A stretch of DNA of 64,000 bases from Vicia villosa (Eukaryota > Streptophyta > Magnoliopsida > Fabales > Fabaceae), in assembly GCF_029867415.1 (NCBI RefSeq), contig NC_081184.1:77536364-77600363 (forward strand). The letters are read 5' to 3'. Made by a program: the position numbers and the translations under genes. Positions 1-64,000 of the stretch are shown here, piece by piece (position 1 is the stretch's first letter; each line of letters opens with the position of its first letter). The notes under the pieces are model-generated. The model worked only from the letters and a program-made list of their open reading frames with translations, was not told where the DNA came from and did not search any database.

Positions 1-338
1 TTCATACGAGTTGGAGAAGATATGATGGATGTCTGAACCTCATTTCTGGAAGAAATGGTATTATAAAGTTTGGTTAAGTCAAGAAATAATGTTTTCGAGT
101 TGAGTTTAGTGCTTTCTTTGTTAATGGAAATGGTGTATCGAGGAGATGATAAATTTAGGTAGGGATAAATGGTATTCGTTAAGGGAAAATGAAAAAAAGC
201 TACAACTCTATTTTGAAGAAGGTTTAAGGTGTTTTGCATGTTAGCTGCATTATTGGTAAAACATACGTGGTTGATTGTGTGTACGGAGGTTGCATATATG
301 TGTGGAGCTAATACAGGTTTTGTAATGAATGTCATGAT

Positions 339-900
339 TGTTGTCATGACATCCATGTGTGACAGCAGGAGCTGTAAGTTTTTATTAATTGTGTTTCCTG
401 ATTTATCACTTTTATCTGTTCAGGAAACTTTTTATTGAGTGCTGCAAATTTCGTTCAGAAGATCCTAAGGACAGCACATTGTGTAACAGACAGTTGGCGT
501 GTGAATTAGGTTAACTTTGTTAACCCTAATGTGTTTCTAAAAAAGCCCAAGGCCCAACACTGCATATAAAAAGAACTGCAATCCTAATTTGGAACACAGA
601 CAAAAGATTGTGTATTGTGAAGAACGGTTGTTCTGTAGCTGTCTCTTGTGATCCACGCTATTATCTTTGATGATTGCATTGGAATTAGTTTGTGTTATAG
701 TTGTGTCACTCTAAGCTTTTAAGCACGAGTGTGTGTCTCTTGATTGAAGCTTTTAAGCAGATCAAGGTGTGTTTTTGAAGTGTGTCTTCTATCTGTAATT
801 GTTTATTGTTTTATGTTGTTTGTTATTATTGTCTGTGCTATGTAATTGTGGATGTCATAACATCCAATTTGACATCGAGCAAGTATTACTAGAATTTTCA
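339..900 (+). repeat. Probable copia 5' LTR, copy 1 (left edge uncertain)
   Basis: The right edge is placed at ...AATTTTCA (900). It is followed at once by ATTAGCATTAGAGCAGG, a degenerate match to the tRNA-iMet primer site TTGGTATCAGAGCAGG. The left edge at TGTTGTCATGAC is only a guess, because the homology between the two copies continues to base 1. The equivalent in copy 2 is about 23479-24040. Confidence 0.4.
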
Positions 901-971
901 ATTAGCATTAGAGCAGGCGCCCTGCCTGTTTACATCTGGGTGAGATCTAGGGATAACAAAATACTGGTACT

Positions 972-1763
972 ATAGAGAAGGAACTGTTAGTGTTTGGAAA
1001 CAGACCACCTATCCTGGATGGCTCTAACTATGACTACTGGAAATATCGTATGGTAGCAGTCATTAAGTCAGTGGACAACAAGGCCTGGAGAGTTGTTAAA
1101 AGTGGATGGAAACATCCTGAGAAAATTCTGGAAGATGGAACCACTGTTATAATTCCTGAAACTCAATGGAGCAAATCTGAAGAAGAGTTAGCGTTGGGAA
1201 ATTCCAAGGCCCTAAGTTCTTTGTTCAATGGTATTGACAAAAACATCTTCAGACTTGTACAACACAGTGAGCTGGCTAAAGAAGCTTGGGATATTCTCAA
1301 AACAGCACATGAAGGTACGTCCAAGGTAAAGATGTCGAGACTTCAAATACTTACCAGTAAGTTTGAAAATCTCGAGATGATAGAGGATGAAACCATTTAT
1401 GAGTTTTACATGAATGTCCGAGAGATTTCAAACAACTCTGCAGCCTTAGGTGAGAAAATGACTGCAGAAAAACTGGTAAGGAAGATCCTCAGATCACTGC
1501 CTAAGCGATTTAATATGAAGGTAACTGCCATAGAGGAAGCTCAAGACATCAACAACATGAAGCTGGACAAACTTCTTGGTTCTCTTTAAACCTTTGAGTC
1601 AAGCATCTGTGAGCCTGTTGAAAAGAAGAACAAAAACATTGTGTTTGTCACCAACACAGTTGATGATTCAAAAGAAAGCAATGGTGTATGTGATGAGAAT
1701 TTATCAGACGCCATAGCCATGCTTGGAAAACAACTCAACAGACTTATTAAAAGGGTTGATTAG
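972..1763 (+). pseudogene. Copia gag (UBN2-type) pseudogene, copy 1
   Basis: N-terminal part of a Ty1/copia Gag (UBN2 / retrotran_gag family), which would form the nucleocapsid-like particle. The recognisable segment is RPPILDGSNYDYW near the N-terminus, followed by the helical Gag domain ending near KLLGSL. The natural start appears to be lost: the codon before GAG AAG GAA is ATA (972-974), where relatives have ATG. A TAA at 1587-1589 and an in-frame TAG at 1761-1763 interrupt the frame. Copy 2 carries all three lesions, so the decay predates the duplication. The fragment ends before the zinc knuckle. Confidence 0.85.
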
Positions 1764-2329
1764 AAGTCCATACCCAATGTCAAGAACACTTCCTATGACA
1801 TCATTCAGTCACCATAATACTGGGGGCAACTTTCAAGACACCCATGTCTCCCCACAGAGCCGGGTTCACAAGATCATATCCCCACAAAGTAATCATTAAG
1901 AAGATATCTTCGAAAGCTCCCAACAAAGACATGGCTCCCCAACAGGGTTTACATCTTCAACACTACCGGTTCTCCAACACTTCGCTCTTCTCCAACATGG
2001 TTTATTAATATCTCTAATCCCCAATCAAGGAACATCAAGTTCTTGATCATCCCCAAGCAAGAATCATAAATTCCCAGCTGAGCATCTTCAAGACAAGACC
2101 AAACATTAAAATTACAAACAATAGAAGGATTTATTTTCTCAAGATACCCTAAATAGCATAAATCATTTTCATACATCATGTGTCATAGTAAATTCATACA
2201 TAACATACATACGCCTCATTGCCTATGCATAACATTTCCATTCATAAACATTACAATACATGCATCACAACATTGCATAAAACTAATGTTCCTTTTTCAG
2301 CCTACTTCTACAATCAAGTAAACATTGTC

Positions 2330-2790
2330 TTCTAGATATAGTGCAGAGATAATCAAGTCAAAGATTTAATTCTAACACTCATTCAAGATGGAGATTTAAT
2401 TCTGATACTTAACAGTTCAGAGATAATCAAGATAGTTATTTAATTCTGACGCTTAATTTTGGGTATCCTCCAAAGATAGTTCAGAGATAATCAAGATAGA
2501 GATTTAATTCTGATACTTAATAGTTCAGAGATAATCAAGATAGTTATTTAATTCTGACGCTTAATTTTGGGTATCCTCCAAAGATAGTTCAGAGATAATC
2601 AAGATAGAGATTTAATTCTGATACTTAACGGTTCAGAGATAATCAAGATAGTTATTTAATTCTGACGCTTAATTTTGGGTATCCTCCAAAGATAGTTCAG
2701 AGATAATCAAGATAGAGATTTAATTGTGACAATTATTTCGAAAATAGTTCAGAGATAATCAAGACGACGATTTAGTTCTGATACTTAGTT
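2330..2790 (+). repeat. Tandem repeat, about 108-bp period
   Basis: Repeated blocks of GTTCAGAGATAATCAAGATAG followed by an ATTTAATTCTGA variant. The marker GGGTATCCTCCAAAGATAG recurs every 108 bases (about 2461, 2569, 2677). Each long unit holds two diverged half-units, and the last copies are degenerate. Confidence 0.85.
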
Positions 2791-2814
2791 TCGAGCATCC
2801 TCCATGAATAGTTC

Positions 2815-3440
2815 AAAGGAATTAGATCTAATTCAGTTACTACGAACGGTACTGACACGACAAAAGATCTAATTCAGTTACTACGAACGGTACTGACACG
2901 GTCAACACTCAGAGATCTAATTCTATCATCACGAACGGTGTAGACACGATCTCTGACCTTCCCAGTCTAATTCAGTTACTACGAACGGTGTTGACACGAC
3001 AAGAGAATCTAATTCTACCATCACGAACGATGTAGACACGATTATCTCTCCAAGATCTAATTCGGGTATTACAAACGGTACTGACACGATCAAACCTCTA
3101 AAGAATCTAATTCCATCATCACGAACGGTGTGGACACGATCAATTATCCTCCTCAGTCTAATTCAGTTACTACGAACGGTGCTGACACGACAAGAGAATC
3201 TAATTCTATCATCACGAACGGTGTAGACACGATCTCTGACCTTCCCAGTCTAATTCAGTTACTACGAACGGTGTTGACACGACAAGAGAATCTAATTCTA
3301 CCATCACGAACGATGTAGACACGATCACCTTTTCAAGATCTAATTCAAGTATTACGAACGGTATTGACACTACCAACTCTCAAAGATCTAATTCATCTAC
3401 TACGAACAGTAATGACACGATCAACATTCAAACAACTACT
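2815..3440 (+). repeat. Tandem repeat of ACGAACGGTNNNGACACGA units
   Basis: About a dozen units of roughly 50-60 bases, each with TCTAATTC, then TACGAACGGT or ATCACGAACGGT, then GACACGA. Two higher-order types alternate (CAGTTACTACGAACGG and TATCATCACGAACGG). Typical of the variable satellite-like 3' region of Ogre-type elements. The short open frame at 3130-3318 is a by-product. Confidence 0.85.
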
Positions 3441-3781
3441 TCTCAAACACTGCATACATAGTCTAATCCATGCTCAATTGGATGGCATCTTTAAGCCCAT
3501 CTCCATCATATATCTTTTCCGAACACCCGGATGGTATCTTTAAGTCCATCCACATCATACACCTGGATGGAATCTTCAAGCCCATCTCCGACAAAAGTCC
3601 CTACTTCAGCTAGGGCAAATTTCTTGGTATTCTAGTGTTCAATCATCTTCCACCTTCAGATACCGACTGGCACACAAAACCACTCTACATCTTCAGGTTT
3701 AAGATAATTGAACAGGGGCAGCTGTCATACCCCAAAATTTGCCCTCACATATTTGCAAATGTCATTTTATTAAAAATAATT

Positions 3782-3850
3782 GACATAGCCCAATTGGTAA
3801 GAGGATAAGATTTGCAACTACAAGGTTCACAACTCGAATCTCACTTCTAA
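3782..3850 (+). other. tRNA-like segment in Tat LTR
   Basis: About 60 bases inside the LTR. TAGCCCAATTGG fits the Pol III A-box pattern TRGYNNANNNGG and is followed by TAAGAGGAT. A degenerate B-box-like AACTCGAATCT lies about 45 bases further on. The equivalent place in the solo LTR at 49555 holds a better-preserved tRNA-like stretch. No complete cloverleaf can be drawn. Confidence 0.3.
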
Positions 3851-5725
3851 CTTCTTTTTTTCTTTTATTTATTTCTTACTTTATTTAATATGTCTTTTAT
3901 TTATCATTTCATTATTAATTTCTGTATTTTATTAATTAAGTATTTTAGAATATCATTTTTTCATCTTTTACCTTTTTATTCATAAAAAAAACAAAAAAAA
4001 ATATATAATAGAAAAGATTCAAAAATATTTTGTTTACATGTATTTTAGGATAGTTTCTATGAAATCAATCAAAGTAATTATAATTTAGAAATCAGATCAA
4101 ATTTGATTTCAAATTTCAATTATTATTGGTTAATTGTCATCAAGTTATAATTTTATTCTATTTTTAATCTAACCTAATTTCTTCTTATAAATAGAAACAA
4201 TTTTCTTCTTATAAATGGTTTTTTTCATTCACGTACATACACGAGACTTTTGGTACACAAGTCCTATTTTATTTAAGTCAAAAACCAGAAAAGAGGTAAA
4301 GGAAGGAGACGCAATGAATCGGATATCAACTACAATCTCCACCGCCCAGCCGCGATTCATCGCAAACCACTACATAAAAACCTGCAACAATTCAATCACC
4401 AACGCAACACACAACACATTCATTACAAAACCTGCAAAACAATTTCCACAAAAGCTAAGATCCAAGAACTATTCATCTTCTTCTACAAATTGCATATCAA
4501 TTACTCTTTTTTTTTACAGTTTGTTTTTGCAGAAAAAAGAGAAGCATGTTCAAAGAGCCGAAAAAAAAGGAAGAAAATTCTGAATAAGCAAAGCAAATCC
4601 AATCACCTCCACCGCTCAGTCACCTCCGCGCCGAAGCCGCGAGTTTATTGCCAACCAGGATCGGACCACATCGAAAAGGCTCCAACAACCGCTCCCTCAC
4701 GTCTCCGTCACCGCACGTCCATCCACATCACTGCGTTCGGAGAGCTTCCGGTGCCGCACGCCGATCAGGACCAACCGCACGAGCCCAGATCCAAAACCAG
4801 ACAACACCGCCGTCGTCGGTACATTCCTGTTCATCTATTCTCGCTGATATTCGCAAATTTATCCTCAATCTCCTCCACTCGCAAATTCATCCTCAATCTC
4901 CTCCGACTGCCAACCATATCAGATCAAATTCGAAGCTAAGTACCCGTTTACCTATCTTATTATTTTAATTTCTTTTTACCTTCTTATTTTAGGGTTAACT
5001 ATGATTGCCTCCGAACCGATAATGCACTCACCCATTTCTTTTGTTTATTCTTTCTTTTCCAATCTTCAGGGTTTATCAATTGCCAAAGCTACGAGTGTCG
5101 GTAACCCTAAACCCTAAACTATTATATCTTCTGTTTTTTAATTGTTTTTAATTGTATCCCGCTGGTTTCTATTCCCCTCTCCTCCCCTGGTTTCAATTTC
5201 CCTTCCCCATAATTGTTTATATTAAACTGATGCGTGGTTAGTAGTCTTAGGGAGTGTAACTCTGAACTAAATTAGAATCACCTAATTATAAGATAATATA
5301 ATCGAATATAATCACGTGATTGGTGCACCCACGCACACTTTTGGGTAACCCTCTCTGTTGCCTGTTGCCTGTTTCCTTGTGTTTTTTGCAGAATAGCCAG
5401 TCCCTCGAATATGAGGATACCTCAGCCATGTTGCCTCGATTAAAGATCATGGTCCCTAATGATGCTGCCTTCGATAAGCATGATCTTGACCCTCGGAAGT
5501 TGCCTACGAAAAGGTTGAGGTATTCTCTGGCTGCCTACGAAAAAAAGCTATTATGATCCTTCCCTTTAGACTACCTGCCTCTCTATGGCATGGGTCAGTC
5601 TTATGGCGAACGATAATGCGATGACCCTTCTACCTCCAAACGAAAGGCTTCCTGCCCTCTTATGGCAATGATTGACCCTTTCATTCTGAAAGGCTAAAAA
5701 GAGGCCTATCATCTGAGTTTAAGGT

Positions 5726-8700
5726 TGTAGCGGTAAAAATGTGACTCGACGCGTTTTCACGCATTCGAAGTACAACAGAGTCGCCACCGAACTTTATTTT
5801 ATTCCAAGAAGGAAAGGGAAAATATCGATAAAACCCACGAAGAGAAAAGAAAATGGATAAGATGGTCATCGCAACCAAATTTAGGTTCGGGAGTCGGTTA
5901 AGCAAGGGGAAGGTATTAGCACCCCTCACCTCCATCGTACTCGATGGGACCCATTTAGTTATTCTTGTGATTTATTGTTAGCTTATTATCTACTTGCGTT
6001 ATTTATTAGGTTGGAAAGAAGAAAGAAACAAAATAAGATTTTTTATTATTTGTGCTCGCCAAGACGTTTGTATCTTGTGCCTACGTATTCCCTAGTGCAA
6101 TGGGAAAGTCAGAGCAATCGTAGTTCGGGCTAAAACTACGAAATGTTTTGTTGATTGATTTTAGCGAGAGGTACTCGATCGCTTTCAAATGGAAATACTA
6201 CGCGCACATGGATATGATATCACTACAAGAATGGATAACTAAATCAAGATAAGACATGATTTTGGCCATCATCGCATTCGAGTGGAAGATGTTAGATCTT
6301 CACATGTGGAAGTATGTTCGTATTGAAATTGAATAAGTGTCTCGTTTTATGAAAAAAGTGTTTTAGAATGTAAAAGGGTGTGAATGAATTGAAAGTTTGT
6401 TTGTTAAGAGAAATCAAACATTTAAACAAAAGCTTAACGGCCATCGCCCAAATGTTTGAAAGAGAAAATTGTACAAGTACGTACAACCTCCTCGTAGGTG
6501 ATGAAGATGATTTGATGAGTTGAAAGACATTTAATTGGATCCAAGTATTTAAACAAAAGCTTAACGGCCATCGCTTAAGATACTTGAAAGAGTGTTTGTT
6601 AAATTGATTTTTATAAAGTCTTTAATGGAGTTTAAACATCCAAACAAAGGCTTAACGGCCATCTCCTAAATATTTAAAGAACAACTTGTACAAGTACGTA
6701 CAAACCCTTCTTTCCATTGTAGATAAAATGATTTGAATGTTAAAAGAAAGCATTTTTGTTAGAAAGGTGAACTAAATCGAGTTTGAGAAGTCTTTAATGG
6801 AGTTTAAACATTCGAACAATGGCTTAACGACCATCGCCTAAATGTTTAAAGAACAAATTGTACAAGTACGTACAAACTCTTCTTTCCATTATAGATAAAA
6901 TAATTTGAATGTTAAAAGAAAAGCGTTTTTTTGTAAAAAAAGGTGAATTAAATCGAGTTTGAAAGAGTCTTTAATGGAGTCCAAGTATTCGAATAAAAGC
7001 TTAACGGCCATCACCCAAATACTTTTAGGACAACTCGCACAAGTACGTACGAATCCTCCTTGAATCATCCATTAAACTCATAACTCGATTTGATTAAAAA
7101 AGCTATTTTGTATATTTAAAATAATTTAAAATAAATCCTATATGTACAAAAGAATACATACTTTTTTCTTTTTTTTATAAAATTCAGCAAATAAAATAAA
7201 TAATAATACATTTTTTGTGATTTTATATGAAAAAGAATTTTAACTTTTGAATGAATATATAAATAAAAAAAGAAATAACTATTTTATCATTCTTTGAAAA
7301 TAAAAGAGATATTGATTTATAGAGACAAAAAAAGGTAGAAAAAGAAATATGTTGGGCCAGGGAGTGCTAAATTCGAAATGGGGGGTGAAGCCCATAAAGA
7401 GAAAGCTGTAAAAAACAGAACTAATAAATAAAATAAAAAAAAGGAGTTGGGCTGGACTGGGTCGGAATGACCCGAGACCCAGCTTACAACAAGAACCGGG
7501 TTTGTAACAAAAACCCTAAGGAACAAAACAACACAGCAGCGCTCTTCTCTTTCTATCGTTCCTCTATCTGCCTCATGAACAGACTACAACAACAACAAAA
7601 TGAAAATTCTTGACCTCACCAGTCTCTCGATCGCATCTCTTTCGCGGTTCACTCTCAAACAACATAATCTCTCCGCTCTCTCAATTCGTTTCTCATCATC
7701 TTTCTGAAAACAAACATTCCACACAAACACAACATAGCTAACGCATATAACATGAACCCTAAATCCCAATGCAAACCCAATATCGGCCCCCATTCTCATT
7801 ATTTCTGTGATGATTTACATAGTACAAAATGGGTGAAGACGAAAATGAAATGAAAAAGTAAAACAGAGGATCTACATGGAAAGGTATGTTTTTTTTAATT
7901 TCTACCTCTACTCGACTTTCGTTCTTCTTCTGCGGTATGCTGTACGATTTGATCTCTGTGTGATTGTTGCTATGAATGTGAAAGTTGTAAGTTGTGTGTG
8001 TTTTCTGTGTATGTGGTTTCTCGGAGTTCAAGGAGATTCTGTTTTGTGGTAGGCTGAAAGGTTGAATGTATGGCGGTGGTGAGTCGTGATAGAAGAGACT
8101 CAGTGAGGTTAATCAGTTGAGTGGTTTTGAAGGGAGGTTTTTAAGTTTCTGTATGAATAAGGGAGATTAGTGAGTCAAGGTTGGAGATGGGTGTGTAGAA
8201 AAAAATTGACAGAGGTTTAGTGTGTTATTGTTGGTTTCTGTGAATCGGTTTATGTGTGTGGCAGATTGTGTGTAGGTTTGGCTATAAGAATCGTGGCTGC
8301 CCCCCTTCTATGTTGCTGAATGTGTGTTTATATAGAGTAGAAGATTAGGATTTGGATGAAAATTGGGGGGAAAACGGGAGAAGATTTGAACATATTGGTG
8401 ATACTGATTTTGTTGCTTTATTGATGCAGGATTGTCTTGGCTATTTTGGTGCAAGGTTTGGACGATTATGCAGGCTGCAGGATACAAAAGTTGGTAAAAG
8501 CAGGAAGCGTGGGATAGAGCAAGAAGTGAAGACAAAAAATTTTTTTTGTATTATTTTTTTGTTTGACTTATACTAAAGTTAATAAAATAAAAAATGAAAT
8601 GGGGCTTTTGTGGATTGGGCCTAAACTATATACAAAAAGAATTTAAGCTTCTATTTTTTGTTTGATATATTTTTTTTACTCATTAAAATTAAAATAAATC

Positions 8701-8943
8701 TCAATCAAAGAGATAAAAATAATACTAATTCTAATGAAAAATAAAATAAACTAAAATTAAACTAAATTATGAAACAAAACATGTAAAAATGCAAATGAAG
8801 TCTATTTTTTGTTGACTTTAATAAAAAGTCAAATTATCTAAGATATGTGAAAATGCGACGATTCAACGATGAATGCACGTAAAATGTGAGCGCGACATGA
8901 AAAAAATGAATGAAATATGCGGGTCAAAAATTGGGGTGCGACA
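5726..8943 (-). repeat. 3' LTR of LARD-like Tat element
   Basis: 3218-bp LTR, colinear with 16649-19866. It contains five or six short internal repeats with the phrase AAGCTTAACGGCCATCGCC plus AAGTACGTAC (about 6420-7050). No supported gene; open frames within it, such as 7759-8031, occur identically in the other LTR. Confidence 0.92.
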
Positions 8944-8956
8944 GATGCCCCTATTT
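8944..8956 (-). other. Polypurine tract of LARD-like element
   Basis: Minus-strand AAATAGGGGCATC directly abuts the 3' LTR start, the expected primer for plus-strand DNA synthesis. Confidence 0.75.
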
Positions 8957-9239
8957 AAGTTTCTTTTATCGAAGATGTGAAGAGACTTAAATACAAAGTA
9001 CACAATTTTTGTCCTACATATGCAAATGAGATGCAATGCATGGACTCTTTTTTAATTTATTTTGAATGCAATGCAATATGAGACATTCTTAAATCTCTGT
9101 GGGAAACTAGCGCCACGTGAGATTAACAATTGATGGAGAAACTCGGAAAACAGGGATAAAACTCTGGATAGGAAAAAAGTAAGAACGTCTAAGGGTGGCA
9201 TTAGACGATACCAATAATCAGATAAATTTGAGAGTGACA

Positions 9240-10255
9240 TTGAATGATTATGACATCCGATAACAGGCTTTGGATGGCGATGAAAAATTATGACACTCGA
9301 TAACAGGCTTCGGATGGCAATGAAAGATCATGATATCCAATAACAGGCTTTGGACGACAATGAAAGGTTATGACACTCGATAACAGGCTTCGTATGGCAA
9401 TGAAAGATCATGATATCCAATAACAGGCTTTGGACGACAATGAAAGGTTATGACACTCGATAACAGGCTTCGTATGGCAATGAAAGATCATGATATCCAA
9501 TAACAGGCTTTGGACGACAATGAAAGGTTATGACATCTGATAACAGGCTTCAGATGGCAATGACATCCGATAACAGGCTTTGGATGACAAAGGAGATTTA
9601 TGACATCTGATAACAGGCCTCAGATGGCAATGAAAGATTATGACATCCGCTATCAGGCTTTGGATGAAAGAAAGATTATGACATCTGATAACAGGCTTCA
9701 GATGGCAATGACATCCGATAACAGGCTTTGGATGACAATGAAGATTTATGGCATCTGATAACAGGCCTCAGATGGCAATGAAGGATTATGATATCCAATA
9801 ACAGGCTTTGGACGACAATGAAAGGTTATGACATCTGATAACAGGCTTCAGATGGCAGTGAAAGGTTATGACATCCAATAACAGGCTTTGGATGGCAATG
9901 AAAGATTATGACATCCGATAACAGGCTTCAGATGACAATAAAAGATTATGACATCCAATAACAGGCTTTAGATGGCAATGAAAGATTATGACATCCGATA
10001 ACAGGCTTCGGATGGCAATGAAAGATTATGACATCTGATAACAAGCTTCAGATGACAATGAAAGATTATGACATCCGATAACAGGCTTCGAATGGCAATG
10101 AAAGACTATGACATCCAATAACAGGCTTTGGATGGCAATGAAAGATTATGACATCCGATAACAGGCTTCGGATGGCAATGAAAGATTATGACATCCAATA
10201 ACAGGCTTTGGACGGTAATGAAAGATTATGACATCCGATAACGGGCTTTGGATGC
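9240..10255 (-). repeat. 40-bp tandem array, about 25 copies
   Basis: Units of 40 bases built on ATGACATCCGATAACAGGCT followed by TYRGATGGCAATGAAAGATT. AACAGGCTTYRGA is nearly invariant. Consecutive units alternate between CCGATAACAGGCTTCGG-like and CCAATAACAGGCTTTGG-like types. It lies just inside the polypurine tract. There are no spacers of unique sequence, so this is not a CRISPR array. Confidence 0.9.
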
Positions 10256-11625
10256 CAAGTGGGTTGGACTTAAATCTCAAGGTAAGATGTAACTGAGTAT
10301 GAATTTTGTTTAGATGCATGATGTTGAATTTTCTATGCATGATATGTGAATGATCAATGTAATGCAATTGGTTATGACAACTGAGGTAAACTCTTTTGTG
10401 AGGGAAGATTAGAACTCTGATTCCTCAATACAAGAACATTGTCAACATGGTTTTGTCACGCTGATGATCCTTTTGGGAAGGACTGCTGAACTGCTTGGGG
10501 ATGGTTGAAGAAGAATGCCCCTGATTGACTGATTGTTAATTGATCCTTGCTTCAGTTTTTGAAATGAAATGTTGATAATACTTTCCTCAGTATGAGTCTT
10601 GAACAACGAGATCTTGAAGTAACATGCCCCTGATAGGATCACTGATCAAGTCTCTTGACTGTTTGAACTTCCTTGAAAGATGAGTACTTGTTTGCAAATA
10701 AAATGTTCATTCAAAAATGGTAACTTTAATGCAATGCTCAAAGCATATTTTGAAATCAAAGTCATTATTGGAATGATGCTATTGATGTAAAGAAAATGAA
10801 TCAGAGGTCCAAACACAGTTGTCTAGACATTCAAAGTGATGGATAAAGCAAAAGGTACGGTAAAACAAACAATTTGCAAAAATCTTTAGGAGTCAGGTTA
10901 ACGCAACCTTGTTGTAGTATGCTTTCAAAACAAACCTTGCTTCAATTAGGTCTTTTGATGGTTGTAACGTGGCTTGGTTCACGGTTTTTAGAAACAAAAA
11001 GGATATAGGCTCAAAGTATATTTGTACCCACCCCATTCTTCGCGATGAACTTCAATCCTACGCTCAGTTAAATCAAACTATACATTCAGGTTCCAAGAGA
11101 CTTTGGAATTGCACCTATGATAATGATGATGGTTTAGAGACCAAGGGAATCTCTGAGATGGAAGTCACCTCTTCCTTTCGATAGTCACAATGTTTTATTG
11201 TTGTTCAAGGAGTTTATTGACTTCTCTTTTTTGCTTTATATCCCTAACTTTTGCCTGAACTGTTTTCATTTGAGATTATAGCCAGCGGGATGCCCCAATT
11301 TTGCCTAAGTCTCCTTTGTAGGTTTTGACTTAGCGGGCTTTTTCTTTGATTTTTTTTTTATATTTGAAAGATAGTGACTGCCTTGATAACGATCAATGAT
11401 AATCGTCTTGGTCACTTTTGATTGAAACCCTCATTGGAAGGTGTACTTAATGATTCTCTTGAATTTGAATGCGCAAATAAACTAACTGAGAACTACCCTG
11501 CCCCAGGTTAAAATTGCGGGTTTTTTCGTTTAAAAAGAAACTCAAACTTCGAAGGCTCAAAGGGGTTGACGACGGATTAACTTCCTTATTTCTCCAGTGT
11601 TTAGGAATTGAAACAATGCCTGTAC
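10256..11625 (-). other. Non-coding internal region of LARD-like element, left part
   Basis: About 1.4 kb with no protein-like open frame. It contains repeated short phrases such as GCCCCTGAT (near 10520 and 10625), typical of decayed Tat internal sequence. I see no gene. Confidence 0.6.
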
Positions 11626-11630
11626 ATCAT

Positions 11631-14600
11631 TGTCATACCCCAAAATTTGCCCACATTATTTCTCTTATTCAAGCTTCAAGTCCATAGGCAAAAGCTCATA
11701 GACACACTCTCCTATACAAGGCCCTAAACTAGGGTTTAGGTCAGTCAAAAGAAAATCATTGAATCAATGGCTCAAGGTGGTTCCATAGGGTCACTAACAT
11801 CCCAAAGTATCTCCATATAAAGTTTCAAGTCAAACAGAGCAAATTTAGCCCCTCAAATCCTGATTAGGTCAACAGTCGACTCCCAAGGGCAAAACAGTCA
11901 TTTCAAGTCAATATACAGTCAAAACTCAAGATATTTGGTCAACAACATCCTCATAACCCTAAAATCATCATTTGATCAAGGGTTGATCATGATAATGCAA
12001 GGAAAGATCAGAAAAGTCAAAAGTCAAAAGTTACTATTTTGGGCATGAACTGAAAAAGTCAACCAAACTTTGAAAATTCACCAAATATTCATACTTCATC
12101 AGAAAAATTCCCACCAAAGCTCATTTTGAAGGGAATTCATTCCTCTATCCAATGGCCCAAGAATCAGAGCTCATAGGTCAATGGTTTAAGAGATATGGCT
12201 TCATACATTATAGGTCCTTTTCAAAAGTCAACAAAAAGACACTTTTTTCAAAAGGGCATAAAATAAGAATGGAAAAAGATTTTGATGTGAGACCAAAGAC
12301 ATTGGTTAGAGGACTCTTCAAGGTTTCTAAAAAGTCCAAGAACACTTCCATACCTCAAGAATTGAGAGAAATACACCTTGTCAAAGTTGGACTATTTTTG
12401 AGGAAAAAATGTGAAAAGGAAAGGTTCAAAATCCAAAATTTTCCAAATGGGCCTATGATTTCTTCACTCAATCTTCATTAAAAGCCCATCCACGAAATAA
12501 AAACCAAGACCTTTTATTTTTCATAATTTTTATCAATTATTTATGATTTTAATTCATTTAAAATCATGATTTAATTATATAAATACAAAAATAATACAAA
12601 ATTTGATTGTGCCTCAATTTTAAGTCAAGGAATCAATCACTAAATGCCAGAAAGTCAATCAAATTTCGTATGAGGAAAGATTGGGTGAGAAAGATTGAAT
12701 TTGTTCAATTTTAGAAAGCATACAAAATCAAATTTCCAATCACATTCAATGCTTGATTCAAAGGAGATTTGTTTCAATATTCTTGACCTAAAGCATCCCC
12801 TATAAGTACTGAGCATAGCCAAAGGCCAAGGGTTCACGAATTCTACAGTCTTGAAGCCCTAATCCGAGCCAAAAGTTCACAAAGAAACTCAAACATCAAA
12901 TTGGTGTTGCAAGGCGATTCAAAGCTCCTAATCGATTCCAACACGTTCCTGAGGATTCATTGAATCTAACCTGATCCTTCTCATCGAGCAAAGCCCTCAG
13001 AATCGTTGCTAATAAGCCTCGGTATGTGATTTTCTAAATGCTTTCGATCTGGATCATACATGCATCATAACTGATTCTTAATAGCATAATATTGTTTGTT
13101 TTAATGTATGGAATGTTTCTGGATGCTTAATTGCTTGTTTGTGTATACGTATCATGAATCACCATTAACGAGTTTTCAAGCTTCGAATTAGGGCTTCTTT
13201 ACACACGTAAAATTAGGGCTCAAGATTGCCATGGTTGAGATCGTGGAGACTGGACGATCACAACGGCGTATGTCCGCCAAATTTTTGTTCCGTTTTGTGC
13301 TATTCGCTATTTTCTACAGGTGTAAAAGATGGAACTTTCCACAGCTAATGTCCCATGAGCGCTGCAAAAGATATTTGCAGGTTTTGGTTGAAAGAGATGA
13401 TGAGGTGTCGAAACCTCAGTGGTCCGATTCAAAGGAAAAGTGGCGCGCTTCTTTGATGGAGGACGTTCTGATTGCGTGCGTCAGGTTGCACACCCATAGC
13501 GTGCTCTCTCATCGCTCATCCGTCTGATCATCAGTCCCATCAATCCAACGCGTACCAGTCCGCAGGTCTATCATAGTCTGCACGCGCGCGCCACACACAA
13601 TCAAAAGTTAAGTATTTTTGAATTTTTTTTTAATTTTAATTATACAGCCTCTCATTTTGTCTATTTATATACATATATATATATATATATTGTTTTTAAA
13701 ACTAATTTGTATATAAAACTATATAAAAGTTATATAAAAATTATAAAAAATATTTTTATTGTCTATTTATTTATATATATAATTATTTATAGAGTTAATA
13801 TTTATATTATTATTTCATCATATTAAAATACTTATAACTATACTAAAATTCATATTTAATTCATTAAAATTCTAAAAATTCAAAAAAAAATATTTTTATT
13901 CCCGATTAAATTATTTTGTCCTGATTTAATTAATTAGGTCGCGAGACCAATAATTAATTAAATCGTTTATGTTCTCTTATTTGATTTATACTAATCAGGT
14001 TTTTTAATGGACATCTCCTACACTAAAAACGATATTTTTTCGTATGACTTTTTTCAGGGTCGATTCTTCAAAGGTCTCCCGATAATGCGCCAGATCAAGA
14101 CTCGAAGCTAAGTACCTTATTTACTCTTTTTCTTAAAGTCTATTTTGTTTCCTTTTACTTTTAGAGTTTATCCTTTTAATCCTTTTTGAACACTGCATAC
14201 TCTCACATCTATTGTTTTGCCTTTGCCTTTGTTCCAGGGTTCACCTCTGGGCAACCTCCGACTCTAACCATATCAGATCAAATCCAAATCGAAGCTAAGT
14301 ATTATTTATTACTCATTATTAATTTATTTATCTTTTAGGGTTAACCCTGATTGTCTCTGAACTAATAATGCACTCACTGTACTTTGCCTTCTTGTTTTTC
14401 CTCCTTTTCAGGTTTATCAATTGCCAAAGCTACGTCATTGGTAACCCTAAACCTCATTTTATTTTATGCCTTTTATTATTATTACTTGTGTCAAACCCCA
14501 TTGGGGATCCGCTGGTTACAATGTCCCGCCCCCTTTATTGCTTTATATTATTGTGTGGTTAGTAATCTTAGGGAGTGCAAGCCTTAAACTGAATTAGAAT

Positions 14601-15420
14601 AACTAATTAAAAGATAAATATCTGAACATAATCACGTGATTGTTGCACACACGCACCCTTTTGGGGTAACCTCTCTGTTGCCTTGTTGCCTGTTGCCTGT
14701 TGCCTTCGTGTTTTTTTTTGCAGAATAAGCCATGTCCCTCGAATACGAGGATACCTCAGCCTGTTGCCTCGATAATTAAAAGGTCATACGACCCTAAATG
14801 ATGCTGCCTTCGATACACAAAAATGACCTCGACCCTCGGAAGTTGCCTACGAAGAAAGGCTGAGGTATCTTCTGGTTGCCTAACGAAAAATGGCTTATTC
14901 TGATCCTTGCCTTAGACTACCTACCCCTCTATGGCATGGGACAGTCTTATGGCAAAGGATGCTTCGATGACCCTTCAACCTCCAAATGAAAGGCTTCCTG
15001 CCCTCTTATGGCAAGGATAGACCCTTTCATTCTGAAAGGCTAAAAAGAGACCTATCATCTGAGTTTAAGGTAATTGCCCCTAATTGCCTTGCAATGCTCA
15101 TCTTTAATATTCTTTCTCACAGTTCTTCGAAAACTGGCTACGCTCATTTACGAGCTAAAGTCCACTTTTTCTTTCATCTACCTTTTTCTAAAAACAAATG
15201 AGCCAGCAAAGCAATTAAGAGCCCATGGAAAACCATGGATGCAAAGGGTGCCTTACACCTTCCCTTTGCATAAATTACCCCCCGAATTCAGATTTCTTTA
15301 AAAGGTTTTTTTTCTGTTTCTTTTAGCCTTTCCGATTTAGTTTGGATAAAATAAAAGTCGGTGGCGACTCTTGCTTACCGCGACATTCCGATTAATAAAA
15401 AGTCAGTTCACCGTATTACA
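11631..15420 (+). mobile_element. Solo Tat/Ogre LTR, 3.8 kb
   Basis: Starts TGTCATACCCCAAAATTTGCC and ends CAGTTCACCGTATTACA, flanked by identical ATCAT at 11626-11630 and 15421-15425. No internal region or second LTR is present, so it is a solo LTR left by LTR-LTR recombination, nested in the LARD-like element in the opposite orientation. Its last about 1.1 kb is shared with the LTRs ending at 20219 and 52605, while the middle is different. It includes an imperfect TA tract near 13673. Short open frames (12152-12481, 13231-13527) have no recognisable homology. Confidence 0.9.
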
Positions 15421-15425
15421 ATCAT

Positions 15426-16625
15426 CAACAAAGTCTTATTTGAAATCATACAATTCAACAACTTGGGTATTTCGTTGTCATCATCCTCCCTCCAATTTTT
15501 GCATAAAACACAAGTTTGATAGAAGAAAGTGAACAAGAGATATATTTTTGTTTTTTTTTAAGATAAAGCACAAAGATAAATAGAATGGATGTAAATGAAT
15601 TGACTCAAATATGTAATGCTCATTTCATTAAAATTAACATTTAAGAACAAACAAAGTTCAATGCAGTACACAATATAAAATAAGGAAATTGCAAACAGAA
15701 GGAAACAAGGCCTAGTGACTAATCAGTGACAAGGAAGATCGATCCTGTCTGAAACACTAGTAACTTGTCATTCTTGACCCAGTTGATTGATCTTCTTCTT
15801 GTTTAAGCTCTTCCATAGATTTATTGAAACATAATTCCAGTCCCAAGTGTTGAGGAACCAGTTTGACAGTGGAAAAACAACTATGAAGATGGAGACAGAC
15901 GATATGAAATGACAACTTGAATGTATGAATATGAATGCATGAAATTTTTGTTATTTTTATGCAAAGATGTATGCCATGTCATGTCATGTATGGTCTACAT
16001 GTAATGAATTTCAAATCACATGGAACAGAAAATTTTCGATTTCTCAGCACAAAGTGGCACACAATAGGATAGTTCTAAGGTTCTTTCCAACAAGGTTCTA
16101 GACACGGTTCTCAGAGTTACGAGCTCCTTTTGAAAACTCAGTCATCTAGTAAATAACTTACCATCCAACTGTGTTTTCAAATGAGGCCTATTCTGAGTGT
16201 GGATTTCGCACTTACCCACGGTAATAGTTACGTTACGCAAGTTGGGCGCGAAACCACCATTTCCTAAAAAGTCATGGTTTAAGGGTTATTCTAAAGGTCC
16301 CTAGAGTTAACGATCCAAATTGAAAACATCATCGCTCAAGTAAATAACTTACTTAACCAAAGACATCTTCTCAAAGGACCTACTCTAGGCGGGGTATTAG
16401 TACCTCCCACTTGACACTACGTCAAGCAAGTTTAATACTAACCCACCATCTTATCTTATGTGTTTCTTGAGCTCGGGTGTAGAGCTTTGTCCACAAAGTG
16501 CCAAAAAAACAAGATATTCCAACCATAAAATAAGAAATCAAATAATAAAGGAAATAAATAAACAAATAAATAAAGCTAACAATAATACAAAAAAAAACTA
16601 AACTAGGGTTGACTCTCTTAGGTTA
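15426..16625 (-). other. Non-coding internal region of LARD-like element, right part
   Basis: About 1.2 kb between the solo LTR and the primer site. It would be the leader of the element read on the minus strand. No gag-like frame is seen. Confidence 0.6.
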
Positions 16626-16643
16626 TCCCCAGCAGAGTCGCCA
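16626..16643 (-). other. tRNA-Arg-type primer binding site
   Basis: Minus-strand TGGCGACTCTGCTGGGGA lies 5 bases inside the 5' LTR end. This form is typical of Tat/Ogre elements, which are primed by tRNA-Arg. It sets the orientation of the whole 5726-19866 element. Confidence 0.88.
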
Positions 16644-16648
16644 CTTTC

Positions 16649-19600
16649 TGTAGCGGTAAAAATGTGACTCGACGCGTTTTCACGCATTCGAAGTACAACA
16701 GAGTCGCCACCGAACTTTATTTTATTCCAAGAAGGAAAGGGAAAATATCGATAAAACCCACGAAGAGAAAAGAAAATGGATAAGATGGTCATCGCAACCA
16801 AATTTAGGTTCGGGAGTCGGTTAAGCAAGGGGAAGGTATTAGCACCCCTCACCTCCATCGTACTCGATGGGACCCATTTAGTTATTCTTGTGATTTATTG
16901 TTAGCTTATTATCTACTTGCGTTATTTATTAGGTTGGAAAGAAGAAAGAAACAAAATAAGATTTTTTTTATTATTTGTGCTCGCCAAGACGTTTGTATCT
17001 TGTGCCTACGTATTCCCTAGTGCAATGGGAAAGTCAGAGCAATCGTAGTTCGGGCTAAAACTACGAAATGTTTTGTTGATTGATTTTAGCGAGAGGTACT
17101 CGATCGCTTTCAAATGGAAATACTACGCGCACATGGATATGATATCACTACAAGAATGGATAACTAAATCAAGATAAGACATGATTTTGGCCATCATCGC
17201 ATTCGAGTGGAAGATGTTAGATCTTCACATGTGGAAGTATGTTCGTATTGAAATTGAATAAGTGTCTCGTTTTATGAAAAAAGTGTTTTAGAATGTAAAA
17301 GGGTGTGAATGAATTGAAAGTTTGTTTGTTAAGAGAAATCAAACATTTAAACAAAAGCTTAACGGCCATCGCCCAAATGTTTGAAAGAGAAAATTGTACA
17401 AGTACGTACAACCTCCTCGTAGGTGATGAAGATGATTTGATGAGTTGAAAGACATTTAATTGGATCCAAGTATTTAAACAAAAGCTTAACGGCCATCGCT
17501 TAAGATACTTGAAAGAGTGTTTGTTAAATTGATTTTTATAAAGTCTTTAATGGAGTTTAAACATCCAAACAAAGGCTTAACGGCCATCTCCTAAATATTT
17601 AAAGAACAACTTGTACAAGTACGTACAAACCCTTCTTTCCATTGTAGATAAAATGATTTGAATGTTAAAAGAAAGCATTTTTGTTAGAAAGGTGAACTAA
17701 ATCGAGTTTGAGAAGTCTTTAATGGAGTTTAAACATTCGAACAATGGCTTAACGGCCATCGCCTAAATGTTTAAAGAACAAATTGTACAAGTACGTACAA
17801 ACTCTTCTTTCCATTATAGATAAAATGATTTGAATGTTAAAAGAAAAGCGTTTTTTTGTAAAAAAAGGTGAATTAAATCGAGTTTGAAAGAGTCTTTAAT
17901 GGAGTCCAAGTATTCGAATAAAAGCTTAACGGCCATCACCCAAATACTTTTAGGACAACTCGCACAAGTACGTACGAATCCTCCTTGAATCATCCATTAA
18001 ACTCATAACTCGATTTGATTAAAAAAGCTATTTTGTATATTTAAAATAATTTAAAATAAATCCTATATGTACAAAAGAATACATACTTTTTTCTTTTTTT
18101 TATAAAATTCAGCAAATAAAATAAATAATAATACATTTTTTGTGATTTTATATGAAAAAGAATTTTAACTTTTGAATGAATATATAAATAAAAAAAGAAA
18201 TAACTATTTTATCATTCTTTGAAAATAAAAGAGATATTGATTTATAGAGACAAAAAAAGGTAGAAAAAGAAATATGTTGGGCCAGGGAGTGCTAAATTCG
18301 AAATGGGGGGTGAAGCCCATAAAGAGAAAGCTGTAAAAAACAGAACTAATAAATAAAATAAAAAAAAGGAGTTGGGCTGGACTGGGTCGGAATGACCCGA
18401 GACCCAGCTTACAACAAGAACCGGGTTTGTAACAAAAACCCTAAGGAACAAAACAACACAGCAGCGCTCTTCTCTTTCTATCGTTCCTCTATCTGCCTCA
18501 TGAACAGACTACAACAACAACAAAATGAAAATTCTTGACCTCACCAGTCTCTCGATCGCATCTCTTTCGCGGTTCACTCTCAAACAACATAATCTTTCCG
18601 CTCTCTCAATTCGTTTCTCATCATCTTTCTGAAAACAAACATTCCACACAAACACAACATAGCTAACGCATATAACATGAACCCTAAATCCCAATGCAAA
18701 CCCAATATCGGCCCCCATTCTCATTATTTCTGTGATGATTTACATAGTACAAAATGGGTGAAGACGAAAATGAAATGAAAAAGTAAAACAGAGGATCTAC
18801 ATGGAAAGGTATGTTTTTTTTAATTTCTACCTCTACTCGACTTTCGTTCTTCTTCTGCGGTATGCTGTACGATTTGATCTCTGTGTGATTGTTGCTATGA
18901 ATGTGAAAGTTGTAAGTTGTGTGTGTTTTCTGTGTATGTGGTTTCTCGGAGTTCAAGGAGATTCTGTTTTGTGGTAGGCTGAAAGGTTGAATGTATGGCG
19001 GTGGTGAGTCGTGATAGAAGAGACTCAGTGAGGTTAATCAGTTGAGTGGTTTTGAAGGGAGGTTTTTAAGTTTCTGTATGAATAAGGGAGATTAGTGAGT
19101 CAAGGTTGGAGATGGGTGTGTAGAAAAAAATTGACAGAGGTTTAGTGTGTTATTGTTGGTTTCTGTGAATCGGTTTATGTGTGTGGCAGATTGTGTGTAG
19201 GTTTGGCTATAAGAATCGTGGCTGCTCCCCTTCTATGTTGCTGAATGTGTGTTTATATAGAGTAGAAGATTAGGATTTGGATGAAAATTGGGGGAAAACG
19301 GGAGAAGATTTGAACATATTGGTGATACTGATTTTGTTGCTTTATTGATGCAGGATTGTCTTGGCTATTTTGGTGCAAGGTTTGGACGATTATGCAGGCT
19401 GCAGGATACAAAAGTTGGTAAAAGCAGGAAGCGTGGGATAGAGCAAGAAGTGAAGACAAAATTTTTTTTTGTATTATTTTTTTGTTTAACTTATACTAAA
19501 GTTAATAAAATAAAAAATGAAATGGGGCTTTTGTGGATTGGGCCTAAACTATATACAAAAAGAATTTAAGCTTCTATTTTTTGTTTGATATATTTTTTTT

Positions 19601-19866
19601 ACTCATTAAAATTAAAATAAATCTCAATCAAAGAGATAAAAATAATACTAATTCTAATGAAAAATAAAATAAACTAAAATTAAACTAAATTATGAAACAA
19701 AACATGTAAAAATGCAAATGAAGTCTATTTTTTGTTGACTTTAATAAAAAGTCAAATTATCTAAGATATGTGAAAATGCGACGATTCAACGATGAATGCA
19801 CGTAAAATGTGAGCGCGACATGAAAAAAATGAATGAAATATGCGGGTCAAAAATTGGGGTGCGACA
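16649..19866 (-). repeat. 5' LTR of LARD-like Tat element
   Basis: 3218 bp, the same length as the left LTR. Differences I can find by eye are about five substitutions (for example C/T near 7673 versus 18596) plus a few homopolymer length changes. Confidence 0.92.
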
Positions 19867-20219
19867 AAGGTAATTGCCCCTAATTGCCTTGCCATGCTCT
19901 ATTTTCTATATTCTTTCTCAAAATTCTTCAAAAACTGGCTACAGTAGCTCATTTACGAGCTAAAGTCCATTTTCCCTCTTTCATCTACATTTTCTGAAAA
20001 CGAGCAAGCAAAGCAATTAAGAGCCCATGGAAAACCATGGATGCAAAGGGTGCCTTACACCTTCCCTTTGCATAAATTACCCCCCCGAACTTAGATTTCT
20101 TTAAAAGGTTTTTTTTCTGTTTCTTTTAGCCTTTCTGAATTTGTTTGGATAAAATAAAAGTCGGTCGCGACTCTTGCTATCCGCGACATTACGATAAAAA
20201 GTCAGTTCACCGTATTACA

Positions 20220-22120
20220 TTCTCTCATATTGTTTGTTTTTCATCTGAATCTTTTAAATGCTTTTTGATGTTATGCCAAAAAGGGGGAGAAAACATGATA
20301 ATTGATTTGATTTATTATATCAGTTGTTGGGATTAAGTCTCAACATTCCTAACAATATTTACAAGTTATATGTCTTTGAGATTTTTGCAGGAGTGAAGAT
20401 ATTCTTGAATTGAAGCAAGCTTAATGCTGTGAAGCTTCAAGATCAGAAACAAGAACGAAGAATGTTCTGATATTCTCGTGGCAGAATATGCTATAACACA
20501 TTCTTATCCCTTATATGTTCTGATACATATTTATTTTAAGAACTTATCAAAGTGTGCTCTGATATTGTTTAGCATTGCTCTGATATATGTTCTTTCTTAA
20601 AAAAAGTTTTGATTCATTCATGCTCTGACTTTTGTCGTCTAGTTTGTTCTGGAGCATTTCAGGATGTAAAGATGCTCTGATGATGCTCTGGTACATTCAA
20701 GAATGTTTTGATACAACCAAGCATGCAATGATTCAAGAATAAATTCAAAGCTGTGAAGCTATCCTATGGAAGCAAGAAGTAGATGCTCTGAATGTTCTGA
20801 AGTTTTAGGCAAATGTGAATGTCTCGACTGAAATGGAAAATACTCAGGGAAGTCTTTTATTTATAAATTCTTCCAGTATTTATTTCAGGGGGAGATTGTT
20901 AATCTCAGGGGGGACATATTCACACACTATGTTCATATACTTATGCTATAACTGTGTCATTGTCTTTGGTCATCTGATATTCTGATTGCAAATTCATATC
21001 AATTATATATGTTTTTGTCATCATCAAAAAGGGGGAGATTTTTAGAACAAGAATTGTTCTGATCAATATTCTTAGTTTGGATGATAACAATGTATATGAA
21101 TTTTGTATAAGACAATGTTGTACTCTAATCCTATGCATTTTCCATTTCAGGAAATATATGATGAGTATGCACAATTCAGCGCTAAGAAGCATTGACTCGG
21201 AAGGTTCAATATGCAACATCAGAACATGCTCTCACAAGACATCAGAAGATGGTCAAGCAGAATCAGAACATGGTCTATTGAAGCATCAGAAGTACTTGAG
21301 TTCAGAAGCAGAAGCACTGAAGTTCTTATGGTATCACGCTAGAAGCACTTCAAAATCAGAAGACAAGAAGATGCTCTGCACCAAGCTGTTTGACTCTTAT
21401 TAATTCAAACGTTGTATCTACAAAGATCAGATCATAAGCAAGTACAAGATGGCAGGCTATGCTGACTGATAAAAGGAACGTTAGAAGCTATTAAAGGCAA
21501 AGTCAGTTAAAGCAGGAAAAGCAAGGCTCGAGGTAGTTGACAAAAGAGTGAAATATTAAATGCAATCCTGTACGGATCACTCAACGCATTAAATGCTCCC
21601 AACTGTCATCTTCTCTAAACGCCTTTAAATAGAAGTTCAGATGAGAAGCTTAACACAACACTCTTGCTCAAAAATACAGAAACGCTGTCAAATTCAAAAG
21701 CTCGCAAACTTCATCTTCAACCTCACTTCATTACTGTTGTAATATCTTAGTGAGATTTAAGCTTAGAACTTAAGAGAAATATCACAGTTGTGATTATAGC
21801 TTATTAAGAACCATTGTAATACTCTTGTAAAAATTTGCTTACATTAATTTGCAAAAGGTTCCTAGAGTGATCAAGGTGTGATCAGAATACTCTAGAAGAC
21901 TTAGAAGGTATCTAATTGGAAAACCATTGTAATCAAGGTTGATTAGTGGATTAAATCCTCAGGTGAGGTAAATCACTCTAAGGGGGTGGACTGGAGTAGT
22001 TTCGTTAACAATGAACCAAGATAAAAATCATTGTGCAATTGTTTTTATCTTAAGAGTTTTTAAAGTCACACTTATTCAACCCCCCCCCCCCCCCCTTTAT
22101 AAGTGTTTTTCTATCCTTCA
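20220..22120 (+). mobile_element. Maximus/SIRE-type copia 3' end
   Basis: Internal 3' non-coding sequence (20220-21039) rich in the phrase TGCTCTGAT, with two AAAAAGGGGGAGA purine tracts near 20278 and 21026, followed by an LTR. This layout is typical of Maximus/SIRE copia elements in legumes. No coding domain is left. The upstream part was displaced or lost where the Tat LTR ends at 20219. Confidence 0.7.
21040..22120 (+). repeat. Maximus-type copia LTR
   Basis: Begins near TTTTAGAACAAGAATTG, apparently a mutated TGTTAGAACAAG start, right after a GGGGGAGA polypurine tract. Ends AAGTGTTTTTCTATCCTTCA at 22120. It contains a long C homopolymer (about 16 bases, from 22080) just before the end. 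No primer site follows, so this is the 3' LTR. Confidence 0.7.
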
Positions 22121-22389
22121 AAAACCTCCAATCACAATAACAACAACAACAATAAATCTTTTACTTATTTAAATAAAAACAACAACACATAACATTCAAT
22201 CTAAATTTCAACAATAACAATAACAACAAGAACAACTTTAAATCTTCAATCTCAATAACAAGAACAACACAAAACCCTTACTTGTTTTTTTTATTAAAAA
22301 ACACGATAAAACCTTCAATCTCAATCTCAACAACAACAACAACATAATATCATCAATCTCAATCTCAAAACTATAATAACATTAAACCT
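22121..22389 (+). other. AAC/AAT-rich low-complexity sequence
   Basis: Repeated AACAACAAC and CAATCTCAA runs with no open frame. The same low-complexity sequence resumes after the MITE (22937-23140). No gene is seen. Confidence 0.6.
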
Positions 22390-22392
22390 TTA

Positions 22393-22933
22393 GAATGTGT
22401 TCGAATGAGCTATTTGGAAATTTTAAAGGAAATTAAAATTCAAAGCAATTTCAATGATTCAATTGAAATCCATTCATTTTAAATTATTTTGTTGGATGAA
22501 GTATTAAGATAATTCATTGTTAGAATTTTGGGATCATTTTTTATAAAATTTAAATATTTTGGATCAAATAAAAAATTGAAAAGTAGGGACCAATGTGAAA
22601 TTTTCAAATATTTTGAAAGACCAAATTGTAAAATTTAAAAATTATAAAGGACCAATTTGCAATTTTTTGAAAATATTTAGGATCAAATTTGTAATTTTGG
22701 AAAATATGAGGACTAATTTGCAAAATTTGAAGAAATAATAGTAACAAATACCTTATATGAAGTATGAGAGTAATTTCAAATTCTTTGGTTTTTGATGTCA
22801 TTTCAAAACATAAATTTCCATTATTTAAAAAATTCTTCATTTTTGTATCCAAACAATAAATTTTGTGCAAATCATTTAAAATTCCCTTAAAAAATTACAT
22901 TACCTCATTAAAATGCTTCATCCAAACACACTC
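22393..22933. mobile_element. MITE-like element, TTA target-site duplication
   Basis: 541 bp with imperfect terminal inverted repeats: GAATGTGTTCGAATGAGC at the left, and GAGTGTGTTTGGATGAAGC as reverse complement of the right end. TTA flanks both sides (22390-22392 and 22934-22936). The interior is AT-rich with repeated GGACCAATTTG-like phrases and no gene. A 3-bp TTA duplication suggests a PIF/Harbinger-derived MITE, which is an inference. Confidence 0.65.
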
Positions 22934-24111
22934 TTAGAGTTTAGGGTCTCAATAACAACAACATTAAACATAAAATATCCAAACAACAACAACATTACAG
23001 TTACATGCATGGGAAAGGATTTTTACGTATTAGAAACGTGATGAAGAACTCTAAGAAATGATACTTATTTGAGCTTTATCTTTCCATTTTATGATAATCT
23101 TTCAAGTTTCTTCTTAGAGTTTCCTTCCTTCTTTCCTTGCTTCATACGAGTTGGAGAAGATATGATGGATGTCTGAACCTCATTTCTGGAAGAAATGGTA
23201 TTATAAAGTTTGGTTAAGTCAAGAAATAATGTTTTCGAGTTGAGTTTAGTGCTTTCTTTGTTAATGGAAATGGTGTATCGAGGAGATGATAAATTTAGGT
23301 AGGGATAAATGGTATTCGTTAAGGGAAAATGAAAAAAAGCTACAACTCTATTTTGAAGAAGGTTTAAGGTGTTTTGCATGTTAGCTGCATTATTGGTAAA
23401 ACATACGTGGTTGATTGTGTGTACGGAGGTTGCATATATGTGTGGAGCTAATACAGGTTTTGTAATGAATGTCATGATCGTTGTCATGACATCCATGTGT
23501 GACAGCAGGAGCTGTAAGTTTTTATTAATTGTGTTTCCTGATTTATCACTTTTATCTGTTCAGGAAACTTTTTATTGAGTGCTGCAAATTTCGTTCAGAA
23601 GATCCTAAGGACAGCACATTGTGTAACAGACAGTTGGCGTGTGAATTAGGTTAACTTTGTTAACCCTAATGTGTTTCTAAAAAAGCCCAAGGCCCAAGAC
23701 TGCATATAAAAAGAACTGCAATCCTAATTTGGAACACAGACAAAAGATTGTGTATTGTGAAGAACGGTTGTTCTGTAGCTGTCTCTTGTGATCCACGCTA
23801 TTATCTTTGATGATTGCGTTGGAATTAGTTTGTGTTTTAGTTGTGTCACTCTAAGCTTTTAAGCACGAGTGTGTGTCTCTTGATTGAAGCTTTTAAGCAG
23901 ATCAAGGTGTGTTTTTGAAGTGTGTCTTCTATCTGTAATTGTTTATTGTTTTATGTTGTTTGTTATTATTGTCTGTGCTATGTAATTGTGGATGTCATAA
24001 CATCCAGTTTGACATCGAGCAAGTATTACTAGAATTTTCAATTAGCATTAGAGCAGGCGCCCTGCCTGTTTACATCTGGGTGAGATCTAGGGATAACAAA
24101 ATACTGGTACT

Positions 24112-26532
24112 ATAGAGAAGGAACTGTTAGTGTTTGGAAACAGACCACCTATCCTGGATGGCTCTAACTATGACTACTGGAAATCTCGTATGGTAGCAGT
24201 CATTAAGTCAGTGGACAACAAGGCCTGGAGAGTTGTTAAAAGTGGATGGAAACATCCTGAGAAAATTCTGGAAGATGGAACCACTGTTATAATTCCTGAA
24301 ACTCAATGGAGCAAATCTGAAGAAGAGTTAGCGTTGGGAAATTCCAAGGCCCTAAGTTCTTTGTTCAATGGTATTGACAAAAACATCTTCAGACTTGTAC
24401 AACACAGTGAGCTGGCTAAAGAAGCTTGGGATATTCTCAAAACAGCACATGAAGGTACGTCCAAGGTAAAGATGTCAAGACTTCAAATACTTACCAGTAA
24501 GTTTGAAAATCTCGAGATGAAAGAGGATGAAACCATTTATGAGTTTTACATGAATGTCCGAGAGATTTCAAACAACTCTGCAGCCTTAGGTGAGAAAATG
24601 ACTGCAGAAAAACTGGTAAGGAAGATCCTCAGATCACTGCCTAAGCGATTTAATATGAAGGTAACTGCCATAGAGGAAGCTCAAGACATCAACAACATGA
24701 AGCTGGACAAACTTCTTGGTTCTCTTTAAACCTTTGAGTCAAGCATCTGTGAGCCTGTTGAAAAGAAGAACAAAAACATTGTGTTTGTCACCAACACAGT
24801 TGATGATTCAAAAGAAAGCAATGGTGTATGTGATGAGAATTTATCAGACGCCATAGCCATGCTTGGAAAACAACTCAACAGACTTATTAAAAGGGTTGAT
24901 TAGAAGTCCATACCCAATGTCAAGAACACTTCCTATGACATCATTCAGACATATGACTCAAGCAAAAGATTCAAAGCTGAGGAGAAGCCCTATCTAGGGA
25001 AAGTGGTTCAATGTCATGGATGTGAAGGATTCGGACACATTAGAGCTGAATGTCCTACCTACCACAAGGAGCAAAAGAAAGGACTGAATGTTACTTGGTC
25101 TGACAAAGACTCAGATTCCGAAAAGGAAACTGCAAAGCATGTCACAGTTTCAACAAGAATCTATGAATCTTATGATGATTCCAGTGATGATGAGCTAACC
25201 TTCGATGAACTAGCTTCCTCGTACAAGAAGTTGTGTAGGGAGAATGTTGAAGTCTGCAAACAAGTGGAGAAGCAAGTGGTGATCATAAGAGATCTAGAAT
25301 CTGAAAAGATTAAACATCTTGTAACCATATACTCCCTAAGTAGTGAAGTAAGCATGTTGAACCACAAACTTGATCAAATGACCAAGTCATTCAAAATGTT
25401 GAACAATGGATCTGATACTCTAGAAGAAATTCTGGAATCTGGACAAAGATCAGGGGACATGTCTGGAGTGGGATTTGTGGCTAAAGAGGAATTAATCTTT
25501 GAACTCAGGAGGATAGAATCCAAGACGTGTGTGACTAACCAGATGTCAATCCAAATGTCACAACATCAAGGAAACAGAAGAATGAGGCTCTCAAAGAAAA
25601 GTTTCCAGAAATGGAGGTGTCATCACTGTGGAAGATTTGGTCACATAATGCCATTCTTTTTCAGTCTATTTGGATATCCAGACCAAACTCAACAAGTCAA
25701 ACTTGATCATGATACTAGTAACAGGAAGCATTCTGGGATAGCTAAGAATATTGCTCTAATAGAACACACCACTCTAAGAATGCCCTCCAAAGAAGATTGG
25801 TACCTTGACAGTGGCTGCTCAAACCATATGAATGGTAGCATGAACTCACTGGAAAACCTCAAACCTGAGGAATCCAACTATGTAACTCTTGGTGATGGAG
25901 ATGTAAGAGAAATCAAAGGTGTTGGCATGATAGAAGGTCAAGGTGTTCCTAACTTACATAATGTTCTACTTGTGCAAGGACTGACCACAAACTTTATAAG
26001 CATCAGCCAACTATGTGATGAAGGAATGTATGTCAGATTCTTTAAAGAAGAGTTCATTGTTACCAACAAAGAAAATGAAGAAGTCATGAAAGGAGTCAGA
26101 TCTTAAAATAATTGTTATCTATGGGAGCCAAAAAATTTCAAGTCTCTAACTACTTATCCCATGACCAATACAATAAATGAAGAAAAATATCAAGAAAGAA
26201 CCATCAAATCAGAAGCTTCTACTCCCAGAACAAGAATCCTGACAGAAGGAATGGATGAGTCTGATGATGAGATCTTCATTGAAGAACTCACCATCGAAAA
26301 ACTAGTTATTGGATACTATGAGATGTGTGTACTAAATGGGGAATTGAGCAAGAGATTGAAAATGTATGAAAATGCTTATGCACTGTTACAAGAAGAAAGA
26401 GTAAAACTCATAATGAACATTGATGATCTAGAAGGAGAGGTGCAAGACACAAAAAAAAAGGAAAGAAGGCAAAATAAGAGGCTCAGCACACTCCTATCTC
26501 AGCCAAAAGGTGCTATCAATGTGGTAAGATAG
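24112..26532 (+). pseudogene. Copia gag / GAG-pre-integrase pseudogene, copy 2
   Basis: One frame runs from a lost start (ATA at 24112) to 26532, interrupted by TAA 24727-24729, TAG 24901-24903 and TAA 26104-26106. In order: UBN2-type Gag, zinc knuckle CHGCEGFGHIRAEC (C-x2-C-x4-H-x4-C) near 25012, an acidic coiled-coil tail, a degenerate second knuckle (CHHCGRFGHI, final Cys missing), then WYLDSGCSNHM at about 25800, the protease/GAG-pre-integrase boundary motif of copia polyproteins. The frame then passes directly into a second acidic, coiled-coil gag-tail segment. No integrase or RT motif follows. Confidence 0.8.
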
Positions 26533-27374
26533 GTCACCTGAGGTTCACTTGTCCTGAGACTCAGGAATCTTCCTATAGAAGTACATCTCATCAGGAAAAC
26601 CTGACTAAGGAGAAAACATCGCAACAAAAGACACGGGTGAAATCTAGTCACTCAAGCCATCACATACCTAAAGAGAAAGTTGTAAAGAAAGCAGTAAACT
26701 CCAGAAAAAGGAAATCCAGACGAAACAAACATCACAAAAAGGATGTAGGTTTCTCAGCTACAAACAGGAACAAAACAATCATAAAGGATGTTGTGAAAGG
26801 AAGTGAGTTGACTCACTCATCAGATCAGGTCAATGTTAATACAAATGTCTTAACATCAAAACTGGGTGAGAGCTCAACTGTGCAAATTGAGACGAACAAA
26901 GCATCCGGGATTGATGAATGTTCTTCAGTAAAAATTAAAAGAATCATTCAAAAGGATATCACTGCTCCAAATGATCTTCCAAGGAAGGGATCCATCAACA
27001 GCCAGGATCCCCTAAGAAAGAAGATTCTAGAGATAGACCAAGTCTCAAGATTCTGGATGGAAAGAGCTCTAGACTCACAGTCACACTTGAAAGATCAAGT
27101 AAGAAAGGAGAGCAGGATTCTTGTTATCACAGCTAAAGATGCTGAGCTGATGACAAGTATGATTTCTACTAATCTATTGAACTGGTTTAAATCAAGCTGG
27201 ACATACCTTGGTATATCTCACCAAAATATAGAGTGGAATGTCGTAACTATGCCTTACTACATCAAAAACAAGGTGGAGGACAAATGGAACCTCATTCAAA
27301 AGTCAACTACTGATCCATATATACAGAAGATTGTGTATTGTGAAGAACGACTGTTTTGTAACTGTCTCTTGTGA
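26511..27374 (+). pseudogene. Second gag-tail module, zinc knuckle plus basic region
   Basis: After a frameshift near 26505 this frame begins with a clean knuckle, CYQCGKIGHLRFTC (C-x2-C-x4-H-x4-C). It continues into a Lys/Arg-rich segment (KSRRNKHHKK) and a region I do not recognise, containing FWMERALDSQSHL. It runs without a stop into LTR sequence, ending at 27374. It parallels the first acidic-tail-plus-knuckle module of the same element. The unrecognised part could be a decayed SIRE env-region ORF, but I cannot show that. Confidence 0.55.
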
Positions 27375-27852
27375 TCCACGCTATTATCTTTGATGATTGC
27401 GTTGGAATTAGTTTGTGTTTTAGTTGTGTCACTCTAAGCTTTTAAGCACGAGTGTGTGTCTCTTGATTGAAGCTTTTAAGTAGATCAAGGTGTGTTTTTG
27501 AAGTGTGTCTTCTATCTGTAATTGTTTATTGTGTATGTGTTATCACTACTGTGATTGAGGGGGGGTGGAATGGAGATATTCCATATCCAGGTAGAACCTA
27601 GGTAGAAGGGTCATTGGGTAGTGATTAAGAGAGGAGTTGTAAACTGGGAGTTTAGCTCTGAATTGATACAGCTAATAGTGGACTTCATCCCTGGCTTGGT
27701 AGCCCCCAGAGTAGGTTGTTTGAACTGAAATGGGTAAACAGTTCTGTGTGTTCTTTATTGTTTTATGTTGTTTGTTATTATTGTCTGTGCTGCGTAATTG
27801 TGGATGTCATAACATCCAGTTTGACATTGAGCGTGTATTACTAGAATTTTCA
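27325..27852 (+). repeat. Partial copia 3' LTR
   Basis: From AAGATTGTGTATTGTGAAGAACG onward it matches 23741-24040. It includes about 225 bases (roughly 27533-27758) that are absent from both left-end copies. Part of this extra segment (CCTGGCTTGGTAGCCCCC) resembles the LTR-like sequence near 35341, so it probably belongs to the ancestral LTR and was deleted from the left-end lineage. Confidence 0.7.
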
Positions 27853-28496
27853 AAGGTAAAAGAGCGAAACTTTTCCACTCGGTTGAAACCTTCTAACAAA
27901 TGGGAAATCCTATTTATTTTAATTTATAATAAATAAAAACTAGACACCATTTTATTTAATTAATCCACTTTTTCTCTCGGTTGAACCTCCTAACTGAAGT
28001 GAAATCTTATTTATTTTAAATTTATAAATAAAAAAAGCAAGACCACTTTTTCCATTAAAAAAATGCAAGGCCACTTTTCCCCTCTGTTCTGATCGAGAAA
28101 AAATGTAATTTATTTATAATTTAAAAAAAAAGAAAAAAAAAGGAGCCACTGCAACTTTTCCATTATGTTGGTAGTTCCAACTAAGGTGAAATCTTTTTCT
28201 TTTTTTTACTTTTATTAATAGAAACGCGTCAAATTTAAAAGTTTCACTTGGTAATTTGTATAAATCTTGATGAAAATTTTATCACTAAAAGAGATTTTTA
28301 TAATTATGCCACATAAAGTACATTAGAAATTTTATCCATTTAAATATAAGATTTTACATAACGTACATTAGAGATTGACAATTAACTAACACATTGCACA
28401 AACACAAACTCTTAGTTCTAACTAAATTAGAACTAATTTTATTTAGAATATATGGATGACACTGTAAATACATAATTGATGATTTTTCACATCATA
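27853..28496. other. AT-rich intergenic sequence downstream of the BURP gene
   Basis: About 640 bp with A- and T-runs and repeated phrases such as CTCGGTTGAACCTCCTAACT. No open frame or recognisable element; it separates the copia LTR from the gene's polyadenylation signal. Confidence 0.6.
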
Positions 28497-28502
28497 TTTA
28501 TT
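28497..28502 (-). terminator. Probable polyadenylation signal of BURP gene
   Basis: AATAAA on the minus strand, about 50 bases beyond the TAG stop (28553-28555). The position is normal for a plant near-upstream element; AT-rich sequence makes chance matches common. Confidence 0.5.
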
Positions 28503-28552
28503 TTCAGATATCACTTTAGAACAAGTTCAAACTTAATCAATGTGTAAATGTG

Positions 28553-31205
28553 CTAGATGACACAAGAATTGCCACGAGACTCGCTCACATTGGGTACCCA
28601 AGCAATAGCCTTGTTACCAATAAAATGGCAAATGGGGACATTTTCTTGTTTAACATTGAGAACTTCATGTAACACATTAGGATTCATACCTCTAGTGTCA
28701 TGGTGGCAAATAGTTAGTGCTTTCGATTTAGTTCCATCGGAGGCCACCAATGGGACCATATAAGTTGTTGTTGCATTTATTGTGTGACAATAAAATACAA
28801 CTTTTTTAAAATTTAATCTATGACACATCACTGCTTTGTCTCCAATTTTCTTTATATCCTCCACTACATATTGGTCTTGACTTTGAGAAAATGAACTTGA
28901 CATCACTTTTATATTCTTTCCAAGCTTTGAAATGGCAAAATCCATCATTGATTCTAGTGATGAGGCACAATGTTTGTCTTCCCCTATTGCAGATGGAGTT
29001 CCACAATAGTTGTTAAGAATGTGAACTTCTTTTTCATCTAATGTGTGTGCTACAAAAGGTTGATTTTCTTTTTCACTTTCTTTTTTATCCCATGCACTAA
29101 ATTCAAAATGTTTCTTTGCTTTTTCAGCTTCTTTTTTATGCCACCACACAAACGTTCCAAAAGGTTGATTTTGTTTTTCAACTTCATTTTTGTACGACGC
29201 ACTAAATCCAAAGGGTTGATTTTCTTTTTTAGTATTTTTTCTATCCCATGCACTAAATTCAAAAGGCTTCTTTTCTTTTTCAGTTTCTCTTTTATGCCAC
29301 CATACAAACGTTCCAAAAGGTTGATTTTCTTTTTCAATTTCTTTTTTATAACATGCCCTGAATCCAAAAGGTTTCTTTTCTTTTTCAGTTTCTCTTTTAT
29401 GCCACCACACGAACGTTCCAAAAGGTTGATTTTCTTTTTCAACTTCTTTTTTATCATGAACACTAAGTCCACAAGGTTGATTTGGTGTTTCAGTTTCTTT
29501 TTTATGCCACCAGACAAAAGTTCCAAAAGGTTGATTTGTTCCAATATTTTCCATTTTGGTTTTGTCGCTCTTAATGGTTAATCCAAAAGGTTGATTTTCT
29601 TTTTCATGTGTTTGCCCAAGCCCTTTGCGAGTCTTAAAAGTCTGGCGTGCATTTTTGACAGGTACTGGTGTTGTTGATTTTGATGATTGGATATCTGAAT
29701 GTTTAGGGATTCCTAAGTTCATTGTCTTCCCAGGATATAGGTCGTGTTCAAAAAAGACAGTCCAATATTGTTTCTCTTCATGACTTTTGATAGGTATACT
29801 TACTTCTTTATCTGCAACATCAAATGTTAAACCAAATACACAATCATGAATAGTCTTTGTAATCATACATATAAACCAACTAAAATGAAATCATATATAA
29901 AAGTACATGCCGATGTAAAATATATAACTTATAAAATATTTAAATATGTAAATGATTCCTACATATATTAAGAATTTTTATTTTAAAAAAATTTTATTTT
30001 GTTTTTATTCATTGTAAATATTACATGTTTTTACTTTTCTTCCTTTTTGTTTTGTTTTAAAAAATTAATCTTTATAATATGTAAAATATTTGATTTTAAT
30101 TATTTAAATAAGTACTAAAATAATTATTACAAACACTAATTTTAATATGAATCAATATTTATAGAGAATAAAATGTCATACGGTTATAAAGAATAAAATA
30201 TTTACAAATTTTTTTACAAATACAATATTTATTACATGAACAAAAACCTAAATGTCATACTTTTATAAAGAATAAAATCTTAACAATTTTTTGAGTCCGA
30301 AAAGATTATAATGTATGATAAATCTTTCCTTCGAAAAATTTAAAAGTAATGTAAAACTTATTCCTAAAACTATCATCAATTATTGGGGTAAAAAATGATG
30401 TTTCAGATTTATCGATTTAATTTAGAGATAGATTGCAAAAATTAATAAATATATACTATAATTAAAGATAATCTTATAAAAAATAATAAAAAATATTATA
30501 AAAAAAAAGAGTTTGCATATGGAAAGAGATAATATTAAACATTTAATTATATGACAAAGGCTAGCATATAATATTATAAAGACCTCAACATAGAAATATA
30601 TAATATTAAGAATTTTAAAAATATATTTTAAAACAACGTTTTAACTATAAATTCCTCAACTTATGATCGAAGAGTACAAATTAATAAGATTTTATTTATA
30701 TTTTACTAACCAGACAATAGAAGATCTGAAAGTGCCTTAGGTATAGGAGTGTTTGGCCAAACAGATTTCCAATATTCTTCTTCAGATTTAAATCCATTAA
30801 TTCCCAAGAGAGTCAACTGCAAATATATTCAAGTTAGATTGTCATTGTAATAAAACACATATTTAATGTAAAAAAAAGTAATATTAATTATATATTTAAT
30901 GACAAATCTTAAATTGTTTTTTCTTTAAATTTTACTATTTTAGTCATTTTTTACCGGACTATTTTATTCCCGGCAACATTAAAACCAAAACTAAATTAAT
31001 TTTGTTTGTGGAGACATTCCTTTTAGGGAGTAATAACATGAATAAGTAAATAAATCGATAATTTTGCTTATATAAATTATTTCATGATCATTCCAAATAA
31101 TAAAATATTGATAGAAAGTTGAGACAATTAACTACAAGTGATCAAGCAAAGAAGACAACAGCTTACCAAAAAGAGAGCTAAAACAGATAGACTTTTAAAC
31201 TCCAT
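28553..31205 (-). CDS. Fused burpitide precursor and BURP-domain peptide cyclase
   Basis: Three exons: 31205-31167, 30816-30711, 29811-28553. Introns are GTAAGC...TTTGCAG (350 nt, phase 0) and GTTAGT...GTTGCAG (899 nt, phase 1). They assemble into 1404 nt, 467 residues. Residues 1-20 form a signal peptide (MEFKSLSVLALFL plus LTLLGING); next comes the BURP-family N-terminal block YWKSVWPNTPIPK. The BURP domain starts with the FF motif (YWTVFFEHDLYPGK, about 64-77). An 11-unit Lys/Glu-rich repeat (about 122-306) follows, then the rest of the domain with C-H-x10-C-H-x25-C-H-x24-C-H-x8-W (about 378-453), complete. Four repeat units contain QPFGTFVW. Plant BURP-domain peptide cyclases are copper-dependent and link a Trp side chain to the Gly backbone of such cores (lyciumins); in peanut AhyBURP the core lies within the cyclase itself. 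I infer secretion, self-cyclisation, then proteolytic release. It could instead be a USP-like storage or wall protein. Confidence 0.88.
29144..29167 (-). other. Core peptide 4, QPFGTFVW (residues 264-271)
   Basis: Preceded by Gln-Asn and followed by Trp-His-Lys-Lys. Second half encoded ACG TTT GTG TGG. Confidence 0.9.
29300..29323 (-). other. Core peptide 3, QPFGTFVW (residues 212-219)
   Basis: Preceded by Glu-Asn and followed by Trp-His-Lys-Arg. Second half encoded ACG TTT GTA TGG. Confidence 0.9.
29405..29428 (-). other. Core peptide 2, QPFGTFVW (residues 177-184)
   Basis: Preceded by Glu-Asn and followed by Trp-His-Lys-Arg. Second half encoded ACG TTC GTG TGG. Confidence 0.9.
29510..29533 (-). 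other. Core peptide 1, QPFGTFVW (residues 142-149)
   Basis: Preceded by Thr-Asn and followed by Trp-His-Lys-Lys. Codons CAA CCT TTT GGA, then ACT TTT GTC TGG. Confidence 0.9.
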
Positions 31206-31250
31206 TAGGCTGTATAGTGTGAGTGTGTGAGTATGAACCACAAACTGATG

Positions 31251-31262
31251 CAATATATATAG
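31251..31262 (-). promoter_or_regulatory. Probable TATA box of BURP gene
   Basis: Minus-strand CTATATATATTG ends 46 bases before the ATG at 31205. That leaves a short leader containing CACACTCACACTATACAGCC. No other AT-rich box lies at a suitable distance. Confidence 0.6.
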
Positions 31263-31263
31263 T

Positions 31264-32755
31264 GTGGGAGTCCAATTGATAGAACAAATTATTAAATTCA
31301 CAATAAGTATTGGTGATGACCATTTTTGAAAAACTAAAATCACAATAAATATATAAGTGAGGCTGAGATTATTTAAAAAATTATATGTTTTACATTTTTA
31401 ATGGACTACAACTATTTTTTTTTTTGGTGTAGATAGAGTATTTATAATCACTACAAAATTATATGTTTTATATAATTAACAGACTACAATTTATTATTTT
31501 ATATTATTTTACTTTATTAATAATGATATTGTAGAGAGATTTGCCAATCATAACATTAATTATTTATTGTAAAGAGTAATAAATTAAAGTAAATAATTAA
31601 CAAATAGGGTATTACATACTTTGTCTAAGGGAATGGGAATTATTATTTTGCATGAACTTTCGTTTTCTTTAAGGAGATAAAATGGGCCAACTTGTACCAT
31701 TTTTTAATATTACTTCAAACCATAGGGTGGGGCAGCCATCTTCATAGGTGGTTGAAACTCTCACATCACAAGTCAAGAAGGTGAAATGCAAATAGCAGAC
31801 GAAAGTAAAAAATAAAAATAAAAATTTGATCATTAGAAATGTTAGTGTGTCAAGACAAAAGTTAAATTAAATTTATTAATTTTAAACAACAAAAACAACA
31901 ATTAAATTTTATTTCACCAGTTAGGACCCATTAAATGGATCAAACAATATGTAATATCCTATCAAAATTCAAATTCTTATTCAACTCATTGATCTCAATT
32001 TTTTTTTTCTAATAGTTACTTTTATGATTTTACTTAACCTTTGATCTCTAGTTATTTGGTTAACCTATCTACAAGCATATTATTTGTTGTATAAATAAAT
32101 AATTTTTTAAACAACATAACCTACTTTGTCACACTGTTTTTCTAAAATAATAAGTAGGAGTGAGTAAGTTGGAGTTAAAGGTCGAAAACCTCAAGTCAAA
32201 TTTTAAAAGATAAGTTTAAAAGATATTTTGTACATAATTAAAGCACGCAAGTCAAATGCAACACATATTGAGGCTAGTGAATTCTTTAAGATGTGATAAC
32301 TTTGAAGTGTATAATAGTATATTTTATAAATATATTTAATGATTGATTAAATTAATTTCTTTAAATAGTTAAGAATATAAATCCATTAATAAAATTTTAA
32401 TGTAATTGATGTTGATGAAATTTTTTTTTTCAATTAATAAAAAAGTCAATATATTTAACTTAAGTTTTTAAAATAATAGGGTATAAAAACGCCACAACCC
32501 ACACAAAGCACTTGGATATTGGATATGTTGGAAGAGGAAGATGAGATAGGAGAAGATATCCCCAAACCTGGTCAAAATGACTATAAAGTTACAAACTACT
32601 GTCATCACTCTTGTGTAACATAGCTTATAAGAAAAATATAAAAATTTATCCTTTTTGAAAATACATATACCCAAAAAGGAAAAAACAAATACAAATCTCA
32701 CCTTATAGGATAAGCTATGTAACACCTCAGTTAAATATATGTCTAGAATTATGTT
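31264..32755. other. Upstream region of BURP gene, AT-rich
   Basis: About 1.5 kb of promoter-side sequence with no supported gene. It contains a diverged direct repeat of AAAATTATATGTTTTA followed by GACTACAA (about 31378-31421 and 31453-31493). A 123-codon minus-strand open frame at 32468-32839 has low complexity and no recognised domain. I see no RY (CATGCATG) seed element. Confidence 0.5.
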
Positions 32756-32756
32756 A

Positions 32757-32900
32757 ATAAAAGTGTTAATAAGTGATATTGCGTACAACGTAGCTATTAA
32801 AAAGATAATAAAAGTATTAATAAGTGATATTGCGTACAACGTAGCTATTAAAAGACAATAAAAGTGTTAACAAGTGATATAGCTATTAAAAGACATCTGA
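32757..32900 (+). repeat. Tandem repeat, 50-51 bp, three copies
   Basis: AAGTGTTAATAAGTGATATT with GCGTACAACGTAGCTATTAA, repeated at 32761, 32812 and 32862. The third copy lacks the GCGTACAACG segment. Confidence 0.85.
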
Positions 32901-33149
32901 ATACATGTACAATGTAATTATTTCAAAATACAATACATAAAAAATCCTATATGTCCATACAAACTAAGAGAACAAATATCCAAATCTATAATATAAGAAA
33001 ATTTATTATTCTGAAATTCACCATTAATCCCCTTTGGTTATCTTATTTCAAATCCAATAAAAAACTTTCTGAATTTCAAATTTTTCCCTTCCCCATAATA
33101 TGGAAATTCACACCATCTGTTTCTTCCTAACATCATCACTCTCTTCCTC

Positions 33150-33250
33150 TTCTTCTTTCTTCTTTCTTCTCTCTTCCATTTTTTCCTCTTTTTCCTTATT
33201 TGTTCCTTCTTTCTTCTCTCTTCCATTTTTTCCTCTTTTTCCTTATCTCT
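33150..33250 (+). repeat. Pyrimidine-rich tract with 47-bp duplication
   Basis: CTTCTTTC-rich sequence in which TTTCTTCTCTCTTCCATTTT with its downstream CCTCTTTTTCCTTAT occurs twice, 47 bases apart. Charged open frames on the opposite strand are by-products. Confidence 0.75.
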
Positions 33251-33479
33251 TCTGCACGACAAAGAGGTATATTTGTTGTTATTAATTTTTAACTTCAATT
33301 TTAGGGTTTCATATATAATTGATAAAGAGGTGAGTTTGTGTTTGTACGGATTTTTCACTTTTAATTTGGGATGACAGTTATTATTTTTTAGGGTTTTCAT
33401 AAAAAACTTCATGTTGGTTATTTATGCATTTTTTTTCGTTTCAAAACCATTACATCAACACCAATTTCTTTCGAATCTT

Positions 33480-34401
33480 GTTGTTTTTGTTGTTCTACAA
33501 CTGCATTTTTTATAATTTATTAAAAGTTATACAAAAACGGTTGTTTGATATAACCGTTGTTGTATGTAACACTTTGTTATGAGTTCGAGTCTTGATGTTG
33601 TTATTGTTCTACTACTGCATTTTTTATATTTTATTAAAAGACATACAATAATAGTTATTTAATACAATTGTTGATCTAAGTAGCACACTTATAGAGTTTC
33701 TTCACTATCCTTAAACAAATCTTGGCCATTCATTTAGTGATTATCAACACCCAAGACACTACTATTAGTGATCTACGTGAAACCTAAAAATTAGACGAAC
33801 TTTCAACTTAGAAGAACTTCATCTTCTTCCTTCAAATGTCATCTTTCATTTACAACACTCTATTTCTCCACTAAACCAAACTCGACAACATCATTTCTTT
33901 CATTAACAAAAATCAAAAACATCATTTCTTTCATTAACAAGTTTAAGAACTCCATCATCTCTTCTCCAACTTGAATGAGACAAGGAAAGTATGGATTCGA
34001 GTTAGCAATGTTAGTTGTTGTTGTTCTTGTTTTTCTTGTTGTCATTATTGTTGTTTTGTTGTTGTTCTTGTTTTTCTTGTTCTTCTTCTTCTTCTTCTTC
34101 TTGTTATTGTTGTTGTTCTTCTACTTCTTGGTTTTGTTGTTCTTGCTGTTCTTGTTCTTGTTATTCTTACTATTTTTGTTGTTCTATTGTTGATTTTTTT
34201 TAATTTTATTAAAAAAACATACAACAATGGTTGTTTAATATAACTATAGTTGTAAGTAGCGTGCTATCCAGTTTACTACTACAGAAAGTTTACCGTGATT
34301 ATAAATATCCCACTTACAATCCCACCCTACCTAACAATGGTTGTTCAACCGTTATTATAGGTCTTTCTCGACCGTTATTATATGGGTTTCTCGCAGTAGT
34401 G
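33480..34401 (-). mobile_element. CACTA (En/Spm-like) transposon relic
   Basis: The right edge read on the minus strand is CACTACTGCGAGAAACCC, with further AACGGT/ACCGTT-type motifs inside. Subterminal motifs of the form ATACAACAATGGTTGTTTAA recur near 33525, 33645 and 34220. A matching left CACTA end and a 3-bp duplication could not be found, so the element is truncated or deleted. No transposase is seen. Confidence 0.5.
34010..34190 (+). repeat. TTG/TTC trinucleotide-rich tract
   Basis: Runs of TTGTTGTTCTTGTT and CTTCTTCTTCTT that open all three plus-strand frames. Hydrophobic or Cys-rich translations here are repeat artefacts. Confidence 0.8.
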
Positions 34402-34423
34402 TATCAATCCAATGGTGAATTTT

Positions 34424-34424
34424 G

Positions 34425-34479
<55 letters not shown>
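34424..34479. repeat. (TA)n microsatellite
   Basis: About 28 uninterrupted TA units. A second short TA run lies at 34500-34518. Confidence 0.95.
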
Positions 34480-34482
<3 letters not shown>

Positions 34483-34518
34483 TAAAGAGTTATTGAAGGT
34501 GTATATATATATATATAT

Positions 34519-37228
34519 TGTTAATTCTCCGAATTGTGTAATTGGCATTTATGTTTGGCTAAACTGTAGTAGCAACAATATGTATTATAGGATGTAAAAC
34601 TTGCTAATAGACATATCCTATAAGGGAGAAGTCGACATCGCGCCTACTGAGCTAGATTAATGAGATTCAATTCCAATTTAACAGATGCAGAATATTCTTT
34701 GAATACTATGAAAATCCTATATAGCGCAGGTCTGAAGAATCATTCAGAATATTTGGAGATTATATAGCTTCTAAATAAAGATATATTCTTAGAAGCTAAG
34801 GAATTAAAGACCTTGTTTGTAGCAGAAGTATCTAGTGATTTGTAATAGCAAATTAGCTGTGATTGAAGGCCTAAATCCAGTTGGTTATTGGATATAAAAA
34901 GAAGGGTTTGTAACCTAGTTTTAAACAACTCAAGATGTAGAAGTCTAGGGTTTGTGTAGGTGAATCTCCTGGGTTGTAGGAAGATCACCATGTTATTCTC
35001 GATGCTGTGAAGCAAGAGAAGTACTATCCACCTTGAAGCCTGTAGGGAAGAGGTGTATTATTCTTGGAGGAAGCTTTAAAGCAACTCTAAGTTATAGTTC
35101 TTAGTCCAGATTCAAGGCTAGGTATTGTCATGGAAGTGTGTCTTTCTGTTGTTGTTTAAATAGATGTTACAGGGTTGTAACAGTTAGGTATCACTAGGGA
35201 GTGAACGGATGTTCTATTGTCTTAGATGGAGTTCTAAGATAAAAGTTATATTGGGTAGTGACTAGGTAAACTAGAGGTTGTTTATCTGTAAACCAGAGGT
35301 TATTTACATAAAATAGTACTACTAATAGTGGAATCTTCTTCCTGGCTTGGTAGCCCCCATAGTAGGTATTGTTGTCACTGAACTGGGTTATCAATCACTT
35401 GTGTTCTTTACCTTTCAGTACTGCATGAAATTCTTTATATCTTGCCTCTGTATTTCATGACAAACCAGATGTCTCGACATCCTATAGGATATCTGGGTCT
35501 GCTACACCTGAATTTCAATTGGTAGCAGAGCAGGCATCCTATTTTGTCATTAGATGAGATCTTGGGAGGATACTTTTTAGTTTGGCAAGGAATACTCGTA
35601 CTGAAAATATTGTTTGAACTTAGAGAGTTCATATTGGAATTGAACACTCCCTAGAAGTAGAGGATGGATTGTTCATGGCAGGTGAAGTTTAGCTCCATTT
35701 GTTGGTATAAAAGCTGGAACTTGGGGAAAGTTTCTATATGTAGGCACCTAAGATGAGGTGTGTTTGTTGTATCTGAAGACAATTGAGGAGACATTGATGT
35801 ATTTCCTCTGCATGGTATCTCTTTCAAACCTAGTTGTCGTAGCATTAGGTTTTGATCTCCTCAGGATCTGCATCCTATGATAAGGCAGGTTCAAAACTAG
35901 TTTAGTCAACTGAGCAAAGTGACCAAAGATACTATGGAATCTCTCAAGTTCACTCACAAAGGTACATATCTGTATGATTGGAAAGAAGTGGTCAAAAGGT
36001 GATGTATTTTGTTAAAGACTATATGACATGGAAATTTCAGTCGAGTGTCTTCATCTCAGAAGAAGAATATATTTCAAATCAAGTGTTGAAGACCAATTTG
36101 TCCAGAACATTTAATCCCTCATTCTCAATATTAGTAATGATGAAAGAAGAGGGTGGAACTAAAGCAAAAGAGTATCAATGTCAAAACCTTTATGCGGGAG
36201 TGAAGATCTTGATAAGTTATCTCTTAAGCTTATTTGTGGTGACCTAATTAGGAGAATCTTCCTAGTTATGGATTCCAATGTGGTTCTGGTATTTCTGAAG
36301 ATGAATTCTCCTGTGAAGATACCTGTTTCTGATCATAAACTGAAGGAAGTTTCATCAAAAGAGAAGTTAAGTTTGTAATGTTAATGTCTCGACATCGCAC
36401 GCTACACATCAGCACATTATGATAAATTCTTAGTCAAAGACCATTCAAATTTTAGCTCTAAAGTATGAACTCTATTTGAAAAGGTATGATTTGTGTACCC
36501 TTGGAATCAAATGATAACTACTGATGGTTATTCAATTTCTACAAGTCTACAACACCTGTGCTTTTTCACCAGTAAAACAACTTCCAATGTTTATGTTAAT
36601 GCCTTTGCAACTACTGACAATTGCACTTGTCCAAAGTATCATCCATAATGTCATAACACTTCAGCTGGAGTTGGTTAAAGAAAAGGTAGTAATCCTGAAA
36701 GCATAAGAGAAGGTGTTGGTCCCTATTTAAGCTAACATGTCAGATGACAATATTGAAAGGGAGTTAATTCTATTCTATTCTATAATATGCTTGAGTTTCT
36801 TTCTTATGATTTATATGATTTCCATAGAAGTAAAGAGGTCGAGCTCTAAGTTCATGAGAAATGAAAACATATCCAGAAGATCCTTCTGATCAAAGGATTT
36901 AGATTTATGGAATTTGTTTATGACCTTGGAACAGTTTCTATTTGAGAGGAGTATTGTGATCCAACCACAAAGTGTATCTGATGCTCTTGGTTATTATTTT
37001 TAATTTCCCTTGAGGAGGAGAATATGTGTGGTTCCTCATAAGTTATTGAAGAAGATACCCTAGTCAAGGGTTGAATTAATGTCAAGACATAATGTCGTGA
37101 CACGGTTGAAGTTATTGGGGAAACAAGCTTATGTAAATAGTCATATGCCTAGAATAGTCTGTTCTAGAGACCTAATTGAGGGAATCTCCTTTGTAGGTAC
37201 AGAAAATGGTATCCATCATCTCAAAGTG
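34519..37228 (+). mobile_element. Decayed Ty1/copia relic
   Basis: A probable LTR of about 1 kb (34519-35517, TGTTAATTCTCC to GAATTTCA) is followed directly by ATTGGTAGCAGAGCAGG, one base off the tRNA-iMet primer site. Downstream to 37228 is old internal sequence with only short broken frames; a DYMTWKF-like phrase near 36020 hints at gag. Part of the LTR (CCTGGCTTGGTAGCCCCC) is shared with the copia 3' LTR at 27690. No domain is intact. Confidence 0.6.
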
Positions 37229-37548
37229 AGACATGTAACGCCCGTATTTCAATTTATTATTTAATTTGGATTATTATGGTATTTATTGAATTTTTGTGCG
37301 TTTTGGACGATTTAATCGGTATTATTTTGGGATAGAGGATTGATAGTTAATTGAGAATTTTAATATTTTTAGTATTAGAAATATTAATAGAATAATATTT
37401 GGTGTTTTGGTAATTTTCCGAGTAATTAAAATTAGACCGAGAATTTGAGACGAAGAGTAAAAAGGGAGTATACTGTGTTAATTAAGTTGGTTTGGCTGGT
37501 GTGAGTAATTGGGAGGTGTTTTTTGGTAAGCCCAATAAGACAAATAAC

Positions 37549-37580
<32 letters not shown>

Positions 37581-37765
37581 TTTCAGAAAATAAGGAAAAA
37601 AGGAGAAGAGGTTACGTTTTGGGAGAGAAAGTATCAAAAGAAGAGAAAAGGAAAGAAAGCAGGCACAAAACTTGGTCGTTAAGAGGAAAGAAATTGAAGA
37701 ATTTTACAAAGACCCGGAAGAATGGATTCGACTGGAATTTCAACCGGAGGAACAAATTTGAGAGC
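37229..37765 (+). mobile_element. Tekay-type LTR fragment, plus orientation
   Basis: Begins TGTAACGCCCGTATTTCAAT and follows, with divergence, the reverse complement of the LTR ending at 40536 (shared TTTGTGCGTTTTGGACGATT-like and AATTTTAATATTTTTAGTAT phrases). It stops where the next element begins at 37766. It is probably the target into which that element jumped. A charged open frame at 37619-37819 is not supported. Confidence 0.7.
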
Positions 37766-40536
<2,771 letters not shown>

Positions 40537-40550
40537 ACTCTCCCCCACTA
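40537..40550 (-). other. Polypurine tract of Tekay element
   Basis: Minus-strand TAGTGGGGGAGAGT directly precedes the 3' LTR. Confidence 0.85.
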
Positions 40551-42264
40551 GAATATTTTCGTCCTCGAAAATAGAAATTTACCTGATTCAAACAACTCGG
40601 AATAGGAGTCTCGCATCTTGCTCTCCAATTCCCAGGTCAAACTTTCTCCAGCAGCTCCTAACCAAATAACTTTCACCAATGCAATCTCCTTGCCTCTTAG
40701 AACCTTCATCTCGCGATCCACAATTCGCACCGACATCGTCTCCACTGTGAGATTATCACGCACTTGCACATCGTCCATCTGAATCACATGAGACGGATCG
40801 GAAACATACTTTTGGAGTTGTGACACATGAAACACATCGTGCAAATTAGCAAGATTTGGCGGTAACGCCACACGGTAAGCAACTTTCCCAACTCGATCTG
40901 ATATTTGATATGGACCAATAAAACAAGGAGTGAGCTTTTTAGACTTCAGAGCTCGCCCAACACCAGTCATAGGTGTGACCCTCAAAAATACATGATCACC
41001 AGCTTGTAATTCCAAATCTTTCCATCTCTTGTCATGGTAACTTTCATGTCTACTTTGAGAAGCTTTCATCTTATCTCGAATAAGCTTCACTTTCTCAGTA
41101 GTCTCCCTAACAATCTCGGGTCTAAGTACCACGCTCTCACCCGATTCATGCCAACACAACGGAGTCCTACACCTCCGACCATACAACGCCTCAAAAGGTG
41201 CCATCCCAATACTAGAATGGTAACTGTTATTGTAAGTGAACTCAATCAACCGAAGATACGTATCCCACAAACCTCCCTGCTCAAGAACACATGCTCTTAA
41301 CAAATCCTCCAATGACTGAATAGTCCTCTCGGTCTGACCATCCGTTTGTGGATGATACGCCGTACTCAACCTCAACTTAGAACCCAACGCCTCTTGTAAA
41401 CTCTTCCAGAAATCGGAAGTAAACCTCGGATCTTTATTCAACACAATACACAAAGGAACACCATGCAACTTCACAATCACCCTGACGTATATCTCTGCTA
41501 ACTTCGCAATCGGGAAAGTGATGTTAATAGGTATAAAGTGTGCTGACTTCGTAAGCCTATCAACAATCACCCAAATCGAATCAAATCCTCTCAAGGTATT
41601 AGGTAATCCTGTTACAAAGTCCATCGAAATGCTATCCCATTTCCATTTTGGAACTTCTAACGGTTGCATCAACCCTGCAGGCTTCTGATGCTCGATTTTT
41701 GACTTCTGGCAAGTCAAACAAGCATACACAAATTGTGCCACATCACGTTTCATACCAGTCCACCAAAACAAACTCCTCAAGTCTTGATACATCTTTGTAG
41801 CTCCTGGATGAATACTCAAACTGCTTCTATGACTCTCTTCAAGAATCACTTTCTTAATATCTTCATCATTAGGAATGCAAATACGATCTCAGAATCTCAA
41901 CACACCACGCGCATCTAACTTGAAATCATCATTCTCAAGTCGATTGGTTCCTACCATCAAATCCACCAACTTCACATCTAGCTTTTGAGCCTCTTTGATA
42001 TTGTCGAGAAAGTCATTGTTAATCCTTAACATTCCCAAAATAACACTATGCGGTGTCACTTCACAAACTAAGCTCAAATCTCGGAACTGCTCAATCAACT
42101 CCAACTCCTTAGCCATCATAGCCGACATATGCAAAGTCTTTCGGCTTAAAGCATCGGCCACAATATTAGCTTTTCCGGGATGATAGTTCAAACTGAAATC
42201 ATAATCCTTCAATAATTCTAACCACCTTCGCTGCCTCATATTCAACACTTTCCGATCAAAAAGG
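40548..42264 (-). pseudogene. Tekay pol, 3' part: RNase H end, integrase, chromodomain
   Basis: Continues the RNase H frame after the Athila insertion (HPGKANIVADALSRK at the RNase H end). Then come the integrase zinc-binding region (HPGATKMYQDLRSLFWW, CLTCQKSK), the catalytic core with D (WDSISMDFVTGLP), D (NKDPRFTSDFW) and E (Q-S-L-E-D), and a C-terminal chromodomain-like region ending near WELESKMRD. An in-frame TGA at 41889-41891 lies before the integrase, at a position where CGA (Arg) is expected. Chromodomains of this clade direct integration into heterochromatin. It is not functional in its present split form. Confidence 0.88.
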
Positions 42265-43503
42265 TATTTTGATCGCGACTTTACGTGTCTATTAATCTGA
42301 TGACTGCAAGTGCACAGTCGTGTCGTGTAGTTTTAAAAGATATCGAATCCACAGGGACTATGAATCGATCTACCGTTATCTAAGGTTACTATGTAAAGCT
42401 AAGGCTACTAATATTTTGATTGTTCCTAAGGGAGAGTGATTGTGAATAGAAAGAAATATAATAATAGACAGATATTAGTATGTATTTCATTTAACTTAAG
42501 GTGATCCGAAGGTCCATTGGCTAACGCATAATTCAATTAAAAATCTTTACTAATTCAATTGGTTAAAAATCCTCGTCTAAAACTTTCACTCTGTTGATTT
42601 AGATTACTATCCTAATCCTAATGTACGCTTTCGTCATCCCATTAGATTTTAGAAGAGCTTTTTGGAAACAACGTAATTAATAAAATGCCTGTTTTATGAA
42701 GTTGTTATCTATTTAAATCTCCTAATCTCAAACTTTCGCTCTGTTGACTCGGAACATGCTAATATCCCTAACGTACGCTTTCGCCATCCCGCTCGGGTGT
42801 AAAAACAATTTTTGAAAATAAATAAGTTCTAATTAGTTTTAATACGCTTTCGCCATCCTTAAAACTAATGTCCTATGTCTACTATCCAGTTAAAAATCTC
42901 AAACTTTCGCTCTATTGATTTTAACCTTTGACCGTCTTAAACCCTCAAACTTTCGCTCTATTGGTTTTAAGACTTACTAATTAAATTAGACATACAAACC
43001 AAAAACAAGTGATAATTAACAAAACATAATTAAGCCAATTTATTTCGGATCCCACAGTTAACTTACTTTACATACCGATACCTTAGTAATTTAGCCAGAC
43101 ATATTAATACGGTTAAGCATGCATGAATTAATTTGGCTTATAATAAGAGGCATGTTAATTGGCATATAATATATCATGCAATAACTATATAAATGAAGGC
43201 GGTAAATATTAAACCTGAATTAAATAAATTGCAATTGAATCTTCGAGTACTGAACTTCCACCACAGGTTGGCTGGATCGTTCGTCAGAATTTAAACGGAC
43301 GGAATTTAAAACAAGGAAATAAAAGCGATAAATCTAACGTAAGGCTAGATTTATAAAAGGTTCACAACAATTTCCGGTGTAGAAATTGTTGTGAGAAAAT
43401 AAACTGTTTGAATGAAAGCAGGAAGAAAATATAAATCACGGTACAATTTCGGCAGCACTTCGTTGGCAGGAAATCGGACATTGAGAACTGAAGTAGCAGG
43501 TTC

Positions 43504-43511
43504 TATTTATA
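43504..43511 (-). promoter_or_regulatory. TATA box in Athila 3' LTR
   Basis: Minus-strand TATAAATA in the context CCCCTATAAATAGAACC, downstream of the palindrome array; the usual arrangement of a U3 promoter. Confidence 0.7.
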
Positions 43512-43568
43512 GGGGAGGCTTTGCAGTTGCGTTGCGTGAAAAGAGGGAGCTGAGCTGACTTGGACTTG

Positions 43569-43709
43569 GAGACGTGCGTCTCCGCTTCTTTGGGAGGCTC
43601 CTTTGAATGACTTGAGACGTGCGTCTCAAGTGGACAAAATATAGGGGACTGGAGACGTGCGTCTCCCTTTTGCTGACGTGGCCAATGAGACGTCAGAGAC
43701 GTGCGTCTC
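43569..43709 (-). promoter_or_regulatory. Four GAGACGTGCGTCTC repeats in Athila U3
   Basis: Exact copies at 43569-43582, 43614-43627, 43652-43665 and 43696-43709, each an inverted repeat of GAGACG around a 2-base centre. They lie 58-205 bases upstream of the TATA box on the minus strand. TGACGTGGCCAAT between copies 3 and 4 adds an ACGT core and a CCAAT box. A proximal enhancer is my inference. Confidence 0.7.
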
Positions 43710-44015
43710 CTCTTCGCAGAATTTAGTTGGGCCATTCACATGGTTCCTTCGTGGGCTGGATCAGCACTTTTGCACTTTTGGGCCTTGTTTGTACCTCCTT
43801 TCCACTTCAACACCCCTTTTTCATCTTTTAGGCATAAATATTGGTTGTTTTAGCCCCATTTCCTCTCCTTTTCACAAATAGTCATAATAAGAGTGTAAAA
43901 CCTGAAACAAAGCAAATACTCGCGTAATATCATAATAAATCTACATAATAAACGGGAAATGCTATAAATATCTACGGATTTCAAGCTAAATATACGTTAT
44001 AAAATCGTGTTATCA

Positions 44016-45022
44016 AATTCCACCAGACTTGAACCTTTGCTTGTCCTCAAGCAAAATAACAAGGTAAAGATAGGAGGACAGTGAAATGAAATACGCTTCC
44101 ACCACATCGTTCGGTCATACTCAGCTACATAGTGTTTTTGTTTGAAAAATAATGTTGCAGATCCTAGCAATAAACTTATAGTAGCGACACTAGACAACTC
44201 CCAGCAAGCATACCAATCTGAATCATGCCATTATAGCTTGACCTTGACTCGTCATCATGTTTTACCCTTTTCATTCGCGCGCAATCACATTAAGCCCATT
44301 ATCTTGACACGCACATAGCAGAGTAGTCGGTTAGTGACTATGATCCTTCTTATGGAGTTCTGGCACAATTATGTGGTATACTCCATAGTGCTCATTTGTA
44401 GATTGTGGGGAATCAGATAATAGTCCTTCCTACCAAGTTCAGTACCAGATGACTTCTGAACCAATCAACAATGAGTTTTTAAATTCTTTGTATCTGAGAT
44501 TTGCGACCATTAGGTTAAATGATCTTGTGAGGATCATCTTACTTAGTAGGTACATTTCTTATTACGGTTAAGCACATAATTTTTATTATGAGGATCATAC
44601 ACTTATATTCATCGACTCTCTGCGTAGTTGGTATCTAAGACGGTGCCGACTGCTAGAATAAACTACTAAGGGTTACTTCAAAAATTAAAGTCGATGGTTT
44701 CGGTATAAAGGGTATTCAAATCGGTTACGCATACTTGGGGGTTTTAGAGTGTTGGGACAATAAGGATATTGACTTGAATCAATTTCTATGCGTTGATTGT
44801 TTGAGTAGCTTCATATTTTTCGAGCGTGTGGGGTTTTGCGTTTATCGTTTAGGAGCAAAAAATTTTGTTATGGCTCAAGAAAATGGAAGAAATTGTAATA
44901 ACTACGGAATTATACATATAAGACTTGAAATTCCATAAATATTCTTTATTGAATTAGAAAAAACATTACAAGGAAGGGAAATAAAACTGAAAGGAAGGGA
45001 AATAAACTAAAAGGAAATAAAA
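44016..45022 (-). other. Athila 3' untranslated region
   Basis: About 1 kb between the end of the second ORF and the 3' LTR. A degenerate polypurine tract (minus AAGTCTGGTGGAATT, 44016-44030) abuts the LTR. No supported gene. Confidence 0.65.
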
Positions 45023-46444
45023 CTAAAACAAGTAATACGACTCCCCCAGACTTAAATGATGCAGTGTCCTCAATGCATGCCAACTACTCCTCAGTGTTGC
45101 GGTCGGAGAACTGCTTGCGCCTCTTGTACGAACACGGCGACGTCTATCAGAAGGAGAGCCATTTACACAAATGTTAAGATCATGCAATTGTGTAGCAATT
45201 TCAGTGTATTGGCCCTCGTTCCTAATAGCATAGTCACGGTGCTCTTGTTGCATCTCTCGAATAAGCCTTAGTGTTTCATTTTGGTTTGTCTGCATAGCTT
45301 GAAATAGGTGGTCTTGTCGTTGAATTGCAGCATACATGGCATCAAGAGTGATAGGCGGAGGGTTGTTTTGAGGGGGTTGGTTGGCATCAGCTTGTTCTTG
45401 GTTGAGTTCTTCTTCCATGGCATCCACAGGTTCATTAGGATGTTCAGGTTGGTTATCTTGAGGATTGTCTTCAATAAGCCTCCAACGCTGAACATAACGG
45501 ATGTTGATTCTTTTTGGGCATGGCAGGACGACATAAGGAATCAGAACTTTGTTGACGACCAAGGTGTAGTGGCCATCATTACGGGGTGACACCAAGCGGG
45601 AGTCACGGCAGTAAGTGAGGTCAAGTGATTAAGCAGGCATCATGAGATAAAAGAGGGAGAGGAGGTCATCACCAAGACCTAAGGCACAGGCCAAGGAAGT
45701 AATAATTCCGCCAAACAGAAAGGGGTTTGTAGCGGGGGCGTTGATCCAGCCTTGGATGTGTTGGAGCATAAAAGGTGCGGCATTGAAACGGAGACTGTTT
45801 AGTGCACAGTAGAGGAAAAATAATTCATTTTGGTTTACCTTGTGGTTGTTGGATCTCGCAAAAATAGTGTGCCCCAAAACACGTTGAAAATAAAGTATAG
45901 CGGGGTTTTGGATGTGAGAAGCATGTAGAGCCCTCCAACCGGTAGGAACTTCGCCAGTAAGATTAAACCAAAGTTCGAAAGCACGTTGTTCCTAAGATCG
46001 ACCATCGAGTTCTTGAAAGATTGTGCGGAGAGCATTAGGTGCATTATTAAAATGCAAGTACGTAGCCACGACTTCTTGATCCAGAGTATATTCACGGTTG
46101 AACATCCGAAATTGGATGCTACCGGTTAAGACTGGTTGATCAGAAGGAGTGTCGTAGTTGAAAGAGCTCAAGAACTCTAAGACGAGCGGCTCATAAGTTG
46201 GTACGGGTTCGGTACAAAGATAGTGTAGGCTAGATTTAGTGAGTAAACGGGTGACACCATCAATGAGACCCAGAGTTTCTAGATATTCGATGTTCACAAA
46301 TTTTGTGGGAACAACCGAACGTTCCTAAAATGCAAGGTATTTGGTTCTTTGAGCATCGTTGTCGTCTTCTCGGAAAATAATATGTGAAAGGTCGGGAGGT
46401 GGCCTCTCTGGACGTACACTACGAATGATTGAACGTGGAGGCAT
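45023..46444 (-). pseudogene. Athila ORF between pol and 3' LTR, second paralogue
   Basis: Single frame of 474 codons from ATG at 46444 (MPPRSIIRSVRPERPPPDLS) with three nonsense codons, TAG 46325-46327, TAG 45992-45994 and TAA 45629-45631, and no frameshift. It matches the plant retrotransposon ORF often called env-like or ORF-1 in Athila elements; its function is unknown. Globular N-terminal part, then an acidic Gln/Asn/Pro-rich linker and a C-terminal coiled coil (about DAMYAAIQRQDHLFQAMQTN). No obvious transmembrane segment, so an envelope role is doubtful. It resembles the ORF at 47267-48661 across most of its length. It ends within AAGTCTGGGGGAGTC, an internal polypurine-tract-like sequence. 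Confidence 0.75.
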
Positions 46445-46532
46445 GGTGAGTTTGGAAAGAAAAATAGTATGGAGGGTAGAAGAGTATAAAATGGTTTGGA
46501 GGTTGTGAAGAAGAAGAGTGGTGGTGGTGTGG

Positions 46533-46540
46533 TTTTATAG
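46533..46540 (-). promoter_or_regulatory. TATA-like box upstream of second Athila ORF
   Basis: Minus-strand CTATAAAA, about 90 bases upstream of the ATG at 46444, below three palindromic motifs; a possible internal promoter. Confidence 0.35.
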
Positions 46541-46813
46541 TGAGGTTTGAAAATGGTGTGGTTAATGTAGAATTAAAATGGAATTATGGTGGTGTTTGAA
46601 GTTTGAATGGAATAGAGAAATGGGAAATGATGTAGAGTTAAAGAGGTGAATGATGGAGGATGAATGAGGTTTATGGTGTTTAAATGGAAGAAATAATGGG
46701 GAGAATGAGGAAGAATGAATGATGAATTTTGAAATTCAAATTCAAAATTCAAAATGGGGAGAATGAGTCTTCTTCTGCGTGGTCAAACAGCAACGTAGAC
46801 TGCCGGCCTTGGG

Positions 46814-46924
46814 AAGACGCGCGTCTCAGGCAGTCAGTCTGCTGGGGGACAGGGCATGGAGACGGGCGTCTCCTTTCCTTTGCGTGCAGTGTGCTGGGCC
46901 CACAGAGGTGGAGACGTGCGTCTC
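46814..46924 (-). promoter_or_regulatory. Three GAGACG-NN-CGTCTC motifs between Athila ORFs
   Basis: AAGACGCGCGTCTC (46814), GAGACGGGCGTCTC (46859) and GAGACGTGCGTCTC (46911): the same inverted repeat as in the LTR promoter, here inside the element and 370-480 bases upstream of the second ORF. Confidence 0.6.
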
Positions 46925-47266
46925 CTAGCTTAGGCAGGTGGCTGTCACGCGTGCATGGGTGTGGACCAGTTCTGACATATAGGATTTAAATAGAGAATAA
47001 TAGTTCAGAACAATATCATTGTTTCATACTATAAACAGCAAAATACCAGACTGAGTGAGTTATACGCATTCATAAATATATAGCAGTCAGACAACATAAT
47101 AGCAAAATACAGCAGCAGTAATGAATAAAATATTGCATTTCGAATTTAAAACTGGTACTGAATGTTGACAGAAACAGAATGTAAAAATGCAGAAAATTAA
47201 ATTCTAAACTAGGAATTGGAAATTGCTAAAACTAGAAATAAAATCTAATAATCTAAACGGTAACAT

Positions 47267-48661
47267 CTAGCCACGTCTGTTGTTGTGCACATTAGAATGA
47301 ATGTGTTTGAAAACTTCGTCGAATTGAGCATTGACGGTGTCGATGAAATCGAAGAAGTGCATTTGCAAAGTGTGTAGCTCGTTGCGCACATGTTGTACAT
47401 CTTGCTGCAGTGCAGTGATGGCTTGCTCATGTGTGTTCTGATTAGGCATTCTTTGGTTCACTGAAGCGGTGGATGCAGCGGGTTGTTGAGGTTCAAGCTC
47501 GACATCAGTCATATCAACAGTACAATCATCAGCTGAATCTTCAGAAGGAGTCTCAGGCTCATACTCGGGAATGGGTTCATCTTCATCTTCAGAAAGAGGT
47601 TCATAATCAGGAATGGGTTCATCTTCAGGAAGAGGCTCATAGTATCCTGGAGGAGTGTCGGGCTCAGATTCTGATACGTGCATTTCCTCATCAAAATGTT
47701 CATAGGCTTGTGGGGTTTCAGGTGAGGGTTCTCTCTCAGGAATCTGACCATAGTAAAGCCAGTTAGCAGGGTTGCGCACACTTGTCCTAGGATTCGGTAA
47801 GGTGACCTGATCCAAAACTTTATATTCAATGAGTAAATCAAATTGATCAGGTCCAAGGTTACCGATGATACCTCGGTTAAAGCAGAAGTGAATGTCCATA
47901 GAATTGTGGGAACCAAGAGGTGTCAATCTAAGTAGAGGTATTCTCAGTCCTATAGCATTAGCAATCATAGTGACAAATCCGCCGATCCTAATAGGTGAAA
48001 CTTTGTCTTGCGTGATGCGCTCGAAGTTTGTTAGCATGAATGCGATGGCATTGACCGGGCGATTCTGAGAGGAGCAGAACATGATGAATAACTCTTCTCT
48101 AGAAACTTCAGTGACATTATCGGGTTTACCAAAGATGTAGTGAGCAATGATCTTATGGAAGTATCTGAAAGCAGGGTTATGGATGTTCTCAGATTGAAAT
48201 TAGTTCTCTTCAGGGTTATCATTTCCAGTGATCTTGCCCCAATATCTTTCCAACTCCCAGTATGCAAGACTGTCTTCAGCTACTTTGGTGTATGCATCTG
48301 ATCCATGAGGTAGTTCTAGCATTTCAGCAAAATCTCGGATGCAGAAGTTAAATTCCATACCAAAGAGTCGAAAGAGGGTGACTCCTTTCTTCAGTCCTTG
48401 TCCACAGTTAGGCAGGTAAGTCAAGGAACTCAAGATTTCCAGAGTGAGCTTTCGGTAGGTACTAAACTTGCGGAACAGGTGAGAACCGGTCCAACCGATT
48501 TGGTTAAGCAAGTGCATAACACTTTCTTCGATACCAAGTCTTTCCATAGTCGGCTGGTGAGGGCAGCAAGTCAACTCCATTTGTCTTTCAGCCAGCTTAT
48601 CAAATCTTGCTTCTTGTCCTCTCCCACGGAACACAACTTCCATATTATCGACTTCTTGCAT
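47267..48661 (-). pseudogene. Athila ORF between pol and 3' LTR, first paralogue
   Basis: Single frame of 465 codons (ATG 48661) with one nonsense codon (TAA 48200-48202). Same protein class as the ORF at 45023-46444. Aligned pieces include LEILSSLTY with LEFLSSFNY, and NPAFRYFHKIIAHYIF with NPAILYFQRVLGHTIF. A Glu/Pro-rich repeat linker (EDEPIPDYEPLSEDEDEPIP) is followed by a coiled coil. No signal peptide or transmembrane helix is apparent. It has no known biochemical activity. Confidence 0.78.
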
Positions 48662-49026
48662 CTTGATTAGTTAGTAGTTAAGAAAACCTAGAAGTTGAAA
48701 ATATTAAGATTAAGTTAGAACTAGGCTAGTGTTGATTTAAAAGGAAAATAAAGAGAAAAAAATTAAATAAAAATGTAACAAATTTATAATAATAAATATA
48801 ATTATAAAAAAGGAAATATTTCTTGATTTAAGATAGCAGTTATAATTATAGTAATTATTATAAAATGTAGGAAAAATATAAAAATGAAGAAAAATTAAAA
48901 TAATTCAAAATAGGATAGAAAAAATAAAATAAGATTAAAAATAATAAAATTTAAAAATAATTGTGGGTTGTCTCTCACCAAGCGCTTTGTTTTATGTCGT
49001 AAGCTCGACGATTTTAAAATAGAAAA
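48662..49026 (-). other. Non-coding spacer between Athila pol and ORFs
   Basis: AT-rich, with GGTTGTCTCTCACCAAGCGC near 48965 on the plus strand, a phrase I associate with Athila-type elements at this position. No gene. Confidence 0.5.
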
Positions 49027-49549
49027 CTATTTTTTCGAATGAGCGGGCAGCTCGTCAAGTTTAAAAAGTTCGATGTTTTCATCGTGTTCAAGATGATGGT
49101 AATACTTAAGACGTTGCCCATTTACGACAAAAGGTTTGATGGTTTCTCCTTTGATTTCTATCGCTCCGCTCGGAAATTTGTTAGTTATTTCGAAAGGTTC
49201 ATTCCAGTCGGGAGGTTGCATAATTGGCGCAGAGATTAATGCTTGTTTAAGCGTATGGAATGCTTCAGTGCATTTATCGGTAAAAATGAATTCGGCGTCT
49301 TTCATTAGTAATTCAGTTAAGGGTTTGGTGATTTTAGAGAAATCCTTAATAAAACGTCGGAAAAACCAGCGTGTCCTAGAAAACTTCTTATTTCTCTAAC
49401 TGTTTTGAGAGGTTGAAGGTTTTCGATAATTTCGATTTTGGCTTTATCTACTTCGATCCCTCTATCGGATACGATGTGTCCAAGTACAATTCCTTGTCGA
49501 ACCATGAAATGGCATTTTTCCCAATTAAGGACTAGGTTTACGCTTACGC
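49027..49549 (-). pseudogene. Athila RT end joined to integrase tail by deletion
   Basis: Begins inside RT (ENLQPLKTVREIRSFLGHAGF), where a one-base frameshift near 49365 breaks the frame. It resumes as MKDAEFIFTDKCTEAFHTLK and the first residues of RNase H (DWNEPFEI). It then switches in frame to sequence like the extreme C-terminus of an Athila integrase (FPSGAIEIKGETIKPFVVNG, then QRLKYY). The catalytic RNase H and integrase domains, normally several hundred residues, are absent. Confidence 0.8.
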
Positions 49550-49611
49550 ATCGTTGTCATACCCCAAAATTTGCCCACGTATATTTACGATGGCCACTTT
49601 ATTACGAATAA

Positions 49612-49679
49612 AAGTGATGGAGCGTTTGGTAAGAGTGTAAGGTTTACGAGTGAGAGCTCCCGAGTTCGAATCCCATTTA
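49612..49679 (+). other. tRNA-like segment in solo LTR (first)
   Basis: TGGAGCGTTTGGTAAGAG resembles a D-arm/A-box and GAGTTCGAATCCC a B-box, about 50 bases apart. It sits 60 bases inside the LTR, the same relative place as the 3782-3850 segment. The acceptor stem is not convincing. Confidence 0.35.
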
Positions 49680-50633
49680 CTAAAATTTTTTTATTTGGTT
49701 GCTAAATCTAGTTTCAATTTTAATTTTTTCATTTATATTCAAAAATCAAAAAAAATAAGTTTTTTAATAATTTAATTTTAATTTTCGTATTTATTAATTA
49801 AGCAATTTAAAAAAAAAATTATTTATTACTTTTTGCCATTTTATGCACTTTTTAGTCAAAAGAATCCAAAATACAAAAAAAATATTTGATTGATTTTATT
49901 TTAGGACAGTTTTTATCAAAATAATTATAATTTGAAGATCAAATCAAATTTGATTTCAAATTTTAATTATTTTTAATTTTATTTTATTTTAAGTTTAACC
50001 TAATTTTGTCTTACAAATACTAATCTTATTCTCTGATCTCTTTTAGGTACCACTAATCCTTATTCCTCACTCGCTCCGATACAAGCCAATTCGATTCACT
50101 TTTCTCACCATTCTCATGTACAATTTCTCCAAAAAAACCTTAAACAATGGCCAGCCCCTGTTTTCTCCATCTTCTCCGTATTAACCTCAAACCAACATAC
50201 ACAATCAAATCCAAAAGAGTTATTCTTCATCAAACCTTCAAAATTTACAAAACCAAATCCAATTCCACCATACAAACTCAACAATAACAAGTCAAAGGAA
50301 AATCTAAAAAAAAAAAAAAGAGAATCATATTGAGTATATCCATTGTTGATGAAATTAAATTCCTCTTTTCAGTTTTACAGATTTCCACAGTGTAGGTGCA
50401 GTATAGAAGATCGAGGAGAAAAATAGAGAAAATCGAAGGACGGATGAAAGCCTACGATCACACTTCTCGCTGATTGCAACAACGGCACCACAGGCTCTAA
50501 CCGAAACAAGGAAAATCGTGAAAAAAAAGCGGAACTGCAAATCAGGATTTTAAGGCGTTTCAACCTGTTCCAAACATCAAGAACCTCTCTTCGTTGTTTT
50601 CTGAATCAATAGAGACCATTATAGTCAAGTAAA

Positions 50634-50690
50634 TAGCGCAGAAGCACCCCTGTTGCACTCACGGGTTCGATCCCTGGCCCTTGAATATTT
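50634..50690 (+). other. tRNA-like segment in solo LTR (second)
   Basis: TAGCGCAGAAGC followed by ACGGGTTCGATCCCTGG, a perfect B-box with a 3-bp GGG/CCC T-stem, then a T-run (TATTTTTTC) as in Pol III terminators. Probably a decayed tRNA-derived piece. Confidence 0.35.
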
Positions 50691-52605
50691 TTTCTTTAAA
50701 ATACCTCTGCAGGATCACATGTGCCTCAACAACATGGCTTGCCATGCGCCGTCCCATCAACAGCCGTTAGATCTTCACAGAATCTCATCCAACGTCCACC
50801 ACGCAGAGAGTGCATCTTACACCCTCAGACATGCACCATGCGAGATCCAGCGCCCAGCTAAGCTTCTTTTCCTTCTTTTTTTTTATTACTTATTTTAGTT
50901 ACTTAATTATTCTTTTAAATTTCCTTATTTTTTAAACAATTTTATTCTAACTTCTTTTCTCTTTTATAAAAAACACAATAAATAAAATTTTATTTTATCT
51001 ATTAGCAATACTTTGTTTCTTTAAAGTTTTAAATTAATTTAATTTATGTAAACGTTTAAAATCATAGCTGATTGCTTCTAATTAATAAAAAGGGTCATGG
51101 TAAGGTCATATTTAATCAAAATTTATTTTCATCAATTTGATTAATTAGGTTGCAAAACCAATAATTAATTAAATCGATTGGTTACTTTATTTTATTTAAC
51201 GCCCGAATCAGGGTTTACGAAGAATAACCTTACACTAAATATTCCTTTTTTCTATGCCTTTTCAGGGTTACTTTTCAAATACCGTCCGACTGCGCGCCAC
51301 GTCAAACAAAAGTTAAGTTCTATCCTTTCCTTATTTAAATTTTCTTTCACCTTTTATTTTTAGGGTTTGATCCCCGCTGACAATGAACTCCTCCTACACT
51401 TACTTCTTTTTCTATTGTCAATGTTTCAATGGTCAGAGTCAATGCTTCAGGCTACCTCCAATTATCAACCTTCAAAAACACGAAGCTAAGTTTCTTTTAC
51501 CCTTTTTCTTTTATTATTATTTTCATTTTTTGGGTTAACCCTAATTGTCTCTGAACAAATAATACACTCACCCCTTTTTCTTATTCTTTTTTCAGGGTTT
51601 GCCGACCGCCAAAGCTACGAGTGTTGGTAACCCTAAACCTTAACCCTAATGTTTTCTGCTTTTATTATTACTTATATCAAACCCTATTAAGGGATCCGCT
51701 GGTTACAATTTCCCTCCCCCGTATTTGTTTGATTATATTATTTAAATTGTGTGGTTAGTAATTTAGGGAGTGCAATCTTGAACTGAATTAGATCCATTTA
51801 ATTATAAGATAATATATTCCGAATTGAATCACGTGATTGGTGCACACACGCACACTTTTGGGTAACCCTTTCTGTTGCCTGTTGCCTGTTGCCCGTTGCC
51901 TTTGCCCTGTGTATTTTTTGCAGAATAGCCAGTCCCTCGAATACGAGGATACCTCAGCCATGTTGCCTCGATTAAAGGTCATGGTCCCTAATGATGCTGC
52001 CTTCGATACACTAACATGACCTCGACCCTTGGAAGTTGCCTACGAAAAAGGCTGAGGTATCTTCTGGTTGCATACGAAAAGCTATTCTGGATCCTTCCTC
52101 TTAGACTACCTGCCTCTCTATGGCATGGGTCAGTCTTTGGGCGAATGATAACGAGATGACCCTTCAACCCCCAAACGAAAGGCTTCCCGCCCTCTTATGG
52201 CAAGGATAGACCCTTTCATCCTGAAAGGCTAAAAAGAGACCTATCATCTAAGTTCAAGGTAATTGCCCCTAATTGCTTTGCCTTGCTCTAAGCCTCTTGC
52301 TATATTCTTTCTCAAAATTCTTCAAAAGGGCAACGCTTATTTACAAGCTAAAGTCCCTATCTCTTTCATCTACATTTTCTGAAAACAAAAGCAAGCAAAG
52401 CAATTAAGAGCCCATGGAAAACCATGGATGTAAAGGGTGCCTTACACCTTCCCTTTGCATAAATTACCCCCCGAACTCAGATTTCTTTAAAAGGTTTTTT
52501 CTGTTTCTTTTAGCCTTTCTAACTTGTTTGGATAAAATAAAAGTCGGTGGCAACTCTTGCTTACCGTACATTTTCGATTATAAAAAGTCAGTTCACCGTA
52601 TTACA

Positions 52606-53170
52606 ATCGTTTAAGTACCAATTCGAGGTTCTCTAGGCATTTTTCAAAACTTCCTCCACAGACCGAGAAGTCGTCCATAAAGACCTCCATTATTCCATCC
52701 AGGAAGTCGGCAAATATTGCCATCATGCATCTTTGGAAGGTCGCGGGTGCATTGCAAAGTCCAAAAGGCATTCGTCTATAAGCGAATGTACCATAAGGAC
52801 AGGTGAACGTGTTCTTCTCTTGGTCGTCAGGGTGGATAGGAATTTGGAAAAATCCGGAGTATCCATCCAGATAACAGAAATGTGAGTGTTTAGCTAGGCG
52901 TTCGAGCATTTGATCTATGAAAGGTAAAGGGAAATGGTCTTTTCGGGTGGCTTTGTTTAGCTTCCTATAGTCTATGCACATTCTCCATCCAGTTTGGGTA
53001 CAATGTGCTACAGATTCGCCTTTTGCGTTAGTGATTATAGTAACTCCTCCTTTCTTAGGTATGACATGAACAGGACTAACCCATTTACTATCGGATATTG
53101 GATATATTATTCCGGCTTCTAGCAATTTTTAGATTTCTTTTCTAACTACATCGCTCATAATTGGATTTAT
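52606..53170 (-). pseudogene. Athila reverse transcriptase, N-terminal and central part
   Basis: Contains WRMCIDYRKLN, DGYSGFFQIPIHP, MPFGLCNAPATFQR and the catalytic FMDDFSVCG (the Y/F-x-D-D box) in the normal RT order, ending at ENLELVLKR where the solo LTR interrupts. Upstream, TAA at 53129-53131 and TGA at 53171-53173 separate it from the protease. The RT would copy element RNA to DNA in the particle; here it is dead. Confidence 0.88.
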
Positions 53171-54127
53171 TCATCTTTGATGTTCTCTAGAGGTTTTACA
53201 ATCGTCTTCGAGCATAATGCGGTGCATACAGAGGGAAGGACTTATTCCTTTCAGATCTGATATGTTATATCCTAAAGCGGTTGGGTATTTTCTTAGGACA
53301 GTAAGTAGTTTTTCAGTCTTGGTTTGTCCTAAATTGGCGTTCACTATAACTGGTCGGTTTAGTTCTTCGTCTAGAAATTCGTATCTAAGGTCGGTAGGTA
53401 GTGTTTTCAGTTCTATAGCAGGTTTCTTAGGCCCAGGTATAGGATCAGGAGTTAATGCCAAACATTCACTCAGGTGGTCATCTTGATATTCCCTACGCCA
53501 GTTGTCATCTTCAAAGATTGGCGGTATAGGAATTTTTAGGATCTTGGTTTCCTTATTTGGTTCGGATTTTATTTCATTAACACACTCGTCGATTATGTCG
53601 GCAGAGCAGCATGTGTCAATTATAGAGGGTGCTTTTAGGAATTGGGAAAGAATAAATTCTATTTTCTCTTCTCCTACTTCGAAAGTAAGCTTTCCTCGCT
53701 TGACGTCTATAATTGCACCAGCGGTTGCTAAGAATGGTCTTCCTAATATGATCGGGATGTTAGAATCTTCTTGGATATCCATTATGATGAAGTCAGTTGG
53801 GATGTAGAATTGGCCTACACGAACAGGGATATTTTCTAACATTCCTACAGGGTATTTGACTGAACGGACAGCTAGTTGAAGAGACATTCTCGTTGCCTTA
53901 AGCTCACCTAGATTTAGCTTCATACAGGTTGAAAGAGGCATCAAACTAACACTGGCTCCTAAATCGCACAAGGCTTTCTCTATGATGGTTTTTCCTATTA
54001 CGTAGGGTATAGAGAAACTACCAGGATCTTTCAGTTTGGGAGGCATGTTATTTTGGATGATAGCGCTACATTCAGCGGTAAGCGTTTCAGTTTCGTTATC
54101 CTCGAGTTTCTTTTTGTTTGATAGGAT
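53171..54127 (-). pseudogene. Athila aspartic protease region
   Basis: Contains CDLGASVSLMP (the D-L-G-A form of the retroviral-type D-S/T-G-A active site, usual in Athila) and IPIILGRPFLATAGA, the second conserved protease block. It ends with TGA at 53171, just before RT. The frame begins after the TAA at 54128-54130. Confidence 0.85.
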
Positions 54128-55927
54128 TTATTTTAGGAACTTAGCGTACGAAGGCATTTCGGTTATGGCTTCTGTGAACGGTATGGTTATATTTAATTGT
54201 TTCAGAAGTTCTACAAATCTTTTAAATTGCGCTTCGGTTTTTGATTTAGCTAATCTCTGAGGGTAAGGAATTGGTGGCTTATAAGGTGGTGGTGGAACGT
54301 AAGGTCTTTCTTTTTCAGGTTCCACTTCGTTGTTCTCATTAGTCTTAGCAGGTTGATCATCAGTTGATGTCTTTTGGGTTTCCTTTGGCTCTTGTTGGGA
54401 CATGGGTACGTTTTGAGTTCTAGGATCGATAGGTCCATCGTAGTTCGTTCCACTTCGTAGTGTTATCGCGTTCGCATGTCCTTTAGGATTAGGTTTTGGT
54501 TGAGCAGGAAACGTGCCAGCAGGGGCAGCAGTAGGTGCTTGTTGTTGAGCTACTTGTGAAATTTGAGTTTCTAACATTTTGTTATGCGTAGCTAAGGCAT
54601 CTACTTTGTTCGATAGTTGTTTTAGTTGCTCGCTATTGTGGATGTTTTGGTTTAGGAAGTCCTTATTGGTTTGTTGTTGGGAAGCTATAAAGTTCTCCAT
54701 CATGATTTCGAGATTCGACTTCCTAGGGGTGTTTTGAGCAGCTACAGGCGCTTTTTGGTAGCCAGGTGGAACAGCAGGTGCTTGTCCAGGCGCGTACAAC
54801 GCGTTGTTGTTTTTATATGAAAAGTTCGGATGGTTTTTCCATCCAGGGTTGTACGTGTTAGAATAAGGGTTTCCTTGAGCATAGTTTAATTGATCAGACG
54901 GGACTCCAGTCAAGAGTTGACATTTGGAAACTACGTGCCCAGTCAATCCACAAATCTCGCAGTTAGGTGCTACAGTAGCAGCGGTGGCTGAAGGAGTGAC
55001 TGTTAAGTTTTCGATCTTTTGAGTTAAAGCGTCTACTTTAGCGTTAACGCGGTCTATACCACTTACTTCGTACATTCCTCCTTTGGTTTGGGTTTTCTCT
55101 AGAGCGGCTCGTTCTCCTCCCCATTGGTAATGGTTTTATGCCATGTTCTCTATGAGGTTGTATGCTTCATCATGGGGTTTGTCCATTAATGCTCCGCCAG
55201 CAGCGGCATCTATAGTCATTTTAGTGTTATATAGGAGACCACCATAGAAAGTATGGATGATCAGCCATGGTTCGAGTCCATGATGAGGGCATAGTCTAAG
55301 CATGTCCTTGTAATGTTCCCAAGCTTCGAAGAGTGATTCGTTATCTTTCTGGATAAATCCGTTGATTTGACCTCTTAGCATAGCAGTTTTGCTAGGTGGA
55401 AAGTATCTCGCTAAGAATACTCTCTTCAATTCGTCCCACGTAGTTATGGAATTAGAAGGCAGGGATTGAAGCCACGCTCTAGCTCTGTCCCTCAAGGAGA
55501 AAGGAAAGAGACGTAATCGAATAGCTTCGGAACTAACGCTGTTAGCTTTGACAGTGTCGGCATATTGCACGAACACAGATAAATAAAGATTGGGGTCGTC
55601 TGCAGGGCTTCCGGAGAATTGATTCTGTTGAACAGCTTGTACCAATGAAGGTTTCAGTTCGAAATTGTTCGCCTCAATCGCAGGTGGTGCGATACTTGAG
55701 TGCGGTTCAGCGCGCGAAGGAGCGGCATAGTCTCTAAGAGGACGAAGAGCAGCCATCTCTAACTTTGGGGTGATTTGATTGATTTGATCAGTAAAGGTCA
55801 ATTCCTGATTAATCGGAATTGGTGCTACTTCGGGAAGATTGCGAGCTCGACGTTTGACGTTAATGAAACATTCGATCTCGTTAATTCGTTGTATTAAATC
55901 TCCTCCTTGTGAACGAGTATTTGGCAT
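54128..55927 (-). pseudogene. Athila gag with zinc knuckle
   Basis: ATG at 55927 (MPNTRSQGG). The Gag core includes RLFPFSLRDRARAWLQSLP and WDELKRVFLARYFPPSKT, typical of Ty3/gypsy Gag. After TAA 55136-55138 the same frame continues with a zinc knuckle CEICGLTGHVVSKC (C-x2-C-x4-H-x4-C), a Gln/Pro-rich tail and RLAKSKTEAQFKRFVELLKQ, ending at TAA 54128-54130. It would form particles and bind RNA; it is broken by two nonsense codons but has no frameshift. Confidence 0.87.
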
Positions 55928-56005
55928 ACAATCGTTCAGAAAGAAAGGAAAGAATTGCCCTAGTCTCTATGGTGTAACAGTGAGTTACGATATCGACTTA
56001 AATAG

Positions 56006-56023
56006 TCCCCGGCAACGGCGCCA
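56006..56023 (-). other. tRNA-Asp-type primer binding site of Athila
   Basis: Minus-strand TGGCGCCGTTGCCGGGGA, 6 bases from the LTR end; the classical Athila primer site. Confidence 0.92.
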
Positions 56024-57113
56024 AAAACTTGATCGCGACTTTACGTGTCTATTAATCTGATGACGGCAAGTGCACAGTCGTGTCGTGTAGTTTTAAAAGA
56101 TATCGAATCCACAGAGACTATGAATCGATCTACCGTTATCTAAGGTTACTATGTAAAGCTAAGGCTACTAATATTTTGATTGTTCCTAAGGGAGAGTGAT
56201 TGTGAATAGAAAGAAATATATTAATAGACAGATATCAGTATGTATTTCGTTTAACTTAAGGTAATCCGAAGGTCCATTGGCTAACGCATAATTAAATTAA
56301 AAATCTTTACTAATTCAATTGGTTAAAAATCCCCGTCTCAAACGTTCGCTCTGTTGATTTAGATTACTATCCTAATCCTAATGTACGCTTTCGCCATCCC
56401 ATTAGATTTTAGAAGAGATTTTTGGAAACAACGTAATTAATAAAATGCCTGTTTTATGAAGTTGTTATCTATTTAAATCTTCTAATTAGTTTAATACGCT
56501 TTCGCCATCCTTAAAACTAATGTCCTATGTCTACTATCCAGTTAAAGATCTCAAACTTTCGCTCTATTGATTTTAACCTTTGACCGTCTTAAACCTTCAA
56601 ACTTTCGCTCTATTGGTTTTAAGACTTACTAATTAAATTAGACATACAAACCAAAAACAAGTGATAATTAACAAAACATAATTAAGCCAATTTATTTCGG
56701 ATCCCACAGTTAACTTACTTTACATACCGATACCTTAGTAATTTAGCCAGACATATTAATACGGTTAAGCATGCATAAATTAATTTGGCTTATAATAAGA
56801 GGCATGTTAATTGGCATATAATATATCATGCAATAACTATATAAATGAAGGCGGTAAATATTAAACCTGAATTAAATAAATTGCAATTGAATCTTCGAGT
56901 ACTGAACTTCCACCACAGGTTAGCTGGATCGTTCTTCAGAATTTAAACGGACGGAATTTAAAATAAGGAAATAAAAGCGATAAATCTAACGTAAGGATAG
57001 ATTTATAAAATGTTCACAACAATTTCCGGTGTAGAAATCGTTGTGAGAAAATAAACTGTTCGAATGAAAGCAGGAAGAAAATATAAATCACGGTACAATT
57101 TCGGCAGCACTTC

Positions 57114-59992
57114 TGTCATACCCCAAAATTTGCCCCCCTCTTTGCATCTTCAATGACTCGAGGTCCAAGGGTTCTTGCAAATCATTCTCTCCTGCTCAGA
57201 AATAGGGTTTGCATTTTATCAAAGGATTTCGAATCTCTGAGGCCTCAAATGAATCCCAAGGTCTCTCACATTCCAAAGCCACAAATGCTTCATTAAAAAG
57301 ATATGATCCAATGTATTACAAGTTCTTCAAAAGGATCATTAAGAGGTCATCCTTCTCAAAATCCCGTAAGCTTCAATGGAGATGAAACCAAAAAGAGTGT
57401 TTAGAGGACTCTTTAAGCTTTCCAAAAAGTCCTGGAACGTCTCCATACGACGAATATTGGGAAAGTTAAGACTTATTGAAGATTAGCAAAATTTGTGAGA
57501 AAATACAAGGGTTAATTTGAGTAATTTGGAGGTTTTGTGACTAAATGGGCCTATCATTTGGACATAAAACAAGCCCATGACACCAAGAGCAACCTTTAAT
57601 CCACCAATTTATTTTATGGCTTTATTTATATTTATTTGAATTATATTCACCTAAATATTAAATAAATCGTTTAAATATAATAAATGGATTAAATTAAACA
57701 AAGCATTTTCTAAATAAAAAAAAGAAGAAACCCAAAAGACTCAATTTTGGAATATCAAGGAGGCGTGAGAAGTTGGAAGGAAAGGATTCGTTTGATTAAA
57801 ATAAGAAACTAAGGTTGGAAAGTTTATATTTGATTTGCAATCAAGTGATGATATCAGAATCAATGAGATTGTATCTAATTTGTTTGACCTAATTGTTAAT
57901 AATATATAACTATAACATGTACAAGGCAGAGGGGGCTGGGCCGAAAATCTGCAGAAAGAAGATGGCAGCCTTAAAAAACGCATACCAAACTCAAAATTGG
58001 AAGAAAGGAACCAAACGTGAATTCCGATTTGCAGCCACATTCAAGAAGACTTGAAGATCAATTTATGTTCCTGGACGTTTTCTGAAACTACTGGAGTCAT
58101 CACCAAGGCCCAGAGCATCCTGAGTCGAGTCCATCATAGCCACGGTTCCACCTATTTTTCTTTGATTTCGTTCTTGTTCATTCACGCGTGATTAATAGAT
58201 TATGGTTGCAAATTCTAATTCATGGTGATGTATGGAGTGTGTCTGATACATTTAATTTGAGTTTCGGTACAGAAATTGCAATTCACCATTAATAGGTTTT
58301 CAAAGCTGTGTTTTAGGATCTAGAGTTGCAGGTGAAATTGGATAAAACCAAGGGCGTATTCGCATTCGTAGAACATTTTTCAGTCGATCCATGGTGTTTT
58401 TTATGAATGCATCTTGTGTGTTGCATGAGCTTTGGCTGGCAGGGTCTACGGTCACGCAAAGAAGACTTGGCCACAGTCTGCGTTTTATTCCACGAGGAAG
58501 AAGAACCATCTTGCTCAGCTAGCGCGTTTTTGTGTTTTTTCTAATTACAATCATGTGTGTGTATATGTTGTTTATGTTGTAGAGTTCAAACAGCGAATCA
58601 AAGTGCTTTAGTGGAAGAGCAACGCGTCCTAAGGCTTCCAATGATGAGGGGAGGGGTTCGATCCCCACTCCCAACCTTATTTTTGTATGAAATAAAAATT
58701 CATGGATCCAGTGCCACGCATCTTTGCTGGCTCATGATGCACTCTTGCTCGACACCATTGGATATCCTTCAAGTCAGATCTAACGCCCACGCCATCTGCA
58801 GCACACCATAGACCTTCAAGGGGCAACCACACAGGATAATTACCAGGTTCTTTTGTAATATATTTATTTATTTAATATCTATTTATTTAGATTTATTTAG
58901 ATTAATATATTTGCTTCAATTAGTTTATTTTGATTAGGATTAGAATAAATTAGGATTAGGGTTAGGTTTATAATATTTTCCCCGATTATTCGAGTATCTC
59001 GATTAATTTATTTAATTGGTTTTAACCATAAAAAATCACAATAAACACCCTATAAAGGCCTAAGTATTAGGGTTTGCCAATCCCACTGTCCATTTGGCAA
59101 AAACATCAATCCTTAATTAATTCTCTCCTCGACCCGACTAAATCTATTAGTCGCAGTAGACGAGAGATAAAAATAATAAAAACAATAAACTCTAACTTCC
59201 CCTTTAACGGATAAATGGCGGATGAATATCTATTTCATCCCGCCTTCGAATTAGTCGACTCTCTATGTCGTACTGATCAAATATCTGAATAAAGCAATAA
59301 AATAATTTAATTAATCCTTTATTTAAATTCTCTCCTCGACCCGACTAAATCTATTAGTCGCATTAGACGAGAGATAAAAAATATATAATTTCAAAATACA
59401 TTTAATTTGCTGCCCGCGACGATCAATCTATCGATCTGAGTAACCAGCAATGCCCCGTTAATCCGTTAGCTATACTGACCAAATCTATTGGTCATCGCAT
59501 CTAACGGTGCCATATCAAATCAGGGTTGTACGCCCAAACCCTTAAAACACACTAAACCACGACACTACGGATTTTTATCCTAGGCAATTCAAAATGCCTT
59601 TCAAATCACAATTTCTAAAACTACGATAGGCCATTCAAAAAGCCTTCAAACAACCTCACACTAATTCCAAGGCGTACAATCCAGCCCGAACTACGTTGAC
59701 TCTGATTCTCCCTAAGGAGATACGTAGGCACTTGGATAACCAAGGCGAGTCCCCCTCCCTAAAATCTCAATTTTTTCCCTATTCAATTCCTTAGCTATTA
59801 ACCTTAACTTTTAGCCATAAAACTTGAACCTTAGATTCAAAGCCAATAGGAAAGGGTTGAGGGTGCCTAACACCTTCCCTCGACCTAATTATAATAACTT
59901 ACCCCGAATCTCTAAACTGCGTAGGATTTCCTATTCGCCCTTCAGAATAGGTGGCGACTCTAAAACATTAATTTTTAGGGCAGGTTGCTACA
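57114..59992 (+). mobile_element. Solo Tat-type LTR, 2879 bp, in Athila 5' LTR
   Basis: TGTCATACCCCAAAATTTGCCC to GGGCAGGTTGCTACA, with identical ACTTC at 57109-57113 and 59993-59997. Its 3' part (AGATACGTAGGCACTTGGAT and GGTGGCGACTCTAAAAC) differs from the other Tat LTRs here, so it is a separate family. Internal repeats CTCTCCTCGACCCGACTAAA recur near 59122 and 59331. No gene. Confidence 0.92.
58605..58677 (+). other. tRNA-like segment in solo LTR (third element)
   Basis: D-arm-like GCTTTAGTGGAAGAGC (GCTT pairs with GAGC) and T-arm-like GGGGTTCGATCCCC (four G-C pairs, perfect B-box), about 50 bases apart. It is the best of the four tRNA-like stretches, though the acceptor stem does not pair. 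Confidence 0.4.
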
Positions 59993-60104
59993 ACTTCGTT
60001 GGCAGGAAATCGGACATTGAGAACTGAAGTAGCAGGTTCTATTTATAGGGGAGGCTTTGCAGTTGCGTTGCGTGAAAAGAGGGAGCTGAGCTGACTTGGA
60101 CTTG

Positions 60105-60245
60105 GAGACATGCGTCTCCGCTTCTTTGAGAGGCTCCTTTGAATGACTTGAGACGTGCGTCTCAAGTGGAGAAAATATAGGGGAATGGAGACGTGCGTCT
60201 CCCCTTTGCTGACGTGGCCAATGAGACGTTGGAGACGTGCGTCTC
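60105..60245 (-). promoter_or_regulatory. Palindrome array in Athila 5' LTR promoter
   Basis: Copies at 60105 (with one G to A change, GAGACATGCGTCTC), 60150, 60188 and 60232, the same spacing as in the 3' LTR. A TATAAATA box lies at 60040-60047 on the minus strand. Confidence 0.7.
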
Positions 60246-60550
60246 CTCTTCGCAGAATTTAGTTGGGCCACTCACATGGTTCCTTCGTGGGCTGGATCAG
60301 CACTTTTGCACTTTTGGGCCTTGTTTGTACCTCCTTTTCACTTCAACACCCCTTTTTCATCTTTTAGGCATAAATATTGATCGTTTTAGCCCCATTTCCT
60401 CTCCTTTTCACAAATAGTCATAATAAGAGTGTAAAACCTGAACCAAGCAAATACTCACGTAATATCATAATAAATCTACATAATAAACGGAAAATGCTAT
60501 AAATATCTACGAATTTCAAGCTAAATATACGATATAAAATCGTGTTATCA

Positions 60551-63216
60551 TACTTTAAACTCTTATGGTCACTAAACACTTCGAATCTAGAACCATAAAG
60601 ATAATGCCTCCAAATTTTCATCACAAAGACCACTGCAGCCAACTCTAAATCATGCGTAGGATAATTCTTTTCATAAGTTCCCAACTGTCTAGACGCATAA
60701 GTCACCACTTTACCATTATGCATAAGCACACCACCTAACCCCATCAGACAAGCATCACAGTACACAACAAAAGGCTTTCACGGATTAGGCAAAGTCAAAA
60801 CTGGAGCCGACGTCAACCTCTTCTTCAACTCATTGAAACTTTCTTCGCATTGAATATCCCACACAAAAGCTTTTCCCTTGCAAGTCAATCTTGTTAACGG
60901 AAGTGCCAATTTAGAAAATGCTTCGATAAAACGTCTATAGTAACCGGCTAAACCCAAGAAGCTTCTAATCTCAGTAGCTGATTTCGGAGCTTCCCATTGT
61001 AACACATCATCAACTTTAGAAGGATCCACGGTAACGCCATGAACAGAAATGACATGACCAAGGAAACTAACTTCACGCAACCAGAATTCACACTTAGACA
61101 ACTTGGCATACAATTGCCTCTCTTTCAGAACCTGCAACACAACTCTCAGATGCTCTTCATGTTCTTCTTCAGATTTAGAGTAAATAAGAATGTCATCAAT
61201 GAATACCACTACAAACCGATCCAAATAAGTATGAAAAATATGGTTCATGTACTCCATGAATACTCCCAGCGCATTAGTAACACCGAAGGGCATCACTAAA
61301 TACTTGTAGTGTCCATATCGAGTCCTAAACGCGGTCTTCTGAATATCATCTTCTTTTACTCTAATCTGGTGATATCCGGACCTCAAATCAATTTTAGAAA
61401 ACACACTAGCACCCACCAATTTATCCATCAAGTCATCAATTCTTGGAAGCAGATACTTGTTCTTGATCGTCACTTTATTCAATTGCCGATAATCAACACA
61501 AAGTCTCATACTTCCATCTTTCTTCTTTACTAACAACACGAGCGCTCCCCACGGTGATCCACTTGGTCTTACAAACTTTTTATCAAGAAACTCTTCTAAT
61601 TGCTTCTTCAATTCAGACAACTCAGATGCAGACATCCTGTACGGTGCCATAGAAACAGGTCTGGTACTAGGTACAAGATCAATCGCAAACTCAACTTCTC
61701 TTTCTGGAGGCACATCAGGAATTTCATTTGGAAACACATCAGGAAATTCTCGCACCACCTTTAGCTCATCAATTCTAACTTGATTCTTTAAAGATAATGA
61801 CGCCATCAACGAGAACATATGTGCTTCTTCTTGCATCAATTGCCTCAACTGCTTACCAGTTAACAAACCAACCCCTTCTTCTTCGGGAGAAGAAAACCTC
61901 AAGGACTTGTTAAAACAGCTGATATGAACATAGTTATACTCTAACCAATTCATACCCAAGATCACATCTAATCCACTTAACGGCCAACAAATCAAGTCAA
62001 CAGCAAAGTCTTTGTCGAAGATTGACAAAGGACACTTTGAACACATCAGAGAAGTAGTCACCGATCCCTTAGCTGGAAGATCGACAACCATCTCTCCATT
62101 CATGGAAGACAACATAAGACCCAATCTTTCAACACAATCAGAAGCAATAAAACAATGAGTAGCACCAGTATCAATAATAGTGATTAAAGGAGTACTATTA
62201 ATGAAACATATACCTCTGATGAGTCGGTCTCCACTAGCTGTAGGAGTCCCAGCTAAAGAAAACACCTTTCCACCGGATTGTGCCTTCTTCTTTGGACACT
62301 GGCTACCAATGTGTCCCTCTTCGCCGCACGTGAAACATACCATGTCCTTATGCTTGCAATCAAACATTGCATGTCCCATCTTACCACATCTGAAACACTT
62401 CCTCGCATCAATAGTACAAGCATTGCTCTTATGACCAGGTTGACCACACTTAAAGCATACAATCCTAGCAGGAGCATCTCCCCCACTAGACCTCTGACCA
62501 TGAGTAACTCTTTGTTTCCCTTTACCAGCATCATATGGTTTCCCACGGCTTTGTTGATTCTTTCCCCTTCTATCACTAACCATCTTGTGATGAGCATTAC
62601 TATCTTCCTCAAAGATCCTACAATTGCCAACCAAATCAGAAAACAAACGGATCTTTTGATACCCAACAACCTTCTTAATCTCCGAGCGTAACCCATTCTA
62701 AAACTTGATGCTCTTAGAAAATTCAGCACCTTCGCCATCAAAGTGAGGATAGAACTTAATCAACTCAGGGAACTTGGCAGCATACTCGGTCACAGACTTG
62801 TTCCCTTGTGTCAACTATAGGAATTCTATCTCTTTCTTACCTCGAACATCTTCAGGATAGTACTTCCTCAGAAATTCCCTACGGAACACATTCCAAGTGA
62901 CTTCCTCACCTGAAAACTCCAACCTAGCAAGCGTCTCCAACCACCAATCATCAGCTTCCTTAGCCAGCATATGAGTGCCATATCTGACCTTCTGAGCAGG
63001 AGTGCAATCCATAACATGGAAGATTCGCTCGAGCTCCTTCAACCAATCAAGAGCACACTCAGGGTCATGCGTACCCTTGAACACCGGCGGATTCTCCCTT
63101 TGGAAAGTCGCCAAACTACGAGATCCAACATTCTCGTCAACATTCGGTTAGTTCTGCATAACCTGAGCCATTTCTTCCAAAGCAGCAGCTATCGCAACAT
63201 CATTCCATCCAGCCAT
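60551..63216 (-). pseudogene. Tekay gag-pol, 5' part: gag, knuckles, protease, RT, RNase H start
   Basis: ATG at 63216 (MAGWNDVAIAAALEEMAQVM). Gag core FKGTHDPECALDWLKELERI and WNVFRREFLRKYYPEDVR. Three successive CCHC knuckles follow: [42 protein letters not shown]. Then protease [13 protein letters not shown] with [19 protein letters not shown] and catalytic [10 protein letters not shown], and the RNase H start ([23 protein letters not shown]). Nonsense codons at 63148-63150, 62815-62817, 62698-62700 and 60778-60780; no frameshift. The frame continues at 42264. Confidence 0.9.
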
Positions 63217-63309
63217 AGAGTCACTACAACACAAAAACAATTCAGCACAAACAACAATACACGATTGTTATACTATACTACGACTCGACACTTGGCCAGA
63301 CAAGACCAA

Positions 63310-63324
63310 CCTGCTCTGATACCA
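63310..63324 (-). other. tRNA-iMet primer binding site of Tekay
   Basis: Minus-strand TGGTATCAGAGCAGG directly after the 5' LTR. Confidence 0.92.
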
Positions 63325-64000
63325 TTACACCCCAAATCTACCCCAAACATTTTTGTGGAAAATATCAGAGTATAAAAATTCTCAAATAGAATCAGGATGT
63401 TACACATTCAACATAAACATAAACCTGTCATGCTTTTTAAACTAATACATAACACTATCAGGATTTGAGTCATAACATATATCTCAACTTTTGAATAACA
63501 TATTATTCATAGCATAACCCAAACTTAGGTTCAACATGCAACAGATTCACAATGAATCAACAATTAAGACATAACATCTTTTAAATCATAAAAAGAAACA
63601 ATACAAACAACTCCTCAAATACATCATAGGGTTCAATAAGCAAATGAAAACATCAAGCAAGTGTTCATTTCCCCCTGAGTGCTACGTATCAGAGCAATGA
63701 CACCCAAAACTCGACTATAAGCGAAATCAGCTACTCATCTGGATTACCTGCACGTTACCCACGTGGAGGCAACATTCAAACAGAAAGGGGTGAGATATCA
63801 AACTATATAAATAGGATTATGATAAACCATATATTAGGTAAGGAATATAAATGAATCACCGTTTCACACAACATCAACATAAACAACGTAAAGAACATCA
63901 TGAAAGAATAGTCTTGATATCAACATATCGGCATCTTCAACAAATCAACAGATAAGCATCACAATGCATAAACAATAACTTTAACCAACAACAACTAACA
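63325..64000 (-). repeat. Tekay 5' LTR, partial (runs off window)
   Basis: Aligns with 37768-38440. Contains about 20 bases near 63680 (GAGTGCTACGTATCAGAGC) missing from the other LTR. No gene. Confidence 0.88.

Follow-up and report, generated by a model that had tools for sequence, protein, structure and literature searches.

A hairy vetch USP-type BURP gene with four QPFGTFVW cores as a probable self-modifying lyciumin-type precursor

The stretch of Vicia villosa (hairy vetch) DNA analysed here, 64,000 nucleotides long and called the window below, contains a USP-type BURP gene that carries four copies of the octapeptide QPFGTFVW. It is probable, at odds of roughly three in four, that this gene encodes a self-modifying (fused) lyciumin-type precursor, whose own copper site would link Trp8 to Gly4. 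The observations behind this reading are the gene model, the four-CH signature, the match to peanut AhyBURP on both sides of the core, the position of the core array, and the occurrence of an identical core in pea. A previous reading of the sequence alone had assigned the gene to the fused lyciumin-type burpitide precursors/cyclases and proposed that the octapeptide is made; sequence, predicted fold, family tree and the pea core bear out the class, whereas production of the octapeptide is something that we infer.

The gene and its core array

The gene lies on the minus strand, and its features are the following, in the order of the protein where they do not overlap.

31167..31205, minus strand: exon 1, 39 nt; ATG, GT donor, in-frame splice, identical to NCBI protein P0001; start codon and first half of the signal-like N-terminus
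30711..30816, minus strand: exon 2, 106 nt; AG acceptor, GT donor; remainder of the signal-like stretch and the EEYWKSVWPNTPIP segment
28553..29811, minus strand: exon 3, 1259 nt; AG acceptor, stop codon; in order, BURP N-terminal strand, core array, BURP catalytic part, stop
29705..29764, minus strand: N-terminal BURP strand segment (WTVFFEHDLYPGKTMNLGIP), ahead of the array, from the phmmer alignment to 8SY2
29033..29596, minus strand: internal array, residues 121-308, 11 modules of 17-20 residues, 4 canonical and 7 degenerate
29510..29533, minus strand: core 1, QPFGTFVW, residues 142-149
29405..29428, minus strand: core 2, QPFGTFVW, residues 177-184
29300..29323, minus strand: core 3, QPFGTFVW, residues 212-219
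29144..29167, minus strand: core 4, QPFGTFVW, residues 264-271
28592..29032, minus strand: BURP domain, catalytic part, residues 309-455; PF03181, E 1e-45, Pfam profile positions 63-216
28820..28825, minus strand: CH motif 1 (C378 H379), invariant across the 62 sequences of alignment A1
28784..28789, minus strand: CH motif 2 (C390 H391), likewise invariant in A1
28703..28708, minus strand: CH motif 3 (C417 H418), likewise invariant in A1
28625..28630, minus strand: CH motif 4 (C443 H444), likewise invariant in A1

The complete three-exon gene that had been proposed holds up: the exons join in frame to 467 amino acids plus stop, the introns (350 and 899 nt) are bounded by GT/AG, and the spliced product shows 100% identity along all 467 aa with the NCBI protein 'embryonic abundant protein VF30.1-like [Vicia villosa]' (P0001). 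Its N-terminus is hydrophobic and signal-like (mean Kyte-Doolittle value 2.71 over residues 6-19), and a TATA-like element is located 54-56 bases upstream of the ATG. Elsewhere in the window, retroelement-related long frames lie at 990-1589, 24130-24729, 25003-26106, 40548-41849 and 60778-62646; four of the seven other long ORFs scanned score above cut-off against retroelement families (copia-type gag, Pol, integrase, reverse transcriptase), and the ORF at 24130-24729 is a near-identical counterpart of the gag at 990-1589.

Measured against the consensus spacing of the BURP CH motifs, the signature is intact, as had been claimed, with CH at residues 378, 390, 417 and 443, spacings of 10/25/24/8 and then W453. 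The four-CH pattern is present in 120 of the 124 homologues collected; in the faba bean double-domain protein P0011, which is outside A1, one CH cysteine of the first copy is replaced by Trp. The predicted fold resembles that of AhyBURP, with the array disordered: the model has strands at 67-69 and 78-80 within the N-terminal BURP segment, and pLDDT falls below 50 at residues 100-273 and 278-303. Because the array is of low confidence there, no core is visible in the cleft of the predicted model.

All four reported copies of QPFGTFVW are real in the sense that the window contains four exact DNA matches, compared with 0 in 100 shuffles. What the sequence-only reading had not mentioned is that these cores belong to an array of 11 modules, 188 residues long and 36% charged, in which seven modules are non-canonical (QPFGLTIK, QPCGLSVH, KPFGFRAC, KPFEFSAW, QPFGFSAS, KHFEFSAW and QPFVAHTL), each lacking Gln1, Gly4 or Trp8. 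The array sits between the N-terminal BURP strand and the catalytic part, as in USP-type (AhyBURP-like) BURP proteins, and each of the four cores is preceded by Asn and directly followed by a second Trp. Among the window cores there are four synonymous changes, in three codons, and no amino-acid change, compared with 0 and five in the followers (Fisher p 0.008), and across five genes (window, L055, L057, L059, L064; L022 and L058 left out as near-duplicates) the ratio of synonymous to amino-acid changes is 9:3 in cores and 12:36 in followers (p 0.002); the comparison is not relied on as a test of selection, because the modules were picked by the core motif and the small number of core differences is therefore partly built in.

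Known systems and the family tree

Both kinds of precursor are already known, multi-core fused lyciumin precursors (LbaLycA) as well as single-core USP-type proteins (Sali3-2, AhyBURP). AhyBURP of peanut (USP-type; core QPYGVYTW, legumenin/lyciumin I; PDB 8SY2/8SY3) matches the vetch protein on both sides of the core. Exon 2 and the start of exon 3 align to residues 10-74 of the AhyBURP chain (phmmer), and the two proteins have in common the four CH motifs, the N-terminal segment and the predicted fold. The core of AhyBURP follows the FFEHxLxPGK strand, and the vetch array is in the same place; AhyBURP, however, has one core with Tyr6, whereas the vetch protein has an 11-module array with four canonical cores of different sequence and Phe6. 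AhyBURP is described as binding two type II copper centres through its four Cys-His motifs in a cleft that the core overlies, and as requiring O2 and acting within its own subunit (PMC11253845); a maximum of two turnovers is also mentioned (PMC12186524). The latter paper states that work on fused and split cyclases had been confined to the modification of single cores until its own test of ArbB2, a split enzyme that modified all three cores (PMC12186524).

Sali3-2 of soybean is likewise a USP homologue with an internal lyciumin core, but it has a single QPYGVYTW (PMC11253845), compared with four QPFGTFVW in vetch. LbaLycA of goji is, like the vetch protein, a multi-core fused lyciumin precursor; it has twelve cores, encodes lyciumins A, B and D and yields them on expression in tobacco leaf (PMC11253845), and multi-core fused precursors thus work in plants. 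Its cores are described in a repetitive N-terminal domain (PMC11253845), whereas the vetch array lies between two BURP parts; the layout is not LbaLycA-like, the array coming after the FFEHDLYPGKTM strand. A split burpitide precursor (PF10950/DUF2775, the ST and SST proteins) was considered as an identity for the protein and rejected: such precursors have no BURP domain, unlike the vetch protein, in which residues 25-57 resemble PF10950 weakly (E 0.019; 16.2 bits, below the cut-off of 22.5). At E 0.05 or better it is found in 3 of 62 homologues; the likeness has been published previously in a paper that proposes Tyr-linked pentapeptides as products of PF10950 proteins (PMC11991032).

The exact octapeptide occurs in three of the 124 homologues, the vetch protein and two pea proteins (Lathyrus oleraceus in NCBI): P0002 has four QPFGTFVW and one QPFGTTAW, and P0004 has three QPFGTFVW. 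The pea followers (WYKK, WNEK, WNKK, SDKL, CDKT) are unlike those of vetch. At least one QPxGxxxW core is present in 46 homologues and two or more in 20, for a total of 118 cores, in which positions 5-7 vary most and position 3 is Phe in 81. The tree was built on the non-array parts of 62 of the first 93 proteins, the same set as alignment A1 (31 were left out). There P0001, P0002 and P0004 group with further Vicia and pea proteins in a single 11-row clade (100/97), separate from a group of 10 rows that contains single-core QPYGVYTW proteins; since branching inside the 11-row clade is not resolved, strict orthology between the vetch protein and P0002/P0004 is not claimed. The near relatives of AhyBURP (P0061-P0070) form a clade apart from vetch, AhyBURP itself not being in the tree. 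The VF30.1/USP proteins known from vetch, faba bean, pea and Medicago share the wider clade and the gene name, and several of them have multi-core arrays, for instance of QPFGFWAW, QPFGFWIW or QPFGFFSW; only P0002 and P0004 share QPFGTFVW.

Other core types occur as well. The related QPFGAW, with Trp at position 6, is found in L057 and in P0021, P0022, P0027, P0030, P0039, P0041 and P0047, in multiple copies in vetch, pea and Medicago proteins and as one copy in those of soybean, Cajanus and Vigna. USP-type BURPs of Canavalia gladiata carry QPMGVRFW twelve times (P0031) and seven times (P0043); P0031 falls outside the vetch-pea clade (P0043 is not in the tree), which looks like a separate array expansion.

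Copies in the vetch genome and competing explanations

A PF03181 profile search of the genome gave 92 matches, 51 of which were read, the window included, and 41 left unread, so that counts of core loci are lower bounds. An open frame with the CH pattern is present in 42 of the 46 stretches fetched, and an xPxGxxxW core upstream of it in at least eight loci, at least nine with the window gene:

L022: QPFGTFVW, scaffold C502
L055: QPFGFWAW
L058 and L059: QPFGFWAW and QPFGFWIW
L060: LPFGVWIW
L062: QPFGINTW
L063: QPLGTWIW
L064: QPFGFWAW

In addition, L057 (C7:104018200-104023400) has QPFGAW five times. Two pairs, window/L022 and L058/L059, resemble alleles or genes duplicated recently. Exact QPFGTFVW matches number seven genome-wide, four in the window and three on C502, and these alone are informative; matches with up to 2 mismatches were discarded as chance, the total being 23 compared with 49 for the backward control. 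L022 (C502:572000-581000) matches window positions 27323-29598 at 95.9%, with 88 to 95% in the other aligned flanks, and flanking sequence matches on both sides of the copy. Ahead of its array 57 bases are missing, the first core is QPFGISFW, and an in-frame TAA in the first core module precedes its three QPFGTFVW cores. The sequenced plant has an estimated heterozygosity of 3.14% (PMC10659084), and the C502 copy is therefore most simply the second allele, broken, with a recent duplicate as the alternative. Its TAA suggests that the gene may be dispensable, which counts against an essential role.

The stop codon in this roughly 96% identical copy would also fit an explanation in which this is a seed protein whose repeats are decaying, or serve as a structural array of low complexity, and whose retained BURP domain makes no cyclic peptide. 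The same is suggested by the loss of Gln1, Gly4 or Trp8 from 7 of the 11 modules and by other USP relatives, P0053 and P0060 among them, in which a QPxGxxxW core is absent. We nevertheless consider decay unlikely: the four cores are identical in protein despite four synonymous changes (with the reservation that they were picked by motif), pea has the same octapeptide with different followers, and the CH residues are conserved. Cyclization in which the bond or the length differs, as in a link through Trp9 of QPFGTFVWW, is less likely still. The second Trp after all four cores would allow it, and Trp ranks second among the residues found at position 9 (25 of 118 cores); however, that position is variable among homologues, Ser or Cys occupies it in two of the three QPFGTFVW copies of P0004, and Trp8 is the linked residue in known QPxGxxxW lyciumins. 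It would be very improbable that the gene is intact but silent, and that lyciumins are made by a working paralogue such as the QPFGFWAW genes on C5, C6 and C4. Eight other loci with related cores among those read provide candidates, but the complete splice sites, open frame, TATA-like element and NCBI gene model, none of which is a transcript, argue against a silent copy.

Predicted product and its implications

In the favoured self-modifying reading, two copper ions would be held in the cleft by four His, and O2-driven radical cross-linking would proceed in cis, both by analogy with AhyBURP. By homology, the Trp8 indole nitrogen would be joined to the Gly4 alpha-carbon in each QPFGTFVW, and the array, tethered at both ends, might feed its cores into the cleft one after another, the seven degenerate modules serving as spacers or representing decayed cores. 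A vacuolar protease with Asn/Asp specificity would then cut at the Asn ahead of Gln1; Asn or Asp precedes Gln1 in 63 of 92 cores of multi-core homologues compared with 7 of 26 cores of single-core ones, in rows that are related and not independent. After release Gln1 would cyclize to pyroglutamate, and trimming would remove the follower (WHKKE...). The final product would be pyroGlu-PFGTFVW with one Trp-Gly link, for which the earlier [M+H]+ of 962.441 was reproduced (962.4407 calculated). With Phe at position 6 there is no Tyr6 oxygen to bond to pyroGlu1 as in the second ring of legumenin, and the product should be monocyclic, as the earlier reading had it. Lyciumin bonds are described as joining the Trp indole nitrogen to an unactivated carbon, that of Gly4 in legumenin, and Gln1 as able to become pyroglutamate after proteolysis (PMC11253845). 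The genome profile search placed no glutaminyl cyclase near the gene, all four PF05096 matches being on C2; a co-located one is reported for beet in a review (PMC11253845).

Tryptic core peptides have calculated values of 838.404 (2+) for ENQPFGTFVWWHK, 1096.523 for MENIGTNQPFGTFVWWHK and 837.912 for QNQPFGTFVWWHK, which would shift to 837.397, 1095.515 and 836.905 on loss of 2 H; the cores at residues 177 and 212 yield an identical peptide. For the Glu4 peptide KPFEFSAWDR the values are 641.814 and 640.807.

Glu4 modules of the form xPFExxxW lie at vetch residues 229-238 and 281-290 and occur also in P0003, P0008 and P0017. Trp8 is retained in 12 of 20 modules with Glu4, 73 of 114 with Gly4 and 3 of 4 with Arg4, compared with 1 of 13 with Ala4, 0 of 21 with Ser4 and 0 of 4 with Val4, a pattern that for Glu4 may reflect shared ancestry or decay and not a second type of reaction, because the rows are related and Gly to Glu is one base change. 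A speculative extension, which we think improbable, is that in USP-type BURPs of vetch, pea and Medicago the core loop became an array held at both ends and worked in cis, a closed string from which one copper site would process several cores, and that Glu4 modules with Trp8 kept (e.g. KPFEFSAW) are a second substrate class; their Trp-Glu link would be unprecedented.

A full-text string search of 5.39 million open-access papers gave no match for the exact core QPFGTFVW, and of six other cores searched only QPYGVYTW appeared among the matches listed, in PMC11253845. The earlier impression that the core is not among described burpitides stands as far as that literature goes, but NCBI already contains the gene itself, and systems of this kind have been described. 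The arrangement also offers a naturally occurring case in which to count the cores that a single fused BURP cyclase modifies within its own polypeptide. If the favoured reading is true, hairy vetch and pea make a lyciumin that the open-access literature searched does not mention, and the vetch genome alone encodes at least five lyciumin-like cores; both species serve as feed and food, so it would be useful to know of any stable cyclic peptides that they contain.
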